The notes below the pieces were generated by a model. It ran no database searches, had not been told where the DNA came from, and saw only the letters and a program-made list of their open reading frames with translations. The position numbers and the translations under genes were made by a program. 64,000 bases of DNA. Origin: Gemmiger sp. An194 (GTDB lineage Bacteria > Bacillota > Clostridia > Oscillospirales > Ruminococcaceae). Each line of letters starts with the position of its first letter. Within the stretch, counting starts at the first letter, position 1. The stretch is from the NCBI RefSeq assembly GCF_002160145.1, contig NZ_NFKA01000017.1:1-64000 (forward strand), read 5' to 3'. Below, in pieces: positions 1 to 64,000 of the stretch.

Positions 1-1
1 T

Positions 2-77
<76 letters not shown>

Positions 78-81
78 CAAA

Positions 82-110
82 AAGACAGGACAAACGTCCT
101 GTCTTTTTTG
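82..110 (+). terminator. Intrinsic terminator of tRNA-Lys
   Basis: A ten-base-pair stem AAGACAGGAC/GTCCTGTCTT with a four-base loop is followed by a run of T. It closes the tRNA-Lys transcript four bases after the CCA end. Confidence 0.9.
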
Positions 111-248
111 TTGCACTTCCCCCCTTCGGGGGCGGCTTCACCGTTCGCGCTGTTAGCGCTCCGGTTCAGCTCGCAGGGCCTCTCGGGCTAAACAACATGC
201 CACCGGCATGTTGTTCTTAACGCCCTCGTCTAGAAGTGCACCACAAAG

Positions 249-281
249 AGGTGAGCATTGAAAGGTGCTCGCTTTTCTTTT
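249..281 (+). terminator. Terminator-like hairpin after repeat unit 1
   Basis: Stem GAGCA/TGCTC, extended by wobble pairs, with an eight-base loop and a GCTTTTCTTTT tail. The same element recurs 172 bases later, so each of the first two units carries its own terminator. Confidence 0.7.
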
Positions 282-420
282 GCTGCACTTCCCCCCTGCG
301 GGGGCGGCTTCACCGTTCGCGCCGATGGCGCTCCGGTTCAGCTCGCAGGGCCTCTCGGGCTAAACAACATGCCACCGGCATGTTGTTCTTAACGCCCTCG
401 TCTAGAAGTGCACCACAAAG

Positions 421-453
421 AGGTGAGCATTGAAAGGTGCTCGCTTTTCTTTT
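421..453 (+). terminator. Terminator-like hairpin after repeat unit 2
   Basis: Identical in sequence to the hairpin at 249-281: GAGCA/TGCTC stem followed by GCTTTTCTTTT. The third unit lacks it. Confidence 0.7.
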
Positions 454-647
454 GGTCCACTTCCCCTCTGCGAGGGCGGCTTCACCGTTCGCGCCGATGG
501 CGCTCCGGTTCAGCTGGCAGGGACTCTCAGGCTAAAAAACATGCCGCTGGCATGTTTTTCTTAACACCTTCGTCTAGAAGTGTACCACAAAATGGGAAAC
601 GTAAACGAAACAGGCAGTTGCGTTCTCCCGGTGCCATACATATAAAT

Positions 648-700
648 AATAAAACCCATTCATTTGATCACATGGAAAGGATCGAATCAATGGGTTTTAA
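648..700 (-). terminator. Terminator of the coiled-coil protein gene
   Basis: AAAACCCATT (651-660) pairs with AATGGGTTTT (689-698), and inner segments continue the stem through ATTTGATC/GATCGAAT. On the minus strand it lies just beyond the stop codon at 722 and ends in TTTTATT. Confidence 0.75.
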
Positions 701-721
701 AGCGAAAACACGCTTATTCAA

Positions 722-1045
722 TTACTCTTCGATGGAAACGCCCAATTTTTCGGCAATCTCGTTCAGCTTCATGCCGGATTTCTGGGCTTTGGAGACCAGA
801 GACTTGATCTGCTGTGCTTTGGTTTTGCGGCGCACGCGCTTTTTCGGTGTGAGCAGATCCTGTTTACGGGCCTGCAGCTTGCGGATCTTCTCATTGATCG
901 AGGCAATTTTGGCGTCGAATTTTTCCACGGCTTCGGCCTTTTTCGCCTCTACATCCTGAATCGAATCATTGAGCTCGGCGATTTGCAGATCCAGATCATT
1001 GGCGATCTGCTCAGAGGTGCGGCGTACTCGCTTTTGTTCAGACAT
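722..1045 (-). CDS. Small basic coiled-coil protein with helix-turn-helix-like tail
   Basis: 107 residues. I do not recognise a named family. Residues about 10-65 are a charged heptad-like helix rich in Glu, Lys and Ala, a likely coiled coil that would dimerise. It is preceded by KRVRRTSEQ and followed by a very basic patch, KKRVRRKTKAQQ (about 68-80). The C-terminus, MKLNEIAEKLGVSIEE, looks like the first helices of a helix-turn-helix. Dimerising coil plus basic C-terminal domain is the general plan of H-NS-like nucleoid proteins, but that is an analogy and not a homology call. The start is fixed by AAGGAG nine bases upstream. About 290 AT-rich bases upstream (1046-1335) hold no other gene and probably its promoter. 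Confidence 0.8.
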   Translation of the reverse strand: MSEQKRVRRTSEQIANDLDLQIAELNDSIQDVEAKKAEAVEKFDAKIASINEKIRKLQARKQDLLTPKKRVRRKTKAQQIKSLVSKAQKSGMKLNEIAEKLGVSIEE

Positions 1046-1248
1046 GGCATATAACTCCTTACCATTTTATAGTATTTTTATCGTAGCATATGCCGATAAA
1101 ACTAACAAGAGTATTTTGTCTGAATTTTTGGAAAACACAAAAGTAACACAAAATTCGTTATAAAATGATTTTTCGAAAAACACGTTAGAAGATAAGCGGT
1201 TTTATTAATAGAAATTTTAAAAACCTTGCATCAAAAACTGGAAATAAA

Positions 1249-1312
1249 AACCGCTTCCCCCAACTTCTTTATAAAGAAGGTAAAACCTTCCATAAAAGGT
1301 GGGGAAGCGGTA
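1249..1312 (-). terminator. Compound terminator of the small membrane protein gene
   Basis: CCGCTTCCCC (1251-1260) pairs with GGGGAAGCGG (1301-1310). Two smaller hairpins sit inside it (CTTCTTTATAAAGAAG and ACCTTC...). On the minus strand it is followed by TTTTTATTT, so it ends the gene at 1336-1467. Confidence 0.75.
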
Positions 1313-1335
1313 AAAGCAGTTGGATGGATGTAAAA

Positions 1336-1467
1336 TCAGAACAGATCGTCGTCGGTGTCGTAAACAGAAATATACGAAGGGGCGTGCTCCTGCTTGAGCA
1401 GGGCAATGCCCAGTGCAGCGCCGGCAAGCGCGAAAATCAAAGCTAAAATTTTAACAAGCAGTTTCAT
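1336..1467 (-). CDS. 43-residue single-pass membrane protein
   Basis: The start at 1467 was chosen because AAAGGAGGG lies nine bases upstream. A longer upstream frame has no such site. The protein begins MKLLVKILALIFAL with one hydrophobic helix (about residues 3-24) and ends in an acidic tail, YDTDDDLF. It is monocistronic with its own terminator. The form is common among small clostridial membrane proteins, and no function can be assigned. Confidence 0.65.
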   Translation of the reverse strand: MKLLVKILALIFALAGAALGIALLKQEHAPSYISVYDTDDDLF

Positions 1468-1599
1468 CGGGAAACCCTCCTTTAAATAATGCGGGATGTT
1501 GCTTTTAGTATAGCATAAAGCGGTTGGCGCGTGCAAACCATTTTATGGGGAAAAACGGCAAAAATACAAAGAAGATGGGTTACAGAATCGTAATCCATG

Positions 1600-1628
1600 T
1601 TGACTTGAATCCATAAAGGAATTAGAAT
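1600..1628 (+). promoter_or_regulatory. Promoter of the rnf operon
   Basis: TTGACT (1600-1605), a 17-base spacer and TAGAAT (1623-1628). The predicted start near 1635 gives a leader of about 70 bases. That leader holds a hairpin, GGGTGCG paired with TGCGCCC through two wobbles, just before the rnfC ribosome-binding site. I could not match the leader to a known riboswitch. Confidence 0.7.
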
Positions 1629-1705
1629 ATTCTAGAGCGGGTGCGCCATGCTGTGGTTCGTAGATGCGCCCCGTAGATTGTATGAAATGGGGGAACGTTC
1701 AATCC

Positions 1706-3016
1706 ATGTTGAAAAAGCTGAAACGTGCGGCGCTGGGCGCCGGCGTGCCGCATGAGAAGGGAACTGCCGCCCTGGCCACGGTGAAGATGCCTGTGCCCAG
1801 CAAGGTTGTTCTGCCCATGCAGCAGCACATCGGCGCACCTTGCACGCCGGTGGTCAAGAAGGGTGACACTGTAATGGTGGGCACCCTGGTCGGCAAAGCG
1901 GAAGGCTTTGTGAGCGCAAATATTTATTCCGGCGTGTCCGGTACGGTAGCTGCGGTGGACACCGTGCATATTTCCAACGGCACCAGCGTACCGGCTGTTG
2001 TGATCACGCCCGACGGTCAGCAGACCGTTGATCCCGCTGTGAAGGCTCCGGTGGTGACCGATAAGGCCAGCTTCATTGAGGCGATTCAGGCTTGCGGTCT
2101 GGTGGGCCTGGGCGGCGCCGGCTTCCCCACTGCAGTGAAGCTGAGCCCCAAGGCTCCGGTGGATACCCTGGTGATCAATGCGGCGGAGTGCGAGCCCTAT
2201 CTGACTGCTGACACCCGCGAGATGCTGGAGAACGGCGAGACCATCGCCTCCGGCATCAAGGCCGTGATGAAATATCTGGAAATCAAGAATTGTGTGATCG
2301 GCATCGAGCGCAACAAGCCCGAGTGCGTGAGCGCTATGAATCAGCTGTTCAGCGGTGAGGCCGGTGTGACCGTGAAGGTCCTGCCCAACCGCTACCCGCA
2401 GGGCGCCGAGAAGGTGCTCATCGAGAAGACCACCGGTCGTGAAGTGCCCCAGGGCGGTCTGCCCAGCGATGCGGGTGTGATCGTGCTGAACGTGACCACC
2501 GTGTCCACCATCGGCAAGTTCCTGGCCACCGGTATGCCTCTGGTGACCAAGCGCCTGACCGTGAACGGCGACGCCATCAAGGAGCCCAAGAATGTGGAAG
2601 CCATCATCGGCACCCCCCTGCGCGAGGTGCTGGATTTCTGCGGCCTGAAAGAGGGCGTGACCGTTGCCAAGCTGATCAGCGGCGGCCCCATGATGGGCGT
2701 TGCGCTGCCGGACGCTGATGAGCCGGTTCTGAAGCAGAACAACGGCGTGCTGGCCTTCAGCGAAAAGATGGCCACTCTGCCCGCCGCGGGTCCCTGCATC
2801 CGCTGCGGCCGCTGCATCGAGGCCTGCCCCATGGGCCTGGCTCCCGTGCAGATCGCCGGTGCCTTCAATAAGAAGAACACTGAGGAGCTGAACAAGCTGT
2901 GCGTGGACCTGTGCATGCTGTGCGGCACCTGCAGCTATGTCTGCCCCGCCAAGCGCCCGGTCACTCAGACCATGGGCCTGGCCAAAGAATTTGCCAAGAA
3001 GGAGGCAAAGAAATAA
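1706..3016 (+). CDS. rnfC: Rnf complex subunit RnfC (NADH-side Fe-S/FMN subunit)
   Basis: 436 residues; soluble subunit of the ferredoxin:NAD+ oxidoreductase that couples electron flow to Na+ or H+ export. It has the RnfC N-terminal domain, the GLGGAGFPTAVKL segment typical of the NuoF-like FMN/NADH domain, and two C-terminal 4Fe-4S motifs, CIRCGRCIEACP and CMLCGTCSYVCP. The start was placed at the ATG with GGGGGA about 12 bases upstream. An ATG at 1682 is possible but lacks a ribosome-binding site. It is the first gene of rnfCDGEAB, and the next gene starts directly after its stop codon. Confidence 0.95.
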   Translation: MLKKLKRAALGAGVPHEKGTAALATVKMPVPSKVVLPMQQHIGAPCTPVVKKGDTVMVGTLVGKAEGFVSANIYSGVSGTVAAVDTVHISNGTSVPAVVITPDGQQTVDPAVKAPVVTDKASFIEAIQACGLVGLGGAGFPTAVKLSPKAPVDTLVINAAECEPYLTADTREMLENGETIASGIKAVMKYLEIKNCVIGIERNKPECVSAMNQLFSGEAGVTVKVLPNRYPQGAEKVLIEKTTGREVPQGGLPSDAGVIVLNVTTVSTIGKFLATGMPLVTKRLTVNGDAIKEPKNVEAIIGTPLREVLDFCGLKEGVTVAKLISGGPMMGVALPDADEPVLKQNNGVLAFSEKMATLPAAGPCIRCGRCIEACPMGLAPVQIAGAFNKKNTEELNKLCVDLCMLCGTCSYVCPAKRPVTQTMGLAKEFAKKEAKK

Positions 3017-3979
3017 ATGGAAAACCGTTATATGGTCACTGCCTCCCCCCACATTGTGGATCGTTCCTCCACCCGTGGGCTGATGGGCAATGTGATTATC
3101 GCTCTGCTGCCCTGTGTGGTTGCCAGTGCGTGGATCTTCGGCCTGCGCGCTCTGCTGGTGATCGGCGTTACCACCGCCGCCTGCGTGGGCTTTGAGTACC
3201 TGTATTGCCTGCTGATGAAAAAGCCGAACCCCGTGGGCGATCTGTCCGCCGTGGTTACCGGCATTATCCTGGCTCTGAATATGCCCGTGAGCATGCCCCT
3301 GTGGATCGCCATTGTGGGTGCGTTCATCGCGATCGTTGTGACCAAGCAGCTGTTCGGCGGCCTGGGCTTCAACTTTGTGAACCCCGCTCTGGTGGGCCGC
3401 ATTGTGCTGTTCACCGGCTTTGCTTCCCGCATGACCACCTGGACCTTCACCTCCCGCATGGAGCAGACCCTGAGCGGTATCGATGCCGCTGCCAGCGCCA
3501 CTCCCCTGCAGGTGGTGGATGCTGCCGGCAACTCTCTGCTGGGCCAGTACCCCATCATGGACCTGTTCCTGGGTCAGCACGGCGGCGTGCTGGGCGAGAC
3601 CTGCGCCCTGGCCATCCTGATCGGCTTCGTGTGGCTGGTTGCCACCCGCACCATCAGCCCGGCCATCCCCGTGACCTACGTGGCCACCGTGGCGGTCATC
3701 AGCGCTCTGGCGGGCAAGCCCGTTCTGGCTGAGCTGCTGGCCGGCGGCCTGCTGTTCGGCGCCGTGTTCATGGCTACCGATTATGTGACCAGCCCCTTCA
3801 CCCTGAAGGGTAAGATCGTGTTCGGTCTGGGCCTGGGCATCATCACCTGCGGCATCCGCTACTGGGCAAACATGGCCGAGGGCGTTTCCTATGCCATCCT
3901 GTTCATGAATCTGCTGGTTCCCTACATCAATGATCTGACCCGCCAGAAACCCCTGGGCGCGAAGAAGAAAGGGGTGTAA
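3017..3979 (+). CDS. rnfD: Rnf complex membrane subunit RnfD
   Basis: 320 residues, multi-pass membrane subunit. The motif SATPL (160-164) matches the family's covalent FMN site, with Thr162 the expected attachment residue. The flavin transferase ApbE needed for this is not in the window. RnfD is thought to form part of the ion path together with RnfG, RnfE and RnfA. It begins at the base after the rnfC stop, so the two are translated together. Confidence 0.95.
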   Translation: MENRYMVTASPHIVDRSSTRGLMGNVIIALLPCVVASAWIFGLRALLVIGVTTAACVGFEYLYCLLMKKPNPVGDLSAVVTGIILALNMPVSMPLWIAIVGAFIAIVVTKQLFGGLGFNFVNPALVGRIVLFTGFASRMTTWTFTSRMEQTLSGIDAAASATPLQVVDAAGNSLLGQYPIMDLFLGQHGGVLGETCALAILIGFVWLVATRTISPAIPVTYVATVAVISALAGKPVLAELLAGGLLFGAVFMATDYVTSPFTLKGKIVFGLGLGIITCGIRYWANMAEGVSYAILFMNLLVPYINDLTRQKPLGAKKKGV

Positions 3980-3984
3980 AAGGC

Positions 3985-5895
3985 ATGAAAAACAATAACA
4001 TGTGGGAAAACTTTCTGAAACCCGTTGTGGTTCTGGTTGTGATCTGCATCGTGGCCAGCGCTGCGCTGGCCGGCACCAACCAGCTGACGGCTCCCATCAT
4101 CAAGGCGCAGGAGGAAGCTGCTGCCAATGCCGCTTATCTGGAGGTTCTGCCTGAGGCCGACGGCTTTGAGGAGATCACCGACTTCCAGTCCAGCAATGTG
4201 ACCAAGGCCCTGAAGGCCACCAACGGCGCCGGCTGGGTCATCCAGGCCTACGGCAAGGGCTTCGGCGGCGACGTGCCTGTGGTTGTTGCCTTCGACAGCG
4301 AGGGCACCATTCTGAAGGTGAAGTTCATGGAGAACAGCGAGACCGCCGGCTTCGGCCAGAAGCTGGCTGATCCCGCTGACGCTGACGGCCAGAAGCTGGC
4401 CGAGAGCTTTGTGGGCAAGAGCGGCACCCTGGAAGCGGGCGACGTGGATATGATCAGCGGCGTAACCGTTTCCTCCAAGGCTGCTCTGGCTGCCGTGAAC
4501 TCCGCTGTGAACTGCTTCAACGAGGTCGCTCTGGGCCAGGCTGCTGTTGTGGAAGCCGAGCAGCTGACTCCGGAACAGGCTCTGGAGAGCATGGAGCTGA
4601 CCGAGATCGAGATCCCCGAGGGCCTGACCGGCGCCTGGGAGACCGCCAACGGCACCACCGTGCTGCGCACCGAGGCCAATGGCTATGAATACGAGACTGC
4701 TCCCATGGATGTTCTGGTAGAGCTGGACGCTGACGGCAACATCCTGAACGTTTGGGTCGGCACCGATGGCCAGACCGCCGGTATCGGCGATCAGGCGGGC
4801 GGCGCTGAGTACCTGAACCAGTACAAGGGTGTGCTGGGCGAGGCTGGCCTGGACGGCGTGGATACCATTTCCGGCGCTACCCAGTCCACCCGCGGCGTGA
4901 AGAAGGGTGTGCGCAAGTGCATCCAGGCATTTGTTGCCATGTACCCTGACTGCGCTGCCGCCACCGCGGTTGCTCCCGAGGGCGGCGATGCTGAGAGCGA
5001 AGCCGCTTCCAGCGAGGCCGCTGTGGAGACCGTTACCCTGAGCGATGAGGCCTGCAAGGCCGTTTTGCCCGACGCCACCACCTTTGAGGCGGTGGAATCC
5101 GCCACCAGCGGCGTACAGGCTGCTGTGAAGGCTGACACCGGCTGGGTCATCCAGGCCAGTGCCAAAGGCTTCGGCGGCCAGGTGCCCGTGATCGTGGGTC
5201 TGGACGCTGACGGTGCCATCGTGGGCGTAAGCTTCCCCAAGAACAACGAGACCGATGGTTTCGGTGCAAAGCTGTATCAGGAAGGCAATGAAGAAGCTGC
5301 TGCTCTGGCCGCCAGCCTGGTGGGCAAGAGCGGTGAGGTCGCCATCGGCGACGTGGATGCCATCTCCGGCGCCACCATCTCCTCCAAGGCGGTCGTTGAG
5401 GCCGTGAACACTGCTCTGAGCTGCTACAACGAGGTGGCTCTGGGCCAGGCTCCCGCTGCTGACGAGGGCGGCGAGGGCACCGACATGAGCGCCATGAGCG
5501 CCGAGGAAGCCCGCGCTGCGCTGGCTCCCGGGGCCACTCTGACCCAGATCACTGCTCCCGAAGGCCTGACTGACGCCTGGCAGGGCGACGACGGCAGCTA
5601 TGTGCTGTACGCCGAGGATAAGGGCTACGAGTACTCCACCAAGCCCCTGAACGTGGCGGTTGGCTTTGATGCCAACGGTGCCATCACCGGCGTTTGGGTG
5701 GATGTATCCGGTCAGACCGCCGGCATCGGCGATCAGGCCGCCGGCGCGGACTACCTGGGCCAGTACACCGGCATCACCGATGAGGCCGGTCTGGATGGCG
5801 TGGATACCATCGCCGGCGCCACCGAGTCCACCCGCGGCGTGAAGAAGGCAGTGCGCAAGTGCATCCAGGCATATGCCGCGGGCCTTGCGTCTTGA
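3985..5895 (+). CDS. rnfG: RnfG-type subunit with four tandem FMN-binding domains
   Basis: 636 residues, about three times the usual RnfG length of near 200. One N-terminal membrane helix (about 10-32) is followed by four FMN-binding modules. Their flavinylation motifs are SGVTVSS (158-164), SGATQST (296-302), SGATISS (461-467) and AGATEST (610-616). Modules 1 and 3 resemble each other (GWVIQA.gKGFGG.VPV, FGxKL) and modules 2 and 4 resemble each other (GQTAGIGDQA.GA.YL.QY, TRGVKKxVRKCIQA). This points to duplication of an A-B pair. An acidic, Ser/Ala-rich linker lies near 330-350. The first motif has Val in place of Ala. The gene is in the normal rnfG position and frame is open throughout. 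It may hold several covalent flavins outside the membrane. Confidence 0.92.
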   Translation: MKNNNMWENFLKPVVVLVVICIVASAALAGTNQLTAPIIKAQEEAAANAAYLEVLPEADGFEEITDFQSSNVTKALKATNGAGWVIQAYGKGFGGDVPVVVAFDSEGTILKVKFMENSETAGFGQKLADPADADGQKLAESFVGKSGTLEAGDVDMISGVTVSSKAALAAVNSAVNCFNEVALGQAAVVEAEQLTPEQALESMELTEIEIPEGLTGAWETANGTTVLRTEANGYEYETAPMDVLVELDADGNILNVWVGTDGQTAGIGDQAGGAEYLNQYKGVLGEAGLDGVDTISGATQSTRGVKKGVRKCIQAFVAMYPDCAAATAVAPEGGDAESEAASSEAAVETVTLSDEACKAVLPDATTFEAVESATSGVQAAVKADTGWVIQASAKGFGGQVPVIVGLDADGAIVGVSFPKNNETDGFGAKLYQEGNEEAAALAASLVGKSGEVAIGDVDAISGATISSKAVVEAVNTALSCYNEVALGQAPAADEGGEGTDMSAMSAEEARAALAPGATLTQITAPEGLTDAWQGDDGSYVLYAEDKGYEYSTKPLNVAVGFDANGAITGVWVDVSGQTAGIGDQAAGADYLGQYTGITDEAGLDGVDTIAGATESTRGVKKAVRKCIQAYAAGLAS

Positions 5896-5913
5896 TAGGG
5901 AGGCTGTGAATTC

Positions 5914-6582
5914 ATGAATAAAGTTCAGATCTTTACCAACGGCCTCGTGAAGGAGAACCCGGTTCTGCGCCTGGTTCTGGGCACCTGCCCCACGCTGGCT
6001 GTTACCACCATGGCCTTCAACGGCCTGGGCATGGGCATTGCAGCTACCTTCGTGCTGTTCTGCTCCAACATTGCGATCTCGCTGCTGCGCAACGTGATCC
6101 CCGACAAGGTGCGCCTGCCGGCTTATATCACCGTTATCGCCACCTTCGTTTCCATCGTGCAGATGCTGGTCAAGGCTTACGTTCCCGCTCTGGATAAGTC
6201 CCTGGGCGTGTTCCTGCCCCTGATCGTTGTTAACTGCATCATCCTGGGCCGTGCCGAGATGTTCGCTTCCAAGAACAAGCCTCTGGACTCCGCCCTGGAC
6301 GGCCTGGGCATGGGCCTGGGCTTCACCCTGACTCTGGTGCTCATGGGCTCCATCCGTGAGATCCTGGGCTCCGGCACCTGGTTCGGCATGACCGTGATCC
6401 CCGCTTCCATCGACCGGTTCACCTTCATGACTACGCCCGCCGGCGGCTTCTTCACCTTCGGCTGCCTGATGGCCCTGGTGATCTTCATCGAAAACAAGAC
6501 CGGCAACAAAAAAGAGCGCAGCATCGGCTGTGAGGGCTGCCCCTCCAAGAGCGTCTGCGGCGCGAAAGGGGGCTGTGAATAA
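5914..6582 (+). CDS. rnfE: Rnf complex membrane subunit RnfE
   Basis: 222 residues, multi-pass subunit of the RnfE/RnfA (NqrD/NqrE) family, whose pair holds an intramembrane Fe-S centre. It shows the family N-terminus NGLVKENPVLRLVLGTCP and repeated glycine-rich helices. The C-terminus is short and Cys-rich (CEGCPSKSVCGAKGGC). RBS GGGAGG precedes the ATG. Its stop overlaps the first base of rnfA. Confidence 0.95.
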   Translation: MNKVQIFTNGLVKENPVLRLVLGTCPTLAVTTMAFNGLGMGIAATFVLFCSNIAISLLRNVIPDKVRLPAYITVIATFVSIVQMLVKAYVPALDKSLGVFLPLIVVNCIILGRAEMFASKNKPLDSALDGLGMGLGFTLTLVLMGSIREILGSGTWFGMTVIPASIDRFTFMTTPAGGFFTFGCLMALVIFIENKTGNKKERSIGCEGCPSKSVCGAKGGCE

Positions 6583-7205
6583 TGGCTGCTCGTTTAGCTG
6601 CTATCTTCTTCACCATGATCCTGGTGGACAACTATGTCCTGGTTAAGTTCCTGGGCATCTGTCCGTTCCTGGGCGTATCCAAAAAGCTCAACTCTGCCTT
6701 CGGCATGAGCTGCGCTGTTATCTTTGTTATGACCCTGGCCACTGCGGTGACCTGGCCCATCCAGAACTTCCTGCTCACCCCGGTGGACGCGGAAGGCAAC
6801 CTGAAATGGGATCTGGGCTACCTGCAGACCATCGTGTTCATCCTGGTGATCGCCGTGCTGGTTCAGCTGGTTGAGATCATCATGAAGAAGTACATGCCTC
6901 CCCTGCACAAGGCTCTGGGCGTGTATCTGCCTCTGATCACCACCAACTGCGCTGTTCTGGGCGTTACCGTGCTGAACATCGACAACGGCTACAACTTCGT
7001 GGAGTCCATCGTCTGCGCCCTGGGCGCGGGCTTCGGCTTCATGCTGGCCATGGTCATCTTCTCCGGCGTGCGCAAGCGCCTGGAGGATGCTCAGCCCCCC
7101 AAGTGCTTTGAAGGCCTGCCCATCACTCTGGTGGCGGCTTCCGCCACTGCCCTGAGCTTCGGCGGCTTCGGCGGTCTGATCGAAAACATCTTTGGTGCAA
7201 TTTAA
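6582..7205 (+). CDS. rnfA: Rnf complex membrane subunit RnfA
   Basis: 207 residues, paralogue and partner of RnfE. It carries the family segments NYVLVKFLGICPFLGVSKK and TTNCAVLGV, each containing a Cys expected to bind the intramembrane cluster. It is coupled to rnfE by a one-base overlap. Confidence 0.95.
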   Translation: MAARLAAIFFTMILVDNYVLVKFLGICPFLGVSKKLNSAFGMSCAVIFVMTLATAVTWPIQNFLLTPVDAEGNLKWDLGYLQTIVFILVIAVLVQLVEIIMKKYMPPLHKALGVYLPLITTNCAVLGVTVLNIDNGYNFVESIVCALGAGFGFMLAMVIFSGVRKRLEDAQPPKCFEGLPITLVAASATALSFGGFGGLIENIFGAI

Positions 7206-7220
7206 AAGGAGGCCGGGAAT

Positions 7221-8009
7221 ATGTCTATTGCAATGGCGATTGCCATCGTTTCTGTTGTCGGCCTGCTGGGCGCCATCATTCTGGTGCTGGCCGCCAAGTT
7301 CATGCATGTGGAGGAGGACCCCCGCATCGGTCAGGTGAACGGCTGCCTGCCCGGCGCCAACTGCGGCGCCTGCGGCTATGCCGGCTGTGCCGACTACGCC
7401 AAGGCCATCGTTGAGTCCGGCGCTCCAGTGAACAAGTGCGTTCCTGGCGGCGCCAAGGCTGCGGAAGACGTGGCCGCTGTGATGGGTGTGGAGGCCGGCG
7501 CCACTGCGGTGGTGAAGGCCATCGTGGGCTGCCAGGGCCGCCCCGGCGTGTGCACCCAGAAGTTTGATTACAAGGGTGTGGCCAGCTGCGCTGCTGCCGC
7601 TTCTCTGTTCGGCGGCGGCAAGGCCTGTGTACACGGCTGCCTGGGTCTGGGCGACTGTGTAAAGGCCTGCCCCTTTGACGCCATGCACATTGTGGACGGC
7701 GTTGCCTGCGTGAACGTGGCCAAGTGCACCGGCTGCGGCGCCTGCGCTGCGGTCTGCCCCCACGGCGTGATCGAGATCTGCTCCAACACCGAGAACAAGC
7801 CCAAGGTGCTGTGCAACAACACCGAGAAGGGCGCTCTGGTGATAAAGGAGTGCCAGACCGGCTGCATCGGCTGCATGAAGTGCCAGAAGACCTGCCCCAG
7901 TGAGGCGATCAAGGTCACCAACAACCTGGCGCACATCGACTACGACAAGTGCACCGGCTGCGGCGCCTGCGTGGAGGTCTGCCCCAAGCACGTGATCGTG
8001 AAGGCGTAA
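7221..8009 (+). CDS. rnfB: Rnf complex subunit RnfB (ferredoxin-side polyferredoxin)
   Basis: 262 residues. An N-terminal membrane helix (about 5-27) is followed by an RnfB-type Fe-S domain with Cys42, 48, 51, 56 and 73. Four further 4Fe-4S motifs follow: Cys136/140/146/150, 169/172/175/179, 215/218/221/225 and 244/247/250/254. This subunit is believed to take electrons from reduced ferredoxin and pass them into the complex. It is the last gene of the operon, with AAAGGAGG upstream and a strong terminator 20 bases after the stop. Confidence 0.95.
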   Translation: MSIAMAIAIVSVVGLLGAIILVLAAKFMHVEEDPRIGQVNGCLPGANCGACGYAGCADYAKAIVESGAPVNKCVPGGAKAAEDVAAVMGVEAGATAVVKAIVGCQGRPGVCTQKFDYKGVASCAAAASLFGGGKACVHGCLGLGDCVKACPFDAMHIVDGVACVNVAKCTGCGACAAVCPHGVIEICSNTENKPKVLCNNTEKGALVIKECQTGCIGCMKCQKTCPSEAIKVTNNLAHIDYDKCTGCGACVEVCPKHVIVKA

Positions 8010-8029
8010 GCCGACCCGTAACAATGCAA

Positions 8030-8066
8030 AAAATCCCGCTGCTCAAATGCGAGCAGCGGGATTTTT
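8030..8066. terminator. Bidirectional terminator between rnfB and the HAD gene
   Basis: A 15-base-pair stem, AAAATCCCGCTGCTC with its complement, has a six-base loop and T-rich flanks on both strands. It serves rnfB and the converging minus-strand operon. Confidence 0.9.
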
Positions 8067-8147
8067 CTTTGTTTCAGAAGCCGGGCGCGCAAGCACGGCG
8101 GGGTGTCTGCCTATGTAAAAGAGAAACAGCGCTTTTGGAAAAGCCGG

Positions 8148-8798
8148 TCATTCCAGAATGATCTGCGCCAAAGCGGCAGGATCGGCGGCAATATGGTCCG
8201 CCCCTTCGCCGCGCAGCTCCTCCTCGGTACGGAAGCCCCAGAGCACGCCGCAGCCCGCCAGACCTCCGTTTTTGGCGGTACGGATGTCCACGTTGCTGTC
8301 ACCCACAAAGAGGGTGGAGGCCGCATCCGCGCCCATGGCGGCCATCAGCTGGCGCAGACCGGCAGGGTCCGGCTTTACCGGAACGCCGGGCAGTGCACCC
8401 TGTACAAAGGCGAAACGGCCGGGGAAATAGTGCTCCAGCACGCCTTTGGCCAGGGGGTGGGCCTTGTTGGTGAGCACGCCGAAGACCACGCCTGCGGCCT
8501 GCAGAGCGTCCAGCAGAGCCTCGATGCCCGGATAGGGCGCGGTGGCGTCCTCCTTGTGGGCGTCGTAGTAGCGGGTGAACTGCTCCAGCGTTTGGGCTAG
8601 CCGCTCGGGGCTGCGCTGGTCGGCAGGAGAGAACCGCTCGCAGAGTTTGGGGATGCCGTTGCCCACGAAGTAGCGGTATTCCTCCAGCGTGTGGGCGGGC
8701 CAGCCGTTTTGGGCACAGACATATTCGCCCGCGGCGGCCAGGTCTTCCAGCGTGTTGAGGAGGGTCCCGTCCAGATCAAAAATCACATAGCGATACAA
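8148..8798 (-). CDS. HAD-family phosphatase (phosphoglycolate phosphatase-like)
   Basis: 216 residues. HAD motif I is DLDGT (8-12), with Asp8 the nucleophile and Asp10 the acid/base. Motif II is in GVLTNK, the Lys of motif III in VKPDP, and motif IV in VGDSNVD. A helical cap between about 16 and 85 makes it subfamily I, as in Gph and PpaX. The substrate cannot be read from sequence. The start codon appears to be TTG with AAGGAGG upstream. It is the last gene of a minus-strand operon and lies 49 bases after the YdbT-like gene. Confidence 0.85.
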   Translation of the reverse strand: MYRYVIFDLDGTLLNTLEDLAAAGEYVCAQNGWPAHTLEEYRYFVGNGIPKLCERFSPADQRSPERLAQTLEQFTRYYDAHKEDATAPYPGIEALLDALQAAGVVFGVLTNKAHPLAKGVLEHYFPGRFAFVQGALPGVPVKPDPAGLRQLMAAMGADAASTLFVGDSNVDIRTAKNGGLAGCGVLWGFRTEEELRGEGADHIAADPAALAQIILE

Positions 8799-8847
8799 AG
8801 CTGATTTCGCCTCCTTGGCGATGCAAAATGATTGAGAAAGTGCGCGT

Positions 8848-10248
8848 TCAGGCCACCAGCCGCAGGTGGTCCGCCGCCAGCTTTTTGATGCTGCGCACCC
8901 GGATACGGCGGCGGCAGGGCAGATAGATGGTCAGGGTACAGCGGCCCACCGCCTCGGAAAAGGGAGTCTGGATGCTGGAAAGCGAGATGTTGGGGCTGAA
9001 CACACACAGCTGGTGGCGGCTGAACAGGCGGTTGTAGCACACCGCCATGGTGCCGTTGGAGTTGCGGGCCGCGCCCTCGGTGAACCAGCCCTCCACCGAG
9101 ACGGCCACCAGCCCGGCCGAGAGTGCCAGCGGAACCAGCAGCAGCGGGGTGAGCTGGGGAAGCTTCCACATGGACACCACACACAGCATGGCGCAGAAGG
9201 CCAGAAGTGCGCCGCTTTTCCACAGAAACTGGGGCCAGCTGCGGTTGGCGGTGATGCCAGCCACCGGCCGCGGCGGGATGAACTGGGGCATCAGCGCCTG
9301 CAAAAGTGCATCCCGCCCTTTGCCGTACACCAGAATGGGCAGGTCCGCGCCGGTGTAGCTTCCGGCACACAGAAACACCGGAAACCGGCGCAGCAGCCGG
9401 GAGATGGGGGTGACGCGGATGTCGCAATAGCTTACCGCTGAGGCCTGAATGCGCCGCTCGGTCAGATTGATGCGCCCGCCCTTGGCGAAGATCACGCCGC
9501 CGCTTCGGCTCACCCGGAAGTTGGCGGTGGCCAGCAGGGAAGAGAACAGCGCGATGCCCCACAGGGTAAAGATCAATGTGAACAGCCAGGCCACACCGGC
9601 GGGCAGAAACAGCTCGGCCAGCCGTTCCATCCGGCCCAGGTTGGCCATGGCCAGCGAACCCAGGTCCACGCCCAGGTTGTTGCCGATCAGACCCTGGGTC
9701 TGCCGGGCGCTGAAGACCACCAGAAAGGAGGTGGTGACCAGGTTGGCGCTGAGCATGGTAAAGCGCAGCCGCTCCGCTCCGGTGGGAGCAAAAAAGGAGG
9801 AGGCCGACTGCACCGGCATCAGGCATTCCGCCAGCACCGCGGCCTGGCGGCGGGGCAGAAAGAACTGGACCTGCCCGAAGGCGGCGCTGGAGGCGGCGAA
9901 CAGCCGCACCTTTGTGCAGCCCGCCAGCCGCAGATAGATGGGCCGGTCCAGCTGGATGGCCGCCAGCTGCGACGGGCGAATCACCTGCTGACGGTGCCAG
10001 AGGATGCCCCGGCGCAGGGTGAGCTGACGGTCGGTGAGAACGAAGCCGCAGCGCCGCCAGATGACAAATGAAAAAAGCGCCATCCCCACCAGGATGGCGG
10101 CATCCTGCCGCAGGGCCCTGGTCAGGCTGGGCAGGTCAAAGGCGATCAGCGCCTGGAGCATGGGCACCAGACAGAGAATCAGGCCGTAACGAATGTATTT
10201 GACGATGAAAACGATGTGGAAGCGCCCCTGGGCGCGCACGGTCCTCAT
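8848..10248 (-). CDS. bPH2 (DUF304) membrane protein, YdbT-like
   Basis: 466 residues. Paired hydrophobic helices near the N-terminus and again mid-protein alternate with bacterial PH-like domains (for example RRGILWHRQQVIRPSQLAAIQLDRP and the later GRINLTERRIQASAVSYCDIRVTP), the layout of YdbT. In Bacillus, YdbS and YdbT are encoded together and have been linked to resistance to some secreted antimicrobials. The role here is inferred only. The ATG overlaps the stop of the upstream YdbS-like gene (ATGA), with GGAGG in front, so the two are coupled. Confidence 0.8.
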   Translation of the reverse strand: MRTVRAQGRFHIVFIVKYIRYGLILCLVPMLQALIAFDLPSLTRALRQDAAILVGMALFSFVIWRRCGFVLTDRQLTLRRGILWHRQQVIRPSQLAAIQLDRPIYLRLAGCTKVRLFAASSAAFGQVQFFLPRRQAAVLAECLMPVQSASSFFAPTGAERLRFTMLSANLVTTSFLVVFSARQTQGLIGNNLGVDLGSLAMANLGRMERLAELFLPAGVAWLFTLIFTLWGIALFSSLLATANFRVSRSGGVIFAKGGRINLTERRIQASAVSYCDIRVTPISRLLRRFPVFLCAGSYTGADLPILVYGKGRDALLQALMPQFIPPRPVAGITANRSWPQFLWKSGALLAFCAMLCVVSMWKLPQLTPLLLVPLALSAGLVAVSVEGWFTEGAARNSNGTMAVCYNRLFSRHQLCVFSPNISLSSIQTPFSEAVGRCTLTIYLPCRRRIRVRSIKKLAADHLRLVA

Positions 10249-10658
10249 AGGCCGCCTCCTTCCAGCGCGTGGATCAGCGGCTCGGCGTCCTCGTCCGAAA
10301 CCGGAGGCAGGAACAGCACACAGCCGCTGGTGTATACGATCAGCAGGCTGCTGCGGGTCAGTGCCAACAGCGGAGTGCGAATGCGGCAGACCCCCGCCAC
10401 AAATCGGGTGGGCACCCGGCGGCTGGATTTGAACAGGATGCCCCGGCTCAGGCGCACCTCGCCCAGCGAGACGCTGCCCCGCACGGTGGACAGGTGCAGC
10501 GGCACACACACCGCGCAGAAGAACAGCCAGACGGCGCAAAACAGCACGCCGCCCCAGAAGGTCTGCCAGAAAACAAAGGGGGCCAGCACCGCGCCGACAA
10601 GCAGCAGCCACAGGGCCACTACCCGGGCGCCGCCGGCACTCGCGGTAAAGCGCAGCAC
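10245..10658 (-). CDS. bPH2 (DUF304) membrane protein, YdbS-like
   Basis: 137 residues from a GTG start at 10658, chosen because AAAGGAGG sits eight bases upstream. A longer frame would run into the preceding TrkA gene. Two membrane helices (about 12-50) are followed by one PH-like domain containing LSRGILFKSSRRVPTRFVAGV. Usual YdbS size. It is translationally coupled to the YdbT-like gene. Confidence 0.78.
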   Translation of the reverse strand: MLRFTASAGGARVVALWLLLVGAVLAPFVFWQTFWGGVLFCAVWLFFCAVCVPLHLSTVRGSVSLGEVRLSRGILFKSSRRVPTRFVAGVCRIRTPLLALTRSSLLIVYTSGCVLFLPPVSDEDAEPLIHALEGGGL

Positions 10659-10696
10659 GGGTACGGACCTCCTTTGCAAACAGGCGGGAAAGGGCG

Positions 10697-11362
10697 TCAG
10701 CCGCTGGCCAGGCCCCAATCCTGCATCAATTCATGGATCGCAGTGTCCCGCGCGACGCAGAGCACCTTGTCGCCATTCAGAATCTGGGTATTACCACGGG
10801 GGATCAGCAGCTCGCCCGCGCGGGTGATGGCGATGATAACGGCGGATTCCGAGATGGGAATCTGCGCCAGGCTTTTGCCGTTGTACTTGAACCGGTCCGG
10901 GATCTGGATCTCGAACACGGTGGCGGTGCCGCCCGCCAGGTTCAGCACCTGCTGGATGGCGGCCGTCTCCACCTCACGCTCCAGAATGCGGGCCAGGTTG
11001 TCGGTGCTGGACACAGCAATGTCCACGCCCAGGCGGCGCAGCACCTCGGTGTTTTTGGGGTTGTTGACTCGGGCCACGGTTTTTTCCACATGGAAAACCC
11101 GCTTGGCGATCTGGCAGGTGATCAGATTCACCTCGTCCCGGCCGGTCACCGCCACCAGAGCCTGGCAGCGGCCGCAGCCCGCGGCCTCCAGATATTCCAC
11201 GGTGGAGCCGTCGCCCTGGGTCACGGGGATGTCCAGGTCGTTGGCCACCTGGCTGCACAGCTTGCGGTCCTTTTCGATCACGATGGGCTGGTGGCCGTGG
11301 TCAAGCAGGGTCTTTGCCATGTAGTAGCCCACCTTGCCGCCGCCGACGATCATTACTCTCAT
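10697..11362 (-). CDS. TrkA-family potassium regulatory protein, second copy
   Basis: 221 residues. N-terminal Rossmann RCK domain with GGGKVGYYMAK (7-17) and a nucleotide-binding acidic residue at EKD. The C-terminal TrkA_C domain (about 140-221) includes IPRGNTQILNGDKVLCVA. Such proteins gate TrkH/KtrB-type K+ channels in response to NAD(H), ATP or c-di-AMP. No channel gene lies next to it. It starts 31 bases after the paralogue at 11394-12029. Confidence 0.88.
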   Translation of the reverse strand: MRVMIVGGGKVGYYMAKTLLDHGHQPIVIEKDRKLCSQVANDLDIPVTQGDGSTVEYLEAAGCGRCQALVAVTGRDEVNLITCQIAKRVFHVEKTVARVNNPKNTEVLRRLGVDIAVSSTDNLARILEREVETAAIQQVLNLAGGTATVFEIQIPDRFKYNGKSLAQIPISESAVIIAITRAGELLIPRGNTQILNGDKVLCVARDTAIHELMQDWGLASG

Positions 11363-11393
11363 AATTGCTTCCTCTTCCTTGCTGCTTTGTGAC

Positions 11394-12029
11394 TCAGTCC
11401 GCGATGCGGGCGAAGATGATCTGGTCGCCCTCTTCCAGCACCGGCATGGGCTCCACCGCCAGTTCCACGGTAGTGTCGGCCCGCAATACGCCGTAGAGCA
11501 GATCGCCCTCCGGCGGACGGATGCGGTTCAGGCTTCGGCCCACGTCCCGCAGACTTACCGGAACGGTGACAAACGCGGTGGTGGTGGCGCCGATGGTCAC
11601 ACTGCGGGACTCCTGATCGTCCAGCAGGCCCAGCAGCATGCTTTCCACCGTCAGATTGGTGGTGCATACCGTGCGCAGACCGAACTCCTTGGTGAAGAAG
11701 TTCTTCAGGGCAGGATCGGTCACACGGGTGATGACCCGGGGCACATGGAAGATATTCTTGGCGATCTGGGCCACCATGATGTTCACGCTGTCATCCGGGG
11801 TGGCGATGGCCACCGCGTCGCAGGTCTCAATGCCCGCCTGACGCAGGTCGTCGATGTCGATGGGAATGCCCACCGCAGCGACGCCGGAAAAATGGTAGCC
11901 GTCCACGCCTTCCAGCCGCTGAAGCTCTTCCGGGTTGGAATCCATCACAGAGACCTCGTGGCCCATCTGCTCCAGGATACGCACAATATTGGCGCCGGCA
12001 CGGCCGCAGCCTACAACAAGGATATTCAA
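11394..12029 (-). CDS. TrkA-family potassium regulatory protein, first copy
   Basis: 211 residues, same architecture as the downstream copy but clearly diverged. The Rossmann motif is GCGRAGANIVR, and the C-terminal TrkA_C domain ends in PVLEEGDQIIFARIAD. Tandem TrkA genes are common in Clostridia, where the two proteins may form a mixed ring. It is the first gene of a five-gene minus operon. A TATAAT lies upstream on the minus strand (12124-12129) without a good -35. Confidence 0.88.
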   Translation of the reverse strand: MNILVVGCGRAGANIVRILEQMGHEVSVMDSNPEELQRLEGVDGYHFSGVAAVGIPIDIDDLRQAGIETCDAVAIATPDDSVNIMVAQIAKNIFHVPRVITRVTDPALKNFFTKEFGLRTVCTTNLTVESMLLGLLDDQESRSVTIGATTTAFVTVPVSLRDVGRSLNRIRPPEGDLLYGVLRADTTVELAVEPMPVLEEGDQIIFARIAD

Positions 12030-12265
12030 GAAAACACCTCTTTTATAACAGAAAAAATCTGAAAAAAACAGCGAGATATGGACTCAAAGCCCCACGGGCG
12101 GCCCACATCCTTCGCTTATCCCGATTATACTGTATTTTACCCGGAAAAGAAAGGGCTCAGCAGAAAAAAGGGCGTTCTGTTTTGCACTTTCCTGTGGTAT
12201 ACTGTTATGGTACCTGCCGGGCACCCGGCGGGCGCTAAATGCCAGAAAACAAGTGAGGCGAAACA

Positions 12266-13087
12266 ATGGAATGGATAAAAACGATCCTGTACGGGATCAT
12301 TGAAGGGATCACCGAATGGCTGCCGGTGAGCAGCACCGGGCACCTGATCCTGGCGGAAAAGTATCTGAACATGGGGTTTGACGAGTCCTTCCTGGAGCTG
12401 TTCCGGGTGGTGATCCAGCTGGGCGCGATCCTGGCGGTGGTGGTGCTCTTCTTCCCCAAGCTCTGGCCCTTCTGCGCCGACAAGTCGAAGGGATATATCA
12501 AGAAAAACACCTGGGTGATGTGGTTCAAGATCGTGGTGGCCACCCTGCCCGCCATGGTGCTGGGCCTCTTGCTGGACGACTGGCTGGAGGAGCACCTTTA
12601 CAACTACATCGTGGTTGCGACCATGCTGATTCTGTATGGCGTGTTCTTCATTCTCATCGAGAACCGGCACAAAAGGCCCCGTATCCGCAGCATCGACCAG
12701 CTTACTTATAAGGATGCGCTGATCATCGGTTTCTGGCAGGTGCTGGCCATGATCCCCGGCACCTCCCGCAGCGGCGCCACCATTGTGGGCGGTCTGCTGC
12801 TGGGCGCAAGCCGTCCGGTGGCGGCGGAGTTCACCTTCTTTCTGGCCATCCCGGTTATGTTCGGCGCCAGCGCCCTGAAGGTGGTCAAGTATCTGATGGA
12901 AGGCATGGTGTTTACCGGCGAGCAGCTGGCCGTGCTGGGCCTGGGCTGCGTGGTGGCCTTTGTGGTGAGCGTGCTGTCCATCGGCTTCTTGATGAACTTT
13001 GTGAAAAAGCACGACTTCAAGGTGTTCGGCTGGTACCGCATTGCCCTGGGCATCGTGGTGCTGGCGGCCGCTCTGCTGGGCCTGTGA
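12266..13087 (+). CDS. uppP: Undecaprenyl-diphosphate phosphatase UppP (BacA)
   Basis: 273 residues. Integral membrane enzyme that removes a phosphate from undecaprenyl diphosphate to recycle the lipid carrier for peptidoglycan. Loss or excess changes bacitracin response. Family signatures are present: EGITEWLPVSSTGHL (14-28) with the catalytic Glu, and PGTSRSG (about 167-173). Several hydrophobic helices follow. AGTGAGG lies upstream of the ATG. It is monocistronic, closed by the terminator at 13114. Confidence 0.95.
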   Translation: MEWIKTILYGIIEGITEWLPVSSTGHLILAEKYLNMGFDESFLELFRVVIQLGAILAVVVLFFPKLWPFCADKSKGYIKKNTWVMWFKIVVATLPAMVLGLLLDDWLEEHLYNYIVVATMLILYGVFFILIENRHKRPRIRSIDQLTYKDALIIGFWQVLAMIPGTSRSGATIVGGLLLGASRPVAAEFTFFLAIPVMFGASALKVVKYLMEGMVFTGEQLAVLGLGCVVAFVVSVLSIGFLMNFVKKHDFKVFGWYRIALGIVVLAAALLGL

Positions 13088-13113
13088 GTCGCGGCGGCTG
13101 AATCAAAACAAGG

Positions 13114-13149
13114 AAAGAGAACATCCGGCCGGGGCCGGGTGTTCTCTTT
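13114..13149 (+). terminator. Terminator of uppP
   Basis: AAAGAGAACA pairs with TGTTCTCTTT around a CCGGCC/GGCCGG core. Confidence 0.85.
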
Positions 13150-13193
13150 GCGATAAGAGTTTGAAAAAGGATGTTTGAATGGAGGAGATTTCC

Positions 13194-14324
13194 ATGGAAA
13201 AGGCAAAGGTCTATTTCACCGACCTGCGGGCAAAGCCCGGCATGAACCTGCTGGATAAGCTGCAGAAGCTGATTCGTACTGCGGGCATCGGTCAGATCGA
13301 TATGGAGGGCAAGTTCGTTGCCATCAAGATCCACTTCGGTGAGCCGGGCAACCTGGCTTACCTGCGGCCCAACTACGCCAAGGCCGTGGCCGATGTGATC
13401 AAGGAGCTGGGCGGCCGGCCCTTTTTGACCGACTGCAACACCCTGTATGTGGGCCGCCGCAAGCACGCGCTGGAGCACATGGACGCTGCCATGGAAAACG
13501 GCTTCACCCCTTATTCCACCGGCTGTCAGATCATCATTGCCGACGGCCTGAAGGGCACCGATGAGGCCGAGGTGCCTGTGGAGGGCGGCGAGCACGTGAA
13601 GGTGGCAAAGATCGGCCGGGCCATCATGGACGCGGATGTGGTCATCAGCCTGAACCACTTCAAGGGCCATGAGAATACCGGCTTTGGCGGTGCGCTGAAG
13701 AACCTGGGCATGGGCAGCGGCAGCCGTGCGGGCAAGCTGGAGCAGCACGCCGCAGGCAAGCCCAATGTGGACCAGTCCCTCTGCCGCAAGTGCCACGCCT
13801 GCGCCAAGATCTGCGCCCAGGATGCCATCTCCTTCACCGGTGAGGGCGGTACCGCTTATATCGACCACAACAAGTGCGCGGGCTGCGGCCGCTGCCTGGC
13901 TCACTGCAACTTCGATGCCATCGGCGGCGATTACGACGCGGCGGTGGACGAGCTGAACTGCCGCATCGCCGAGTATGCCAAGGCGGTGGTGCAGAACCGG
14001 CCGAATTTCCACATCAATCTGGTGATCGATGTTTCCCCCAACTGCGACTGCCACGGCGAGAACGACCTGCCCATCATCCCGGATGTGGGCATGTTCGCCT
14101 CCTTTGACCCGGTGGCTCTGGACCAGGCCTGTGCCGACGCCTGCAACAACATGCCGCCCATCCCCGGCAGCCAGCTGGACGACAACCGGAAGACCCCCGG
14201 CTTCTGCAGCTGCGGCGATCACTTCACCGATTCCACCCCCATCACCGACTGGCGGGTCTGCACCGAGCACGCCGAGAAGATCGGTCTGGGCACCCGTGAA
14301 TATGAACTGGTGGTTGTGAAGTAA
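13194..14324 (+). CDS. DUF362 protein with 4Fe-4S ferredoxin domain
   Basis: 376 residues from the ATG that follows GGAGGAGA directly. The DUF362 domain covers about residues 1-190 and again the C-terminal third. Between them sit two 4Fe-4S motifs, CRKCHACAKIC and CAGCGRCLAHC. Proteins of this kind are widespread in anaerobes and are often annotated only as Fe-S binding proteins. The reaction is unknown. The segment FKGHENTGFGGALKNLGMG is a conserved part of the family. It has its own terminator and no operon partner. Confidence 0.85.
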   Translation: MEKAKVYFTDLRAKPGMNLLDKLQKLIRTAGIGQIDMEGKFVAIKIHFGEPGNLAYLRPNYAKAVADVIKELGGRPFLTDCNTLYVGRRKHALEHMDAAMENGFTPYSTGCQIIIADGLKGTDEAEVPVEGGEHVKVAKIGRAIMDADVVISLNHFKGHENTGFGGALKNLGMGSGSRAGKLEQHAAGKPNVDQSLCRKCHACAKICAQDAISFTGEGGTAYIDHNKCAGCGRCLAHCNFDAIGGDYDAAVDELNCRIAEYAKAVVQNRPNFHINLVIDVSPNCDCHGENDLPIIPDVGMFASFDPVALDQACADACNNMPPIPGSQLDDNRKTPGFCSCGDHFTDSTPITDWRVCTEHAEKIGLGTREYELVVVK

Positions 14325-14363
14325 AAATACAATTCGTATTTTTGCAAACAATATTACAAAAAG

Positions 14364-14406
14364 AAAATGCTCGCTCGCCGGATTGACCCGGCGGGGGAGC
14401 ATTTTT
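14364..14406. terminator. Bidirectional terminator after the DUF362 gene
   Basis: AAAATGCTC and GAGCATTTTT enclose a GCCGG/CCGGC inner stem. T-runs occur on both strands, so it may also end the minus-strand genes from 15354. Confidence 0.85.
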
Positions 14407-14539
14407 GCTTATGGGAGAAAAGGCACACGTGAAGCGGGAAAGAGCGAAGTCAGAGCTTTTTCTCAATGGCGCCACGCCTGCCCTTTCGCCAGGCGGCGGG
14501 GGGCGGAAGCTGGGAGCGGAAGGACGAGTTGGTCACCGG

Positions 14540-15109
14540 CTACACCGTTCCGGTTTCGGTGAAGATGACGGTGATCGCCACGCCGGTGTCGCAGCCGCTG
14601 TCTTGAAAATTTTGCCAGTCGGTGGGCACCGGGGCGGTGGATTCGTCCCAGCCCAGCCGGGCCAGCAGTGGGATCTCCTTCCCGGGCTCAATCACCGATT
14701 CCCCGGTCAGGGAAGAATAGCTGCATGTGCCGGACTGGCTGGTCACATCCACCGGGCAGGGGATGGCGTAGCGCGTTGTGCCGGTTTCCTCCAAGATGAT
14801 CAGCTCTGCCTGACTGGCGGTGAGCCGCATTGCAAACTCTGCCTGCCCGGCAGCTGGGCCGGTGAGCAGATTGGTCTTTTCCCAGCTGCCGTTCTGGCAG
14901 ACCCAGAGGTCCACCACCATGGTGTAGGTGCCGTCGTTCAGCCGGTACTCCCAGAGGGTGAGTTCATTGTCAATGAGGTCCAGCACCTGGCGGGTCTCCT
15001 CGCTCACCGGCGCGGCCCGCAGCTGCATGGGCTCCAGGCCCTTTTCACAGCCGCACAGCCCGGCGGCAAGGAGGAGGGTCAATACAAGCAGAAGAAGTTT
15101 TTTGGCCAT
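14540..15109 (-). CDS. Predicted lipoprotein of unknown function
   Basis: 189 residues from an ATG at 15109 with AAAGGA upstream. A typical lipoprotein signal, MAKKLLLLVLTLLLAAGLCGC, ends with a lipobox-like LCGC, so Cys21 should carry the lipid. The mature part is Glu- and Thr-rich with no catalytic motif that I recognise. It follows a small membrane protein gene by 23 bases, and the two probably form an operon. Confidence 0.75.
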   Translation of the reverse strand: MAKKLLLLVLTLLLAAGLCGCEKGLEPMQLRAAPVSEETRQVLDLIDNELTLWEYRLNDGTYTMVVDLWVCQNGSWEKTNLLTGPAAGQAEFAMRLTASQAELIILEETGTTRYAIPCPVDVTSQSGTCSYSSLTGESVIEPGKEIPLLARLGWDESTAPVPTDWQNFQDSGCDTGVAITVIFTETGTV

Positions 15110-15132
15110 AACGGGGTCCTTTCCGGCGCGGC

Positions 15133-15354
15133 TCAGGTTTTGTCTTTTGCCCAGAAGCGGAAGAAGCTGGTCATCAGGGGAATGTAGGTGAGTGCGAACA
15201 CCGCCCCGGCCGCACCGATGGCAGGCCGCTTCCAGCGGCGGGGCAGCAGGATGCCGCAGATGAGCCCCACGGAGAACAGACAGAATTTGACCAGCGCCAG
15301 AATCTTCCAGTTGGAAGCACGGCAGTAGTCGTCGGCAACACGGAACAGTTTCAT
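15133..15354 (-). CDS. 73-residue membrane protein
   Basis: The start at 15354 (MKLFRVADDYC) is preceded by GGGAGGTG. Two hydrophobic helices (about 18-37 and 45-62) and a basic C-terminus are visible. Many larger overlapping frames here are spurious. It lies upstream of the lipoprotein gene, so both may act at the envelope. No family recognised. Confidence 0.65.
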   Translation of the reverse strand: MKLFRVADDYCRASNWKILALVKFCLFSVGLICGILLPRRWKRPAIGAAGAVFALTYIPLMTSFFRFWAKDKT

Positions 15355-15510
15355 ACAGAGCACCTCCCAAAGACTTGGATAAAAACACCGGTTTTCTACC
15401 CTGATTGTACCCAATTTGACTGGTCCTGACAAGCCTGCATTGACGGGCGGCGGGCTGCCGCCGTATAATCGAAGGCAGATAAACTGCTTTTTCAGAGAGG
15501 AATGATTGTT

Positions 15511-16809
15511 ATGGCAATCCATCAGGATCTGTTTGCTTACATCGAAAAGAGCCCCACTCCCTTCCACGCAGTGGCCGAAAGCGCCCGGCGGCTGGAGCAG
15601 GCGGGCTTTGCTGCCCTGAACGAGACCGAGAACTGGAGCCTTGTGCCCGGCGGCAAATATTATGTGACCCGCAACCAGTCCAGCCTGATCGCCTTTGTGA
15701 TGCCCCAGGCGGCGGGCGAGGGCTGGCGGATGAGCGCCGCCCACAGCGACAGCCCCTCCTTCAAGGTGAAGGGCGTGAGCCAGCAGGCGGGCTTCACCAT
15801 GCTGAACACCGAGGGCTACGGCGGCATGATCCGCTCCGCCTGGCTGGACCGGCCTCTGGGCATCGCGGGCCGCGTGCTGGTGAAGACCGAGACCGGCGTG
15901 GAGAGCCGTCTGGTGGACCTGGAGGGCGTGAGCGCGGTGATTCCGCATCTGGCCATCCACTTCGACCGCACCGTGAACGACGGCCACAAGTATGACCTGA
16001 AAAAGGACATGCAGGCCATCTTCGCCGGGCCGGATAAAAATGCCTGCTACACCGAGCTTTTGGCCAGGGCCGCGGGCTGCACGTCGGCGGAGATTCTGGG
16101 CACCGACCTGCTGCTTTACTGCAAGGACAAGGGCCAGGCCGTGGGCGGCGAAGGGGAGTTCCTGCTCTGCCCGAGGCTCGACGATCTGGGCTGCGCCTGG
16201 GGTACCCTGTACGGCTTTTTGAGCGCCCCGGCCTCCCGGCAGGGGCGGGTCTGGTGCCTGTTCGACAATGAAGAGGTGGGCAGCGGCACCCGGCAGGGCG
16301 CCTGCGGCAGCTTTTTGCCGGACGTACTGGCCCGGGCCGGTCAGGCTCTGGGCGAGAGCGAGCAGGACCGCCGCCGCGCGCTGGCAAACAGCCTGCTGCT
16401 CAGCGCCGATAACGGCCACGCCATCCACCCGAATTTTGCTGAGATGAGCGACCCGGCCAGCCCGGTAAAGCTGAATGGCGGCGTGGTGCTCAAGTTCAAC
16501 GCCAGCCAGAAATACACCACCAACGGTGTGACCGGCGCGCTGTTCCACAGCCTGTGCGACGGAGCCAAGGTGCCGGTGCAGGAATACTACAACCGGCCGG
16601 ACCTGCCCGGCGGCTCCACCCTGGGCAACCTGCTGGGCGCCCAGGTGAGTGTGCCCATGGCGGACATCGGCCTGCCCCAGCTGGCCATGCACTCCTGTGT
16701 GGAGCTGACCGGCGCGCAGGATGTTCAGTGGCTGGCGGATGCCTGCGCCGCATGGTTCCGGGCGGACGTGCGCTGCACCGGCGACGGCTGCTATCAGGTG
16801 GCCCTGTGA
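15511..16809 (+). CDS. M18-family aminopeptidase
   Basis: 432 residues, zinc aminopeptidase of the ApeA/ApeB/DAP family. It acts in the cytoplasm on N-terminal residues of peptides. Metal-binding and catalytic segments are visible: AAHSDSP, the central EVGSGTRQGA after FDNEEVGS, and a C-terminal LAMHSCVE. Length is usual. GAGAGGA lies nine bases upstream of the chosen ATG. The GTG of the next gene overlaps its stop. Confidence 0.92.
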   Translation: MAIHQDLFAYIEKSPTPFHAVAESARRLEQAGFAALNETENWSLVPGGKYYVTRNQSSLIAFVMPQAAGEGWRMSAAHSDSPSFKVKGVSQQAGFTMLNTEGYGGMIRSAWLDRPLGIAGRVLVKTETGVESRLVDLEGVSAVIPHLAIHFDRTVNDGHKYDLKKDMQAIFAGPDKNACYTELLARAAGCTSAEILGTDLLLYCKDKGQAVGGEGEFLLCPRLDDLGCAWGTLYGFLSAPASRQGRVWCLFDNEEVGSGTRQGACGSFLPDVLARAGQALGESEQDRRRALANSLLLSADNGHAIHPNFAEMSDPASPVKLNGGVVLKFNASQKYTTNGVTGALFHSLCDGAKVPVQEYYNRPDLPGGSTLGNLLGAQVSVPMADIGLPQLAMHSCVELTGAQDVQWLADACAAWFRADVRCTGDGCYQVAL

Positions 16810-17510
16810 CCGGCGAGACCCGGGCCCGGCTTGCCGCCCAGGCGGACCCGGCCTACCGGGATTTTCAACACAAGCTGATGCCCGGTGTGGAAAACTACCT
16901 GGGCGTGCGGCTGCCGCTGCTGCGCAAGGCTGCTGCTCAGCTGGCGAAGGAAGGCTGGGCTGCCGAGCTGGCCGCACCGGATGAGACCTTTGAGGAGGTC
17001 CTGCTGCGGGGCATGCTCATCGGCAAGGTGAAAACCGATCCGGCCCGGCGGCTGGAGCTGGTGCGGCAGTTCGTGCCCCGCATTGACAACTGGGCCGTGT
17101 GCGACAGCTTCTGCGCCGGGCTGCGGGATGCGAGAGTATACAAAGAGGAATATTTTGATCTGATTCAACAGTATGCCGGTTCGGACCGGGAGTTTGAAGC
17201 CCGGTTTGCGGCGGTGCTGCTGCTGACCCATTTCAACCGGCCCGAGGAGCTGGACCGCTGCTTTACGGTGTACCGGGGCATCCGCCAGCCGGATTACTAT
17301 GCCTGGATGGGCGTGGCCTGGGGCTATTCAGTGTTCGCGGTCACGGATTTTGATCGGACCATCGCCGCCATGGAAGAGGCGCAGCTGCCGGATACGGTAT
17401 GGAACAAGGCTTTGCAGAAAATGCGGGAAAGCTATCGGATCACACCGGAACAGAAAAACTGGGCGGCGCGGCACAAGCGCGTCCAAAGGGGGAGAAAACA
17501 GCATGAGTGA
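16806..17510 (+). CDS. AlkD-like DNA alkylation repair protein
   Basis: 234 residues from a GTG that overlaps the upstream stop. The HEAT-like helical repeats and the segments VENYLGVRLPLLRKAA, DNWAVCDSF and YAWMGVAWGYSVF fit the AlkC/AlkD family, which removes bulky alkyl purines from DNA by a non-flipping glycosylase fold. The active-site aromatic and acidic residues cannot be confirmed without alignment. It overlaps gluQ by eight bases, in an operon with the peptidase. Confidence 0.85.
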   Translation: MTGETRARLAAQADPAYRDFQHKLMPGVENYLGVRLPLLRKAAAQLAKEGWAAELAAPDETFEEVLLRGMLIGKVKTDPARRLELVRQFVPRIDNWAVCDSFCAGLRDARVYKEEYFDLIQQYAGSDREFEARFAAVLLLTHFNRPEELDRCFTVYRGIRQPDYYAWMGVAWGYSVFAVTDFDRTIAAMEEAQLPDTVWNKALQKMRESYRITPEQKNWAARHKRVQRGRKQHE

Positions 17511-18444
17511 GACCGGGCGGTTTGCCCCCAGCCCCTCCGGGCGGATGCACCTGGGCAACCTGATGTGTAGCCTTCTGGCCTGGCTGAGCGCTAAGCAGGC
17601 GGATGGCCGGGTGGTGCTGCGCATCGAAGACCTGGACAAGGCCCGCTGCCCCCGCGTCTGGGCGGACCAGCTGGAGGCGGATCTTTCCTGGCTGGGCCTT
17701 GTGTGGGATGAGGGCGGCTCAGGGGGCGGGCCGGATGGCCCCTACTACCAGAGTCAGCGGGATGAGATTTATCATTCCTACTATCAAAAGCTGGAGGAGC
17801 AGGGGCTTGTGTATCCCTGTTATTGCAGCCGTGCCCAGCTGCATGCGGCCAGCGCCCCCCACCGGGAGGACGGCACCCCGGTTTATCCGGGTACCTGCCG
17901 CCGGCTGACGGCGGAGCAGCGCCGGGAGCTGGAAGCCCGGCGCAAGCCCGCCATGCGCCTGATCGTGCCGGACAAAACGGTGGAATTCACCGACGGCCAT
18001 CTGGGGCCGTACCGGGAAAATCTGAAGACCGATTGCGGCGACTTTGTGCTGCGCCGGTCGGATGGCGTGTATGCTTACCAGCTGGCGGTGGTGGTGGACG
18101 ACGCGCTGATGGGGGTGACCCAGGTGGTGCGGGGAGCGGACCTTTTGGAAAGCACCCCTCGCCAGTTGTACCTCTATCAGCTGCTGGGCCTGCCCGCACC
18201 CCGGTTTTATCACCTGCCGCTGCTGCTGGCGGAGGACGGGCGGCGGCTCTCGAAACGGGACGGAGACGTGAGCCTGGAGCAGCTGCAGAGCCGCTACACC
18301 GCGCCGGAAATCATCGGGCGGCTGGCCTTTCTGGCCGGGCTGCTGGACAAACCCGAGCCCGCACGCCCCGAGGAACTGCTGACGGTGTTCGACTGGGACA
18401 AGGTGCCCCGTGCCGATGTGCGTTTGCCCCGGAATTTGTTCTGA
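17503..18444 (+). CDS. gluQ: Glutamyl-Q tRNA(Asp) synthetase
   Basis: 313 residues. Truncated GluRS paralogue that attaches glutamate to queuosine in tRNA-Asp. It has the class I motif in RFAPSPSGRMHLGN, the KMSKS-type RLSKRDGD, and the zinc-binding CYCS with Tyr and Cys in VYPGTC. The anticodon-binding domain of true GluRS is absent, as expected. GGGGGAG precedes the ATG. Third gene of an operon, followed by a terminator. Confidence 0.92.
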   Translation: MSETGRFAPSPSGRMHLGNLMCSLLAWLSAKQADGRVVLRIEDLDKARCPRVWADQLEADLSWLGLVWDEGGSGGGPDGPYYQSQRDEIYHSYYQKLEEQGLVYPCYCSRAQLHAASAPHREDGTPVYPGTCRRLTAEQRRELEARRKPAMRLIVPDKTVEFTDGHLGPYRENLKTDCGDFVLRRSDGVYAYQLAVVVDDALMGVTQVVRGADLLESTPRQLYLYQLLGLPAPRFYHLPLLLAEDGRRLSKRDGDVSLEQLQSRYTAPEIIGRLAFLAGLLDKPEPARPEELLTVFDWDKVPRADVRLPRNLF

Positions 18445-18494
18445 AACAGATTGATAAACTTTTCCCGGCTTACAAAAGAATGACACAGACCATT

Positions 18495-18527
18495 GGCCCA
18501 CCTGCGCAAAGCGGGATGGGCCTTTTT
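18495..18527 (+). terminator. Terminator of gluQ
   Basis: GGCCCA and GGGCC flank an inner CC.GC/GC.GG stem and are followed by TTTTT. Confidence 0.75.
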
Positions 18528-18597
18528 GTTGTATATGCTCAAAAATAATAATAAAATGGGAAGAAAAACCGAGAAAAGGTATCAAAGAATTTCATAC

Positions 18598-18626
18598 TTG
18601 TGGAAATCCGGTTCGCATCCTACAAT
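18598..18626 (+). promoter_or_regulatory. Promoter of the ABC importer operon
   Basis: TTGTGG, a 17-base spacer and TACAAT. The leader of about 90 bases before the first gene is G-rich and may fold, but I could not match it to a guanidine, TPP or other known riboswitch. Confidence 0.5.
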
Positions 18627-18721
18627 AAAAGCAGAAAAACCGGTCCCATGCCAGCGGTGAGGTGCACGGCCACAGGGCGGGGCAGCGAAAACGAATCTTG
18701 AGAAAAAGGAGCTTGTCCGCA

Positions 18722-19507
18722 ATGAAGAAAAGCAAATTGCAGTCGGATGCAAAGTGGATGAACCGGTTGTGGCTGTTCATCTCCTTCGCAACGGCGATGG
18801 TCCTGTGGTACATACTTTCCATTCTGCCCAGCACCGCCCGATGCTTCCCCAATGTGGTGGTCGTGCTGCAGCAGATTCAGGTCATGATCGACCGTGGCTG
18901 CCTGTTCACCGATATCGGCAGCAGTCTGATCTCGGTATTTGCAGGTTACGCGCTGGGCTTTGTGATCGCCCTTCCGGTGGCCATTCTGATGGCCTGGTAC
19001 AAGCCGGTGCGCAACATTCTGGAGCCCTGGATCCAGTTCGTGCGCAACATCCCGCCCCTGGCCTACGTTCCCCTGGTGGTCATCGGCGCGGGCGTTGGCC
19101 GCAAGCCTCAGATCATCGTAATCACCCTGGCCACCTTCCTCATCATGTGCGTGACCATCTACCAGGGCGTTATCAACATCGACGAGACCCTGATCAAAGC
19201 CGCCCGCATCCTGGGCGCGTCGGATAAGGACATCTTCATCCGGGTCATTGCCCCGGCCACCCTGCCCTTCATCCTCACCGCCGTCCGCCTGGGCGCCGGC
19301 GTTGCCCTGACCACTCTGGTGGCCGCCGAATCCACTGGCGCTTCCGCAGGCTTGGGCATGCGAATCCGTACCCTGAACAACAGCTTCGAGACCGCTCCCA
19401 TGCTGCTGTACATCATCATCATCGGCATCATTGGCATCACCATCGAGAAAATCATCAAAACTTTGGAAAGGAAGCTGACGGGATGGCAGGAAAAGAGAGA
19501 GATATAA
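18722..19507 (+). CDS. ABC importer permease (SsuC/NrtB/TauC type)
   Basis: 261 residues with about six membrane helices. The BPD_transp_1 coupling loop is seen in EALIKAARILGAS-like form, DETLIKAARILGASDKDIFIRVIAPATLPFI. The family transports nitrate, sulfonates, bicarbonate, pyrimidine precursors or guanidine compounds. The substrate here is unknown. The start is the ATG with AAGGAG about 11 bases upstream. The ATPase gene begins 25 bases before its stop. Confidence 0.9.
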   Translation: MKKSKLQSDAKWMNRLWLFISFATAMVLWYILSILPSTARCFPNVVVVLQQIQVMIDRGCLFTDIGSSLISVFAGYALGFVIALPVAILMAWYKPVRNILEPWIQFVRNIPPLAYVPLVVIGAGVGRKPQIIVITLATFLIMCVTIYQGVINIDETLIKAARILGASDKDIFIRVIAPATLPFILTAVRLGAGVALTTLVAAESTGASAGLGMRIRTLNNSFETAPMLLYIIIIGIIGITIEKIIKTLERKLTGWQEKREI

Positions 19508-20274
19508 AGGTCAAAATTGAGAATGTGGTCAAGAAGTTCAATGGCCGCAATGGCGAAATGGTCGCCCTCAATGGTGTGAACCTGGATATCCATGAAAACG
19601 AATTCATCACGGTCGTCGGCCCTTCCGGCTGCGGCAAATCCACCCTTTTGAACATCATCGCCGGCCTGCACGAGCCCACCAGCGGCCGGGTGATCTGCAA
19701 CGGCAAGGAAGTCCACGGCACCGGCACCGACCGGGGCGTGGTGTTCCAGCAGTACGCCTTGTTCCCCTGGCTCACCGTAAAGAAGAACATCAAGTTCGCG
19801 CTGGACATGCGTGGCGTAAAGGGCGAGCAGGCGGAGGCCGAAATCCAGAAATACCTGAAGATGGTGGATCTGGAGAAGTTTGCAGACCACTACCCGAAGG
19901 AGCTGTCCGGCGGTATGAAGCAGCGCGTGGCCATCGCCCGTGCCTATGCCGCCAACCCCCAGGTGCTGCTGATGGACGAACCTTTCGGCGCCCTGGATGC
20001 CCAGACCCGTACCCAGCTGCAGACTGAGCTGCTGGATACCTGGGAAAAGGAGCAGAAGACCTGCTTCTTCATCACCCATGACGTGGAAGAGGCCATCATC
20101 CTGGGCCAGCGTGTGGTCATCATGAGTGCACGCCCCGGCCGCATCAAGGATATCGTGGAGATCGACATCCCCTATCCCCGCACCCAAGAGACCAAGATGA
20201 GCCCCCGCTTTTTGGAACTGAAGAACTACATCTGGAGCCAGGTGTATCAGGAGTACCTGGCAGTGCGCAAGTAA
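19483..20274 (+). CDS. ABC importer ATP-binding protein (SsuB/TauB type)
   Basis: 263 residues. Walker A GPSGCGKST, signature LSGGMKQRVAIARA, Walker B VLLMDEPFGALD and the switch His in FITHDVEEA. It overlaps the permease gene and would power the importer together with the lipoprotein encoded next. Confidence 0.95.
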   Translation: MAGKERDIKVKIENVVKKFNGRNGEMVALNGVNLDIHENEFITVVGPSGCGKSTLLNIIAGLHEPTSGRVICNGKEVHGTGTDRGVVFQQYALFPWLTVKKNIKFALDMRGVKGEQAEAEIQKYLKMVDLEKFADHYPKELSGGMKQRVAIARAYAANPQVLLMDEPFGALDAQTRTQLQTELLDTWEKEQKTCFFITHDVEEAIILGQRVVIMSARPGRIKDIVEIDIPYPRTQETKMSPRFLELKNYIWSQVYQEYLAVRK

Positions 20275-20380
20275 CGGCAAAACGGTACCCATCCGGACCG
20301 TGGGCACGAAACAGCCGGCCCGGATCAAATATTCCGGCGAGCCCTCAGGGCCGCCGCAATCACAACAGGAGGAAACAATC

Positions 20381-21445
20381 ATGAAAAAAGCGTTATCCCT
20401 GCTCATCGCGGGCTGCATGGCCCTGAGCATGGCCGCCTGCGGCGGCTCCGGCGCATCCACCGCCACCAGCACCGGCGGCGCTTCTTCCGGCAGCGCTCCC
20501 GCTTCCACCGCTTCCGAGGCCTCCACCGGTGAAAAGACCAAGGTCGTTGTGGGTTACATGCCCAACTACGGCAGCCTGGCTGAGGTGGTCTCCGCTCAGA
20601 ACAACGGTTACTTTGAGGAGCAGGGCCTGGAAGTGGAGCTGATGGAGTTTGCCGACGGCCCCACCATCATCGCCGCCATGGAATCCGGCAGCGTTCAGGT
20701 GGGCTACATCGGTTCCGGCGCTCATAAGCTGGCCATCCAGGGTCAGGCCAAGATCTTCTGCATGGCCCATGTGGGCAACGCTGACGCAGTGGTCACCGAC
20801 GCCTCCAAGGGCATCGAGACCATTGAGGACCTGAAGGGCAAGACCGTTGGTTACTCCTCCGGTACCTCCAGCGAGCAGATCCTGAAGTACGCTCTGGAAG
20901 CCCACGGCATGACCATGGACGACATCAAAGCTCAGGAGATGGACGCCTCCGCGCTGGTGACCGCCATGCTGAGCGGCAGCCTGGATGCCTGCGCCGCCTG
21001 GAGCCCCATGACCTTTACCATTCAGGAACAGCTGGGCGACAATTACAAGGTCCTGGCTGACAACATGATGTTCTCTGACCAGTCCGCCGCGGTTTCCAGC
21101 TGGATCGTGACTCCCAAGTATGCTGAGGAGAACGCCGACACCATCCTGGCCTTCACCAAGGCTTTGATGAAGGCGAAAGACTTCCGCGCCGACGAAGCCA
21201 ACTACGAACAGATCGCTCAGTGGGTGGCCGACCAGACCAAGACCGATTACGAGACCTGCTACCAGCAGCGCGGCGACGCCGAGTGGCAGACCAGCGCCGA
21301 GCTGATTGAGTCCATCAACGACGGCAGCATGGAGAAGATGTATAAGGTTCAGCAGGATGACTTCCTGAAGAATGGCCAGATCGAGGCGGAGGTACCGGTA
21401 TCCGACTATGTTATGTTCGACAACATGCTGGCCGCTGCCGAATAA
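20381..21445 (+). CDS. ABC importer substrate-binding lipoprotein (NMT1/SsuA-like)
   Basis: 354 residues. Lipoprotein signal MKKALSLLIAGCMALSMAAC with Cys20 as the lipid site, then a Ser/Thr/Ala/Gly-rich spacer to about residue 50. The periplasmic-binding fold of the NMT1/ThiY family follows (VGYMPNYGSLAEVVSAQNNGYFEEQG, TVGYSSGTSSEQIL). CAGGAGGAAA sets the start; an earlier in-frame codon has no such site. The terminator at 21487 ends the operon. Confidence 0.92.
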   Translation: MKKALSLLIAGCMALSMAACGGSGASTATSTGGASSGSAPASTASEASTGEKTKVVVGYMPNYGSLAEVVSAQNNGYFEEQGLEVELMEFADGPTIIAAMESGSVQVGYIGSGAHKLAIQGQAKIFCMAHVGNADAVVTDASKGIETIEDLKGKTVGYSSGTSSEQILKYALEAHGMTMDDIKAQEMDASALVTAMLSGSLDACAAWSPMTFTIQEQLGDNYKVLADNMMFSDQSAAVSSWIVTPKYAEENADTILAFTKALMKAKDFRADEANYEQIAQWVADQTKTDYETCYQQRGDAEWQTSAELIESINDGSMEKMYKVQQDDFLKNGQIEAEVPVSDYVMFDNMLAAAE

Positions 21446-21486
21446 GGTCTTTACAAAACGCTCTGCGCGCTTTACACTGAAATAGG

Positions 21487-21526
21487 AAAAGCGCCCGGAT
21501 TCCTTCACGGGACCCGGGCGCTTTTT
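21487..21526 (+). terminator. Terminator of the ABC importer operon
   Basis: AAAAGCGCCCGG pairs with CCGGGCGCTTTT, with a T-run. Confidence 0.9.
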
Positions 21527-21577
21527 GGCGTGATTGCCGAAAACACGTTCGGACACAACGAAAGGAGAGAGCGGCAG

Positions 21578-23155
21578 ATGGTCCTGATCCTGATGGTCCT
21601 GCTTCTGGCGGGCAGCGGGGTGCTGTTGGCAGTGCGCCGCTCCAAGGAAAGCTGGCTGGTGCTGGGGCTGGTGATCTCGCTGGACGTGTTTTTGCTGGGC
21701 ATCCTTACCTACATTGCAAAAAAGGGCGGCATCGGCGACCAGATTGAGACGCTGTTTTATCTGACCAGTGATGTGCGCCGTTTTTTTCAGTACCGGGTGA
21801 TGACGCTGGGGCAGCTGGGTTTCTTCGTGGCGGTGGGACGTTATACCTTTCCGCCGCTGTTGGTGGCTCTGGCTTTGCAGTACAGCCTGAGTCCCTGGCT
21901 GCGGCCGCTGCGCAAAAAGGGCTGGGCGTTTTTTCTCCTTCCGGCGCTTACATTGTTCGTATATCTGCCGCCGGTGTTCAAGCAGTTGACCCATAACCGG
22001 CTGGAGCTGCAGAAGTTTCTGGTGGAGGCGAGTCTTGCCTGGATCTGGGCCTATCTGCTGCTGGCGGCGGCGCTATTGGTTTATGAGTATTTCAGCGTTT
22101 GCATTTCGTTTTTGAAAAAGCGTTACTTGGCAAAAGCATTGCTGCCGCTGAGCATGGGGCTGCTGTTTGCTATGTATTGCCCGCAGGACCCGGCGCAGAT
22201 CTATCTGTTTTACAGCAGCGATTATATGTGGCTGTTGGGGATCTGGTATCTGAACCCGATTCTCTCACCCAGCCGTTATATCGCGGTGATCGCTATTACT
22301 GCCGTGGCAGGGGTTATGTGCTTTTACACCCTTCTGCGTAACACCCATACCTATATTTCAGAAAATCAGCGAGAACTGGTGCTGCAGCGCAAGTTTGACG
22401 CGGCCAATATGGGTGTGAGCGTGTTCGTGCATAGCATGAAAAACCAGCTGCTGGCCAACCGAGTGCTGCACAAGCGTATCAAGGCAGCCCTGGCTGAGTC
22501 TGAGCCGGACCTGGAAAAGCTGCGCCAGTACAGTTCAATGCTGGACGAGACAAACGAGGCGCTTTTGCAGCGGATGGAAGAGCTGTATCAAAGCGTAAAG
22601 GCCAAAAGCCTTTATCTGAGCGTGGTGTCCGCCGCCCAGGTGGCCGAAAAAGCTGTTGAGCGGTTCCAACACAAGTATCCGGAGGGCAGTGTGCAGGTGA
22701 AGGTGCCGGAAGAACTGAAGATCCTGGCGGATACCGTACACCTGGCGGAAGCGCTGTATAACCTGCTTACCAACGGCTGGGAGGCTATGGTGATGGCGGG
22801 CTGTGCCGGGCCGGAACAGGCGGTGCGGCTGCGCATCTACAACGAGCGGCTGTACACGGTAATTGAGGTGGCAGACCAGGGGCCTGGCATCACTCCGGAG
22901 GAGCAGAAACGCATCTTTGAACCCTTTTACTCCAGCAAAAATTCAAATCAGAATTGGGGCATGGGGCTTTACTATGTGCGGCAGATCGTAAAGAGCCATC
23001 TGGGCCACCTGCGGGTGGAGAGCAAAAGGGGACAGGGGACTCGCTTTCTGATCCTTCTGCCCCGCTATGCCGCCCGGCCCGCTGGGCCGGATGTACTGCT
23101 GGAAAGCTGTGAACACGAGGAAGTGGTGCTGAACCGGGAAGGAGGGAGAAAATGA
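21578..23155 (+). CDS. Membrane sensor histidine kinase
   Basis: 525 residues. The N-terminal half has about seven hydrophobic helices (to about residue 255). A dimerisation region follows with the likely phospho-His in VFVHSMKNQL, then a HATPase_c domain with N-box NLLTNGWEAM, G1 box DQGPGI, F-box FEPFYSS and G2 box GMGLYYV. It begins with AAAGGAGAGAG upstream. Its stop overlaps the response regulator gene. It lies between the importer and nag genes, so either could be its target. Confidence 0.9.
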   Translation: MVLILMVLLLAGSGVLLAVRRSKESWLVLGLVISLDVFLLGILTYIAKKGGIGDQIETLFYLTSDVRRFFQYRVMTLGQLGFFVAVGRYTFPPLLVALALQYSLSPWLRPLRKKGWAFFLLPALTLFVYLPPVFKQLTHNRLELQKFLVEASLAWIWAYLLLAAALLVYEYFSVCISFLKKRYLAKALLPLSMGLLFAMYCPQDPAQIYLFYSSDYMWLLGIWYLNPILSPSRYIAVIAITAVAGVMCFYTLLRNTHTYISENQRELVLQRKFDAANMGVSVFVHSMKNQLLANRVLHKRIKAALAESEPDLEKLRQYSSMLDETNEALLQRMEELYQSVKAKSLYLSVVSAAQVAEKAVERFQHKYPEGSVQVKVPEELKILADTVHLAEALYNLLTNGWEAMVMAGCAGPEQAVRLRIYNERLYTVIEVADQGPGITPEEQKRIFEPFYSSKNSNQNWGMGLYYVRQIVKSHLGHLRVESKRGQGTRFLILLPRYAARPAGPDVLLESCEHEEVVLNREGGRK

Positions 23156-23826
23156 TCTCGATCTTGATTGCGGAGGATCTGGATCTTCTGCGAGAGGATA
23201 TGGTTGAACTGCTGAACGCTCAGCCGGATATGCAGGTGGTGGGCACAGCGTCCACCGGAGCAAAAATCCTGGAACTGGCCAAAAGCGTGAAGAGTGATGT
23301 GGTACTCATGGACATCGAAATGGAGAGTCTCTCCGCTGGAATCATGGCGGCGGAGGCAATTCGGGATGAAGAGATTGACACCCATGTGGTCTACCTGACT
23401 GCTCACGAGACCGAAAAGACCATTCTCACCGCCATGGCCACCGGCGCAGCGGATTACATCGTGAAGGGCTGCCCGGACGAGGAGCTGCTGGAGCATATCC
23501 GCAGCGTGTATGCAGGGCATCCCATGATGGATTCCCGTATCCAGGAGGTGGTTCTGGAGGAATATAACCGGCTGCGCCGTTCGGAAAAAAGCCTGCTGTT
23601 TTTTATCAACAATGTGTCCCAGCTCACTGCCGCCGAGCGGCAGCTGGTCAAGCTGCTTTTGCAGGACAAAAAAGTCAAGGAGATTGCCGCCATCCGCTGT
23701 GTGGAGGTGGTGACCGTGAAGACCCAGATCAAGGGCCTTTTACATAAGTTCGGATGTTCCCGGACCAAGGAGATCGTTCAGATGATCCGGGAGCTGAATA
23801 TATCGCATCTGTTTTTGAATGAGTAA
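23152..23826 (+). CDS. NarL/LuxR-type response regulator
   Basis: 224 residues. The receiver domain has Asp residues in IAEDLDLLRED, a phospho-Asp in VVLMDIEME, Thr in VYLTAHE and Lys in YIVKGC. A C-terminal LuxR-type helix-turn-helix covers about 160-215 (AERQLVKLLLQDKKVKEIAAIRCVEVVTVKTQI). The family activates or represses transcription as a phosphorylated dimer. Coupled to the kinase by a four-base overlap. Confidence 0.92.
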   Translation: MISILIAEDLDLLREDMVELLNAQPDMQVVGTASTGAKILELAKSVKSDVVLMDIEMESLSAGIMAAEAIRDEEIDTHVVYLTAHETEKTILTAMATGAADYIVKGCPDEELLEHIRSVYAGHPMMDSRIQEVVLEEYNRLRRSEKSLLFFINNVSQLTAAERQLVKLLLQDKKVKEIAAIRCVEVVTVKTQIKGLLHKFGCSRTKEIVQMIRELNISHLFLNE

Positions 23827-23849
23827 TTCTCAGAAAGGGGTCAATAGTC

Positions 23850-24668
23850 ATGTACGAATACTATCAGATCAGCGCCCAGGACCTGGGCAAGGATGCCAAG
23901 GTGCCTGTGCTCAAGCTGGGGGATTCCGGCGAGGTGTTCTATGAGCTGGCGCTGGAGATGGTGAACACCATCAAGGAGCACAATGCAAAAGGCGAGAAGA
24001 CCGTGTTCATCTGCCCGGTGGGCCCGGTGGGGCAGTATCCCATCTTTGTGCGTCTGGTCAATCGGGATCGGGTGAGCCTGAAAAACTGCTGGTTCATCAA
24101 TATGGACGAATACCTCACCGACGAGGGTGAATGGATCGACAAGGAGAATCCCCTGAGCTTCCGGGGCTTCATGGAGCGCACTGTTTACAGCAAGGTGGAC
24201 CCGGAGCTGCTGATGCCTGAGGAGCAGCGGGTCTTCCCGGACCCTCACGACACCGAGAAGGTGCAGCGGGTTATCGAGCAGCTGGGCGGAGTGGATATCG
24301 CCTTCGGCGGCATTGGCATCAACGGCCATCTGGCCTTCAACGAGCCTCAGGATGAGTTGACCCCCGAGGAGTTTGCTGCCTTGAACACTCGAGTGTTGAC
24401 CATCAGCCGGGAGACCCGGACCACCAACGCCATCGGCGATCTGAACGGTGCCATCGATGCCATGCCCAAGCAGTGCATCACCATCGGCATGGCCCAGATC
24501 CTGGGCGCCCGCAAGATTCGGCTGGGCGTTTTCCGTGACTGGCACCGCAGTGTGGTGCGCCAGACTACCTATGGCGAGGTGAGCGCCCACTTCCCGGCAA
24601 CCCTGATTCAGAATCATCCGGACGCCATGATCATTGCCAATGCCAACGCGGCCAAGCAGCCCTTCTGA
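23850..24668 (+). CDS. nagB: Glucosamine-6-phosphate deaminase-like protein
   Basis: 272 residues. NagB/6-phosphogluconolactonase fold. It converts glucosamine-6-P to fructose-6-P and ammonia if the assignment holds. Key segments are FINMDEYL, GGIGINGHLAFNEP with the catalytic-region His, and a C-terminal MIIANANAAKQPF. It diverges from classical NagB at the N-terminus, so a related sugar-phosphate isomerase is possible. Context supports NagB, since nagA follows after 31 bases. Confidence 0.85.
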   Translation: MYEYYQISAQDLGKDAKVPVLKLGDSGEVFYELALEMVNTIKEHNAKGEKTVFICPVGPVGQYPIFVRLVNRDRVSLKNCWFINMDEYLTDEGEWIDKENPLSFRGFMERTVYSKVDPELLMPEEQRVFPDPHDTEKVQRVIEQLGGVDIAFGGIGINGHLAFNEPQDELTPEEFAALNTRVLTISRETRTTNAIGDLNGAIDAMPKQCITIGMAQILGARKIRLGVFRDWHRSVVRQTTYGEVSAHFPATLIQNHPDAMIIANANAAKQPF

Positions 24669-24699
24669 ACAGCGCGCAAACGCGGAAAGGAAACCAGCC

Positions 24700-25854
24700 A
24701 TGGAACTTGTGATTAAAAACGCACGGGTCTACCACAATCATCGCTTTGAACAGCGGGAGGTCCTGATTCAGAATGGAACCATCACCCAGGTGGCGCCTCG
24801 GGTGGACACCCCGGCGGGCTGCCCGGTGCTGGATCTGGGCGGCAAGCGTCTGGTGCCCGGCTTCATTGACGTACACACCCACGGCAGCGCCGGGGTGGAT
24901 GTGAATGCGGCCACCGCCGACCAGCTGAACAACACCATCGGCCGATTCTTCGCCAGCCAGGGCACCACCGGCTGGCTGGCCAGCGTGCTTACCGACACGC
25001 CGGAGCAGACTCTGTGGTGCATCGAGCAGATCAAGCAGGCCAAGGCCCAGACCGGCGACCATGCCCAGCTGCTGGGCGTGCATCTGGAGGGACCCTTCCT
25101 GGCCAGCGAGTACAAGGGCGCCATGCCGGAGCATCTGCTGCAGAAGGGCAACGCCGAGCTGTTCCGCCGTTACGCAAAAGCAGCCGAGGGCAGCATCAAA
25201 TACATGACCGTAAGCCCTGAAGTGGAGGGCGTACCGGAGATGATCCGTCAGATCGCCGGTGAGGTGGTGGTGGCCATCGGCCACTCCGGTGCGGACTATG
25301 ACACCGCCATGGAATGCATCGACGCGGGCGCGGCCTCCGCCACCCACACCTTCAACGCCATGAAGCTGCTGCACCAGCATTTCCCCGCCATCATGGGCGC
25401 GGTGCTGGAAACCGATGTATACTGCGAGGCCATCTGCGACGGGCGGCATCTGCACCCGGGCACCGTGCGCTTTCTGATCAAGTGCAAGGGCCTGGACCGG
25501 GTGGTGGCCATCACCGACAGCATCATGGCTGCCGGCCTGCCGGACGGCAACTACAAGCTGGGCGTGAACGACGTGGTGGTGGAGGATGGCGATGCCAAGC
25601 TGGCCAGCAACGGCACACGCGCCGGCAGCACGCTGACCACCGGCCAGGCACTGAAGAATCTGGTCAAGTTCACTGGACGCCCGGTGGAAGAGGTCCTGCC
25701 TCTGCTCACTGAGAACCCGGCGGACCTGTTGAAGATGGGTACCCAAAAGGGGCGCATCCGTCCCGGCTGGGATGCCGACCTGGTGGTGCTGGACGAGGAC
25801 CTCAATGTAGTCCGCACCCTGGTGGGCGGCCGCACCGTTTTTGAAAAGGTCTGA
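24700..25854 (+). CDS. nagA: N-acetylglucosamine-6-phosphate deacetylase
   Basis: 384 residues. Amidohydrolase fold with metal ligands in DVHTHG, HLEGPFL, GHSGAD and ATHTFNAM, and the catalytic Asp in AITDSIMAAGLPDG. It removes acetate from GlcNAc-6-P, feeding NagB. AAAGGAAA is upstream of the chosen ATG. The nagB-nagA operon ends at the palindromic terminator at 25872. Confidence 0.95.
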   Translation: MELVIKNARVYHNHRFEQREVLIQNGTITQVAPRVDTPAGCPVLDLGGKRLVPGFIDVHTHGSAGVDVNAATADQLNNTIGRFFASQGTTGWLASVLTDTPEQTLWCIEQIKQAKAQTGDHAQLLGVHLEGPFLASEYKGAMPEHLLQKGNAELFRRYAKAAEGSIKYMTVSPEVEGVPEMIRQIAGEVVVAIGHSGADYDTAMECIDAGAASATHTFNAMKLLHQHFPAIMGAVLETDVYCEAICDGRHLHPGTVRFLIKCKGLDRVVAITDSIMAAGLPDGNYKLGVNDVVVEDGDAKLASNGTRAGSTLTTGQALKNLVKFTGRPVEEVLPLLTENPADLLKMGTQKGRIRPGWDADLVVLDEDLNVVRTLVGGRTVFEKV

Positions 25855-25871
25855 ATATATTTTTTCGCGAG

Positions 25872-25904
25872 AATCCCCCGAAGCAGCTGCTTCGGGGGAT
25901 TTTT
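25872..25904 (+). terminator. Terminator of nagBA
   Basis: A perfect 30-base palindrome (25872-25901) beginning AATCCCCCGAAGCAG, followed by TTTT. Confidence 0.9.
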
Positions 25905-25997
25905 CATGAAGCAGCCGGCGAAAGGTATGAGGGATTTTCATACTGGCCCGTCGAAAACCGGCGGCCTATAATGAAATATAAGGAGAAGTGAGTGGTT

Positions 25998-27260
25998 ATG
26001 AAGCTTTATCTGAACACCGATCTTGCCCGGCGCTATGCCGACGCAGGGCTGCTGGAGCAGGAGCGCCTGCGGGCAAAGGATATTTACCGGGAGCTGATGA
26101 CTGCCGGTGAGGCAAGCCCGGACTGGGGCGTGACCGGCTGGCTGCACTGTGAAGAGGCGGCCATGCAGCGGGCACAGATCGCGGAAAAGGCAAAGGAGAT
26201 TCGCCAGAACGCCGATGCATTCGTGCTGGTGGGCGTGGGAGGCTCCAACCAGGCAGCCCGGGCCATGATCGAGGCGTTGGATACCACCGGCCCCCAGATC
26301 CTCTATGCGGGCAACACTCTCTCGGCCTGGGAACTGGTTCGCACCCTGCAGAAGCTGGAGGGCAAGAGTGTTTACATCAACGTGATCGCCAAAAACTTTG
26401 AGACCCTGGAGCCGGGCAGCCACTTCCGGGTGCTGCGCCGCTGGATGAGCGAGCGCTATACTCCCGACGAGATGGCCCGGCGGGTGGTGCTTACCGGTAC
26501 GTACGGCAGCCGCCTGGAGGAGATCGCAAAGGAGAACGGCTATCTGTTCCTCAGTTTCCCCGAGCGCATCGGCGGGCGCTATTCTGCCTTCAGCCCGGTG
26601 GCGCTGCTGGCGCTGGCGGTGGCCGGGCTGGACGTGGAGGCATTTGTGGCGGGCGGCTCGGCCATGGAGGCGGAGCTGACCGCAGAGCAGGGAGGCATCG
26701 CTGCGGAATATGCCGCACTGCGCAGCGCGCTGGGCCAAAAGGGCTACGCCATCGAGATGCTGGCCGCCTTTGAGCCCCGGCTGTTCTGGGCCCAGAGCTG
26801 GTGGAAGCAGCTGTTTGGCGAGAGCGAGGGTAAGGACCACAAAGGCCTGTTCCCGGCCACCATGACCAATTCCGAGGACCTGCACAGCATGGGCCAGTAC
26901 ATGCAGGAGGGCAGACGCATTCTGATCGAGACCTTCCTGATGGTGGATGACCCGGGCGCTGAGCTGCGCGTGCAGTCGGACAAGGCCTTCGGCGACCGGT
27001 TCGATTATCTGGACGGCATGGATTTTGCCAACATCAACCGGGCAGCAGAAAAGGCCACCATCCAGGCCCACGATGCCGGGGGCGTGCCCTGCATCCAGCT
27101 GCGGCTACCCCGCCTGAACGAGGAAACCTACGGCCGGATGTATTATTTCTTTATGATCGCCTGCGCTATCTCCGGCAAGCTGCTGGGCGTGGACCCCTTT
27201 GATCAGAACGGTGTGGAGGAGTACAAGCGCAGCATGTTCCGTGCACTGGGAAAAGCTTGA
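25998..27260 (+). CDS. pgi: Glucose-6-phosphate isomerase
   Basis: 420 residues. Interconverts glucose-6-P and fructose-6-P. SIS-domain segments are visible: VGVGGSNQAARAMIEAL, the phosphate-binding loop near KNFETLEP, LTGTYGSRLEEIAKENGYLFLSFPERIGGRYSAF, and the C-terminal family Lys in QNGVEEYKRSMF. The ATG at 25998 follows AAGGAGAAG. A GTG two codons earlier is less likely. TATAAT at about 25967 may be its -10 box. Confidence 0.95.
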   Translation: MKLYLNTDLARRYADAGLLEQERLRAKDIYRELMTAGEASPDWGVTGWLHCEEAAMQRAQIAEKAKEIRQNADAFVLVGVGGSNQAARAMIEALDTTGPQILYAGNTLSAWELVRTLQKLEGKSVYINVIAKNFETLEPGSHFRVLRRWMSERYTPDEMARRVVLTGTYGSRLEEIAKENGYLFLSFPERIGGRYSAFSPVALLALAVAGLDVEAFVAGGSAMEAELTAEQGGIAAEYAALRSALGQKGYAIEMLAAFEPRLFWAQSWWKQLFGESEGKDHKGLFPATMTNSEDLHSMGQYMQEGRRILIETFLMVDDPGAELRVQSDKAFGDRFDYLDGMDFANINRAAEKATIQAHDAGGVPCIQLRLPRLNEETYGRMYYFFMIACAISGKLLGVDPFDQNGVEEYKRSMFRALGKA

Positions 27261-27598
27261 AGGAAGTAATCGGGTGGATGCATTTGCAAATTGACCGGTT
27301 CGGCTGCTGCCCAACCGGGTCCGATACTTGATTCCGCACAGAGCGATGCGGCGGTGGTGCTGAAATGTGTTCCGCCAAGCGGAAAACCAGCCGAAAATAC
27401 GGTTTAATGGGCTATTTTCACAGAAAAACAGCCTCGGTCTACTGCAACTAGCCGAAAATATACACACGTGTAAATATTTTGCGTAAATCCCTTGTAACCC
27501 CTGCGGATTTGTTTTATGATTGGACCTGTAGCAAAAGCAAACGCCGTAGTTAATCCTGCCGCCGCCGGCGGCCGACCCATACGAAAAGGAGTATCATT
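27261..27598. promoter_or_regulatory. 338-base non-coding region upstream of fba
   Basis: A good promoter, TTGTAA (27492-27497), 17-base spacer, TATGAT (27515-27520), serves fba. Upstream are two copies of AGCCGAAAATA (27389-27399 and 27450-27460) and a palindrome TACACACGTGTA (27461-27472) just before the -35 box. Both look like regulator sites. A weak CCGGTT/AACCGG hairpin lies near 27295. No gene is seen. Confidence 0.6.
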
Positions 27599-28753
27599 AT
27601 GTTAGTACCTCTGCGTGCGATTTTGGAAGCCACTGAAAAAGAACACTATGCCCAGGGCGCGTTCAACGTGAACGCTGTGGCCCAGGCCAAGGCAGCCATC
27701 CAGGTACACGAGATGTTCCGCAGCCCCGCCATCCTGCAGGGGGCGGACCTGGCCAACGGTTTTATGGGCGGATGCACCGATTTTATGAACGCCACCCTGG
27801 AGGACAAAAAGGTGGGCGCGCAGAACATCGGCAATGCGGTGAAGAAATACGGTGAGGACAGCCCCATTCCCATTGCGCTGCATCTGGACCACGGTCGGGA
27901 TTTCGACTCCTGCAAGGCGGCCATTGCCGGCGGCTACACCAGCGTGATGATCGACGGCTCGTCCCTGCCCTTTGAGGAAAACATCGAGCTCACCCGTGAG
28001 GTGGTAAAATACGCCCACGAGCGTGGCGTTTCGGTGGAGGCTGAGCTGGGTGTGCTGGCCGGTGTGGAGGACCATGTGTTCAGTGCCGGCTCCACCTACA
28101 CCAATCCTCTGGACGCGGTGGAATTCATCAAAAAGACCAAGGTGGATGCGCTGGCCATCAGCTACGGCACCATGCACGGCGCCAACAAGGGCAAGGGCGC
28201 AAAGCTGCGCAAGGAGATCGCCATCGCCACCAAGGAATGCCTGATGCATGAGGGTATCTTCTGTGCGCTGGTGAGCCACGGTTCCTCCACCGTGCCCCAG
28301 TACATCGTAAAGGAGATCAACGCCTTGGGCGGTGACCTCCAGAACGCCTACGGTATTGAGCTGGCTCAGCTGAAGGAGGCTGCCCGCTGCGGTATCGCAA
28401 AGATCAATGTGGATACGGATATCCGTCTGGCGGTGACCCGCAACATGAAGGAGCTGTTCCACTACCGCCCCGAGCTGCAAAGCAGCGCCAGCATCGGCGC
28501 CATCTACCGCCTGCTGGAGGAGAAAAAGACCGCCTTCGATCCCCGTGTCTTCCTGCCGCCCATCATGAATACCGTGATGTACGGCGATGTACCCGACGAG
28601 GATGTGGCCGCCATTGTGGACTGCGTTGAGCGGGGCGTGAAGGAAGTGGTCGGCACCCTGATCGTGGAGTTCGGCAGTGTGGGCAAGGCGCCCGCCGTGG
28701 AGCGGGTGACCCTGGACGAGATGGCCGAGCGCTACCGCAAGGAAGGCATCTGA
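27599..28753 (+). CDS. fba: Class II fructose-bisphosphate aldolase
   Basis: 384 residues. Zinc-dependent cleavage of fructose-1,6-bisphosphate to DHAP and glyceraldehyde-3-P. It has the family pattern GAFNVNAVAQAKA, zinc-ligand segments HLDHGRD and SYGTMHGANKG and SHGSSTVPQ, and the substrate-binding KINVDTDIR. The sequence is longer than the ~285-residue short forms, with an extension after about 300. AAAAGGAG lies upstream of the ATG. tpiA follows. Confidence 0.93.
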   Translation: MLVPLRAILEATEKEHYAQGAFNVNAVAQAKAAIQVHEMFRSPAILQGADLANGFMGGCTDFMNATLEDKKVGAQNIGNAVKKYGEDSPIPIALHLDHGRDFDSCKAAIAGGYTSVMIDGSSLPFEENIELTREVVKYAHERGVSVEAELGVLAGVEDHVFSAGSTYTNPLDAVEFIKKTKVDALAISYGTMHGANKGKGAKLRKEIAIATKECLMHEGIFCALVSHGSSTVPQYIVKEINALGGDLQNAYGIELAQLKEAARCGIAKINVDTDIRLAVTRNMKELFHYRPELQSSASIGAIYRLLEEKKTAFDPRVFLPPIMNTVMYGDVPDEDVAAIVDCVERGVKEVVGTLIVEFGSVGKAPAVERVTLDEMAERYRKEGI

Positions 28754-28840
28754 TCCAATTCGTTTCCGGCCGCCGGCCGCTCCCTTGGGGGCAGCCGGCG
28801 CTGGCCGGTTTATCAAACCAGACTAAAAGGAGAAGTGCTC

Positions 28841-29677
28841 ATGAAATACATCTTTTTGAATCTGAAACGCTTCGATGTGCCCACCGAGTTCGGCGGCGTG
28901 AACCGCATCGCGCCGGTGGGAGACTGGGGCCGCTATATTGTGGAGAACACCCAGGAGCAGCTGAAAAAGTATGACCCGGAGAAGGTGGAGTTTGTGCAGT
29001 ACTTCCCCGAGGCCCACATCCTGGGCGCGGCGGCGGCCCGCTGTGAGAACAGCCCGGTGAAGATCGGCTGCCAGAGCATCTATCGGGACGATACCGCCGT
29101 GGGCGGCAACTTCGGCGCCTTTACCACCAACCGGCCCGCCTCCATTGCCAGGGCCATGGGCTGCGGCGGAGTGATCATCGGCCACTGTGAGGAGCGCAAC
29201 GATAAAAACGGCGTTCTGGCCGAGGCCGGCGTGACCGACACCGCCGCCACCAACCGCCTTTTGAACAAGGAGATCAAGGCGGCCATTGCCCGGGGAATGA
29301 AGGTGCTGTACTGCATCGGCGAAAAGAGCGAGGAGCAGGACCGCTGGCAGGAGGTCCTGGGTGAGCAGCTGGACATCGGCCTGGACGGTGTGGACAAGAG
29401 CCAGGTGGTCATTGCCTACGAGCCCATCTGGTCCATCGGCCCCGGCAAGACCCCGGCGGACAAGCCCTACATCGAAAAGATCGCCCGCTTCGTGAAGGAA
29501 CGCACCGGCGGCATCCCCGTGGTATACGGCGGCGGCCTGAAGAAAGACAACGCCGAGATGCTGGCCAGCATCGAGGAGATCGACGGCGGCCTGATTGCTC
29601 TGACCCGCTTCTCCGGGGAGATCGGCTTCTACCCGGACGAGTATCTCGAGATCATCCGCACCTACCTGGGCGAGTAA
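28841..29677 (+). CDS. tpiA: Triosephosphate isomerase (divergent)
   Basis: 278 residues. TIM barrel with family segments: GGVIIGHCEERN (electrophilic His region), VVIAYEPIWSIGPGKTPA (catalytic Glu in AYEP and the mobile loop) and VVYGGGLK (phosphate-binding). The N-terminus is atypical, FLNLKRFDVP instead of the usual GNWKMN, so the Asn-Lys pair is carried as NLKR. GGAGAAGT is upstream. It sits between fba and the LarA-family gene in one orientation, probably one operon. Confidence 0.85.
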   Translation: MKYIFLNLKRFDVPTEFGGVNRIAPVGDWGRYIVENTQEQLKKYDPEKVEFVQYFPEAHILGAAAARCENSPVKIGCQSIYRDDTAVGGNFGAFTTNRPASIARAMGCGGVIIGHCEERNDKNGVLAEAGVTDTAATNRLLNKEIKAAIARGMKVLYCIGEKSEEQDRWQEVLGEQLDIGLDGVDKSQVVIAYEPIWSIGPGKTPADKPYIEKIARFVKERTGGIPVVYGGGLKKDNAEMLASIEEIDGGLIALTRFSGEIGFYPDEYLEIIRTYLGE

Positions 29678-29698
29678 CAAAAGAGGAGGAATGTTTCC

Positions 29699-31183
29699 AT
29701 GAAACTGGATTTTGAATACGGCCACGGCCTGATGAGCGCCGAGCTGCCCGACAACACCGATGTGTTCATTCCCGGCACCACCGTGCCCGACCCGGACTAC
29801 ATCCCCGAGGATAAGCTGGAGGACGCCTATCTGGAGAGCCTGCGCAATCCCATCGGCATGAAGCCCCTGAGCGAGCTGGCCTTCCCCGGCGCAAAGGTGG
29901 TCTTCATCGTGCCCGACCGGGTCAAGGGCGGCGAGCAGCCCACCAGCCACCGCAAGGTCAGCATCAAGCTGATTTTGAAAGAGCTGTATGCGGCCGGCGT
30001 GAAGAAGGAGGACATCCAGTTCATCATCTCCAACGGCCTGCATCCCCGCGCTAAGCCCGAGGATTACAAGGCCATCTTCGGTGAGGAGCTGTTCAATGAG
30101 TTCTGGTACACCCACCAGATGACCAGCCACGACTCCGAGGACCCGGACAACATGGTCGACCTGGGCACCACCAAGCGGGGCGACCCGGTGTGCATGAACA
30201 AGACCGTGTTCGAGTGCGATATTCCCATTCTGATCGGCCACGTGCAGGGCAACCCCTACGGCGGTTACTCCGGCGGGTACAAGCACTGCGCCACCGGCAT
30301 TACCAACTGGCGCAGCATCGCCAGCCATCATGTGCCTGAGGTCATGCACCGGGACGACTTCACCCCCGTGAACGGCGGCAGCCTGATGCGCCACAAGTTC
30401 AACGAGATCGGTATGCACATGGAGGAGAAGATGGGCCATCCCTTCTTCTGCTGCGACGCTGTGCTGGATACCAAGAGCCGCCAGATCGCCATCTACTCCG
30501 GCTACGCCAAGGAGATGATGCCCGAGAGCTGGAAGCTGGCCGACAAGCGCACCTACGTGCACTGGGCCGAAAAGAAATACGACGTGCTGGTCTTCGGTAT
30601 GCCCCAGAAGTTCCACTACGGCGACGGCATGGGCACCAACCCCATCATGATGATGCAGGCGCTGAGCGCCCAGGTGCTGCGCTTCAAGCGCGTGATGAGC
30701 GACCACTGCGTGATCATCTGCTCCTCCATCTGCAACGGCTATTTCCACGACGAGCTGTGGCCCTACCTGCGCGAGGAGTGGGAGGCCTTCCAGCATGACC
30801 ACATGAATATTCTGCCGGATATGAACCGTCTGGGCGAATACTACGCCACCAACGAGGAATACATCCGCAAGTACCGCTTCACCAACGCCTTCCATCCCTT
30901 CCACGGCTTCTCCATGATGAGCTGCGGTCACATCGCCGAGATGAACACCAGCGCCATCTACATCGTGGGCGCAGAGGAGCCGGGCATCGCCCGCAGCATG
31001 GGCCTGAAGACCCGCGCCACCTTTGAGGAGGCGCTGGCCGATGCCAAGAAGAAGTTCGTGGGCGAGAACCCCAACATTCTGGCGCTGCCCCAGACCTTCA
31101 AGGTTGCCGCTGTGCACCTGTGCATGAAGGACCCCAGCCAGGACTGCATGGACGAGTACGGCCATCATCCCTGCTGCGGCTAA
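29699..31183 (+). CDS. LarA-family (DUF2088) nickel-pincer-type protein, substrate unknown
   Basis: 494 residues. Two-domain LarA fold. The Lys that carries the nickel-pincer nucleotide in lactate racemase corresponds to Lys195 in GYSGGYKHC, and the nickel-binding His to His211 in SIASHH. One proton-relay His corresponds to His115 in SNGLHPR. The second relay His (ten residues before the Lys in L. plantarum LarA) is Asn185 here (GNPYGGYSGG). The protein is therefore unlikely to be a simple lactate racemase. Cofactor genes larB, larC and larE are not in the window. It follows tpiA by 21 bases and precedes a TauE-type permease. Confidence 0.8.
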   Translation: MKLDFEYGHGLMSAELPDNTDVFIPGTTVPDPDYIPEDKLEDAYLESLRNPIGMKPLSELAFPGAKVVFIVPDRVKGGEQPTSHRKVSIKLILKELYAAGVKKEDIQFIISNGLHPRAKPEDYKAIFGEELFNEFWYTHQMTSHDSEDPDNMVDLGTTKRGDPVCMNKTVFECDIPILIGHVQGNPYGGYSGGYKHCATGITNWRSIASHHVPEVMHRDDFTPVNGGSLMRHKFNEIGMHMEEKMGHPFFCCDAVLDTKSRQIAIYSGYAKEMMPESWKLADKRTYVHWAEKKYDVLVFGMPQKFHYGDGMGTNPIMMMQALSAQVLRFKRVMSDHCVIICSSICNGYFHDELWPYLREEWEAFQHDHMNILPDMNRLGEYYATNEEYIRKYRFTNAFHPFHGFSMMSCGHIAEMNTSAIYIVGAEEPGIARSMGLKTRATFEEALADAKKKFVGENPNILALPQTFKVAAVHLCMKDPSQDCMDEYGHHPCCG

Positions 31184-31213
31184 GAGCGGTATACCCATTT
31201 TAAAATAAACCAT

Positions 31214-31244
31214 GCCGGGCCCCCGGAATGAGGGGGCCCGGCCT
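31214..31244 (+). terminator. Hairpin between LarA-family and TauE genes
   Basis: GCCGGGCCCCC pairs with GGGGGCCCGGC. The T-tract is weak (CTTGCGCTTTT). It falls before the ribosome-binding site of the next gene, which supports that gene's start at 31273. Confidence 0.65.
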
Positions 31245-31272
31245 TGCGCTTTTCAAGAGAGGAAGGAAACCA

Positions 31273-32061
31273 ATGCAGGTTTTTGCATATCTTATCATCA
31301 GTTTGCTGGCCAGCATCGCCGGAGCCATCTGCGGCATCGGCGGCGGAGTCATCATCAAGCCCACCCTGGACCTGTTCCATCTGGACAGCGTGGCCACCGT
31401 AAGCTTTCTGTCCGGCTGCACCGTGCTGGCCATGAGCTGCTATTCCGTGACCAAGGCCATGCGCGCGGGCGACAGCAAGGTGGATTTGAAGATCGGTACC
31501 CCGCTGGCCATCGGCGCGGCCATCGGCGGCGTGGCGGGCAAGCAGATGTTCAGTGTGATCAGCGCCCAGTTCCAGGAGACCGCGGGTGCGGTGCAGGCCG
31601 CCTGCCTGTTTCTGATCACCCTGGGTACCATGGTGTACACCCTGTGCAAGGCGCGCATCCGCACCAAGCAGATCGACAGCGCGGTGGTCTGTCTGATCAT
31701 CGGCCTGTTGCTGGGCATCATGTCCAGCTTCCTGGGCATCGGCGGCGGCCCCATCAACCTGGTGGTGTTCTATTTCTTCTTCTCCATGGACACCAAGACC
31801 GCGGCTCAGAACAGCCTGTATGTGATTCTGGTCAGCCAGATCACCAGCCTGCTGGCCACGCTGGTCACCGGCAGTGTGCCGCCCTTCGGCTGGCTCAGCC
31901 TGGTGCTGATGGTCGCCGGCGGCATCGGCGGCGGCATGATCGGCCGTGCCTTCAACAAGCGGATGGACAACAAGGCGGTGGACAAGCTGTTCATCGGCCT
32001 GATGGTCATCATCATGGGCATCAGCCTTTATAATGTATATCAGTACACCTTTGCGGTGTGA
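31273..32061 (+). CDS. TauE/SafE-family membrane permease
   Basis: 262 residues, about eight helices. Two copies of the family pattern GIGGG(V/P)II.P occur, at GICGIGGGVIIKPTLD and SFLGIGGGPINLVVF. Members export sulfite, sulfoacetate or other small organic anions. The substrate is unknown, and its place after a LarA-family gene makes an organic acid plausible but unproven. GAGAGGAAGG is upstream of the chosen ATG. Confidence 0.88.
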   Translation: MQVFAYLIISLLASIAGAICGIGGGVIIKPTLDLFHLDSVATVSFLSGCTVLAMSCYSVTKAMRAGDSKVDLKIGTPLAIGAAIGGVAGKQMFSVISAQFQETAGAVQAACLFLITLGTMVYTLCKARIRTKQIDSAVVCLIIGLLLGIMSSFLGIGGGPINLVVFYFFFSMDTKTAAQNSLYVILVSQITSLLATLVTGSVPPFGWLSLVLMVAGGIGGGMIGRAFNKRMDNKAVDKLFIGLMVIIMGISLYNVYQYTFAV

Positions 32062-32190
32062 GCGATTTCCAAAGTGCGGGCGGCCGGTTTGCGGCTGCCC
32101 GCTTTGCTTTTGCGGCCAAACAGTGTACAATAAAATCATATCGCATAAAATAGCGGGGCAAGACCCCGCGTACCAATAAGGAGAACCCAA

Positions 32191-33804
32191 ATGATCTTGG
32201 ATGCAAACGAACGGGAGCGGCTGGCCCACCAGGCACAGGAGCTGTTTTTGGCTGAGCCCGCCGACTATGAGGCGGCGGTGCCTGCACTGCGCCAGGCGGC
32301 GGCGCTGGGCGATGTGTGGTGCCTGTGCACCCTGGGCTGGTGCTGCGAATTCGGCAAGGGCACCGAACTGGACCTGCCTCAGGCCGCCTGGCTCTACCGC
32401 CAGGCGGCGGACAAGGGCTACCCGCCCGCTCAGTGCAATCTGGCGGTGCTGCACATTACCGGCAAGGGCATGGCGCCGGACCCGGCCCAGGGGGCCTACT
32501 GGCTGGAAAAGGCCGCGGCTCAGGGCTTTGCACGGGCCCAGTATCTGCTGGGCACCCTGTATCAGGATGGCCGGGGCGTGGAAAAGGACCAAAAGCGCGC
32601 CGCTCGCCTGTTTGGCGACGCGTCCTTCCAGGGCTACACCGCCGCCCAGTTCAGCCTGGGCGTGTGCTATGAACGGGGCCGGGGTGTGGAGCGCAACTTC
32701 GAGACCGCCCTGCACCAGTACCAGCTGGCGGCGGCTCAGGGCCACATTGCCGCGGTGTACAACGCGGGCTACTTTTACGAGATGGGCCTCGGCACCGAGC
32801 GGGACCCGGTGAAGGCCGCCCAGCTGTATGCCCAGGCCGCCGAGGCCGGGGATTCCGACGGCCAGTGCAGCCTGGCCTGGTGCTACGACACCGGCACCGG
32901 CGTGGAGAAAGACCCCCGCAGGGCGGTGGAGCTGTATCAGAAGGCAGTGGATCAGGGCCATCTGCGGGCCATGCACAATCTGGCCTGGTGCTACCGGATG
33001 GGCCAGCCCGGCGCGGACGGGCCGGACCGGAAGGAAAAGGCGGTGGAGCTGTTCCGCCGCGCGGCCAGTCAGGGTTATATGAGCTCGGTGTGCGATCTGG
33101 GCATCTGCTACCAGGAGGGCTGGGGCGTGCCCCAGGACCTGGACAAGGCGCTGGAGCTTTACCGGAAGGCGGCGGACCGGGGCCTGGCCAAGGCCATGAA
33201 CTGCCTGGGCGAATGCTGCTGGCGGGGCGAGGGCGTGGAGCAGAATCTGCAGGCTGCGCTGGAATGGTTTGAGAAGGGCGCGGCAGGCGGCAACCCGGAG
33301 GCCCAGTTCAACGCGGCCTGGTTTCTGGACGAGGGCCTGGCCGGAGAGGCGGACCATGCCCGGGCAGTACACTGGTACGAGGCGCTGCTCAAGCAGGCGC
33401 TGCCCGAGCGGGAATGCTGGCGCAACGGGGTGAACAACCTGGGCGAATGCTACCGCTACGGCCGGGGTGTGGAAAAGGATCTGGAGACCGCCGAACAGCT
33501 GTACCGGCTGGCGGGCCAGAGCGGAAACGACATGGCCTGGTTCAATCTGGGCGAGATGTACCATCAGGAAAAGAAGGATGCAGCGGCCGCTGCGGAATTT
33601 TACCGAACCGGTGTGGAGACCTGCACCGAGGGCGGCGACTGCGCACTGGCGCTGGCACTGCTGTATGAGAACGGTCAGGGCGTGGAGCGAGACGAGGACA
33701 AGGCGGTGGAGCTGGCCCGGCTGGCGCTGAAGCGGGCCGGAGGTGACGAGCAGGTCATCCGGGACGCCACCGCCCTTTTGGACCGGCAGGGCGCGCAGCA
33801 CTGA
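32191..33804 (+). CDS. Sel1-repeat (SLR/TPR-like) protein
   Basis: 537 residues made of about 12 Sel1 repeats of 36-38 residues with the pattern A...LG..Y..G.GV..D...A...Y..AA..G...A (clear from about residue 45 to 510). No signal peptide or membrane helix, so probably cytoplasmic. Such repeats form helical solenoids that bind other proteins. No partner is evident from the neighbours. AAGGAGAA precedes the ATG. A thioesterase gene follows after 27 bases. Confidence 0.9.
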   Translation: MILDANERERLAHQAQELFLAEPADYEAAVPALRQAAALGDVWCLCTLGWCCEFGKGTELDLPQAAWLYRQAADKGYPPAQCNLAVLHITGKGMAPDPAQGAYWLEKAAAQGFARAQYLLGTLYQDGRGVEKDQKRAARLFGDASFQGYTAAQFSLGVCYERGRGVERNFETALHQYQLAAAQGHIAAVYNAGYFYEMGLGTERDPVKAAQLYAQAAEAGDSDGQCSLAWCYDTGTGVEKDPRRAVELYQKAVDQGHLRAMHNLAWCYRMGQPGADGPDRKEKAVELFRRAASQGYMSSVCDLGICYQEGWGVPQDLDKALELYRKAADRGLAKAMNCLGECCWRGEGVEQNLQAALEWFEKGAAGGNPEAQFNAAWFLDEGLAGEADHARAVHWYEALLKQALPERECWRNGVNNLGECYRYGRGVEKDLETAEQLYRLAGQSGNDMAWFNLGEMYHQEKKDAAAAAEFYRTGVETCTEGGDCALALALLYENGQGVERDEDKAVELARLALKRAGGDEQVIRDATALLDRQGAQH

Positions 33805-33831
33805 GCGCCTGCCAAAAAAGGAGGAACGAAC

Positions 33832-34251
33832 ATGGACAAGGAGAAGCTGCTGGCATTTGCCCGCGCCCGGCTCAAGCCGGTGACCTGCCTGGATGCGATC
33901 GAGATTCTGGCCTGTGAGCCGGGTCTGGCCCGGCTGCGGGCTCCGGTGGGCGACCAGGCAAAGAACGCCTTCGGCAACGCCCACGGCGGCTGGCTGTATA
34001 CCCTGTGCGACAGCTGCAGCGGTCTGGCCGCCTGCGCGGGCGGCTATGCCCATGTGACGCTGCAGGCCGGCATGAACTATCTGGCAGCAGGCCGCCCCGG
34101 CGACCTGCTCACGGTGGAGGCGGTGAGCGAGCATTCCGGCCGCCACACCTGCGTGAACCGAGTGACCATCACCAACCAGGAGGGCAGGCTGGTGGCCACC
34201 GCCAGCTTTACCATGTATCGGCTGGATGACAAGATCCCCGGGCTGGACTGA
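33832..34251 (+). CDS. PaaI-type hotdog thioesterase
   Basis: 139 residues. Hotdog fold with the PaaI/YbgC-like segment NAFGNAHGGWLYTLCDSCSGLAA, where the HGG and following acidic residue form the active site, and GMNYLAAGRPGDLLTVEA. It would hydrolyse acyl-CoA esters of unknown identity. AAAAGGAGG lies upstream. Probably co-transcribed with the Sel1 gene. Confidence 0.88.
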   Translation: MDKEKLLAFARARLKPVTCLDAIEILACEPGLARLRAPVGDQAKNAFGNAHGGWLYTLCDSCSGLAACAGGYAHVTLQAGMNYLAAGRPGDLLTVEAVSEHSGRHTCVNRVTITNQEGRLVATASFTMYRLDDKIPGLD

Positions 34252-34269
34252 ACGTTGCGAGAAACAGAA

Positions 34270-34319
34270 AAAGAGAGCATTCGCCTGCCGGAACCCGGCG
34301 GGCAGATGCTCTCTTTGTT
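34270..34319. terminator. Bidirectional terminator between thioesterase and FliB-like genes
   Basis: AAAGAGAGCAT/ATGCTCTCTTT outer stem with an inner CTGCCGG/CCGGCGGG stem; T-runs on both strands. Confidence 0.9.
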
Positions 34320-34324
34320 TGTAT

Positions 34325-35482
34325 TCAAGGGTGCAGGCCCAGCAGGCCGCCGATCACAAGGCCCGGCGCGGCCCAGTCCGCCTGCCAGAAGGCTTCGTTC
34401 ACCGCCCGCAGGTTGTCCGGGGCGTATTCCACCTCCCGGGAATAGGCCTTGGCGGCGCTGACCAAAACGGTCTGAAAATCGCCCTGCTCCTGCTTCGCCA
34501 GCAGGGGCAGCAGCAGGGCCGCGGCGATGGCGTGCATCGCGCCGCACAGCGCGTCGCCCTCACAGGCCTCGGATACGAAATACCGGTAGAGCATGTAGTG
34601 GGCCACATTCGCTGCCGTCTGTTCCAGCTCCGGGGTTTCCCACAGAGGATGGGCCAGCCGTTGGGGCAGCGCCTGCCGCAGCTCGGCCAGCCGTCCGGGC
34701 CAATCGGCGTGATTGGCCGGGAGGGTTTCCAGCAGCGCCAGCAGCGGGGCGAGAAATTCCGCAAGTGAGGCCTCGGGGACGGCCTCGGCCAGCTGCCGGG
34801 CCAGGTCCGGCCAGCGGCTCTGTTCGCCGTAAAATTCCGCCAGCGCAAAGGCCGCGTCGGCGGTCAGCTGCTGGGCGGTGCAGCCCCGGGCTTCGGCCTG
34901 CTCCGGCGCGCCGTCCATCCAGCTTTGCAGGTCCCGGGCCAGGCTGGCCAGCAGGGCGAGCCTTACCACCAGAGGCAGCGCCGCCTCCCGCAGCAGAGCG
35001 AAGGCGGATTCGCGAACTGCCCGCAGTCCGGCCAGCAGCTCCGGGTCGGGGCCGTCGGGGTCCGGCGCTTCCGCAATGTCCCGGCTGGTCAGCCGGGGCG
35101 GAGCAGAAAACAGAATCAGCCGGGCGGCCTCCTCACAGCTCAGGCCCAGACCGCTCTCCTTTTCCGCGCCGAACCAGTTGTGAAAGCGGGGATGCTGGTC
35201 GCAGATGGCACAGAGGTGGGTTTCGCCCAGATGTCGGTAGATGTCGCACAGGTTTTCGCTGTTCAGAAAGGGGCAGCGCCCCGCCCCGGTCAGGGCGAAA
35301 TAGGGCGGGTCCCCGGGCTGGATGGCCGCCCGCAGCCGGTCACCGAAGGCGCCGGTCTGGGACTGGTAATCCGCCAGCGCGGCCGGGTCGATGCCGATCT
35401 CCCAGCCGATGCAGCAGTTGTCGGTGCAGCGGGAGGCGATGCACCGGAACCGGTCGTAGTAATCAGGTACGGTGAGCCGCAT
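34325..35482 (-). CDS. FliB-family lysine N-methylase-like protein
   Basis: 385 residues. N-terminal Cys cluster CIASRCTDNCCIGW and a second cluster around GRCPFLNSENLCDIYRHLG and HLCAICDQHPR are characteristic of FliB, which methylates lysines of flagellin in Salmonella. There are no flagellar genes in the window and Cys-rich FliB homologues are common in non-motile Clostridia, so another protein must be the target. Start at the ATG after AAAGGAG; it overlaps the end of recQ by ten bases. Confidence 0.85.
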   Translation of the reverse strand: MRLTVPDYYDRFRCIASRCTDNCCIGWEIGIDPAALADYQSQTGAFGDRLRAAIQPGDPPYFALTGAGRCPFLNSENLCDIYRHLGETHLCAICDQHPRFHNWFGAEKESGLGLSCEEAARLILFSAPPRLTSRDIAEAPDPDGPDPELLAGLRAVRESAFALLREAALPLVVRLALLASLARDLQSWMDGAPEQAEARGCTAQQLTADAAFALAEFYGEQSRWPDLARQLAEAVPEASLAEFLAPLLALLETLPANHADWPGRLAELRQALPQRLAHPLWETPELEQTAANVAHYMLYRYFVSEACEGDALCGAMHAIAAALLLPLLAKQEQGDFQTVLVSAAKAYSREVEYAPDNLRAVNEAFWQADWAAPGLVIGGLLGLHP

Positions 35483-35490
35483 GGGGGCTC

Positions 35491-37032
35491 TCACTCCTTT
35501 TCAAAGGTGTTCAGCAGAGCAAGGAATTCCTCGCCGTACTGCTCGCACTTGCGCACGCCCACGCCGGGCACCTCCAGAAGTGCTTCCCGGGTCTTGGGCA
35601 GATGGGCGCACATGGCCCGCAGGGTGGCGTCGGTGAAGACCACGAAGGCGGGCACGCCCGCCTGCCGGGCCAGCTTGAGCCGCAGGTCCTTGAGCTGCTG
35701 CAGATGGTCCGCATTCAGGTCCTTTTCCTCGATGGCCTTCAGCTTGGCTGCGCTCTTCGCGGCCAGCTTCACCACCGAGGCCCGCTGCAGATCGGGGCGG
35801 CAGACCGAGCAGGCGCCGCAGCCCTCCCGGCCGGTGCGCTGGCCGAAGTATTTTAAAATCTCCCCCCGCAGACAGTAGCGGCTGTGGCAGTAAAAGGTCA
35901 TCTGACGCAGCCGGTCCTTCTGGCGCAGAAGCTGGGTCTCCACCTCCTCCGGGCTGGCCCCGGCGGCGGGCTCGCTGTTGTCGATGAGGAAGTTGCCGGT
36001 GCGCACATCCCCGGCGGAGTAGAGCAGGATGCAGTCCGCGTCCTGACCGTCCCGCCCGGCGCGGCCCGCCTCCTGGTAGTAGCTCTCCAGATCCAGGGGC
36101 ATGTTGTAGTGGATGACGAAGTTCACGTTGGATTTGTCGATGCCCATGCCGAAGGCATTGGTGGCCACCATCACCCGCGCCTGATCGAAGAGGAAGGCCT
36201 CCTGGCTGCGCTGGCGCTCCTCCGGAGCCATGCCCGCATGATAGCGGGCGGCGGCGATGTTCTGGCCGATGAGCTTTTCGTATACCTCGTCCACCTTTTT
36301 GCGGGTGGAGCAGTACACGATGCCGGTGGCCTGAGGGTGGTCGTTCAGGTAGGCCAGCAGGCAGGGAAACTTCTCCCGCTCCTCCATCCGCTGTACCTCG
36401 AAGAACAGGTTGGGCCGGTCAAAGCCGGTGGTCAGCTCCAGGGGCTGGCGCAGGGCCAGCAGCTGACGGATGTCGTCCTTCACCCGCTGGGTGGCGGTGG
36501 CGGTGAAGGCTCCCAGCGGCGGGCGCTGGTTCAGCTGGTCCGCAAACTGGCGAATCTGCAGGTAGCTGGGCCGGAAGTCCTGCCCCCACTGGGAGACGCA
36601 GTGGGCCTCGTCCACGCAGAGCAGCGAGATCTGCACGCTGTGGGAAAAGCGCAGAAAGCCTGGGGTCAGCAGCCGCTCCGGGGCCACATACACGATCTTA
36701 TACATGCCGTCGCAGGCGTTGGCCAGCGCCTTGCGGCACTGGTTCTCGGTGAGGGAGGAGTTGATGTAGGCCGCCCGCACGCCCATCTGGATCAGCGCCT
36801 GCACCTGATCCTGCATCAGGCTGATCAGCGGGCTGACCACCACGGTGATGCCGGGCAAAAGCAAGGCCGGCAGCTGGTAGCAGATGGATTTGCCCGCGCC
36901 GGTGGGCATGACCGCCAGCACGTCCTGCCCGGCCAGCAGGGCGTCCACCACCTCCTGCTGGCCGGGGCGGAAGGCGTCGTAGCCGAAAATATCCTTCAAT
37001 GTCCGGTGGACCCGGATCGGATCATAATTCAT
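35491..37032 (-). CDS. recQ: ATP-dependent DNA helicase RecQ
   Basis: 513 residues. 3'-5' helicase in recombination and repair. Walker A PTGAGKS, DEAH box CVDEAHCVSQWGQDFRPSY, motif VI QEAGRAGRDGQ, RecQ zinc site CLRGEIL...CGACSVC, a shortened RQC region, and a C-terminal HRDC domain (about 440-513). AGGTGTTTCC precedes the ATG. Coupled to the FliB-like gene downstream. Confidence 0.96.
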   Translation of the reverse strand: MNYDPIRVHRTLKDIFGYDAFRPGQQEVVDALLAGQDVLAVMPTGAGKSICYQLPALLLPGITVVVSPLISLMQDQVQALIQMGVRAAYINSSLTENQCRKALANACDGMYKIVYVAPERLLTPGFLRFSHSVQISLLCVDEAHCVSQWGQDFRPSYLQIRQFADQLNQRPPLGAFTATATQRVKDDIRQLLALRQPLELTTGFDRPNLFFEVQRMEEREKFPCLLAYLNDHPQATGIVYCSTRKKVDEVYEKLIGQNIAAARYHAGMAPEERQRSQEAFLFDQARVMVATNAFGMGIDKSNVNFVIHYNMPLDLESYYQEAGRAGRDGQDADCILLYSAGDVRTGNFLIDNSEPAAGASPEEVETQLLRQKDRLRQMTFYCHSRYCLRGEILKYFGQRTGREGCGACSVCRPDLQRASVVKLAAKSAAKLKAIEEKDLNADHLQQLKDLRLKLARQAGVPAFVVFTDATLRAMCAHLPKTREALLEVPGVGVRKCEQYGEEFLALLNTFEKE

Positions 37033-37110
37033 GGAAACACCTCAGTCGGGGATGGGATAAAACGTTCGCAATCTATTATAGCAGATTTTGCGAAGGAACG
37101 GGCACAGGCA

Positions 37111-37141
37111 AAAGGGCCGCTGAAACATCAGCGGCCCTTTT
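37111..37141 (-). terminator. Terminator of the small membrane protein gene
   Basis: AAAGGGCCGCTGA pairs with TCAGCGGCCCTTT around an AACA loop; T-rich on both strands. Confidence 0.85.
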
Positions 37142-37192
37142 GCTGTGGTTCGTATGAAAATGGGGAGAAAAAAGCGAAGGAAATGAAGCGCC

Positions 37193-37519
37193 TCAGTTCA
37201 GGCTGTCCCAGTCCCGGCGCAGGAGCAGCCAGGTAATCACGGGAACCAGCAGGCTGCCCACCAGCGACATGATGATGGACACCAGCAGACCCGGCTGGCC
37301 CAGGCTGCCCAGCACGGCCACAAAGAAGGAAACCACATAGCAGCAGCACATCAGGGCAAAACCCGCCTTCTTTTTGGCAAACAGCACCATGCACAGGCCG
37401 GCCAGGGAAACAATGGCCACAATCACGGAGGGCCAGCGGCCGAAGCAGGCGTTCATCACGGTGGTGGCGGCGCAGAGCACCAGAGCAAACCAGAGCCAGA
37501 TCTTGGTGGAAGTTTTCAT
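37193..37519 (-). CDS. Four-helix membrane protein of unknown function
   Basis: 108 residues from the ATG at 37519 with AAAAGGAGA upstream. About four hydrophobic helices cover nearly the whole chain, ending in LLLRRDWDSLN. No family recognised. It stands alone with its own promoter and terminator. Two direct repeats at the promoter suggest tight transcriptional control. Confidence 0.75.
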   Translation of the reverse strand: MKTSTKIWLWFALVLCAATTVMNACFGRWPSVIVAIVSLAGLCMVLFAKKKAGFALMCCCYVVSFFVAVLGSLGQPGLLVSIIMSLVGSLLVPVITWLLLRRDWDSLN

Positions 37520-37605
37520 GTTACAGTCTCCTTTTCTTATGCAGAGCCCCGGGTGCGGGGCCGGTATCGGGCACGGCGTGGGGAAAGACCGCCGTGCGGT
37601 TGATT

Positions 37606-37648
37606 TATCTGACATAGTCAGTATATTCGATATATCTGATAAAGTCAA
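37606..37648 (-). promoter_or_regulatory. Promoter with two operator-like direct repeats
   Basis: On the minus strand TTGACT (37643-37648), a 17-base spacer and TATACT (37620-37625). Two copies of TATCTGA..A.AGTCA lie at 37606-37620 and 37633-37647, matching at 13 of 15 positions and 27 bases apart. One covers the -35 box and the other sits just after the -10 box. One copy contains the palindrome TGACATAGTCA. This is the layout of a repressed promoter. The gene is 37193-37519. Confidence 0.6.
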
Positions 37649-37709
37649 TTAATTTTTGGAAAAAGGAGCGTTTGGGCCACCGACGCGGACGATAATGCAA
37701 AAATAGCGC

Positions 37710-37739
37710 AAAAAAGCCCCATTCCCGAAGGAATGGGGC
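37710..37739 (-). terminator. Terminator of the pilus-like operon
   Basis: GCCCCATTCC pairs with GGAATGGGGC around a tetraloop, followed on the minus strand by TTTTTT. Confidence 0.9.
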
Positions 37740-37753
37740 GAAAGAATGTTGCT

Positions 37754-38824
37754 TTACAGCATGGACAGCGCGGCTAGGCGTTTTTCCATGGCTTCATAGT
37801 AGATGGAATGGGTGAGGGCAGTGTCACGGGTGATGCGGCCCTGCTGGTACAGGCGAAGAAGGCTGGTATCCATGGTGCACATGCCCTCGGCGGCACCGGC
37901 CTGGATGGCCGCGTCCAGCTGGTGGGATTTGGCCTCGCGGATCATGTTCTTGATGGCGGGGTTGGTGTACATCACCTCAAAGGCAACTGTCTGGCCACCG
38001 TCCACCGTGGGCACCAGCTGCTGGCTGATGACCGCCTGCAATACCATGGACAGCTGGATGCGCACCTGCTGCTGCTGACTGGCGGGGAAGGAGTCCACAA
38101 TGCGGTCCACGGTGCTGGCCGCGCCGGTGGTGTGCAGGGTGGAGAAGAGCAGCTGGCCGGTCTCGGCGGCGGTCATGGCCACCTCGATGGTCTCGTGGTC
38201 CCGCATTTCGCCCAGCAGGATCACGTCCGGGCTTTCCCGCAGGGCGCTGCGCAGCGCCCGCACATAGCTGGGGCTGTCGCTGCCGATCTCCCGCTGAGTC
38301 ACGATGCACTTCTGATGCCGGTGGATGTATTCGATGGGGTCCTCCATGGTGATGATATGGGCTTCCCGGCTGTGGTTGATGGAGTCGATCAGGCAGGCCA
38401 GGGTGGTGGATTTGCCGCTGCCCGCGGGCCCGGTGACCAGCACCAGCCCCTTCAGCTTTTTGGCTGCGTCCATCACCTGGGAAGGAATGCCCAGAGCCTG
38501 GGGGTCAGGCAGGCCGAACTGGATCACCCGAAGCACCACCGCAAGACTGCCGCGCTGGTGCAGTACGTTGGCCCGGAAACGGCCCAGATGGGGAATGGCA
38601 AAGGAAAAGTCGTCATCCGCATCCTCGGCGGCGCAGCGGTCCATATTGCGGCCGCACAAAGCGTAGATGCCCTCCACCAGGTGGGCGGTGTCGGCGGGGG
38701 TGAGCATTTCGCCCTCCCGCAGCTGGCGGCCGTTGACCTTATAGGTCAGCGGCAGGCCGGCAATGATAAAAATATCCGATGCCCGCACATCAATGGCGCG
38801 GTGCAGAACGGCGTCCATCTCCAT
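37754..38824 (-). CDS. pilT: PilT-type pilus ATPase
   Basis: 356 residues. Secretion ATPase of the PilT branch: Walker A GPAGSGKST, Walker B region VILLGEMRD, His box STLHTTGAASTVDRIVDSFP and the PilT-type C-terminal NPAIKNMIREAK and GMCTMDTSLLRLYQQG. In classical type IV pili PilT drives retraction and PilB extension. This is the only ATPase in the operon. CAGGAGG sets the ATG at 38824. Last gene of the minus-strand operon from 42626. Confidence 0.92.
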   Translation of the reverse strand: MEMDAVLHRAIDVRASDIFIIAGLPLTYKVNGRQLREGEMLTPADTAHLVEGIYALCGRNMDRCAAEDADDDFSFAIPHLGRFRANVLHQRGSLAVVLRVIQFGLPDPQALGIPSQVMDAAKKLKGLVLVTGPAGSGKSTTLACLIDSINHSREAHIITMEDPIEYIHRHQKCIVTQREIGSDSPSYVRALRSALRESPDVILLGEMRDHETIEVAMTAAETGQLLFSTLHTTGAASTVDRIVDSFPASQQQQVRIQLSMVLQAVISQQLVPTVDGGQTVAFEVMYTNPAIKNMIREAKSHQLDAAIQAGAAEGMCTMDTSLLRLYQQGRITRDTALTHSIYYEAMEKRLAALSML

Positions 38825-38878
38825 AAATAAAACCTCCTGTTTCAGCCGGAGCATCTAACAAAACAACAGCGTGGGCGC

Positions 38879-39301
38879 TCAGAAGCTGCCGTCCCACAGC
38901 TGGGGGCCCTGATCAAAGTCCCGCTCCTGGCCATACTGCCAGCGGGTCAGGGTATAACGGCCGGGGCCCTGGGGCGTGGGCAGCGCGGCGATGGTCAGGG
39001 TGCGGCCGGCTTGCCCGGTGAGGGTCACGGTAACAGCGCCGTCCTCGCCGGTCTGGCCAAGGGCGGCGGTATCCTGCCCGGCGGCCAGCGCCGCGTCCAG
39101 CTGGGCCAGCCACTGCTGGCCTTCGTTTTCCAGCGCTGCGTCCTGGGAAAAGCGGTCCAGGGATTTTTGCGCCAGCGACAGGTCCGCCTGAGCGGTGGTG
39201 AGAGAAAGCACGGCCAGCACGGCCAGGCAGATCGCAGCCAGTGCCAGCAGCAGGGTAAGTGCGCCGGAGCGGATGGGGGGCACGTTATGGCGTTCCATCA
39301 T
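38879..39301 (-). CDS. Pilin-like membrane-anchored protein 1
   Basis: 140 residues. A single N-terminal helix (about 13-36) follows a short basic leader, with Gly13 before ALTLLLALAA. This resembles a class III (prepilin) signal but lacks Glu at position 5. The remainder is beta-rich and small. AAAGGAGG lies nine bases upstream. Placement inside a pilus assembly operon suggests a minor pilin or an assembly component. No database family recognised. Confidence 0.7.
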   Translation of the reverse strand: MMERHNVPPIRSGALTLLLALAAICLAVLAVLSLTTAQADLSLAQKSLDRFSQDAALENEGQQWLAQLDAALAAGQDTAALGQTGEDGAVTVTLTGQAGRTLTIAALPTPQGPGRYTLTRWQYGQERDFDQGPQLWDGSF

Positions 39302-39326
39302 GGCAGTAGCCTCCTTTCACAAAACC

Positions 39327-39755
39327 TCAGGACCCGGGCAGATAGCGGTCGAAGGTGCCCTCGAACAGCACCTGCCCGCCGCTGCCGGAAAGCCGCAGGG
39401 CCAGCCGGGCCGTCTGCCCGGCCTGAGTGGCCTGGTGCTCCAGAGTCAGCTCCAGTTCATAGGTGCCGATGGGGTCCGGGCGGCCCTGGCTGTCCACGGT
39501 CAGGGTCAGCGCCTGGCCTTCGGCGGGTGGGTTCGCAGTCCCCAGCAGCTGCCAGAACGCCTCCTCAGAATCGCTGGCATAAAAGCTCTCGCTCACGTTC
39601 TGGGCGATCTGCTGGGCCGCGGTCAGCTCCTGGGCCTGAGTCGAGCGCAGGCGAGCGGCGGCGAACAGGCGCACCAGCACGGTGCAGAGCGCCAGCACGA
39701 ACAGGGTCAGCAGCAGCGCCTCAATAAAAAACGCGGTGTTTTTGCGGTGCTTCAT
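39327..39755 (-). CDS. Pilin-like protein 2 with FFIEA prepilin-type motif
   Basis: 142 residues. The N-terminus, MKHRKNTAFFIEALLLTLF, is the closest to a prepilin signal in this operon. If cleavage follows Thr7 the Glu lies at mature position 5, although the usual Gly at -1 is missing. One helix and a beta-rich C-terminus follow. It starts three bases after the stop of the preceding gene. Confidence 0.72.
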   Translation of the reverse strand: MKHRKNTAFFIEALLLTLFVLALCTVLVRLFAAARLRSTQAQELTAAQQIAQNVSESFYASDSEEAFWQLLGTANPPAEGQALTLTVDSQGRPDPIGTYELELTLEHQATQAGQTARLALRLSGSGGQVLFEGTFDRYLPGS

Positions 39756-39758
39756 GGT

Positions 39759-40220
39759 TCATTCTCCCTCTGCGCAGCGCAGGGCCACCCGCGCGGTGCC
39801 CTGGTCTGTGGTCAGCTCCAGCAGCGAACCGGAGCGCTCGGCCTCAAAGCGGGTGCAGGCGCACACCGGCTGGGCGTTCTCCGGGGCGGGGTCGCTTTCG
39901 GCGGCGGTGTACTCCTCCACCAGCTGGCCCTGCCACAGATAGATCCGGGTCTCGTAGCCGGTGGAGGGCTCCTCCAGCACCAGTATCACGCCCTCGGGGC
40001 CGCCTTCCAGCCGCAGGCCGGCGGCGGTGTCGGCGGCGCGCACACTGGTGGTCAGATAGCGCAGGCTGGCCCGGGCGGCGTTGTTGGCGGTCATGGACCG
40101 GGTCACGCTGCCGTAAAGGCCGCTGCCCAGCGCCATCAGCCCCAGCACACAGGCCAGCATCAGGCCGAACAGGGCCATGGCCAGCAGGGGCGCCAGGCGC
40201 CCGGGCTCCTTGTGTTCCAT
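39759..40220 (-). CDS. Pilin-like protein 3 (DUF4860-like)
   Basis: 153 residues. Short leader EHKEPGRLAP, one helix (about 10-33), then a region with the pattern GLYGSVTRSMTANNAARASLRYLTTSVRAAD, which resembles DUF4860 proteins found in clostridial pilus loci. GGAAGGAGA is upstream. Function is presumed structural or assembly-related. Confidence 0.68.
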   Translation of the reverse strand: MEHKEPGRLAPLLAMALFGLMLACVLGLMALGSGLYGSVTRSMTANNAARASLRYLTTSVRAADTAAGLRLEGGPEGVILVLEEPSTGYETRIYLWQGQLVEEYTAAESDPAPENAQPVCACTRFEAERSGSLLELTTDQGTARVALRCAEGE

Positions 40221-40247
40221 CGCTCAACTCTCCTTCCGCGGGGGTGT

Positions 40248-40577
40248 TCAGGCCCGCTCCAGCACGTTCACCTGAGGCATCAGGTTGGAGGCAAAGGCCT
40301 CATAGGTCACAATAAAACGGTCGTGGTTCACCAAAAGACCGTAGTTTTCTTCCAGATAATCCAGGCTGGCAGGGTAGCTGCCCTCCACCGCGTAGCATTG
40401 CACCGCGGCCTGCAGCACCGCCTGGCGCAGGGCCTGGGCGCTGGCGCTGTCCAGATCGCGGCCCACTTGCCGGGAGCCCAGCGCAAAGGCTGCGATGAGC
40501 AGAACCAGCACCGCCAGAAGCCCGGCGGCCATAGCCAGCCGGGTGCGCAGCGAAAGTATCTGCTTGATGTGATACAT
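40248..40577 (-). CDS. Pilin-like protein 4, small
   Basis: 109 residues. An N-terminal helix (about 15-36) is followed by ALRQAVLQAAVQCYAVEGSYPASLDYLEENYG, which is the segment seen in many pseudopilins after the membrane helix (a Cys, a Gly-Ser-Tyr-Pro and paired aromatic residues). No clear prepilin cleavage Gly. AAGGAGGGG precedes the ATG. It lies 12 bases after the PilC-type gene. Confidence 0.72.
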   Translation of the reverse strand: MYHIKQILSLRTRLAMAAGLLAVLVLLIAAFALGSRQVGRDLDSASAQALRQAVLQAAVQCYAVEGSYPASLDYLEENYGLLVNHDRFIVTYEAFASNLMPQVNVLERA

Positions 40578-40589
40578 CCAAACCCCTCC

Positions 40590-41633
40590 TTAGCCGATGG
40601 AGCCCAGAATGCCGATGAGCGGCAGCATCACGGCCAGCAGCGTCACCCCGACCGCCAGGGTCAGGAAAGCGGCCAGCAGCGGCTCGATGGAATCGATCAG
40701 CCGGTCCAGCGCGGCCTGGGCGTCCTGGGTGAACAGCTGGGTCAGCCGGGCCAGCACCGTGTCGGCCTGGCCGCTGCGGGCGCCGCTGATGAGCATACGG
40801 CCATACAGCGGCTCGAAGACCTTGTGTTCAAACAATGCGGTGGAAAGCCCCTTGCCCTTCAGCATGTCCTCATGGCAGGCCTGCAGCTGAGCGCGCAGAC
40901 CCTGGTGGTCCACCATGTCGCTGGCGGCGGTGAGGGCGGTGTCCGCATCCACGCCGCTGGCCAGAAACAGCGAAAGGGCGCTGGCCAGCCGGGCCACCGC
41001 CAGCTTGCGGGCGGCGGGGGCGGTGAAGGGAATCTTCTCAAACAGCCGGGCCAGCCGGTGGGAACCGGCGCTGCTGCCGCTGAGCACAAGACCCGCGGCC
41101 AGAACCGCCGCCAGCAGCAGGGTGATGACCAGAGCGGCCCAGCCCACGATATAGGCGAAATTTATGTAGCCGTAGGAGGAGGCGGCCAGACTGCCCGCCA
41201 GGCTCTGGTACACGCCGGTGAACACCGGCAGCACCTTGGCCACCAGCACCGCCAGAATCACAGCGGTGAGCCCCAGCAGCACGCCGGGGTAGAACACCGC
41301 GCTTTTCAGCTTTTTCTGCAGCTGGTCCTGGCTGGCGTAGTGCCGGGCCAGGCTGCGCAGCACGCTGTCGGTTCGGCCGCTCACCTCGCCCGCGGCGATC
41401 ATGCGCACCGCGTAGTCCGGAAACATGCCGCAGGTTCTGGCCGCCTGGGAAAGGCTTTCGCCCAGCAGCAGGGATTTCTGCATGGAAAGCGCCGCCTGCT
41501 GCAGCTGACCAGCGCCGCCGTCCTCCGCAAGAAGGGCGGCGGCCTCGTCCGGCTGGATGCCGGCCTCCAGCATCATGGCCATGGATTCACAAAAGGCGCT
41601 CACGGCCAGGCTGTTCAGTTCGTTTTTTGCCAT
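40590..41633 (-). CDS. pilC: PilC/GspF-type pilus platform protein
   Basis: 347 residues. Two T2SSF domains (about 5-125 and 205-330) with membrane helices after each. Typical segments are FCESMAMMLEAGIQ, GEVSGRTDSVLRSLARHYASQDQLQKKLKSAVFYPGVL and the repeat-like ISGARSGQADTVLARLTQLF. It would bind the ATPase and carry pilins through assembly. AAAGGGAGGG is upstream. Confidence 0.92.
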   Translation of the reverse strand: MAKNELNSLAVSAFCESMAMMLEAGIQPDEAAALLAEDGGAGQLQQAALSMQKSLLLGESLSQAARTCGMFPDYAVRMIAAGEVSGRTDSVLRSLARHYASQDQLQKKLKSAVFYPGVLLGLTAVILAVLVAKVLPVFTGVYQSLAGSLAASSYGYINFAYIVGWAALVITLLLAAVLAAGLVLSGSSAGSHRLARLFEKIPFTAPAARKLAVARLASALSLFLASGVDADTALTAASDMVDHQGLRAQLQACHEDMLKGKGLSTALFEHKVFEPLYGRMLISGARSGQADTVLARLTQLFTQDAQAALDRLIDSIEPLLAAFLTLAVGVTLLAVMLPLIGILGSIG

Positions 41634-41648
41634 TGCATTGCCCTCCCT

Positions 41649-42626
41649 TTAATAAGTGCGGAAATCGGTATAATTGCTGCCGTCGCCGATGTACTGGCTG
41701 CCCGCGCCTCCGGCGGCGAAGGTGGTGTCCACCCGATTCCAGACCCCGGGCTTCACCTCAAACTCCACGGTGATCCAGCCGGTTTCCTCCAGCCAGATCA
41801 TGTTCCAGGCGTGATACAGGTCATTCGGGGCCACATAGCCGGTGATCAGCTTGGTGGGAATGCCCTGGCTGCGCAGCATGGCAGCGGCCAGCGCCGCGTA
41901 GTCCACGCAGATGCCCTTGCTGGTGGCCAGAGTCTCGTCCGGGTCCGGGTAATAGTCGGTGCCGATGCTCTCGGCCTTGGGGGTGTCGTAGGCGATGTTC
42001 TTCACGATGTAATCGTAAATGCGGCCTGCTGCGTCCACCTCGTCGGCCGCCCCGGCGGTGAGCTCGCTGGCCTTTGCCACGCAGGCTGAATCCGGGGAAT
42101 AGGGGATATAGATGCTGGGCCGCAGGAAGGGCGCGAACTCGTCCTCCAGTGTGACCGATACGCTCTGGCGGCTCAGATAGGAATATTTGTCGCCGGAGAT
42201 GTTCTGGCAGACCGCCAGCTCATAGGGCCCGTCGCCCAGCTGCAGCGGGATGACGGCGGCCGAGCCGTCCGCGGGCATCAGGTAGGAATACTGGCTGGGC
42301 GCGCCGCCGGTGTCGCCCTGATAGGTGAGCAGAAATTTGATCTTACCCTCCTGATCGGTGCGCACCGCCACATAGCCCTGGGAAAGATGGCTGGTGTCCC
42401 AGAAAACGCCGTTGTCGGTCTGGGCGGCGGCCTCGTCGAAGGCGGTGGTCAGCGGCGCGGGGGCGGTGAAGCTTCCGGCCTTGTCTGCCTGGAGCGAGGA
42501 TGCGCCGGGGGCAGAGGTCTGGGCGATGCTTTCGATCTGCTGCGAGGGCTCGGGCGAGCCGCAGCCCGCGCAGAGGGCCAGTGCCAGTGCCGCGGCGGCC
42601 AGCCACAACGGTTTGGGCAGCTTCAA
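41649..42626 (-). CDS. Transglutaminase-like lipoprotein
   Basis: 325 residues from a TTG start with AAAAGGAGG nine bases upstream. The lipoprotein signal ends in LALCAGC (Cys22). A transglutaminase core near residues 230-300 has Cys in KGICVDYAALAAAML, His in YHAWNMIW and an acidic residue after WITVEFE. Enzymes of this class cleave or cross-link peptides at the cell surface. It leads the pilus-like operon and may process the pilins; this is inference from position. Confidence 0.85.
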   Translation of the reverse strand: MKLPKPLWLAAAALALALCAGCGSPEPSQQIESIAQTSAPGASSLQADKAGSFTAPAPLTTAFDEAAAQTDNGVFWDTSHLSQGYVAVRTDQEGKIKFLLTYQGDTGGAPSQYSYLMPADGSAAVIPLQLGDGPYELAVCQNISGDKYSYLSRQSVSVTLEDEFAPFLRPSIYIPYSPDSACVAKASELTAGAADEVDAAGRIYDYIVKNIAYDTPKAESIGTDYYPDPDETLATSKGICVDYAALAAAMLRSQGIPTKLITGYVAPNDLYHAWNMIWLEETGWITVEFEVKPGVWNRVDTTFAAGGAGSQYIGDGSNYTDFRTY

Positions 42627-42664
42627 GCGGCACCCCTCCTTTTTGCAAAAAATGATTCAATCTT

Positions 42665-42693
42665 ATTATAAAAATACAGTTCCGGCTTGTAAA
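42665..42693 (-). promoter_or_regulatory. Promoter of the pilus-like operon
   Basis: On the minus strand TTTACA (42688-42693), a 17-base spacer and TATAAT (42665-42670), about 40 bases upstream of the TTG start of the transglutaminase gene. Confidence 0.75.
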
Positions 42694-42788
42694 GAGGATC
42701 GGAGTCTGCCGAGGCGGACAATAGTGCAAAAAAGAGAAAAAGTCCGGTGCAAATTGGCGAAATTTCATAAAAGCAGGGCGCTTTTCTG

Positions 42789-42818
42789 TTGACAGCCCCC
42801 TATTATAGTAGGTATAAT
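42789..42818 (+). promoter_or_regulatory. Consensus promoter of the ABC exporter operon
   Basis: TTGACA (42789-42794), an 18-base spacer and TATAAT (42813-42818). Both boxes are perfect consensus. The predicted start is near 42825. Confidence 0.85.
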
Positions 42819-42836
42819 AAGAAAAACCAAGCCAAA

Positions 42837-42914
42837 AGCGTAAGCCCGGCAGGCCCGGACTTGCGCTCTTTTTATCGCCCACATATTGTTTGCGTGCGCA
42901 AGCAATATGTGGGG
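42837..42914 (+). promoter_or_regulatory. Leader with attenuator-like terminator and a second long hairpin
   Basis: About 12 bases into the transcript AGCGTAAG (42837-42844) pairs with CTTGCGCT (42860-42867) around a CCGG core, and TCTTTTTAT follows: an intrinsic terminator upstream of the genes. A second hairpin of about 17 pairs (42878-42913; CCCACATATTG with CAATATGTGGG, tight loop, no T-run) follows. The arrangement suggests conditional read-through into the exporter genes. No leader peptide with a ribosome-binding site is evident. The 335-base gap at 42627-42961 contains these elements and the two divergent promoters. Confidence 0.6.
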
Positions 42915-42961
42915 CGGTGTATACCGCTTTGGGAAAAAGAACAGGAGGAGTGAAACAAGAT

Positions 42962-44707
42962 ATGTACAAACAACTCGCGCGATCCATTCGGGAGTACAAA
43001 TCCGTGTCCATCAAGGCGCCGGTCTTTGTGTCGCTGGAGGTGCTCATAGAATGCATCATCCCCTTTGTGATCGCCCAGCTGGTGAACCAGATCAAGGCGG
43101 GCTGCGGCTTTTCCACCATTCTGCAATATGGTGCGGTGCTGCTGGCCATGGCCGGCCTGTCGCTGTTTTTCGGCGTGCTGGCGGGCAAGTATGCGGCCAC
43201 CGCATCCTGCGGCTTTGCCCGCAATCTGCGCAAGGATATGTTCTATAAGATTCAGGACTATTCTTTCCAGAACATCGACAAATTTTCCACCTCGTCGCTG
43301 GTGACCCGTCTGACCACCGACATCACCAACGTGCAGATGGCCTACATGATGATCGTGCGCGCCGCCATCCGCTGCCCGCTGATGCTGGTGTTCTCGTTCA
43401 CCATGGCCTTTGTGATGGGCGGACGCATGGCGCTGATCTTTTTGCTGGTGGCCCCCATTCTGGGCATCGGCCTGTTCTGCGTCATCCGCACCGTAATGCC
43501 CCTGTTCAAGCGGGTGTTCAAAAAGTACGACGCGCTGAACAACTCCATTCAGGAGAACGTGCAGGGCATGCGGGTGGTCAAATCCTATGTGCGGGAGGAC
43601 TACGAGAAGAAGAAGTTCACCGCTGCCGCCGAGGACGTCTGCCGCGACTTCACCCAGGCGGAAAAGATTCTGGCCTTCAACAACCCCCTGATGCAGTTCA
43701 GCCTGTATGTGGTCATGGTTTTCGTGCTGTCCTTCGGGTCCTACACCATCATCACCACCCGGGGCATGGCGCTGGACGTGGGCCAGTTCTCGGCGCTGCT
43801 TACTTACAGCTTCCAGATCCTGAGCAGCCTGATGATGTTCTCCATGGTATTCGTAATGATCACCATGGCCAGCGAGTCCGCCCACCGTATTCTGGAGGTC
43901 ATTCAGGAGGAGAGCACCCTGAAAAGCCCCGAAAACGGCATCACCGAAGTGGCGGACGGTTCCATCGACTTTGACCATGTGAGCTTCAAGTATTCCGAGC
44001 ATGCCGAGCGCATGGCCCTGACCGACATCGACCTGCACATCAAGAGCGGCGAGACCATCGGCATCATCGGCGGCACCGGTTCCTCCAAGTCCTCGCTGAT
44101 CCAGCTGATCAGCCGTCTGTACGACGCCACCGAGGGCAGCGTGAAGGTGGGTGGCCGCGACGTGCGGGAGTACGATCTGGAGACGCTGCGCAACCAGGTG
44201 GCCGTGGTGCTGCAGAAGAACGTGCTGTTCAGCGGTACCATCAAGGAGAACCTGCGCTGGGGCAACAAGAACGCCACCGACGCCGAGCTGGAGGAGGCCT
44301 GCCGCCTGGCTCAGGCGGATGAGTTCATCCAGCGCTTCCCGGACAAATACGATACTTACATCGAGCAGGGCGGCTCCAACGTGTCCGGCGGTCAGAAGCA
44401 GCGCCTGTGCATCGCCCGGGCTCTGCTGAAAAAGCCCAAGGTGCTGATCCTGGACGACTCCACCAGCGCGGTGGATACCAAGACCGACGCGCTGATCCGC
44501 AAGGCCTTCCGGGAGTTCATCCCCGAGACCACCAAGATCATCATTGCCCAGCGTACCTCCTCGGTGGAGGACGCGGACCGCATCCTGGTGCTGGACGGCG
44601 GCGCCATCAGTGCCATCGGCACCCACAAGGAGCTGCTCGAGACCAGCGAGATCTATCGCGAGGTCTACACCTCGCAGAACAAGGCAGGAGGGCAGGAGAA
44701 TGCATAA
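42962..44707 (+). CDS. ABC exporter half-transporter A (degenerate ATP site)
   Basis: 581 residues. A six-helix transmembrane domain (to about 310) is followed by an NBD with Walker A GGTGSSKSS, signature NVSGGQKQR and Walker B LILDDSTSAVD. The residue normally occupied by catalytic Glu after Walker B is Asp (LDD instead of LDE), which marks the degenerate site of a heterodimeric exporter such as BmrCD or TM287/288. GAGGAGTG sets the ATG at 42962. The next gene overlaps by eight bases and encodes the partner. Confidence 0.92.
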   Translation: MYKQLARSIREYKSVSIKAPVFVSLEVLIECIIPFVIAQLVNQIKAGCGFSTILQYGAVLLAMAGLSLFFGVLAGKYAATASCGFARNLRKDMFYKIQDYSFQNIDKFSTSSLVTRLTTDITNVQMAYMMIVRAAIRCPLMLVFSFTMAFVMGGRMALIFLLVAPILGIGLFCVIRTVMPLFKRVFKKYDALNNSIQENVQGMRVVKSYVREDYEKKKFTAAAEDVCRDFTQAEKILAFNNPLMQFSLYVVMVFVLSFGSYTIITTRGMALDVGQFSALLTYSFQILSSLMMFSMVFVMITMASESAHRILEVIQEESTLKSPENGITEVADGSIDFDHVSFKYSEHAERMALTDIDLHIKSGETIGIIGGTGSSKSSLIQLISRLYDATEGSVKVGGRDVREYDLETLRNQVAVVLQKNVLFSGTIKENLRWGNKNATDAELEEACRLAQADEFIQRFPDKYDTYIEQGGSNVSGGQKQRLCIARALLKKPKVLILDDSTSAVDTKTDALIRKAFREFIPETTKIIIAQRTSSVEDADRILVLDGGAISAIGTHKELLETSEIYREVYTSQNKAGGQENA

Positions 44708-46598
44708 CAATCCGACCATCAGCAAGCAGGGCACCCTGCTGCGCATCTTCAAAACACTGTTCTCGTTCTATCCGGTCATGATGCCGGTGGTGGTGGCCTG
44801 CATTCTGTTCAGCGCCATCATCAGCTCGCTGCCTGCGGTGTTCATGCAGAAGGTCATCGCCGTGATCGAGGCCAACTGGCAGAGCGGCGACTGGGCCGCT
44901 GCCTCCGGTCAGGTTATGGGTCTGGTGAGCGTTCTGGTAGTGATGTATCTGCTGGCGCTCATCTCCGCCTTTACCTATACCCGGATGATGGCCATCATCA
45001 CCCAGGGCTTTCTGAAAAAGCTGCGTGTCAAGATGTTCAGCGGCATGCAGGATCTGCCCATTCGTTATTTCGACACCAACAACCACGGCGATATCATGAG
45101 CTACTACACCAACGATATCGATACCCTGCGGCAGCTGGTGTCCCAGAGCTTCCCCCAGATCACCATCACCCTGGTCACCATGACCAGCGTTACCTGCATC
45201 ATGCTGTATTACAGCCTGTGGATGACCCTTGTGGTGGTGGCCGGTGTGGCGGTCATGGCCTGGCTCACCAAAAAGGTGGGCGGCAACTCCGCCCGCTTCT
45301 TCCTGCGCCAGCAGGAGGCCATCGGCGCCATGGAGGGCTACGTGGAGGAGATGATGAACGGCCAGAAGGTGGTCAAGGTCTTCTGCCACGAGGAGGAGAG
45401 CAAGGCCGACTTCGACAAGCGCAATGATGAGCTGTTCCGCGCCGCCGAGAGCGCCAACAAGTTCGCCAACATTCTGGGCCCCATCCTGAACAACATGGGC
45501 AACGTGGTCTATGTGGTGGTGGCAGTGGCCGGCGGCTTTCTGCTCATGGCCGGCGTGCCCAACGTGAGCATTTCCGGCCTGGCGCTGAGCATCAGCATTG
45601 TGGTACCGTTCCTGAACATGACCAAGCAGTTTGCGGGCAGCATCATGCAGGTGTCCCAGCAGATCAACGCGGTGGTCATGGGCCTGGCGGGCGCCCAGCG
45701 CATCTTCACCCTGCTGGATGAAAAGCCCGAGGAGGACAACGGCTACGTGACCCTGGTGAACGCCAAGGAGAACGCGGACGGCAGCATGAGCGAGTGTGCC
45801 GAGCGTACCAACGTGTGGGCCTGGAAGCATCCCCACAGCGACGGTACCGTCACTTACACCCGGCTGCGGGGCGATGTGCGCCTGTTCGATGTGGACTTCG
45901 GCTACACCCCCAACAAGACCGTTCTGCACGATGTGACCCTGTATGCGGAGGCAGGACAGAAGGTGGCCTTTGTGGGTGCCACCGGCGCGGGCAAAACCAC
46001 CATCACCAACCTGATCAACCGCTTCTACGACATTGCCGACGGCAAGATCCGCTACGACGGCATCAACATCAACAAGATCAAGAAGGCGGACCTGCGCCGC
46101 AGCATGGGCATCGTGCTGCAGGACACCAACCTCTTCACCGGCACCGTGATGGAGAACATCCGTTACGGCAACCTGGACGCCACCGATGAGGAGTGCAAGG
46201 CCGCCGCGCTGCTGGCAGGCGCACACGACTTCATCACCCGCCTGCCGGAGGGCTACAACACCATGCTCACCAGCAACGGCGCGAACCTGTCTCAGGGGCA
46301 GCGGCAGCTGCTGGCCATCGCCCGGGCCGCGGTGGCGGACCCGCCGGTTATGATCATGGACGAGGCCACCAGCAGCATCGACACCCGCACCGAGGCCATT
46401 GTGCAGCGGGGCATGGATGCGCTGATGACCGGCCGCACCGTGTTCGTGATCGCTCACCGGCTTTCCACCGTAAAGAACGCCGATGTGATCATGGTGCTGG
46501 AGCAGGGCCGCATCATCGAGCGCGGCAACCACGAACAGCTGATCGCCCAGAAGGGCAAGTACTACCAGCTGTACACCGGTGCCTTCGAGCTGGAATAA
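44700..46598 (+). CDS. ABC exporter half-transporter B (catalytic partner)
   Basis: 632 residues. Six-helix transmembrane domain, then a linker of about 60 residues (DEKPEEDNGYVTLVNAKEN to RGDVRLFDVDF) longer than in half-transporter A. The NBD has Walker A GATGAGKTT, signature NLSQGQRQL and Walker B MIMDEATSSID with catalytic Glu, and H-loop VIAHRLS. Together the two would form an exporter of drugs, peptides or lipids. The ATG overlaps the stop of gene A. Confidence 0.93.
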   Translation: MHNNPTISKQGTLLRIFKTLFSFYPVMMPVVVACILFSAIISSLPAVFMQKVIAVIEANWQSGDWAAASGQVMGLVSVLVVMYLLALISAFTYTRMMAIITQGFLKKLRVKMFSGMQDLPIRYFDTNNHGDIMSYYTNDIDTLRQLVSQSFPQITITLVTMTSVTCIMLYYSLWMTLVVVAGVAVMAWLTKKVGGNSARFFLRQQEAIGAMEGYVEEMMNGQKVVKVFCHEEESKADFDKRNDELFRAAESANKFANILGPILNNMGNVVYVVVAVAGGFLLMAGVPNVSISGLALSISIVVPFLNMTKQFAGSIMQVSQQINAVVMGLAGAQRIFTLLDEKPEEDNGYVTLVNAKENADGSMSECAERTNVWAWKHPHSDGTVTYTRLRGDVRLFDVDFGYTPNKTVLHDVTLYAEAGQKVAFVGATGAGKTTITNLINRFYDIADGKIRYDGININKIKKADLRRSMGIVLQDTNLFTGTVMENIRYGNLDATDEECKAAALLAGAHDFITRLPEGYNTMLTSNGANLSQGQRQLLAIARAAVADPPVMIMDEATSSIDTRTEAIVQRGMDALMTGRTVFVIAHRLSTVKNADVIMVLEQGRIIERGNHEQLIAQKGKYYQLYTGAFELE

Positions 46599-46621
46599 CT
46601 GCAGGATTGTGCGCAGTTTGG

Positions 46622-46658
46622 CGGAGTCGCCCTGATTTTTTGGGGCGGCTCCCTTTTT
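46622..46658 (+). terminator. Terminator of the ABC exporter operon
   Basis: GGAG-GCCC pairs with GGGC-CTCC in an interrupted stem, and CTTTTTG follows. Confidence 0.7.
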
Positions 46659-46772
46659 GTTGCCCGGTGGCTTTTCAAATGCCGGAATCGTGGTATAATA
46701 GCCAGTAAGAAATGACTCACCGCAGCGCCTCCCCCGGCGGGCAGTGCTGCGGAGATAAGGAGATAGAAAGCA

Positions 46773-48164
46773 ATGATTACAAAGGAACTGCGGGCCGCGG
46801 TGGATGCATTTGTGGCCGCCAATGAAGAAAATGTTGTGCGCGACATCAAGCGCCTGGTGGATATCAACAGCGTGGAGGGCACCCCGGAGCCGGGCAAGCC
46901 CTTCGGCGCGGGCCCTGCCGCCGCACTGGACGAGGCGCTGAAGATCGCCGCCGAGATGGGCCTTTCCACCAATAACTGCGAGGGCTACATGGGCTGGGCC
47001 GAGCTGCCCGGCGAGACCGACAAGCAGATCGCCACCATCACCCACCTGGACGTGGTGCCCCAGGGCAACGGTTGGACCGCCGATCCCTTCGACATGCAGG
47101 TGCGGGAGGGCTGGATCATCGGCCGCGGCGTGGCCGACGACAAGGGCCCCAGTGTGCTGTGCCTGTACGCCCTGAAATTCCTCAAGGAGCATAACGTGCC
47201 CCTGAAGTACGGCGTGCGCGCGCTGCTGGGCGCCAACGAGGAGACCGGCATGGAGGATGTGGAGTACTACCTGAAGAACTACCCCGCTCCCGATTTCTGC
47301 TTCTCCCCGGATGCCGAGTTCCCGGTGTGCAACGGCGAGAAGGGTGGCTTCAACGGCTACCTGGTTTCCAAGAAGCTGGAGAACGGCAACATTCTGGAGT
47401 TCACCGGCGGCGTGGCCCACAACGTGGTGCCCGACCGTGCCTCCTGCCTGGTGAAGGCAGACTTCGCCGCTCTCAGTGAGCGGGAGGGCATCACTCTGGA
47501 AGAAGAGAATGGCGCGGTGCGCATCCGCGGCTGGGGCAAGGGCGGCCATGCGGCCATGCCTCAGAACACCGTGAACTCCATCGGCCTGATCGTGGATTAC
47601 CTGCTGGACAATCATCTGGTCACCGCCGAAGAGGAGGAGTTCCTGACCTACCTGCGCAAGCTGCACAGCAACACCGACGGCAGCGGCGTGGGCATCGCCG
47701 CCAGCGATGACGCCTTCGATCCGCTGACCATCATCGGCGGCATGATCGAGCTGAAGGACGGCCGCCTGTGGCAGGATGTGGACAGCCGCTTCCCCACCAG
47801 CATCACCGGCGAGGAGATCAAGGCCCGGCTGGAGGCGGCCTCCGAGGGCTGCGCCACCGTGGAACAGGCCACCTGGCGGGTGCCCTTCTACATCAGCGCC
47901 GACGCCGCACCCATCCAGGCGCTGATCGAGACCTACAACGAGGTCACCGGCGAGAACGCCAAGCCCTTCACCATGGGCGGCGGCACCTACGCCCGTCACT
48001 TCCCCAAGGCAGTGAGCTTCGGTCCCGAGCGGCTGGACACCGTGCTGCCCGAGTTCGGCGGCCCCATGCACGGCGCCAACGAGGCGGCCAACATCGCCCA
48101 GCTGATGCAGGCGCTCAAGATCTACATCCTGGCCATCCTGAAGCTGGAGACCATCGAGCTGTAA
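46773..48164 (+). CDS. M20-family dipeptidase (PepV-like)
   Basis: 463 residues. Zinc dipeptidase of the PepV/carnosinase type. Metal ligands are in THLDVVP (His, Asp), GVADDKGP (Asp), ANEETG (Glu pair, one the general base), and a C-terminal MHGANE. The lid domain interrupts the catalytic domain between about 185 and 370. It would split dipeptides taken up from protein. An extended -10 (TGGTATAAT) precedes the gene by about 70 bases. Confidence 0.93.
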   Translation: MITKELRAAVDAFVAANEENVVRDIKRLVDINSVEGTPEPGKPFGAGPAAALDEALKIAAEMGLSTNNCEGYMGWAELPGETDKQIATITHLDVVPQGNGWTADPFDMQVREGWIIGRGVADDKGPSVLCLYALKFLKEHNVPLKYGVRALLGANEETGMEDVEYYLKNYPAPDFCFSPDAEFPVCNGEKGGFNGYLVSKKLENGNILEFTGGVAHNVVPDRASCLVKADFAALSEREGITLEEENGAVRIRGWGKGGHAAMPQNTVNSIGLIVDYLLDNHLVTAEEEEFLTYLRKLHSNTDGSGVGIAASDDAFDPLTIIGGMIELKDGRLWQDVDSRFPTSITGEEIKARLEAASEGCATVEQATWRVPFYISADAAPIQALIETYNEVTGENAKPFTMGGGTYARHFPKAVSFGPERLDTVLPEFGGPMHGANEAANIAQLMQALKIYILAILKLETIEL

Positions 48165-48183
48165 TCCGGCAAAACAGCCTTGC

Positions 48184-48217
48184 AGCCGGGGCGGACAGAA
48201 CACCGCCCCGGCTTTTT
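48184..48217 (+). terminator. Terminator of the dipeptidase gene
   Basis: AGCCGGGGCGG pairs with CCGCCCCGGC; TTTTT follows. The T-run overlaps the region just upstream of the tetR -35 box. Confidence 0.9.
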
Positions 48218-48219
48218 GC

Positions 48220-48248
48220 TTGACAAGACGAGGAAAACCCTGTATGAT
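48220..48248 (+). promoter_or_regulatory. Promoter of the TetR gene
   Basis: TTGACA, a 17-base spacer and TATGAT. The start falls about 25 bases before the ATG at 48281, which supports that start over an upstream ATG. Confidence 0.8.
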
Positions 48249-48280
48249 GAACAGTGTTCAAGATGAAAGGCAGGAGCGCC

Positions 48281-48838
48281 ATGAATAAAGTGATCACATC
48301 CCGCGAGGAGCTGCTGGCCGCCAGCAAGAGCATTGCCGCCAGTCAGGGCCTGGCCGCACTGAACATGCGGGCAGTGGCCGCTGCCGCCAACGTGGCGGTG
48401 GGCTCGGTGTACAATTATTTTCCCAGCAAAGCAGAGCTGGTCACCGCCACGGTGCAGGACATCTGGCGGGGGATCTTCCACGCGGCGGGCAGCTGCACCC
48501 AGAGCGGGGATTTCTGTGCCTGTGTGGAGTGGCTGTTCCACAGCATCCGTACCGGGGCAGCGGAATATCCGGATTTTCTGCGGGCTCATATGAGCGGCTT
48601 TGCTGCCCAGGACCGGAAAAAGGCCCGGCAGACCATGGAAGAGGCCTTTGGCCACATGCGTGCCAGCCTGGAGCAGGTGCTGGAGCGGGACGAAAAGGTG
48701 CGGCCGGATGCCTTCGGGCAGGATCTGACCCGGCAGCAGTTTGTGGCGTTTGTGTTCTCCGGCCTGATGGCAGGGCTTGCCCGGGAGGACACCGACTGCG
48801 CGGTGCTGCTGGCGGTGATCCGGCGGGTACTGTACTGA
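48281..48838 (+). CDS. TetR-family transcriptional regulator
   Basis: 185 residues. N-terminal TetR helix-turn-helix, MRAVAAAANVAVGSVYNYFPSKAELV (about 28-53), then a helical ligand domain. AGGAG six bases upstream of the ATG. It lies 110 bases before the DUF2871 gene in the same orientation and may control it, or itself. Confidence 0.9.
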   Translation: MNKVITSREELLAASKSIAASQGLAALNMRAVAAAANVAVGSVYNYFPSKAELVTATVQDIWRGIFHAAGSCTQSGDFCACVEWLFHSIRTGAAEYPDFLRAHMSGFAAQDRKKARQTMEEAFGHMRASLEQVLERDEKVRPDAFGQDLTRQQFVAFVFSGLMAGLAREDTDCAVLLAVIRRVLY

Positions 48839-48948
48839 CCAAATATTCTGCGCCGCCCCGGCGGGAGCGGCGCGGCTTTTTCATAAATTCTGAACCGCGT
48901 TCAAAATCAACTGAAATGGGCCAACGGCCCGGAAAGAGGGAACCCCTT

Positions 48949-49368
48949 ATGAAAAAACTCATCAATACCGCATTCGGCTACGCCATCGCCTCTATGGCCT
49001 TCGGCGTGTTCTACCGGGAATTCACCAAGTGGAACGGCTTTGCCGGCAAGACCACTCTGGCGGTGAACCACCTGCATCTGTTCGCGCTGGGCACGGTGCT
49101 GTTTCTGGTGCTGGCGCTCTTCGCCAAGACCACCAGCCTGACTGCTCAGCCCATGTTCCGCCGCTTTTACGGCCTTTACAACGTGGCGCTGCCCTTCATG
49201 ACCGTGATGTTCACCGTGCGTGGCGTTGTGCAGGTGCTGGGCATCTCGCTGAGCAGCGGAGCGGACGCGGCCATCAGCGGCATCGCGGGCATCGGCCATC
49301 TTCTGATGGGCGTGTCCATCGTGATGCTGTTCCTGGCGCTGAAGGCCGTGGCCAAGACCGAGGAATAA
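48949..49368 (+). CDS. DUF2871 membrane protein
   Basis: 139 residues, four hydrophobic helices. Segments MAFGVFYREFTKWNGF and LAVNHLHLFALGTVLFLVLALFAKT match the DUF2871 family (unknown function, common in Firmicutes next to TetR genes). AGAGGG lies before the ATG. Its terminator has been split by the adjacent IS. Confidence 0.85.
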   Translation: MKKLINTAFGYAIASMAFGVFYREFTKWNGFAGKTTLAVNHLHLFALGTVLFLVLALFAKTTSLTAQPMFRRFYGLYNVALPFMTVMFTVRGVVQVLGISLSSGADAAISGIAGIGHLLMGVSIVMLFLALKAVAKTEE

Positions 49369-49374
49369 GAAAAC

Positions 49375-49399
49375 AAAAAAGCGGGCGGTTCCGAAGCTT
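49375..49399 (+). terminator. Left half of a terminator split by the IS
   Basis: GCGGGCGGTTCCGAAG (49381-49396) is the exact reverse complement of 50695-50710 on the far side of the IS. With one CTT copy removed the two join to a perfect palindrome after an A-run and before TTTG, a normal terminator. CTT at 49397-49399 is the target duplication. Confidence 0.85.
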
Positions 49400-49443
49400 T
49401 GAAGTGACCCCGAAAAGTTAGACAATATTTTTGAAGAAATTGT

Positions 49444-50193
49444 TCAAGCAACCGAGAGGGCTTGTTGTCTGTGAAGAGCAGGCGGCAAGCCCTTTAGTTT
49501 TATCTTGATTCTGCGGTTATTGTAGTAATCCAGATAGTCCACCAGTTCCTGCTTGAAGTGTTCCAGGGAATCGAATTTTTGCAGGTACAGCAGTTCACTT
49601 TTGAGTAAGCCAAAGAAATTCTCCATGACGGCATTGTCCAGGCAGTTGCCCTTACGGCTCATGCTCTGGCGAATCCCTTTCCTCCTGATCATGTGTTGGT
49701 ATTTCTTGTGCTGATACTGCCAGCCTTGATCAGAATGGAGGATCAATCCTGTTCCGTCGGGTATCATCTCAAACGCCTTCTCCAGCATGGAAGTTATCAT
49801 ACCCAATACTGGCCGGTCAGAGATGGTATAGCTGACCAGATAACCGTTGTGCAAATCCAAAATGGGCGAGAGATACATCTTCTGTCCAAACAGACTGAAC
49901 TCGGTTACATCGGTCACCCATTTCTGGTTTGGCTTTTCCGCATAGAAGTTCCGGTTCAGCAGATTAGGGGCAAGTTTTCCCACTTCGCCCTTGTAAGAAC
50001 GATATTTCTTGATTCTGACACGGCAAACCAGCCCCAACCCCTTCATAAGCCGCTGGACTGTCTTGTGGTTCATGGAAAATCCACGGTTATGTAACTCAGT
50101 TGTGATACGGCGGTATCCGTACCGTCCTTTGTTCTCATGGTAAATCGCGGCAATTTCTGCCTTGGCTTCCTTGTATTTGTCTGGAACCCTCAT
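49444..50193 (-). CDS. IS3-family transposase OrfB
   Basis: 249 residues from the first ATG. The open frame continues upstream to the frameshift site near 50292 (VQKLRHEFSLDLLLTIAQLP, then RATFYYHLKRMRVPDK), so the natural product is probably OrfAB. The rve integrase domain has the DDE triad: Asp in WVTDVTEF, Asp in LHSDQGWQYQ and Glu in NAVMENFFGLLKSE. The HTH_21 segment YGYRRITTELHNRG precedes it. It catalyses transposition of the element. Confidence 0.93.
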   Translation of the reverse strand: MRVPDKYKEAKAEIAAIYHENKGRYGYRRITTELHNRGFSMNHKTVQRLMKGLGLVCRVRIKKYRSYKGEVGKLAPNLLNRNFYAEKPNQKWVTDVTEFSLFGQKMYLSPILDLHNGYLVSYTISDRPVLGMITSMLEKAFEMIPDGTGLILHSDQGWQYQHKKYQHMIRRKGIRQSMSRKGNCLDNAVMENFFGLLKSELLYLQKFDSLEHFKQELVDYLDYYNNRRIKIKLKGLPPALHRQQALSVA

Positions 50194-50282
50194 CCGCTTC
50201 AGATGGTAGTAGAAGGTCGCACGAGGAAGTTGAGCGATTGTGAGCAGAAGGTCCAGCGAGAACTCATGCCTCAGTTTTTGAA

Positions 50283-50633
50283 CTACCTGCGCTTTTTGCG
50301 CTGGCGTCGCTCTTCTTCCAAAACCAAGGCTTGCAAGTTTTTTAGGTATGCATTTTCCGCTCGCAGCCGCTGCACTTCGGCAAGCAAGTCCTCTTCTACT
50401 TTGCTGGATAGCTTCTTTGGCCTGCCTGTGCTTCTGCGCCCTCTGCGCTCCACCTCAAGACCTTCCGGCCCCTCTTCCAAATAAATCCGTTCCCAGCTTT
50501 GGATGCGGTCATGTCCTTGAACTTCATAAATTCTGGCAGCCTCCTGATAGCTTAGTCCCTCTTGTATGACCGCCTCTACTACCTGCTTCTTGAATTCTGG
50601 TGTATAGCGTTTGTTTGGTATTCCTTTCGGCAT
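50283..50633 (-). CDS. IS3-family transposase OrfA
   Basis: 116 residues from the ATG at 50633 (MPKGIPNKRYTPEFKKQ). Helix-turn-helix of the HTH_Tnp_1 type near the N-terminus binds the ends. A leucine-zipper-like helix follows (EEDLLAEVQRLRAENAYLKNLQALVLEE). The slippery heptamer C AAA AAG lies at 50292-50298 on the minus strand, three codons before the stop, positioned for -1 frameshifting into OrfB. The ATG is close to the right-end hairpin, which may limit translation. Confidence 0.9.
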   Translation of the reverse strand: MPKGIPNKRYTPEFKKQVVEAVIQEGLSYQEAARIYEVQGHDRIQSWERIYLEEGPEGLEVERRGRRSTGRPKKLSSKVEEDLLAEVQRLRAENAYLKNLQALVLEEERRQRKKRR

Positions 50634-50694
50634 AGTAAAGCACCCCATTTGTTATTCAGTATATCATACTGTCTAACAAATGGGGTGCAGTTCA

Positions 50695-50713
50695 CTTCGG
50701 AACCGCCCGCTTT
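50695..50713 (+). terminator. Right half of the split terminator
   Basis: CTTCGGAACCGCCCGC followed by TTTG, complementary to the sequence before the IS. It also lies at the 3' side of the minus-strand gene that ends at 50730. Confidence 0.8.
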
Positions 50714-50729
50714 GCTGTGCGAGGAAAAA

Positions 50730-51929
50730 TTACTTGGTGTAGTTGTCGAAGTAGCCCTGCACCAGAATGATGGGGGTGCCCTTATCGCCGCTGCCGCTGG
50801 TCAGATCGCACAGGCTGCCGATCAGGTCGGTGAGGCGGCGGGGAGTGGTGCCCTGGCTGGCCATGTTGCCGGTCAGGCTCTCGGCCTTCTCGTCCTTCTC
50901 CCGGATGGCCTTGGAGATGGCATCCTTCAGTTCCTGGCCGGAGAGGTTGGCGAAGTCGTTGTCGGCCAGATACTTCAGTTTCAGCTCGTTGGGGGTGCCC
51001 TCCAGACCGGCGGTGTAGCCGGGGGAGACAACGGGGTCGGCCAGCTCCCAGATCTTGCCCATGGGGTCCTTGAAGGCGCCGTCGCCGTAGACCATTACCT
51101 CAACGTGCTTGCCGGTGGCGTCCAGAATCCGCTGCTGGATGTCGTCCACCAGCTCCTGGCAGTGGATGGGGAACAGCTTCACGGTCTCCTCGGTGGCCTT
51201 GTTGGAGCCCAGCAGGCCGTAGGCGTCGTTGTAGCCGCTGCCGTTCACGGGGGCGGTCATCAGCTCATCCAGGCTGAGCACCTTTTCGGCACCGGCGGCG
51301 GTCAGCAGCCGCTTGGTGCGCTTGCGGGTGTGGATGTCGCAGTTGAGCACGTTCTTGGTGTAGTCCAGAATGGCACGGGGGTTGTTGGCGAAGATGATCT
51401 CGGCCTTCGCGCCCGCACCCTCGATCACGCTGCGGTAGTACTCCACGTAGTCCACGCCGGTGAAGGTGTGCTTTTTGTAGCCGAACAGCTCCCGGTAGCG
51501 CTCCTCGCTGAGCACATCGCTCCAGGGGTTCACGCCGGAGGCATCCAGCTCATCCTCGCTGATCAGATGGTTGCCCACCTCGTCGGAGGGGTAGCTGAGC
51601 ATCAGAACAACCTTTTCGCAGCCTGCGGCAATGCCCTTCAGGCAGATGGCGAAGCGGTTGCGGCTCAGAATGGGGAAGATCACACCCAACGTGCCGCCGC
51701 CGAATTTTTCCTTCACATCCTGGGCGATGTTCTCCACCGAGGCGTAGTTGCCCTGGCTGCGGGCCACAACGGCCTCGGTCACGGCGATCACATCACGGTC
51801 GCGCAGGCAGAAGCCCTCGCTGTTTGCGGCGGACAGAACGGAATCCACCACGATGCTGGCCAGGTCGTCGCCCTGGCGGATGATCGGGGCGCGGATGCCC
51901 CGGGATACAGTGCCAACCAAACGTTCCAT
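50730..51929 (-). CDS. CofE-like (F420-0:glutamate ligase family) protein
   Basis: 399 residues. N-terminal half resembles the F420 gamma-glutamyl ligase fold (DVIAVTEAVVARSQG, GVIFPILSRNRFAICLKGIA, DAYGLLGSNKATEETVKLFP, VMVYGDGAFKDP). Gut Clostridia do not make F420 as far as known, so the substrate is probably different. AGAAGGAGA is upstream of the ATG. It is followed by a terminator that the IS has split, which may let transcripts run on. Confidence 0.75.
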   Translation of the reverse strand: MERLVGTVSRGIRAPIIRQGDDLASIVVDSVLSAANSEGFCLRDRDVIAVTEAVVARSQGNYASVENIAQDVKEKFGGGTLGVIFPILSRNRFAICLKGIAAGCEKVVLMLSYPSDEVGNHLISEDELDASGVNPWSDVLSEERYRELFGYKKHTFTGVDYVEYYRSVIEGAGAKAEIIFANNPRAILDYTKNVLNCDIHTRKRTKRLLTAAGAEKVLSLDELMTAPVNGSGYNDAYGLLGSNKATEETVKLFPIHCQELVDDIQQRILDATGKHVEVMVYGDGAFKDPMGKIWELADPVVSPGYTAGLEGTPNELKLKYLADNDFANLSGQELKDAISKAIREKDEKAESLTGNMASQGTTPRRLTDLIGSLCDLTSGSGDKGTPIILVQGYFDNYTK

Positions 51930-52092
51930 AAAAGCTGTCTCCTTCTGTGTTTCATTTCAGCACGCGGGGACAGAGTTGCCCGCGCGCGGGGAAGTCCTCT
52001 TCCATTATAAGGTCCGGGCCGGGGCTTGTAAATCGTTTTGCGGCAAAAAGGAGAATGCGTCGGCTTTCAACAGAAAATACGGCAGAGTGTGG

Positions 52093-52130
52093 AAAACGCG
52101 CCCCCGGAACCAGACGGTTCCGGGGGCGCG
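52093..52130 (-). terminator. Terminator of the DUF1846 gene
   Basis: CGCGCCCCCGGAACC pairs with GGTTCCGGGGGCGCG around a four-base loop; on the minus strand TTTTCC follows. Confidence 0.85.
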
Positions 52131-52150
52131 CTGTGCGTCGGTTATAAAAA

Positions 52151-53632
52151 TCAGAAGAACAGGTCCTTGCCGGGGTACTTGGGCTCCATGGTGATGCGCA
52201 GGCCCAGCTTGCGCAGGGTGCCCTGGTCGCCGGAGTGGAGCATCTGGGTGGAGTGCATGTCGCAGTCCCGCAGCAGGGGCAGGGCAGACATGGCCTTGGC
52301 GGCCACCGGCTCGGTGGCGGCGCTCACGGCCAGACCGGCCAGCACATCGTCCACCTTCAGCACGCTGGAGCGGCTGCCCAGGTAGTCGATCTTCAGGCGC
52401 AGGATTGGCTCCAGCACCTCGGGCCGGATCAGCAGCACGGAATCCTGGATGCCGGCCAGGGCCTTCAGGCTGTTCAGCACGGTGGCGCTGCAGGCGCTCA
52501 TCAGGTCGCTGGCCTTGCCGGTCACGATGCGGCCGTCCGGCAGCTCAATGGCGGCGGCGGGCTGCTCGGTCTGGCGCATCTTGGCCAGAGCGGGGGCAAC
52601 CACGGCCCGGTTCTCGGCGTTCACATCCAGCTGCTGCATGATGTTCTCGATCTTATGCAGGCTGGCCTCGGTGGCCTTGCCCTGCTTCACATCGCAGGCA
52701 GCGGTGTAGTAGCGGCGGAAGATCTCCTCGGTGGCGGCCTTGCGCACCACTTCGTCGTCGAAGATGGCGTAGCCGGCCATATTCACGCCCATGTCGGTGG
52801 GGCTGCGGTAGAACTCCTTGTCGCCGGTGATGCGGGCCAGAATGTTCTGCACGATGGGGAAGGCCTCCACGTCACGGTTGTAGTTCACGGTGGTCTCGCC
52901 GTAGGCTTCCAGGTGGAAGGGGTCGATCATGTTCACATCGTTCAGGTCGGCGGTGGCAGCCTCATAGGCCAGGTTGACCGGGTGCTTCAGGGGAATGTTC
53001 CAGATGGGGAAGGTCTCGAACTTGGCATAGCCGGCCATTACGCCGCGCTTGTACTCGTGGTAGACCTGGCTCAGGCAGGTGGCCAGCTTGCCGCTGCCGG
53101 GGCCGGGAGCGGTGACCACCACCAGGGGCTTGGTGGTTTCCACATAGGGGTTGGAGCCGTAGCCCTCGTCGCTGCAGATGTAGTCCACAGCCAGAGGATA
53201 GCCCTCGATGGGGCGGTGGATGTAGTTCTTCACGCCGCGGCTGGTGAGCTTCTTGGCAAAGGCATCGGCGGCGCGCTGGCCGGTGTACTGGGTGATGACC
53301 ACGCTGTTCACGGCAATGTCCATGGCGGTGATGTCGTCGATCAGGCGCAGCACCTCCATGTCATAGCTGATGCCCAGGTCGGCGCGCATCTTGGTCTTTT
53401 CAATGTCGCCTGCGCTGATGCAGAAGATGATTTCGGCCTTGTCGCGCAGCTCGTGCAGCAGACGGATCTTGCCGTTCACATCAAAGCCGGGCAGCACCCG
53501 GGCGGCGTGGTAGTCGTCGAACAGCTTGCCGCCGAACTCCAGATACAGCTTGCCCTGGAACTTTTCGATCCGGGCGAGAATGTTCTCGGTCTGCTTTTGA
53601 ATATAAAGGTTGTTATCGAATCCGATCTGCAT
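52151..53632 (-). CDS. DUF1846 (UPF0371) family protein
   Basis: 493 residues from the ATG with AAGGAGA upstream. Full-length family member with typical segments MQIGFDNNLYIQKQTENILARI, GGKLFDDYHAARVLPGFD, TAPGPGSGKLATCLSQVYHEYKRG (a P-loop-like glycine-rich site) and FETFPIWNIPLKHPVNLAYEAATADL. Structures of the family are known but the reaction is not. Conserved and soluble. It is transcribed alone. Confidence 0.9.
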   Translation of the reverse strand: MQIGFDNNLYIQKQTENILARIEKFQGKLYLEFGGKLFDDYHAARVLPGFDVNGKIRLLHELRDKAEIIFCISAGDIEKTKMRADLGISYDMEVLRLIDDITAMDIAVNSVVITQYTGQRAADAFAKKLTSRGVKNYIHRPIEGYPLAVDYICSDEGYGSNPYVETTKPLVVVTAPGPGSGKLATCLSQVYHEYKRGVMAGYAKFETFPIWNIPLKHPVNLAYEAATADLNDVNMIDPFHLEAYGETTVNYNRDVEAFPIVQNILARITGDKEFYRSPTDMGVNMAGYAIFDDEVVRKAATEEIFRRYYTAACDVKQGKATEASLHKIENIMQQLDVNAENRAVVAPALAKMRQTEQPAAAIELPDGRIVTGKASDLMSACSATVLNSLKALAGIQDSVLLIRPEVLEPILRLKIDYLGSRSSVLKVDDVLAGLAVSAATEPVAAKAMSALPLLRDCDMHSTQMLHSGDQGTLRKLGLRITMEPKYPGKDLFF

Positions 53633-53807
53633 AAATAGTCTCCTTCTCATCGCATGAACGCCTGATATGCCCACCGGGGACCCGGCGGACCGTTCCTTGT
53701 TTTTAGGATGTCCTCAACTAAAAAATGATACCATGCACCCGCGATGAATGCAACAAAAAGCCGCCGCCTGCGGGCAAAAAAATGACGAAAATTTTTTCGA
53801 AAAACCG

Positions 53808-53836
53808 TTGACTTTACCCCGGTGGGGTGATATAAT
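53808..53836 (+). promoter_or_regulatory. Promoter of tRNA-Val
   Basis: TTGACT, a 17-base spacer and TATAAT, 13 bases before the mature tRNA 5' end. Confidence 0.85.
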
Positions 53837-53848
53837 AATTTTCGTCGC

Positions 53849-53925
53849 GGAGGATTAGCTCAGCTGGTTAGAGTGCCTGCATCACACGCAGGAAGTCTGG
53901 GGTTCGAGTCCCTAATTCTCCACCA
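53849..53925 (+). tRNA. tRNA-Val (anticodon CAC)
   Basis: Acceptor stem GGAGGAT pairs with ATTCTCC (one wobble). The anticodon stem CCTGC/GCAGG encloses ATCACAC, so the anticodon is CAC and reads GTG. The T-arm ends in CCCTA, with A discriminator and encoded CCA. Confidence 0.95.
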
Positions 53926-53960
53926 AAAACCCACAGGTTCGCCTGTGGGTTTTCTTTTTG
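53926..53960 (+). terminator. Terminator of tRNA-Val
   Basis: AAAACCCACAGG/CCTGTGGGTTTT stem with a TTCG tetraloop and a CTTTTTG tail. Confidence 0.92.
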
Positions 53961-53973
53961 TGTTCAGACAGAG

Positions 53974-54012
53974 AAAACGCCCGCGGATTTGCCAAATCCG
54001 CGGGCGTTTTTT
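53974..54012 (-). terminator. Terminator of the orphan ABC gene
   Basis: An 18-pair stem, AAAACGCCCGCGGATTTG with its complement, has T-runs on both strands. It ends the converging minus-strand gene at 54023. Confidence 0.9.
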
Positions 54013-54022
54013 GTCAGCCGGC

Positions 54023-55746
54023 TTACGCCCCGATGGCGTTGCCGGTGTACAGCTGGTAGTAGCGGCCCTTCTGGGCGATCAGCTGGTCGTGGGTGCCCAC
54101 ATCGCTGATGCGGCCGTCGTCCAGCACCACGATCCGGTCGGCGTTCTGAACCGAGGAAAAACGCTGGGCAATGATCAGCTTGGTGGTGCCGGGAATGGCC
54201 TGGGCAAAGGCTTCGCGGATGCGGGCGTCGGTGGCGGTGTCCACCGCGCTGGTGGAGTCGTCCAGAATCAGCACCTTGGGCTTTTTCAAAAGGGCCCGGG
54301 CGATGCACAGGCGCTGCTTCTGGCCGCCGGATACGTTGGAGCCGCCCTGTTCAATGTGGGTGTTGTAGCCGTCCGGCAGGCGCTGGATGAACTCGTCCGT
54401 CTGGGCCTGGATGCAGGCCTGGCGGCATTCCTCCTCGGTGGCGTCCTCCTTGCCCCAGCGCAGGTTATCCAGAATGCTGCCGCTGAACAGCACGTTCTTC
54501 TGCAGCACAACGGCCACCTGGTCCCGCAGGGCCTCGGTGTCGTACTCCCGCACATCCCGGCCGCCCACCTTCACGCAGCCTTCGGTGGCGTCGTACAGGC
54601 GGCTGATCAGGTTCACCAGACTGGACTTGCCGCAGCCGGTGCCGCCGATGATGCCGATGGTCTCGCCGCTTTTGATGTGCAGGTCGATGTCGTGCAGGGT
54701 GTCCTCACCGGTGGAGCCGTGTTTGTAGCAGAAGTTCACATGGTCAAAATCAATGCTGCCGTCGGCGATTTCCTGCACCGCATTGGCGGGACTGGTGATG
54801 TCCGGGGTCTCGGTGAGCACCTCGGCGATACGGTGGGCGCTGGCGGCGCTCATGGTCACCATGACGAAGACCATCGCGAGCATCATCAGCGACATCAAAA
54901 CGCCCATCACATAGCTGAACAGGGAGGTGAGCTCGCCGGTGGTCAGGCTGCCCGCCACAACGAAGTGGGCGCCGAACCAGGACAGGGCGATGATGCAGCC
55001 GTAAACCATCAGCATCATCACCGGGTTGTTCAGAGCCAGCAGGCCCTCGGCCTTTACGAACAGGTTGTACAGGTTCTGCGCGGCCTTAGTGAATTTTTCG
55101 GTCTCGTGCTCCTCCCGCACATAGGCCTTTACCACCCGGATGGCGCTCACGTTCTCCTGCACGCTGGCGTTCAGATCATCGTACCGGCGGAACACCTGGT
55201 CGAAGATGGGAATGGTGCGCCGCATGATGAGAATCAGCGCGCCGCCCAGCACCACAATGGCCGCCAGGAAGACCAGGCTCAGCCGCAGATTAATGAAAAA
55301 GCACATGGCCATGCAGCAGATGAGCATCAGGGGCGCGCGCACCGCGATGCGCAGAATCATCTGGTAGGCGTTCTGCAGGTTGGTCACATCGGTGGTCATG
55401 CGGGTCACAAGGCCCGAGGTGGAGAACTTGTCGATGTTGGAAAAGGAAAAGGTCTGGATGTTTTCGTACATGCCGTCCCGCAAATTGCAGGCAAAGCCGG
55501 ACGAGGCCCGGGCTGCAAAACGTCCGGCCAGCACGCCGCAGGCAAGGCTCACGAAGGCCAGCACCAGCATGATGCCGCCGTAGCGGTAGACCTCGTGCAG
55601 TGAGCCCGCCTCGATGCCCTTGTCGATGATGGCGGCGGTGATGAAGGGGATCAGCACCTCCATCAGCACCTCCATAGCAGTGAACAGGGGAGCAAGCAGG
55701 GAGTCCGCCCGGTACGGCCGATCTGCCGCATCAGGGTTTTTATCAT
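54023..55746 (-). pseudogene. Orphan ABC half-transporter with an N-terminal frameshift
   Basis: NBD and transmembrane domain are intact over about 560 residues and closely resemble half-transporter A at 42962 (KFSTSGLVTRMTTDVTN, VGGRDVREYD, NVSGGQKQR, LDDSTSAVD). Walker A is GGTGCGKSS. The start expected from AAGGAGGA is ATG at 55746, giving MIKTLMRQIGR, but one base is missing near 55712-55718, so this frame ends up out of phase with YRADSLLAP. The downstream frame has no credible start codon. The degenerate LDD also means it needs a partner, which is absent. Either a decaying gene or a sequence error. Confidence 0.75.
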
Positions 55747-55906
55747 AGTCATTCCTCCTTGTGGAATCTGTTTTTGTGGAACATTGCGGGCGCAAAGGCA
55801 GCGCCTGCAACGGTTCTATTATAGGGCCGGGCCGGTTGCAAGTGAATTCAAAAAAATGTTATTATTGATAAACAGAATTTATTAATCGAAATGGGAGGAA
55901 TGCGCG

Positions 55907-56791
55907 GTGAATACCTTTCAGCTGGCCTGCTTTCTGGCGGTGAGCGATACGCTGAACTTTGCGCGGGCCGCCCAGCGGCTGAACGTGACCCAGCCCGCGG
56001 TGACCCATCAGATCCGCACGCTGGAGGAGGAGCTGAACACAAAGCTTTTCCGCCGCACCACCCGCAGTGTGGAACTCACCGAGGCGGGGCGGCTGTTTCT
56101 GCACGATGCCAACGGCATGATGACCATTGCCATGCGGGCAAAAAAGCGGTTTGAGAACCCGGCGGCGGGGGAGCTCTGTGAGCTTTCGGTGGGCTGCCAC
56201 GGCTACACCCATCTGTTCAGCCTGCATGAGCCGCTGCGGCAGCTGGCTCAAAGCTACCCCAATCTTCACCCCCGGCTGCAGGTGGTGCCCTATGACTTTT
56301 TGTACCGGCTTCTGGAGGAGGAGCACGTGGATGTGATTCTGAGCTTCCAGGAAAACGAGGCAAAAAAAGCGCCCGGCATCTATGCCGAGCTGGAGAAAAC
56401 CCCCATGGTCTGCGTGACCACCCGTCTGCAGGCGCCGGAGGGGGAGGGAGCCCTGGAGCTGGAGCAGCTGCGGGGGCAGCGGCTGGTGCTGGGCGACCCC
56501 CGCAAGGCCCCCCGGAGCATTGCCCGGGTACAGGCACAGCTGCTGGGTGAGCGCGCACCGGGCGAGTTGTTCTTCGGCGAGTCGCCGGAGACGGTGATCA
56601 CGCTGGTGAAGGCCGGGTTCGGTCTGGCGGTGATGCCCCGGCTGCTGGCACCCCCGGACCCGGAGCTGGTGCTGCGGCCGCTGGCCGGGGTGGAGCCGCT
56701 GTCCTTCGGTATGTATTACAAGACCCTGAAGGCAAACCCGGTGCTGCGCCGGTTTGTGGAGCTGATGCGCCTGCAGCACGGACAAAAATGA
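55907..56791 (+). CDS. LysR-family transcriptional regulator
   Basis: 294 residues from a GTG with GGGAGGA upstream. N-terminal winged helix-turn-helix FLAVSDTLNFARAAQRLNVTQPAVTHQIRTLEEEL and a co-inducer domain from about residue 90 (VGCHGYTH..., GFGLAVMPRLL). It is divergent from the orphan ABC gene. The AT-rich gap between them holds an imperfect palindrome, ATTATTGATAA and TTTATTAAT, a likely LysR site. Confidence 0.92.
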   Translation: MNTFQLACFLAVSDTLNFARAAQRLNVTQPAVTHQIRTLEEELNTKLFRRTTRSVELTEAGRLFLHDANGMMTIAMRAKKRFENPAAGELCELSVGCHGYTHLFSLHEPLRQLAQSYPNLHPRLQVVPYDFLYRLLEEEHVDVILSFQENEAKKAPGIYAELEKTPMVCVTTRLQAPEGEGALELEQLRGQRLVLGDPRKAPRSIARVQAQLLGERAPGELFFGESPETVITLVKAGFGLAVMPRLLAPPDPELVLRPLAGVEPLSFGMYYKTLKANPVLRRFVELMRLQHGQK

Positions 56792-56835
56792 AAAAAGGCC
56801 CCGGCCGTATCCCTTGGATACGGCCGGGGCCTTTT
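56792..56835. terminator. Bidirectional terminator between LysR and AlbA_2 genes
   Basis: A stem of about 19 pairs beginning AAAAGGCCCCGGCCGTATCC, T-runs on both strands. Confidence 0.92.
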
Positions 56836-56846
56836 GCTTGTTTGGT

Positions 56847-58241
56847 TCAGCGTTTCAGCTGCCAGGTGTTCTTGCCGGCGGGTTCCACCGCGCCGATGGC
56901 AGCCAGCCGGGCCAGCATCCGGCATACCTGACCGGAGGTCAGGTGCAGTGCACCGGCCAGCTGGGCGGGACTGGCGCTCACCTGGTCGGTGAGGTATTCC
57001 AGCAGAGCCTGACTGCCGCTGGCCGCAGGCCGGGGCGGCAGCGCGGGGCGGGGCGCAAAGGTCAGGCGCAGGCAGGTGGCACCGGGGCACAATTCCTCCC
57101 GGATGGAGGGCTCCTCCCAGCCCTGCAGCCGCCACACCGCCTGGATCTGGGGCAGGCCGCTGCCCGCCCGGCGACCCACGCCCACCAGCCGGAACAGCTC
57201 GCTCAGGCCCGGGTTGCGGGCGTCGCTCACGCCGCCGGCCAGGGCGCTGGCCGGTTCCATGGGGAAACAGCCCGGGTTGGTGATGTAAAGCCGGTGGCCC
57301 CGTTTTTCAATGGTCAGGCCTCGGCGGTCCTGGTAGTCCGCGTGGATCAGGGCGTTGGCCAGAGCCTCCCGCACCGCTAGCTGCACCGGGTGGTCCGGCT
57401 CAGCGGGCAGGCGGGGGTCGGCGCAGATACGGTGAGCCGCCGCAAAATAAAAATCAAACAGTGCGCCGTTCCAGTTCGTGCCGTCCGAGTGCAGGCAGCA
57501 GGCAAGGCCGGGCTGCAGCTGCTCCCGGTAGGAAAGGCTGAAATGGGGCCACACCGAGCGGATGGCCCACTCCTCGCCCAGAAGCAAAAGCCCGGCGGCG
57601 GTGGGGCAGAGGGCTCCGTCCCTGGCGCGGGCCAGCACCCCAAGCCGAAGCAGCAGGCCCGCGTCGCTCAGCTCGCCCCACACATGGCCGGGGCGGCAGC
57701 GCAGCAGCCGGGCCCGGTAGCGGGTCACCGCGTCGGGGCAGAGAGCGCTCAGGTCCAGCCCCTCCAGCGGGGTCAGGTCCCGGGGCAGGTCTGCCTGGTC
57801 CCGCATCATGGCCCGCACCTCCTCGGCGGAGCAGTGATAGTCCCCCTCGCCGCCCCGCCGGTAGGCGCCGGAGAAGGGGTCGGTGCCCAGGTACACCGGC
57901 CGGTCGTGGCGGCCTGCGCGGGGCACATGGATGATCACGATCCGGTTGCCGCCGCTCTCGTCCACCCATACATCGGCGGGACGCAGAATGTTGACGCTCA
58001 CCCGGGCCGGGTCGTTGACGATCTGCCAGAACTGGCGCACCAGTTCCTCCGGGTCCGGCAGGGGCACCGAGGCGAGGGTTTTGTTTTTGGTTTCGATCAC
58101 GCCCAGCAGGATCAGCCCGCCGAAGGAGTTGGCAAAGGCGGAGTAGGTTTCCCAGATGCTGCGGGGCAGCCCGCCCTGGGCGCGCTTCGCCTCCAGGCGG
58201 TTGTTCTCCCGGTATTTTTCCAGGTGGGCAAGGTCGATCAT
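56847..58241 (-). CDS. AlbA_2/Schlafen-type ATP-binding regulator-like protein
   Basis: 464 residues. An AlbA_2 DNA/RNA-binding domain at the N-terminus (YRENNRLEAKRAQGGLPRSIWETYSAFANSFGGLILLGVIE) is followed by a HATPase_c_4-like region (REALANALIHADYQDRRGLTIEKRGHRLYITNPG) and a C-terminal winged helix (SASPAQLAGALHLTSGQVCRMLARLAAIGAVE). These are often annotated as RecG-like regulators; some homologues take part in phage defence. The start follows GAGGT. Last gene of a minus operon after the ThrE pair. Confidence 0.85.
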   Translation of the reverse strand: MIDLAHLEKYRENNRLEAKRAQGGLPRSIWETYSAFANSFGGLILLGVIETKNKTLASVPLPDPEELVRQFWQIVNDPARVSVNILRPADVWVDESGGNRIVIIHVPRAGRHDRPVYLGTDPFSGAYRRGGEGDYHCSAEEVRAMMRDQADLPRDLTPLEGLDLSALCPDAVTRYRARLLRCRPGHVWGELSDAGLLLRLGVLARARDGALCPTAAGLLLLGEEWAIRSVWPHFSLSYREQLQPGLACCLHSDGTNWNGALFDFYFAAAHRICADPRLPAEPDHPVQLAVREALANALIHADYQDRRGLTIEKRGHRLYITNPGCFPMEPASALAGGVSDARNPGLSELFRLVGVGRRAGSGLPQIQAVWRLQGWEEPSIREELCPGATCLRLTFAPRPALPPRPAASGSQALLEYLTDQVSASPAQLAGALHLTSGQVCRMLARLAAIGAVEPAGKNTWQLKR

Positions 58242-58262
58242 AGACGGTACCTCAACAAAGGG

Positions 58263-58709
58263 TCACTTGGTCCAGGGGGCGGCCAGGCGGCGGAACCAGC
58301 TGCCCGGCAGCTCCAGCCCCAGCAGGATGGCCAGCACCATGGCGATAGCGGTTTTCAGGGTGGTAAAGCCGATCTGGCCGGCCTCGGCGGTGGCGTTGTT
58401 CACCATGGCGTAGGCGGTCTGGTAGATGCCCAGACCGGGCACCAGCGGGAAGATGCCGGAGATCAGAAAGATGGTGGCCGGGCAGCGCATCTGCACCGCC
58501 GAAAACCGGGAGATGCACAGCACCGCAAAGGTGGCCAGAAAGATGGCGGGCAGCACCCCCCAGAAGGGCTTGAACAGCAGGTAGACCAGCCAGCCTGCCG
58601 AGCCGGTGATGCCGCAGCGCAGGTAATACCGGCTGGGCACGTGAAAGATCAGGGCGAAGGCCGCGGTTCCGATGCCCGCCGCCAGTACCTCGCAAAGAAA
58701 ACGCTGCAT
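58263..58709 (-). CDS. ThrE_2/YjjB-like small export subunit
   Basis: 148 residues, four to five helices. Matches the C-terminal half (DUF3815) of the ThrE exporter, with PSRYYLRCGITGSAGWLVYLLF and SGIFPLVPGLGIYQTAYAMV. It begins two bases after the stop of the YjjP-like gene. The two should form one carrier, as YjjP/YjjB do for succinate in E. coli and ThrE for threonine/serine in Corynebacterium. Confidence 0.88.
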   Translation of the reverse strand: MQRFLCEVLAAGIGTAAFALIFHVPSRYYLRCGITGSAGWLVYLLFKPFWGVLPAIFLATFAVLCISRFSAVQMRCPATIFLISGIFPLVPGLGIYQTAYAMVNNATAEAGQIGFTTLKTAIAMVLAILLGLELPGSWFRRLAAPWTK

Positions 58710-58711
58710 GC

Positions 58712-59476
58712 TCACACCCCCCATGCGGCATAGGCGGCCATCACCGCGCCCACGCCCAGGGCAAGGCAGGCCACCACCAGCACCGCGTCCAGCAGGCGCA
58801 CGCTGCCGGAAATATAGTCCTCGTCGGCAATGTCCCGGATGCCGTTGGTGAAGGCCACGCCGGGCAGAAGCGGCACCACCGCACCGGCGGTGACCATCTC
58901 CAGATTGCTGCCCAGCCCCAGATGAGTCAGGAGCAGCGCGCACAGGGTGACCAGCGCCCCGCCGCTGATGTTCATGGCGATCTTGGAAAGACGGCCCCGC
59001 ACCAGATACAAAAAGTAAAGATACAAAACGAGCCCGCACAGAAAGGCGGCGGCCGCGTCCCGGCCGGTGCCGCCGAACAGATAGCCAAAGGCCCCGCTGC
59101 CGATTCCCGAGGCCAGCACCTGCTGCCAGCGGGGCTTGGAGGGCATGGCCCGGATGGCCACAAGCCGCTCATGGGCTTCGGCGGGGGTGTGCAGACCCAG
59201 CTCGATCTCGCGGGAGAGCTGGTTCACCGCGTCGATCCGGTCCAGCCGACCGCCGCCCAGGGGAATGTGGCGCACCCGGGCCCGGTAGCTGCGGGGCCCG
59301 CCCCCGGTGGACAGCAGCACGCCGTTGCTTAAAATAAAGGTATCCAGCCCGGGGTTGCCGTAGGCTCGGGCAATGCGCTCCATGGTATCGCTTACCCGGG
59401 AGATCTCGGCCCCGGAGGCCAGCAGAATCTCGCCCGCGAGCGATACGGTCTCAAAAATAAGGTCGCGGTCCTCCAT
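58712..59476 (-). CDS. ThrE/YjjP-like export subunit (DUF1212)
   Basis: 254 residues. A soluble N-terminal domain (LAGEILLASGAEISRVSDTMERIARAYG, residues about 12-40, the family signature) is followed by about five helices including PLLPGVAFTNGIRDIADEDYISGSVRL. Partner of the small YjjB-like protein. AAAAGGAGG precedes the ATG. Substrate could be an amino acid or dicarboxylate. Confidence 0.9.
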   Translation of the reverse strand: MEDRDLIFETVSLAGEILLASGAEISRVSDTMERIARAYGNPGLDTFILSNGVLLSTGGGPRSYRARVRHIPLGGGRLDRIDAVNQLSREIELGLHTPAEAHERLVAIRAMPSKPRWQQVLASGIGSGAFGYLFGGTGRDAAAAFLCGLVLYLYFLYLVRGRLSKIAMNISGGALVTLCALLLTHLGLGSNLEMVTAGAVVPLLPGVAFTNGIRDIADEDYISGSVRLLDAVLVVACLALGVGAVMAAYAAWGV

Positions 59477-59514
59477 GGCAGGTCCTCCTTTTGCGGCCGG
59501 AATTTTGCCCTTTT

Positions 59515-59543
59515 ATTATACGGCGGTTTGGGACCGGTTACAA
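59515..59543 (-). promoter_or_regulatory. Promoter of the ThrE-AlbA_2 operon
   Basis: On the minus strand TTGTAA (59538-59543), a 17-base spacer and TATAAT (59515-59520). Confidence 0.75.
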
Positions 59544-59565
59544 GCAAAACCCGGCGGCGGGCCCC

Positions 59566-59594
59566 TTGCACAGGCGGCGGGTTTTCGTTATACT
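59566..59594 (+). promoter_or_regulatory. Promoter of yqeC-yqeB
   Basis: TTGCAC, a 17-base spacer and TATACT, about 45 bases before the yqeC start. It is back-to-back with the ThrE promoter. Confidence 0.65.
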
Positions 59595-59639
59595 GAAAGT
59601 TACATAACGGATGCCGGAAAATGGGGAAAGGAGCAGGCG

Positions 59640-60374
59640 ATGAACGAGACGTTGAGCAGCTTTCTGGGGGTGCGCCCCGGGGTGACCGCACTGGTGGGGG
59701 CGGGCGGCAAGACCACCGCCATGCTGACTCTGGCCGAAGAGCTGGCCAAAGCGGGCAAAAAGGTGATCGTGACCACCACCACCCACATGTTCCTGCCGGA
59801 GGAGCAGCGCTATGGCCCGGTGTTTTCGCCGGAGGATACGGCAGGCATTGCGGCGGCGCTGGAGCGCACCGGGCTGGCGGTGACCGCCGGGCCAATGGAT
59901 GCGCGGGGCAAGCTGACCGGGGTGAGCGACAAGCAGGTGGATAACTTTTTGACGCTGGCGGACTATGTGCTGGCCGAGGCGGACGGCTCCCGCCGCCTGC
60001 CCTGCAAGACCCCCGGGGAGCATGAGCCCGCCCTGCCCGCAAAAACCGGGCTGGTGGTGGCGGTGCTGGGGCTTTCCAGCCTGGGCAGACCTTTGGAGGA
60101 GGTGTGCTTTCGGGCCGAGCTGGCCGTCCGGCGGCTGGAAACACAGCCGGACAGCCCCCTTACGCCGGAGCAGCTGGCCCGGCTGGCGGCCGAGCCCTGG
60201 GGCCTGGCCAAGGGCAGCGAGGGGCGGCGGTTTGTGATCCTGCTGAACCAGAGCGATGCATGTGACCCGGCGGACCTGCGCCGGGTGGTGCGGGCTGTAA
60301 AAGAAACAAGCAGCGCCCGCGTGGTGAGCGCCGCTTTAAAGAAAAAGGAATGGAAAGAGGAATCGATATGTTGA
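59640..60374 (+). CDS. yqeC: YqeC-family molybdenum hydroxylase accessory protein
   Basis: 244 residues. P-loop NTPase-like N-terminus VGAGGKTTAMLTLAEEL (18-34), TTTTHMFLP, YVLAEADGSRRLPCKTPGEHEPALP. The family is associated with maturation of selenium-dependent molybdenum hydroxylases in anaerobes. AAAGGAG precedes the ATG. It overlaps yqeB by seven bases, and a MocA-like gene lies nearby. Confidence 0.88.
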   Translation: MNETLSSFLGVRPGVTALVGAGGKTTAMLTLAEELAKAGKKVIVTTTTHMFLPEEQRYGPVFSPEDTAGIAAALERTGLAVTAGPMDARGKLTGVSDKQVDNFLTLADYVLAEADGSRRLPCKTPGEHEPALPAKTGLVVAVLGLSSLGRPLEEVCFRAELAVRRLETQPDSPLTPEQLARLAAEPWGLAKGSEGRRFVILLNQSDACDPADLRRVVRAVKETSSARVVSAALKKKEWKEESIC

Positions 60375-61162
60375 TTGTGATTCGAGGCGCCGGAGACATT
60401 GCCACCGGCATCGGCTGGCGGCTGTGGCAGTGCGGGTTTGACGTGGTTATGACCGACCTGCCCCAGCCCACCTGCATCCGCCGCACGGTGGCCTTCTCCA
60501 CCGCGCTGGAGGAGGGCGAGTACACCGTGGAGGGCGTCACCGCCCTGGCCTGCCCGGACCTGAAAGCGGCCCGGGCGGCGCTGGCAAAGCGCTGCGTGGC
60601 GGTGATCCCGGACCCGGAGGGCGCGTGCATCAAGGCCCTGCAGCCCGCCGCAGTGGTGGACGCGGTGTTGGCCAAGAAAAATCTGGGCACCGCCATCACC
60701 GACGCGCCGCTGGTGATTGGGGTGGGCCCCGGCTTTTGCGCCGGGCAGGACTGCCATTATGTGGTGGAAACAAAGCGCGGTCATCGGCTGGGCCGGGTGA
60801 TCGAGGAGGGCCCCGCCGCCCCCAATTCCGGCCTGCCTGGCAACATCATGGGCTACACCGGCGAGCGGATCATCCGCAGCACCGTCAGCGGCCAGTTCGA
60901 GCCGCTGTGTGCCATCGGTGATCTGGTCCAGGCCGGGCAGACGGTGGCCCGGGTGGACGGGGAGGAGCTGAAGGTGCAGATCCCCGGCATGATCCGTGGC
61001 ATGCTGCATGAGGGCATCCAGGTCACGCCGGGCTTCAAGTGCGGCGACGTGGACCCCCGTGGCCGGGAAGCTGACTACACCACCATCTCGGACAAGGCCC
61101 GGGCGGTGGCGGGCGGCGTGCTGGAGGCGGTGCTGCGCCGCTACGGCAGCCGGATGCAATAA
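60368..61162 (+). CDS. yqeB: YqeB/EF2563-family molybdenum hydroxylase accessory protein
   Basis: 264 residues. N-terminal GAGDIATGIGWRLW is a Rossmann-like site; GVGPGFCAGQDCHYVVETKRGHRLGRVI, GNIMGYTGERIIRSTVSG and a C-terminal HEGIQVTPGFKCGDVDPRG match the EF2563 family of selenium-dependent molybdenum hydroxylase systems. Coupled to yqeC. The hydroxylase itself (XdhABC-like) and selD are not in the window. Confidence 0.88.
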   Translation: MLIVIRGAGDIATGIGWRLWQCGFDVVMTDLPQPTCIRRTVAFSTALEEGEYTVEGVTALACPDLKAARAALAKRCVAVIPDPEGACIKALQPAAVVDAVLAKKNLGTAITDAPLVIGVGPGFCAGQDCHYVVETKRGHRLGRVIEEGPAAPNSGLPGNIMGYTGERIIRSTVSGQFEPLCAIGDLVQAGQTVARVDGEELKVQIPGMIRGMLHEGIQVTPGFKCGDVDPRGREADYTTISDKARAVAGGVLEAVLRRYGSRMQ

Positions 61163-61177
61163 AACCAAAAAACGACA

Positions 61178-61228
61178 AAAACACAGGCCGCCGCGTACCC
61201 ATAGCAGGTATGCGGCGGCCTGTGTTCC
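61178..61228. terminator. Bidirectional terminator after yqeB
   Basis: AACACAGGCCGCCGC and its near-complement pair around a CCATAGCA-type loop; A/T runs on both sides. Confidence 0.88.
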
Positions 61229-61288
61229 CTTGACCGACTCCGAAGAGATCGTGCAATTCCCGCAGCTCTGCCCAAACCGGAACTGCGT
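61180..61288 (-). ncRNA. Possible small structured RNA with own promoter and terminator
   Basis: On the minus strand TATAAT at 61295-61300 (weak -35) would start a transcript near 61288 that ends at the terminator at 61178-61228. Between them GCAGTTCC pairs with GGAATTGC (one wobble) enclosing CAG/CTG, followed by a small TTCG hairpin, GATCTCTTCGGAGTC. No open frame with a ribosome-binding site is seen in it. It fills the 231-base gap between yqeB and the LytTR gene. Confidence 0.3.
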
Positions 61289-61393
61289 ACCATTATTATA
61301 ACGCATTTTACGAAATAGAGAACCGAAAATGCACAGAATCAATGCGATGCGACACAAAACGCGGGTTTTCCTGGCCGAAAAGCCAGGTGCGGC

Positions 61394-62107
61394 TCAGCGG
61401 TTCTGCCAGTTTAGAAACTCCTGACGCAGCTGGGAGAAACGCTTGACGCTAACCGGAATGCGCTGACCGCTTTTCAGGATGACTATATAGTTGGAGAAGC
61501 GGTCCACGTAGCGCAGGTTCACCACGAAGCTGCGCTGCACCCGCAGAAAGTCCCGCCCCTCCAGCCGGTCGGCGATCTCCTGAATGGACACCCGGAATGT
61601 CCGGGTGCTCCAGAGTGCCGAGGCGGAAAAGTGGGCGGTGACCATGTGCCCGGAGGCTTCAAAATAGCGGATCTGCTCCAGCGGCAGGAACACATCCTCC
61701 CGGTCTGCCCGCAGGCACAGGGTGTTGGCGGCAGAGAACAGCAGCTCCCACAGGCTGTCCATGCAGGCGGTGAAGCTTTCCGGCAGGCGGGTCTTGAGCA
61801 GATAGGCGAAGGCCCGCACCCGGTAACCATCCGGTGCGCAGTCCAGGGAATCCGAGGTCAGGATCACCGGTGTTTCAGGGCAAAGCGCACGCAGGCGGCC
61901 GGCAATCTCCAGATTGGGGCATCCGGCGGTGGTCACCTGCAAAAACACGGCGGTACAGGGGTGATTGCGGCAGAATTCCAGCAGCAGCTCCGGCTGGCTG
62001 AAATGCTCCACCCGGCAGTGAAGATCGTTCTGCTCCAGATAGTGATCGAGCAGGTCGGAAAGACGCCGTGCATCGGCAGGCTGCGTGTCGCAGATGGCAA
62101 ACAGCAT
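61394..62107 (-). CDS. LytTR-type regulator with a degenerate receiver
   Basis: 237 residues from the ATG with AAAGGAG upstream. C-terminal LytTR DNA-binding domain (about 135-237; FLRVQRSFVVNLRYVDRFSNYIVILKSGQRIPVSVKRF). The N-terminal receiver-like domain has ICDTQ where two acidic residues are normal, and FLQV where FLDI carries the phospho-Asp. It is therefore probably not controlled by phosphorylation. No kinase gene adjoins it. It lies 23 bases after the MocA-like gene end and reads in the same direction. Confidence 0.85.
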   Translation of the reverse strand: MLFAICDTQPADARRLSDLLDHYLEQNDLHCRVEHFSQPELLLEFCRNHPCTAVFLQVTTAGCPNLEIAGRLRALCPETPVILTSDSLDCAPDGYRVRAFAYLLKTRLPESFTACMDSLWELLFSAANTLCLRADREDVFLPLEQIRYFEASGHMVTAHFSASALWSTRTFRVSIQEIADRLEGRDFLRVQRSFVVNLRYVDRFSNYIVILKSGQRIPVSVKRFSQLRQEFLNWQNR

Positions 62108-62129
62108 GAGGGGGACACTCCTTTGGGGA

Positions 62130-62720
62130 TCATGGAGATAAGGGGGGCTGCAGGGCCCGGGCGATGCGCTCCAGGGCCTGGGGGGTATCGGCATCCCACA
62201 GCTCGCAGGCGCACTGGGCTTCGGTGAGCCGGACCTGCTGTGGGAAACGTTTCAAAACGGCGCTGCCGCCGGTTTTCGGGGGAAGGCTGGCCAGTGCGGC
62301 AAAATAAGCCGCGCCGAACAGCACAGGGCTTGCGCCCACCCCCTGCCAGGCAAGGCGATGGATGCACCCCGGCTGGCGCTCAAAGGCCTGTGCCAGTGCG
62401 GCCAGGCTGGCCGGGCGGCACAGGGGCTGGTCGCCCTGGCAGACCAGGCAGCCGTCCATGCCTTCCATATATCGGATGCCCAGGCGGATCACATCGCTGC
62501 GGTCCTCCCGGTCGTGCAGCAGGCAGGCGACGCCCTGCGCCGCGCACAGCTGTGCCACCTGGGGCCAGCGGGTAACCACCAGAACCTTGGCAAACACGCC
62601 GGGAGGCAGACTGTTCAGAGCATGCGCCAGCAGCGGCCGTCCGCACAGGTCCGCCAGCAGCTTGTTGGAGCCAAAGCGTTTGCCCTGACCGCTGGCCAGG
62701 ATCAGGCAGCCGATCTTCAT
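62130..62720 (-). CDS. MocA/MobA-like nucleotidyltransferase
   Basis: 196 residues. NTP-transferase motif LILASGQGKRFGSNKLL (5-21), QGDQPL with the metal-binding Asp, and VGASPVLFGAAYFAALASLPPKTGG. This is the MocA type, which attaches CMP to molybdopterin cofactor for xanthine-dehydrogenase-like hydroxylases. GAGAGGGG precedes the ATG. It supports the reading of yqeC and yqeB as hydroxylase maturation genes. Forms an operon with the LytTR gene. Confidence 0.85.
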   Translation of the reverse strand: MKIGCLILASGQGKRFGSNKLLADLCGRPLLAHALNSLPPGVFAKVLVVTRWPQVAQLCAAQGVACLLHDREDRSDVIRLGIRYMEGMDGCLVCQGDQPLCRPASLAALAQAFERQPGCIHRLAWQGVGASPVLFGAAYFAALASLPPKTGGSAVLKRFPQQVRLTEAQCACELWDADTPQALERIARALQPPLSP

Positions 62721-62910
62721 GGTGCACACCCCTCTCTTGACGGATAAGAAACAATGACAAACGTTACTGTTTTTGGCTTTTATTGTAATATAATTAGGTC
62801 AGGGGTGCAAGAGCAGGCAGCAAAACCTGCCGGATTGGTGGCATTTTTTGCAGAAAAGACCTATAATAATGAAAATACCCGTGCGCCGGGCCCGAAAAGG
62901 AGATGCGAAG

Positions 62911-63240
62911 ATGATCCATTTCAACTATCCCAACTACCCCATGCAGTGGTACAAGAACAAGAATCCGGTGTCCGGCAATGCGGGCCAGTTCAACTATAAG
63001 GTCCTGCGCGACGGCAACGAGCTGGCCGCCTGGTGCTGGATGGGTGTGTGGTGTTTGGAGAAGACGAAGGATGTGAAGGAGCGGCGCTTTGCCTTCGGCG
63101 AGGAGGGGGTGGCCCAGGCCATCGCCTGGCTGAAGGAGGAATTCGACAGCCACAGCCGGGAGGAGATCGAGAGCAAGCTGGGCTTTTTCACCACCGAGCC
63201 CTACACCCCGCCCAAAGAGGAGAGCGGCGAAGAACAATAA
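62911..63240 (+). CDS. Conserved hypothetical protein, 109 residues
   Basis: The ATG at 62911 has AAAAGGAGA upstream. Begins MIHFNYPNYPMQWYKNKNPV, rich in aromatic residues, with WCWMGVWCLEKTKDVKERRFAFGEEGVAQAIAWLKEEFD. Acidic C-terminus. No signal or membrane helix, no family recognised. It stands between the mocA-like gene and folT and its terminator carries the 61-bp palindromic insert. Confidence 0.75.
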   Translation: MIHFNYPNYPMQWYKNKNPVSGNAGQFNYKVLRDGNELAAWCWMGVWCLEKTKDVKERRFAFGEEGVAQAIAWLKEEFDSHSREEIESKLGFFTTEPYTPPKEESGEEQ

Positions 63241-63340
63241 AAAACAGGGAGTGTCCCCGTGAACTGCACCCCATTTGTTATTCAGTATATCATACTGTCT
63301 AACAAATGGGGTGCAGTTCAGCCCGGGGAGAGCTCCTTCT
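63241..63340. terminator. Terminator hairpin interrupted by the 61-bp palindrome
   Basis: GGAG-TG-TCCCC before the insert and GGGGA-GA-GCTCC after it form an interrupted stem when the insert is removed, followed by TTCTTTTC. It would end the gene at 62911-63240 and the converging folT. Confidence 0.65.
63260..63320. repeat. 61-bp palindromic element identical to the IS right end
   Basis: TGAACTGCACCCCATTTG with its inverted copy at the other end and a short centre. Positions 63267-63320 match 50641-50694 (the last 54 bases of the IS) without a difference. It is symmetrical, with TGAA and TTCA at the ends as in the IS, and carries no gene. A miniature (MITE-like) derivative of the IS3-family element is the simplest explanation. 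No clean 3-bp duplication is visible. Confidence 0.85.
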
Positions 63341-63358
63341 TTTCTTTTGTGCGGAGTG

Positions 63359-63931
63359 TTACTGTCTGCCCCGGTTGTAAACGCTCTGCTGCTCCACCCG
63401 CAGCACCACACGGCCCACAAACAGGGTGAGCAGGATCTCCACCGGCAGCAGTACCAGATTTTTGCCGATGCGCAGCGGCAGGGTGGCCAGCTGAAAATTC
63501 TGGCCATAATACAGATAGAGCCAGAAGCTGTTCAAGAAGATATTCAGCAGAATGTTGATGCTCAGCTTGGCGGCCAGCACCCGGTACCAGCGCAGGGGCT
63601 GGCGGTAGAGGGCCAGACCCCAGATCATTCCGGCAAGAATGGCGGTAAGGGTGAAGCCGGGGAAATAAGCACCGCCGCCGTTGTTCACCACCCAGCCCAG
63701 AAAATCGCTGGCGGCTCCGGCGGTCATGGCCACCGCGGGGCCGAACAGCATGCCGGCCATGGCGCTGGTCAGAAAGCCGAAACCAATGCGCAGCTGAGGG
63801 GTGAGCTGCAGCCGGATGTTCAGGGCATCCAGCGTGATGTTCAGCGCGATGAGCAGTGCCACCACCGCCAGGGTACGGGGCTGGTGGAACCGGGCGGCGG
63901 AATCCTGAAAGAGCTGTTTGATTTTGGACAT
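63359..63931 (-). CDS. folT: Folate ECF transporter S component FolT
   Basis: 190 residues from the ATG after AAAAGGAGG. Six-helix S component: RTLAVVALLIALNITLDALNIRLQLTPQLRIGFGFLTSAMAGMLFGP includes the conserved Arg-Ile-Gly-Phe of the folate family. It works with the shared EcfA/EcfA'/EcfT energy module, which is not in the window. The ribosome-binding site is in an inverted repeat, and the leader continues beyond the window. Confidence 0.9.
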   Translation of the reverse strand: MSKIKQLFQDSAARFHQPRTLAVVALLIALNITLDALNIRLQLTPQLRIGFGFLTSAMAGMLFGPAVAMTAGAASDFLGWVVNNGGGAYFPGFTLTAILAGMIWGLALYRQPLRWYRVLAAKLSINILLNIFLNSFWLYLYYGQNFQLATLPLRIGKNLVLLPVEILLTLFVGRVVLRVEQQSVYNRGRQ

Positions 63932-63939
63932 GAAAAAAA

Positions 63940-63978
63940 CCTCCTTTTGATGCGAATGCCGCACAAAAGGAGGTGAGA
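63940..63978 (-). promoter_or_regulatory. RBS-sequestering hairpin upstream of folT
   Basis: On the minus strand CCTCCTTTTG pairs perfectly with CAAAAGGAGG, which is the folT ribosome-binding site (around 63942-63951), with 13 bases between. This would block translation unless another structure forms. folT is often under a tetrahydrofolate riboswitch in Clostridia, but the aptamer would lie beyond the window's end. Confidence 0.65.
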
Positions 63979-64000
63979 ATACAAAAAAGGACACAGCGCG

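What the first reader, a model, noticed from the sequence alone, without database searches (positions are those of the whole stretch)
112..584. Tandem array of tRNA-acceptor-capped structured units behind tRNA-Lys
Three 129-nt units with an exact 172-nt period start and end with copies of the tRNA-Lys acceptor stem and CCA, but the tRNA body is replaced by an unrelated hairpin-rich insert. Three internal hairpins show compensatory changes between copies (C-G to T-A, T-A to C-G, C-G to A-T), so the RNA fold seems to be kept by selection. Two units are followed by their own terminator. The ends may recruit tRNA-processing enzymes such as RNase P, RNase Z or CCA-handling proteins. I know of no described family of this form.
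Basis: partly seen in the sequence, partly recalled or inferred. Interest (0 to 1): 0.78.

Follow-up and report, generated by a model that had tools for sequence, protein, structure and literature searches.

The report
Gene-end-copying repeats behind tRNA genes
Behind a lysine tRNA gene of a gut bacterium stand three copies of a short, folded, non-coding element that carries a copy of the tRNA's own 3' end; it belongs to a large, previously uncatalogued Clostridia family that resembles E. coli's 'tRNA-linked repeats' and also sits behind protein genes, so it looks like a passenger added to gene ends rather than a tRNA-like machine.

Summary
In detail: three units, 172-nt period, each ending in a copy of the tRNA-Lys 3' end (GAAGTGCACCA), with real compensatory changes. 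The wider alignment strengthens it (96% of cells paired, 30 of 41 pairs with double changes). The 'tRNA-acceptor' interpretation does not hold. The 5' 'acceptor strand' is better read as the reverse complement of the gene's 3' end. The same 61-nt core occurs across Clostridia behind at least 11 tRNA isotypes, usually in reverse orientation, and behind protein genes (rpsI, tpiA, infB), typically flanked by a copy of that gene's 3' end (57 of 89 cores against 12 of 267 controls). At tpiA, two species carry the element plus a 23-nt gene-end copy directly after the stop codon, while ten congeners have an empty site. This is the architecture of E. coli tRNA-linked repeats (TLRs: tyrT, rrB), a known kind; there is no Rfam match and no clear sequence homology here. 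Most likely it is a non-coding, probably mobile element added behind gene ends and multiplied in tandem, transcribed by terminator read-through. How it inserts and what its RNA does are unknown.

The parts
2..77 (+). tRNA-Lys(CTT), host gene whose 3' end (X = GAAGTGCACCA) is copied
   Evidence: ARAGORN and Rfam RF00005, 71.4 bits
78..111 (+). T1, terminator of the tRNA; together with the tRNA 3' end and the following X' it folds into one long hairpin
   Evidence: sequence; fold of 63-123, z -9.6
112..120 (+). X' of unit 1: reverse complement of the tRNA 3' end (TGCACTTCC)
   Evidence: inverted match at +35, shuffle p about 0.015
112..243 (+). unit 1: X', hairpin P2, hairpin P3, core, X
   Evidence: model R1 match 166 bits (this sequence is in the model)
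170..230 (+). core of unit 1 (CTCGCA..CTCTC, long hairpin, TTAACGCCCTCGTC), the family-wide conserved part
   Evidence: model R2, 90.6 bits; pair counts
233..243 (+). X copy 1, GAAGTGCACCA
244..283 (+). terminator T2 (stem 247-276)
   Evidence: extended hairpin z -5.5
284..415 (+). unit 2 (core 342-402, X 405-415)
416..455 (+). terminator T3 (stem 419-448)
   Evidence: extended hairpin z -4.8
456..587 (+). unit 3, diverged last copy (core 514-574, X 577-587 GAAGTGTACCA), no terminator after it

Best explanation
The array is a Clostridia counterpart of E. coli tRNA-linked repeats. A short non-coding element with a palindromic core was added directly behind the 3' end of a gene (here tRNA-Lys at the end of an rRNA operon). 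Its flank carries a duplicate of the gene's last bases, so the gene stays intact. The unit X-terminator-X'-body-X then multiplied in tandem by recombination or repeated insertion. Shown by sequence: the architecture, the gene-end copies behind many genes, the inverted copies, an occupied versus empty site, and strongly conserved stems. Inferred: that the element moves; that an enzyme not yet identified, or strand-switching at the terminator hairpin, makes the copies; and that the units are transcribed by read-through of T1, as E. coli RrA/B/F are. The RNA may act as an sRNA or as a reserve terminator stack, or may do nothing.
For: Gene-end copies flank 57 of 89 cores against 12 of 267 control places. 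Hosts include tRNAs for Ala, Arg, Gln, His, Leu, Lys, Pro, Ser, Thr, Tyr, Val, and rpsI, tpiA and infB. Inverted copies X' at p<=0.01 in 19 of 27 loci. tpiA: element plus 23-nt duplication in two species, ten congeners empty. Same order X-X'-hairpin-X in E. coli tyrT; the TLR definition is in PMC8144298. Core pairs 98.4% formed, 11 of 17 with double changes. Core found in 48/397, 59/394 and 30/391 genomes of family, order and class, but in a phylum-wide draw only in two genomes of the window's own family.
Against: No significant sequence homology with E. coli TLRs (R2 best E 0.18). The window's X is only 11 nt inside the tRNA, shorter than the 18-19 bp of E. coli TLRs. About a third of the cores examined lack a detectable gene-end copy, and some (G155, G309, G092, G677) are dispersed intergenic repeats. 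No mobilising enzyme was found. At the tpiA site a different insert with an 82-nt gene-end copy occurs in other species, so the copying process is not specific to this core.
Confidence: 0.72

Rival explanations
1. [quoted passage not shown] coli RrA/B/F between the dual terminators of rrn operons; the fold is kept for protein or RNA binding.
For: Covariation in all helices of the full unit; position after 5S-tRNA-Lys and between terminators; precedent in PMC8144298.
Against: The core lies antisense to the tRNA in 42 of 53 cases. Few wobble pairs: G-T 46 and A-C 27 of about 1629 cells in full units, 15 and 8 in A6, 9 and 6 in A7, so the folded strand is not clearly marked. No promoter was found in the array.
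Confidence: 0.25
2. Relic of site-specific integration: gene-end direct repeats are att cores of very small integrative elements, repeatedly inserted at tRNA 3' ends.
For: In the reverse-orientation type, X mostly runs 17-24 nt from the T-loop to CCA, the usual att core region of tRNA-targeting integrases (general knowledge); tandem accretion with partial last copies.
Against: Each element would need a different att core for each tRNA or protein gene; copies behind rpsI, tpiA and infB; no integrase in the units; X length changes with element orientation and can reach 82 nt.
Confidence: 0.15
3. tRNA-acceptor-capped RNA that recruits RNase P, RNase Z or CCA-adding enzyme.
For: X' and X can pair into an acceptor-like 7-8 bp helix with CCA, and both change together when the host acceptor changes (GCACTTC, GCGCTTC, GCACCTTC, GCACTCTC).
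Against: The same caps copy protein-gene ends with stop codons and a recombinase gene end; X' includes the complement of CCA in many units and pairs equally well with the preceding gene end across the terminator; no T, D or anticodon arms.
Confidence: 0.06
4. Plain tandem duplication of the tRNA terminator region with palindrome-correcting mutation; no element and no selection.
For: Long near-perfect palindromes and few wobble pairs; terminators are often copied together with X.
Against: A conserved, homologous 61-nt core at many places across the class, in both orientations and behind unrelated genes, cannot arise from independent local duplications.
Confidence: 0.06

Closest known systems
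E. coli tRNA-linked repeats (TLRs), type case tyrT/tyrV 178-bp repeats (rttR/tpr)
   Same: Tandem units behind a tRNA gene, period 172 against 178 bp, each ending with a copy of the tRNA 3' end; X' inverted copy (22 nt, few mismatches) then a hairpin then X at +157; 1-5 copies per locus (PMC8144298).
   Different: No significant sequence match; E. coli X is 19 nt, here 11 nt in the window; units carry clear intrinsic terminators; the Clostridia family also sits behind protein genes.
E. coli RrA, RrB, RrF sRNAs (TLRs between dual rrn terminators)
   Same: End of an rRNA operon, between tandem terminators, copy of the upstream gene end (rrfB: 13-nt match inside 5S, 18 bp in the paper).
   Different: Upstream gene is tRNA-Lys, not 5S; rrB has no inverted copy X'; expression here is untested.
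Rfam RF00391 (RtT RNA; accession named from memory)
   Same: Covers the E. coli tyrT repeat RNA (own knowledge).
   Different: No match to any Rfam family except tRNA at gathering threshold, nor a relevant one at E up to 10.
REP / RAYT-type palindromic repeats
   Same: Short imperfect palindromes, many intergenic copies.
   Different: Copies the neighbouring gene end; three genomes with many cores (G309, G092, G540) have no Y1 transposase hit.

Membership tests
tRNA-linked repeats (TLRs) | lies directly downstream of a tRNA or rRNA gene | tested here: met
   tRNA-Lys at 2-77, 5S upstream in relatives
tRNA-linked repeats (TLRs) | 3' end of the unit identical to the 3' end of the upstream gene (18-19 bp in E. 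coli) | tested here: met
   11 nt of the tRNA (15 with the following CAAA) in the window; mostly 17-24 nt in the reverse-orientation type. Shorter in the window than in E. coli.
tRNA-linked repeats (TLRs) | 1-5 copies per locus in tandem | tested here: met
   3 copies here and at C47; 1 to 5 (last one partial) in relatives
tRNA-linked repeats (TLRs) | sequence homology with E. coli TLRs | tested here: inconclusive
   R2 on the tyrT locus: best E 0.18, 9.2 bits, in the equivalent place and orientation
tRNA-linked repeats (TLRs) | transcribed with the upstream operon | not testable with these tools
   no RNA data
RF00391 RtT | covariance-model match | tested here: not met
   cmscan
tRNA or tmRNA | tRNA fold recognised by ARAGORN or RF00005 | tested here: not met
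   only the real tRNAs are found
REP elements mobilised by RAYT | Y1 transposase in the same genome | tested here: not met
   absent in G309, G092 and G540, which carry many cores

The most novel reading that the evidence does not exclude
A Clostridia-wide family of non-coding mobile elements inserts directly behind gene ends (tRNA and protein genes) and each time acquires both a direct and an inverted copy of the host gene's 3' end, by a mechanism unlike known transposition, for example terminator-hairpin self-priming or target-copying synthesis; E. coli TLRs would be the same process in another phylum.
Probability: 0.4. Interest if true: 0.82.

Novelty: new variant of a known kind. Interest (0 to 1): 0.62.

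Why it matters
TLRs have been known since 1978 in E. coli with no known origin and, until recently, no function. A large second family in Clostridia, with covarying structure, inverted gene-end copies, protein-gene hosts and a clean occupied/empty site comparison, makes the question of how gene-end copies are made directly testable. It also warns that 'tRNA-like' caps on a repeat need not mean tRNA-like function.

Tried and rejected
Rfam at gathering and permissive thresholds: nothing but tRNA, rRNA and chance matches. Y1 transposase as mobiliser: absent in some core-rich genomes. Direct homology of the core with E. coli tyrT: suggestive, not significant. Strand choice by wobble pairs: weak bias, not decisive. 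Promoter inside the array: none. Arrays behind other tRNAs of this genome: only tRNA-Arg(ACG), with a different body and reversed core; the tRNA-Ala repeat proved to be a duplicated tRNA gene. Paper searches for the Clostridia family found nothing. The class-level loci have a tRNA close by in 8 of 11, six of the 11 with flanking direct repeats of score 66 or more.

Full report
What is there. The window starts at a contig end with tRNA-Lys(CTT) at 2-77, followed by three units with a 172-nt period. Each unit begins with the reverse complement of the tRNA 3' end and ends with a direct copy of it. A terminator follows the tRNA and units 1 and 2 (for the latter two). The same genome has a second three-unit array and a truncated unit behind two other tRNA-Lys genes, all at contig ends; a fourth tRNA-Lys in a Glu-Lys-Asn cluster has none. 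In relatives the upstream sequence is 5S rRNA, so these are probably ends of rRNA operons.

Structure. Thirty distinct units from the genome and its relatives were collected. A model of the full unit (R1) and one of the 61-nt core (R2) were built. On the core alignment, made by MAFFT and not fitted to a structure, 98.4% of cells pair, 11 of 17 pairs have double changes, and no shuffle reaches this. On the 43 distinct full units fitted to R1, 96.3% pair and 30 of 41 pairs have double changes (such an alignment leans towards its structure). The fold is real. Which strand matters is not clear: wobble pairs are few and G-T exceeds A-C only mildly.

The caps. In many units the complement of CCA (TGG) is included in whole or part, which a tRNA 5' acceptor strand would not have. 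In every genus examined the caps follow the local host gene: GCACTTC, GCGCTTC, GCACCTTC and GCACTCTC behind the respective tRNA-Lys, and GATGGTGCACCA behind a recombinase gene with the same end.

The family. R2 finds the core in 48 of 397 genomes of the family, 59 of 394 of the order and 30 of 391 of the class (the last at E up to 1e-4); in a phylum-wide draw of 398 it is found only in two genomes of the window's own family. The draws overlap in part. Of 53 tRNA-linked cores, 42 lie on the strand opposite to the tRNA and mostly have X of 17-24 nt, from the T-loop to CCA; 11 lie on the same strand (10 of them tRNA-Lys) with X of 13-15 nt. Direct repeats flank 57 of 89 cores against 12 of 267 control places. 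Inverted copies are significant in 19 of 27 loci. The core also follows rpsI, tpiA and infB, with the coding end and stop codon copied.

Insertion. At tpiA, G477 and G595 have the element directly after the stop codon, followed by a 23-nt copy of the gene end; ten congeners have the plain junction. In G755 and G758 a different insert stands there with an 82-85 nt gene-end copy, so that G755 shows four gene ends with a 222-bp period. Gene-end copying is therefore broader than this core.

Comparison with the known. E. coli tRNA-linked repeats are defined by an 18-19 bp copy of the upstream tRNA or rRNA 3' end and occur as 22 copies in ten loci (PMC8144298). I read the tyrT locus directly: 19-nt X, a 22-nt inverted copy with few mismatches, a hairpin, and X again at +157. 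The rrfB repeat has X but no X'. Sequence homology with the Clostridia core is not shown (E 0.18). I therefore file the array as a new family of the TLR kind, by architecture and not by descent.

Function and mechanism. Shown: architecture, fold, host-matched ends, an occupied versus empty site. Inferred: mobility, the copying mechanism, read-through transcription. For the window's array, sitting after an rRNA-operon tRNA with stacked terminators, an RNA product like RrA/B/F or a reserve-terminator role is possible. The reversed orientation in most loci argues against one fixed RNA function for the family.

Noticed in passing
L107 1-320, L108 1-130, L032 480-640, L120 1-110: Another insert (GGTGCCCCGGAGGTGAGCGCC...CGCAACCGGATGA) sits between the first 20 nt of a tRNA-Lys copy or its terminator and a 17-nt copy of the tRNA-Lys 3' end in several relatives: a second TLR-like body at the same gene.
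   Followed up: partly
L314, L315, L320, L321: In G755 and G758 a 140-200 bp GC-rich insert behind tpiA is followed by an 82-85 nt copy of the gene end, repeated with a 222-bp period in G755.
   Followed up: partly
L033, L113, L119, L020, L137, L139: Ends of recombinase genes, apparently serine recombinases of integrated elements (family not confirmed by Pfam), abut truncated tRNA-Lys genes or the tRNA-Lys 3' end next to these arrays; tRNA-Lys seems to be an integration hot spot.
   Followed up: no
L236-L240, L241-L247: Dispersed multi-copy intergenic repeats with the same core but no gene-end copy (AAGGGGACGCCCTCTCTTGCAGGGCGTCCCCT + core), many at contig ends in G309.
   Followed up: partly
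window 722-1045, minus strand: Small ORF (107 aa, weak Pfam MerR-DNA-bind match) whose relatives also follow the array in L109 and L026, so this junction is conserved in the genus.
   Followed up: no
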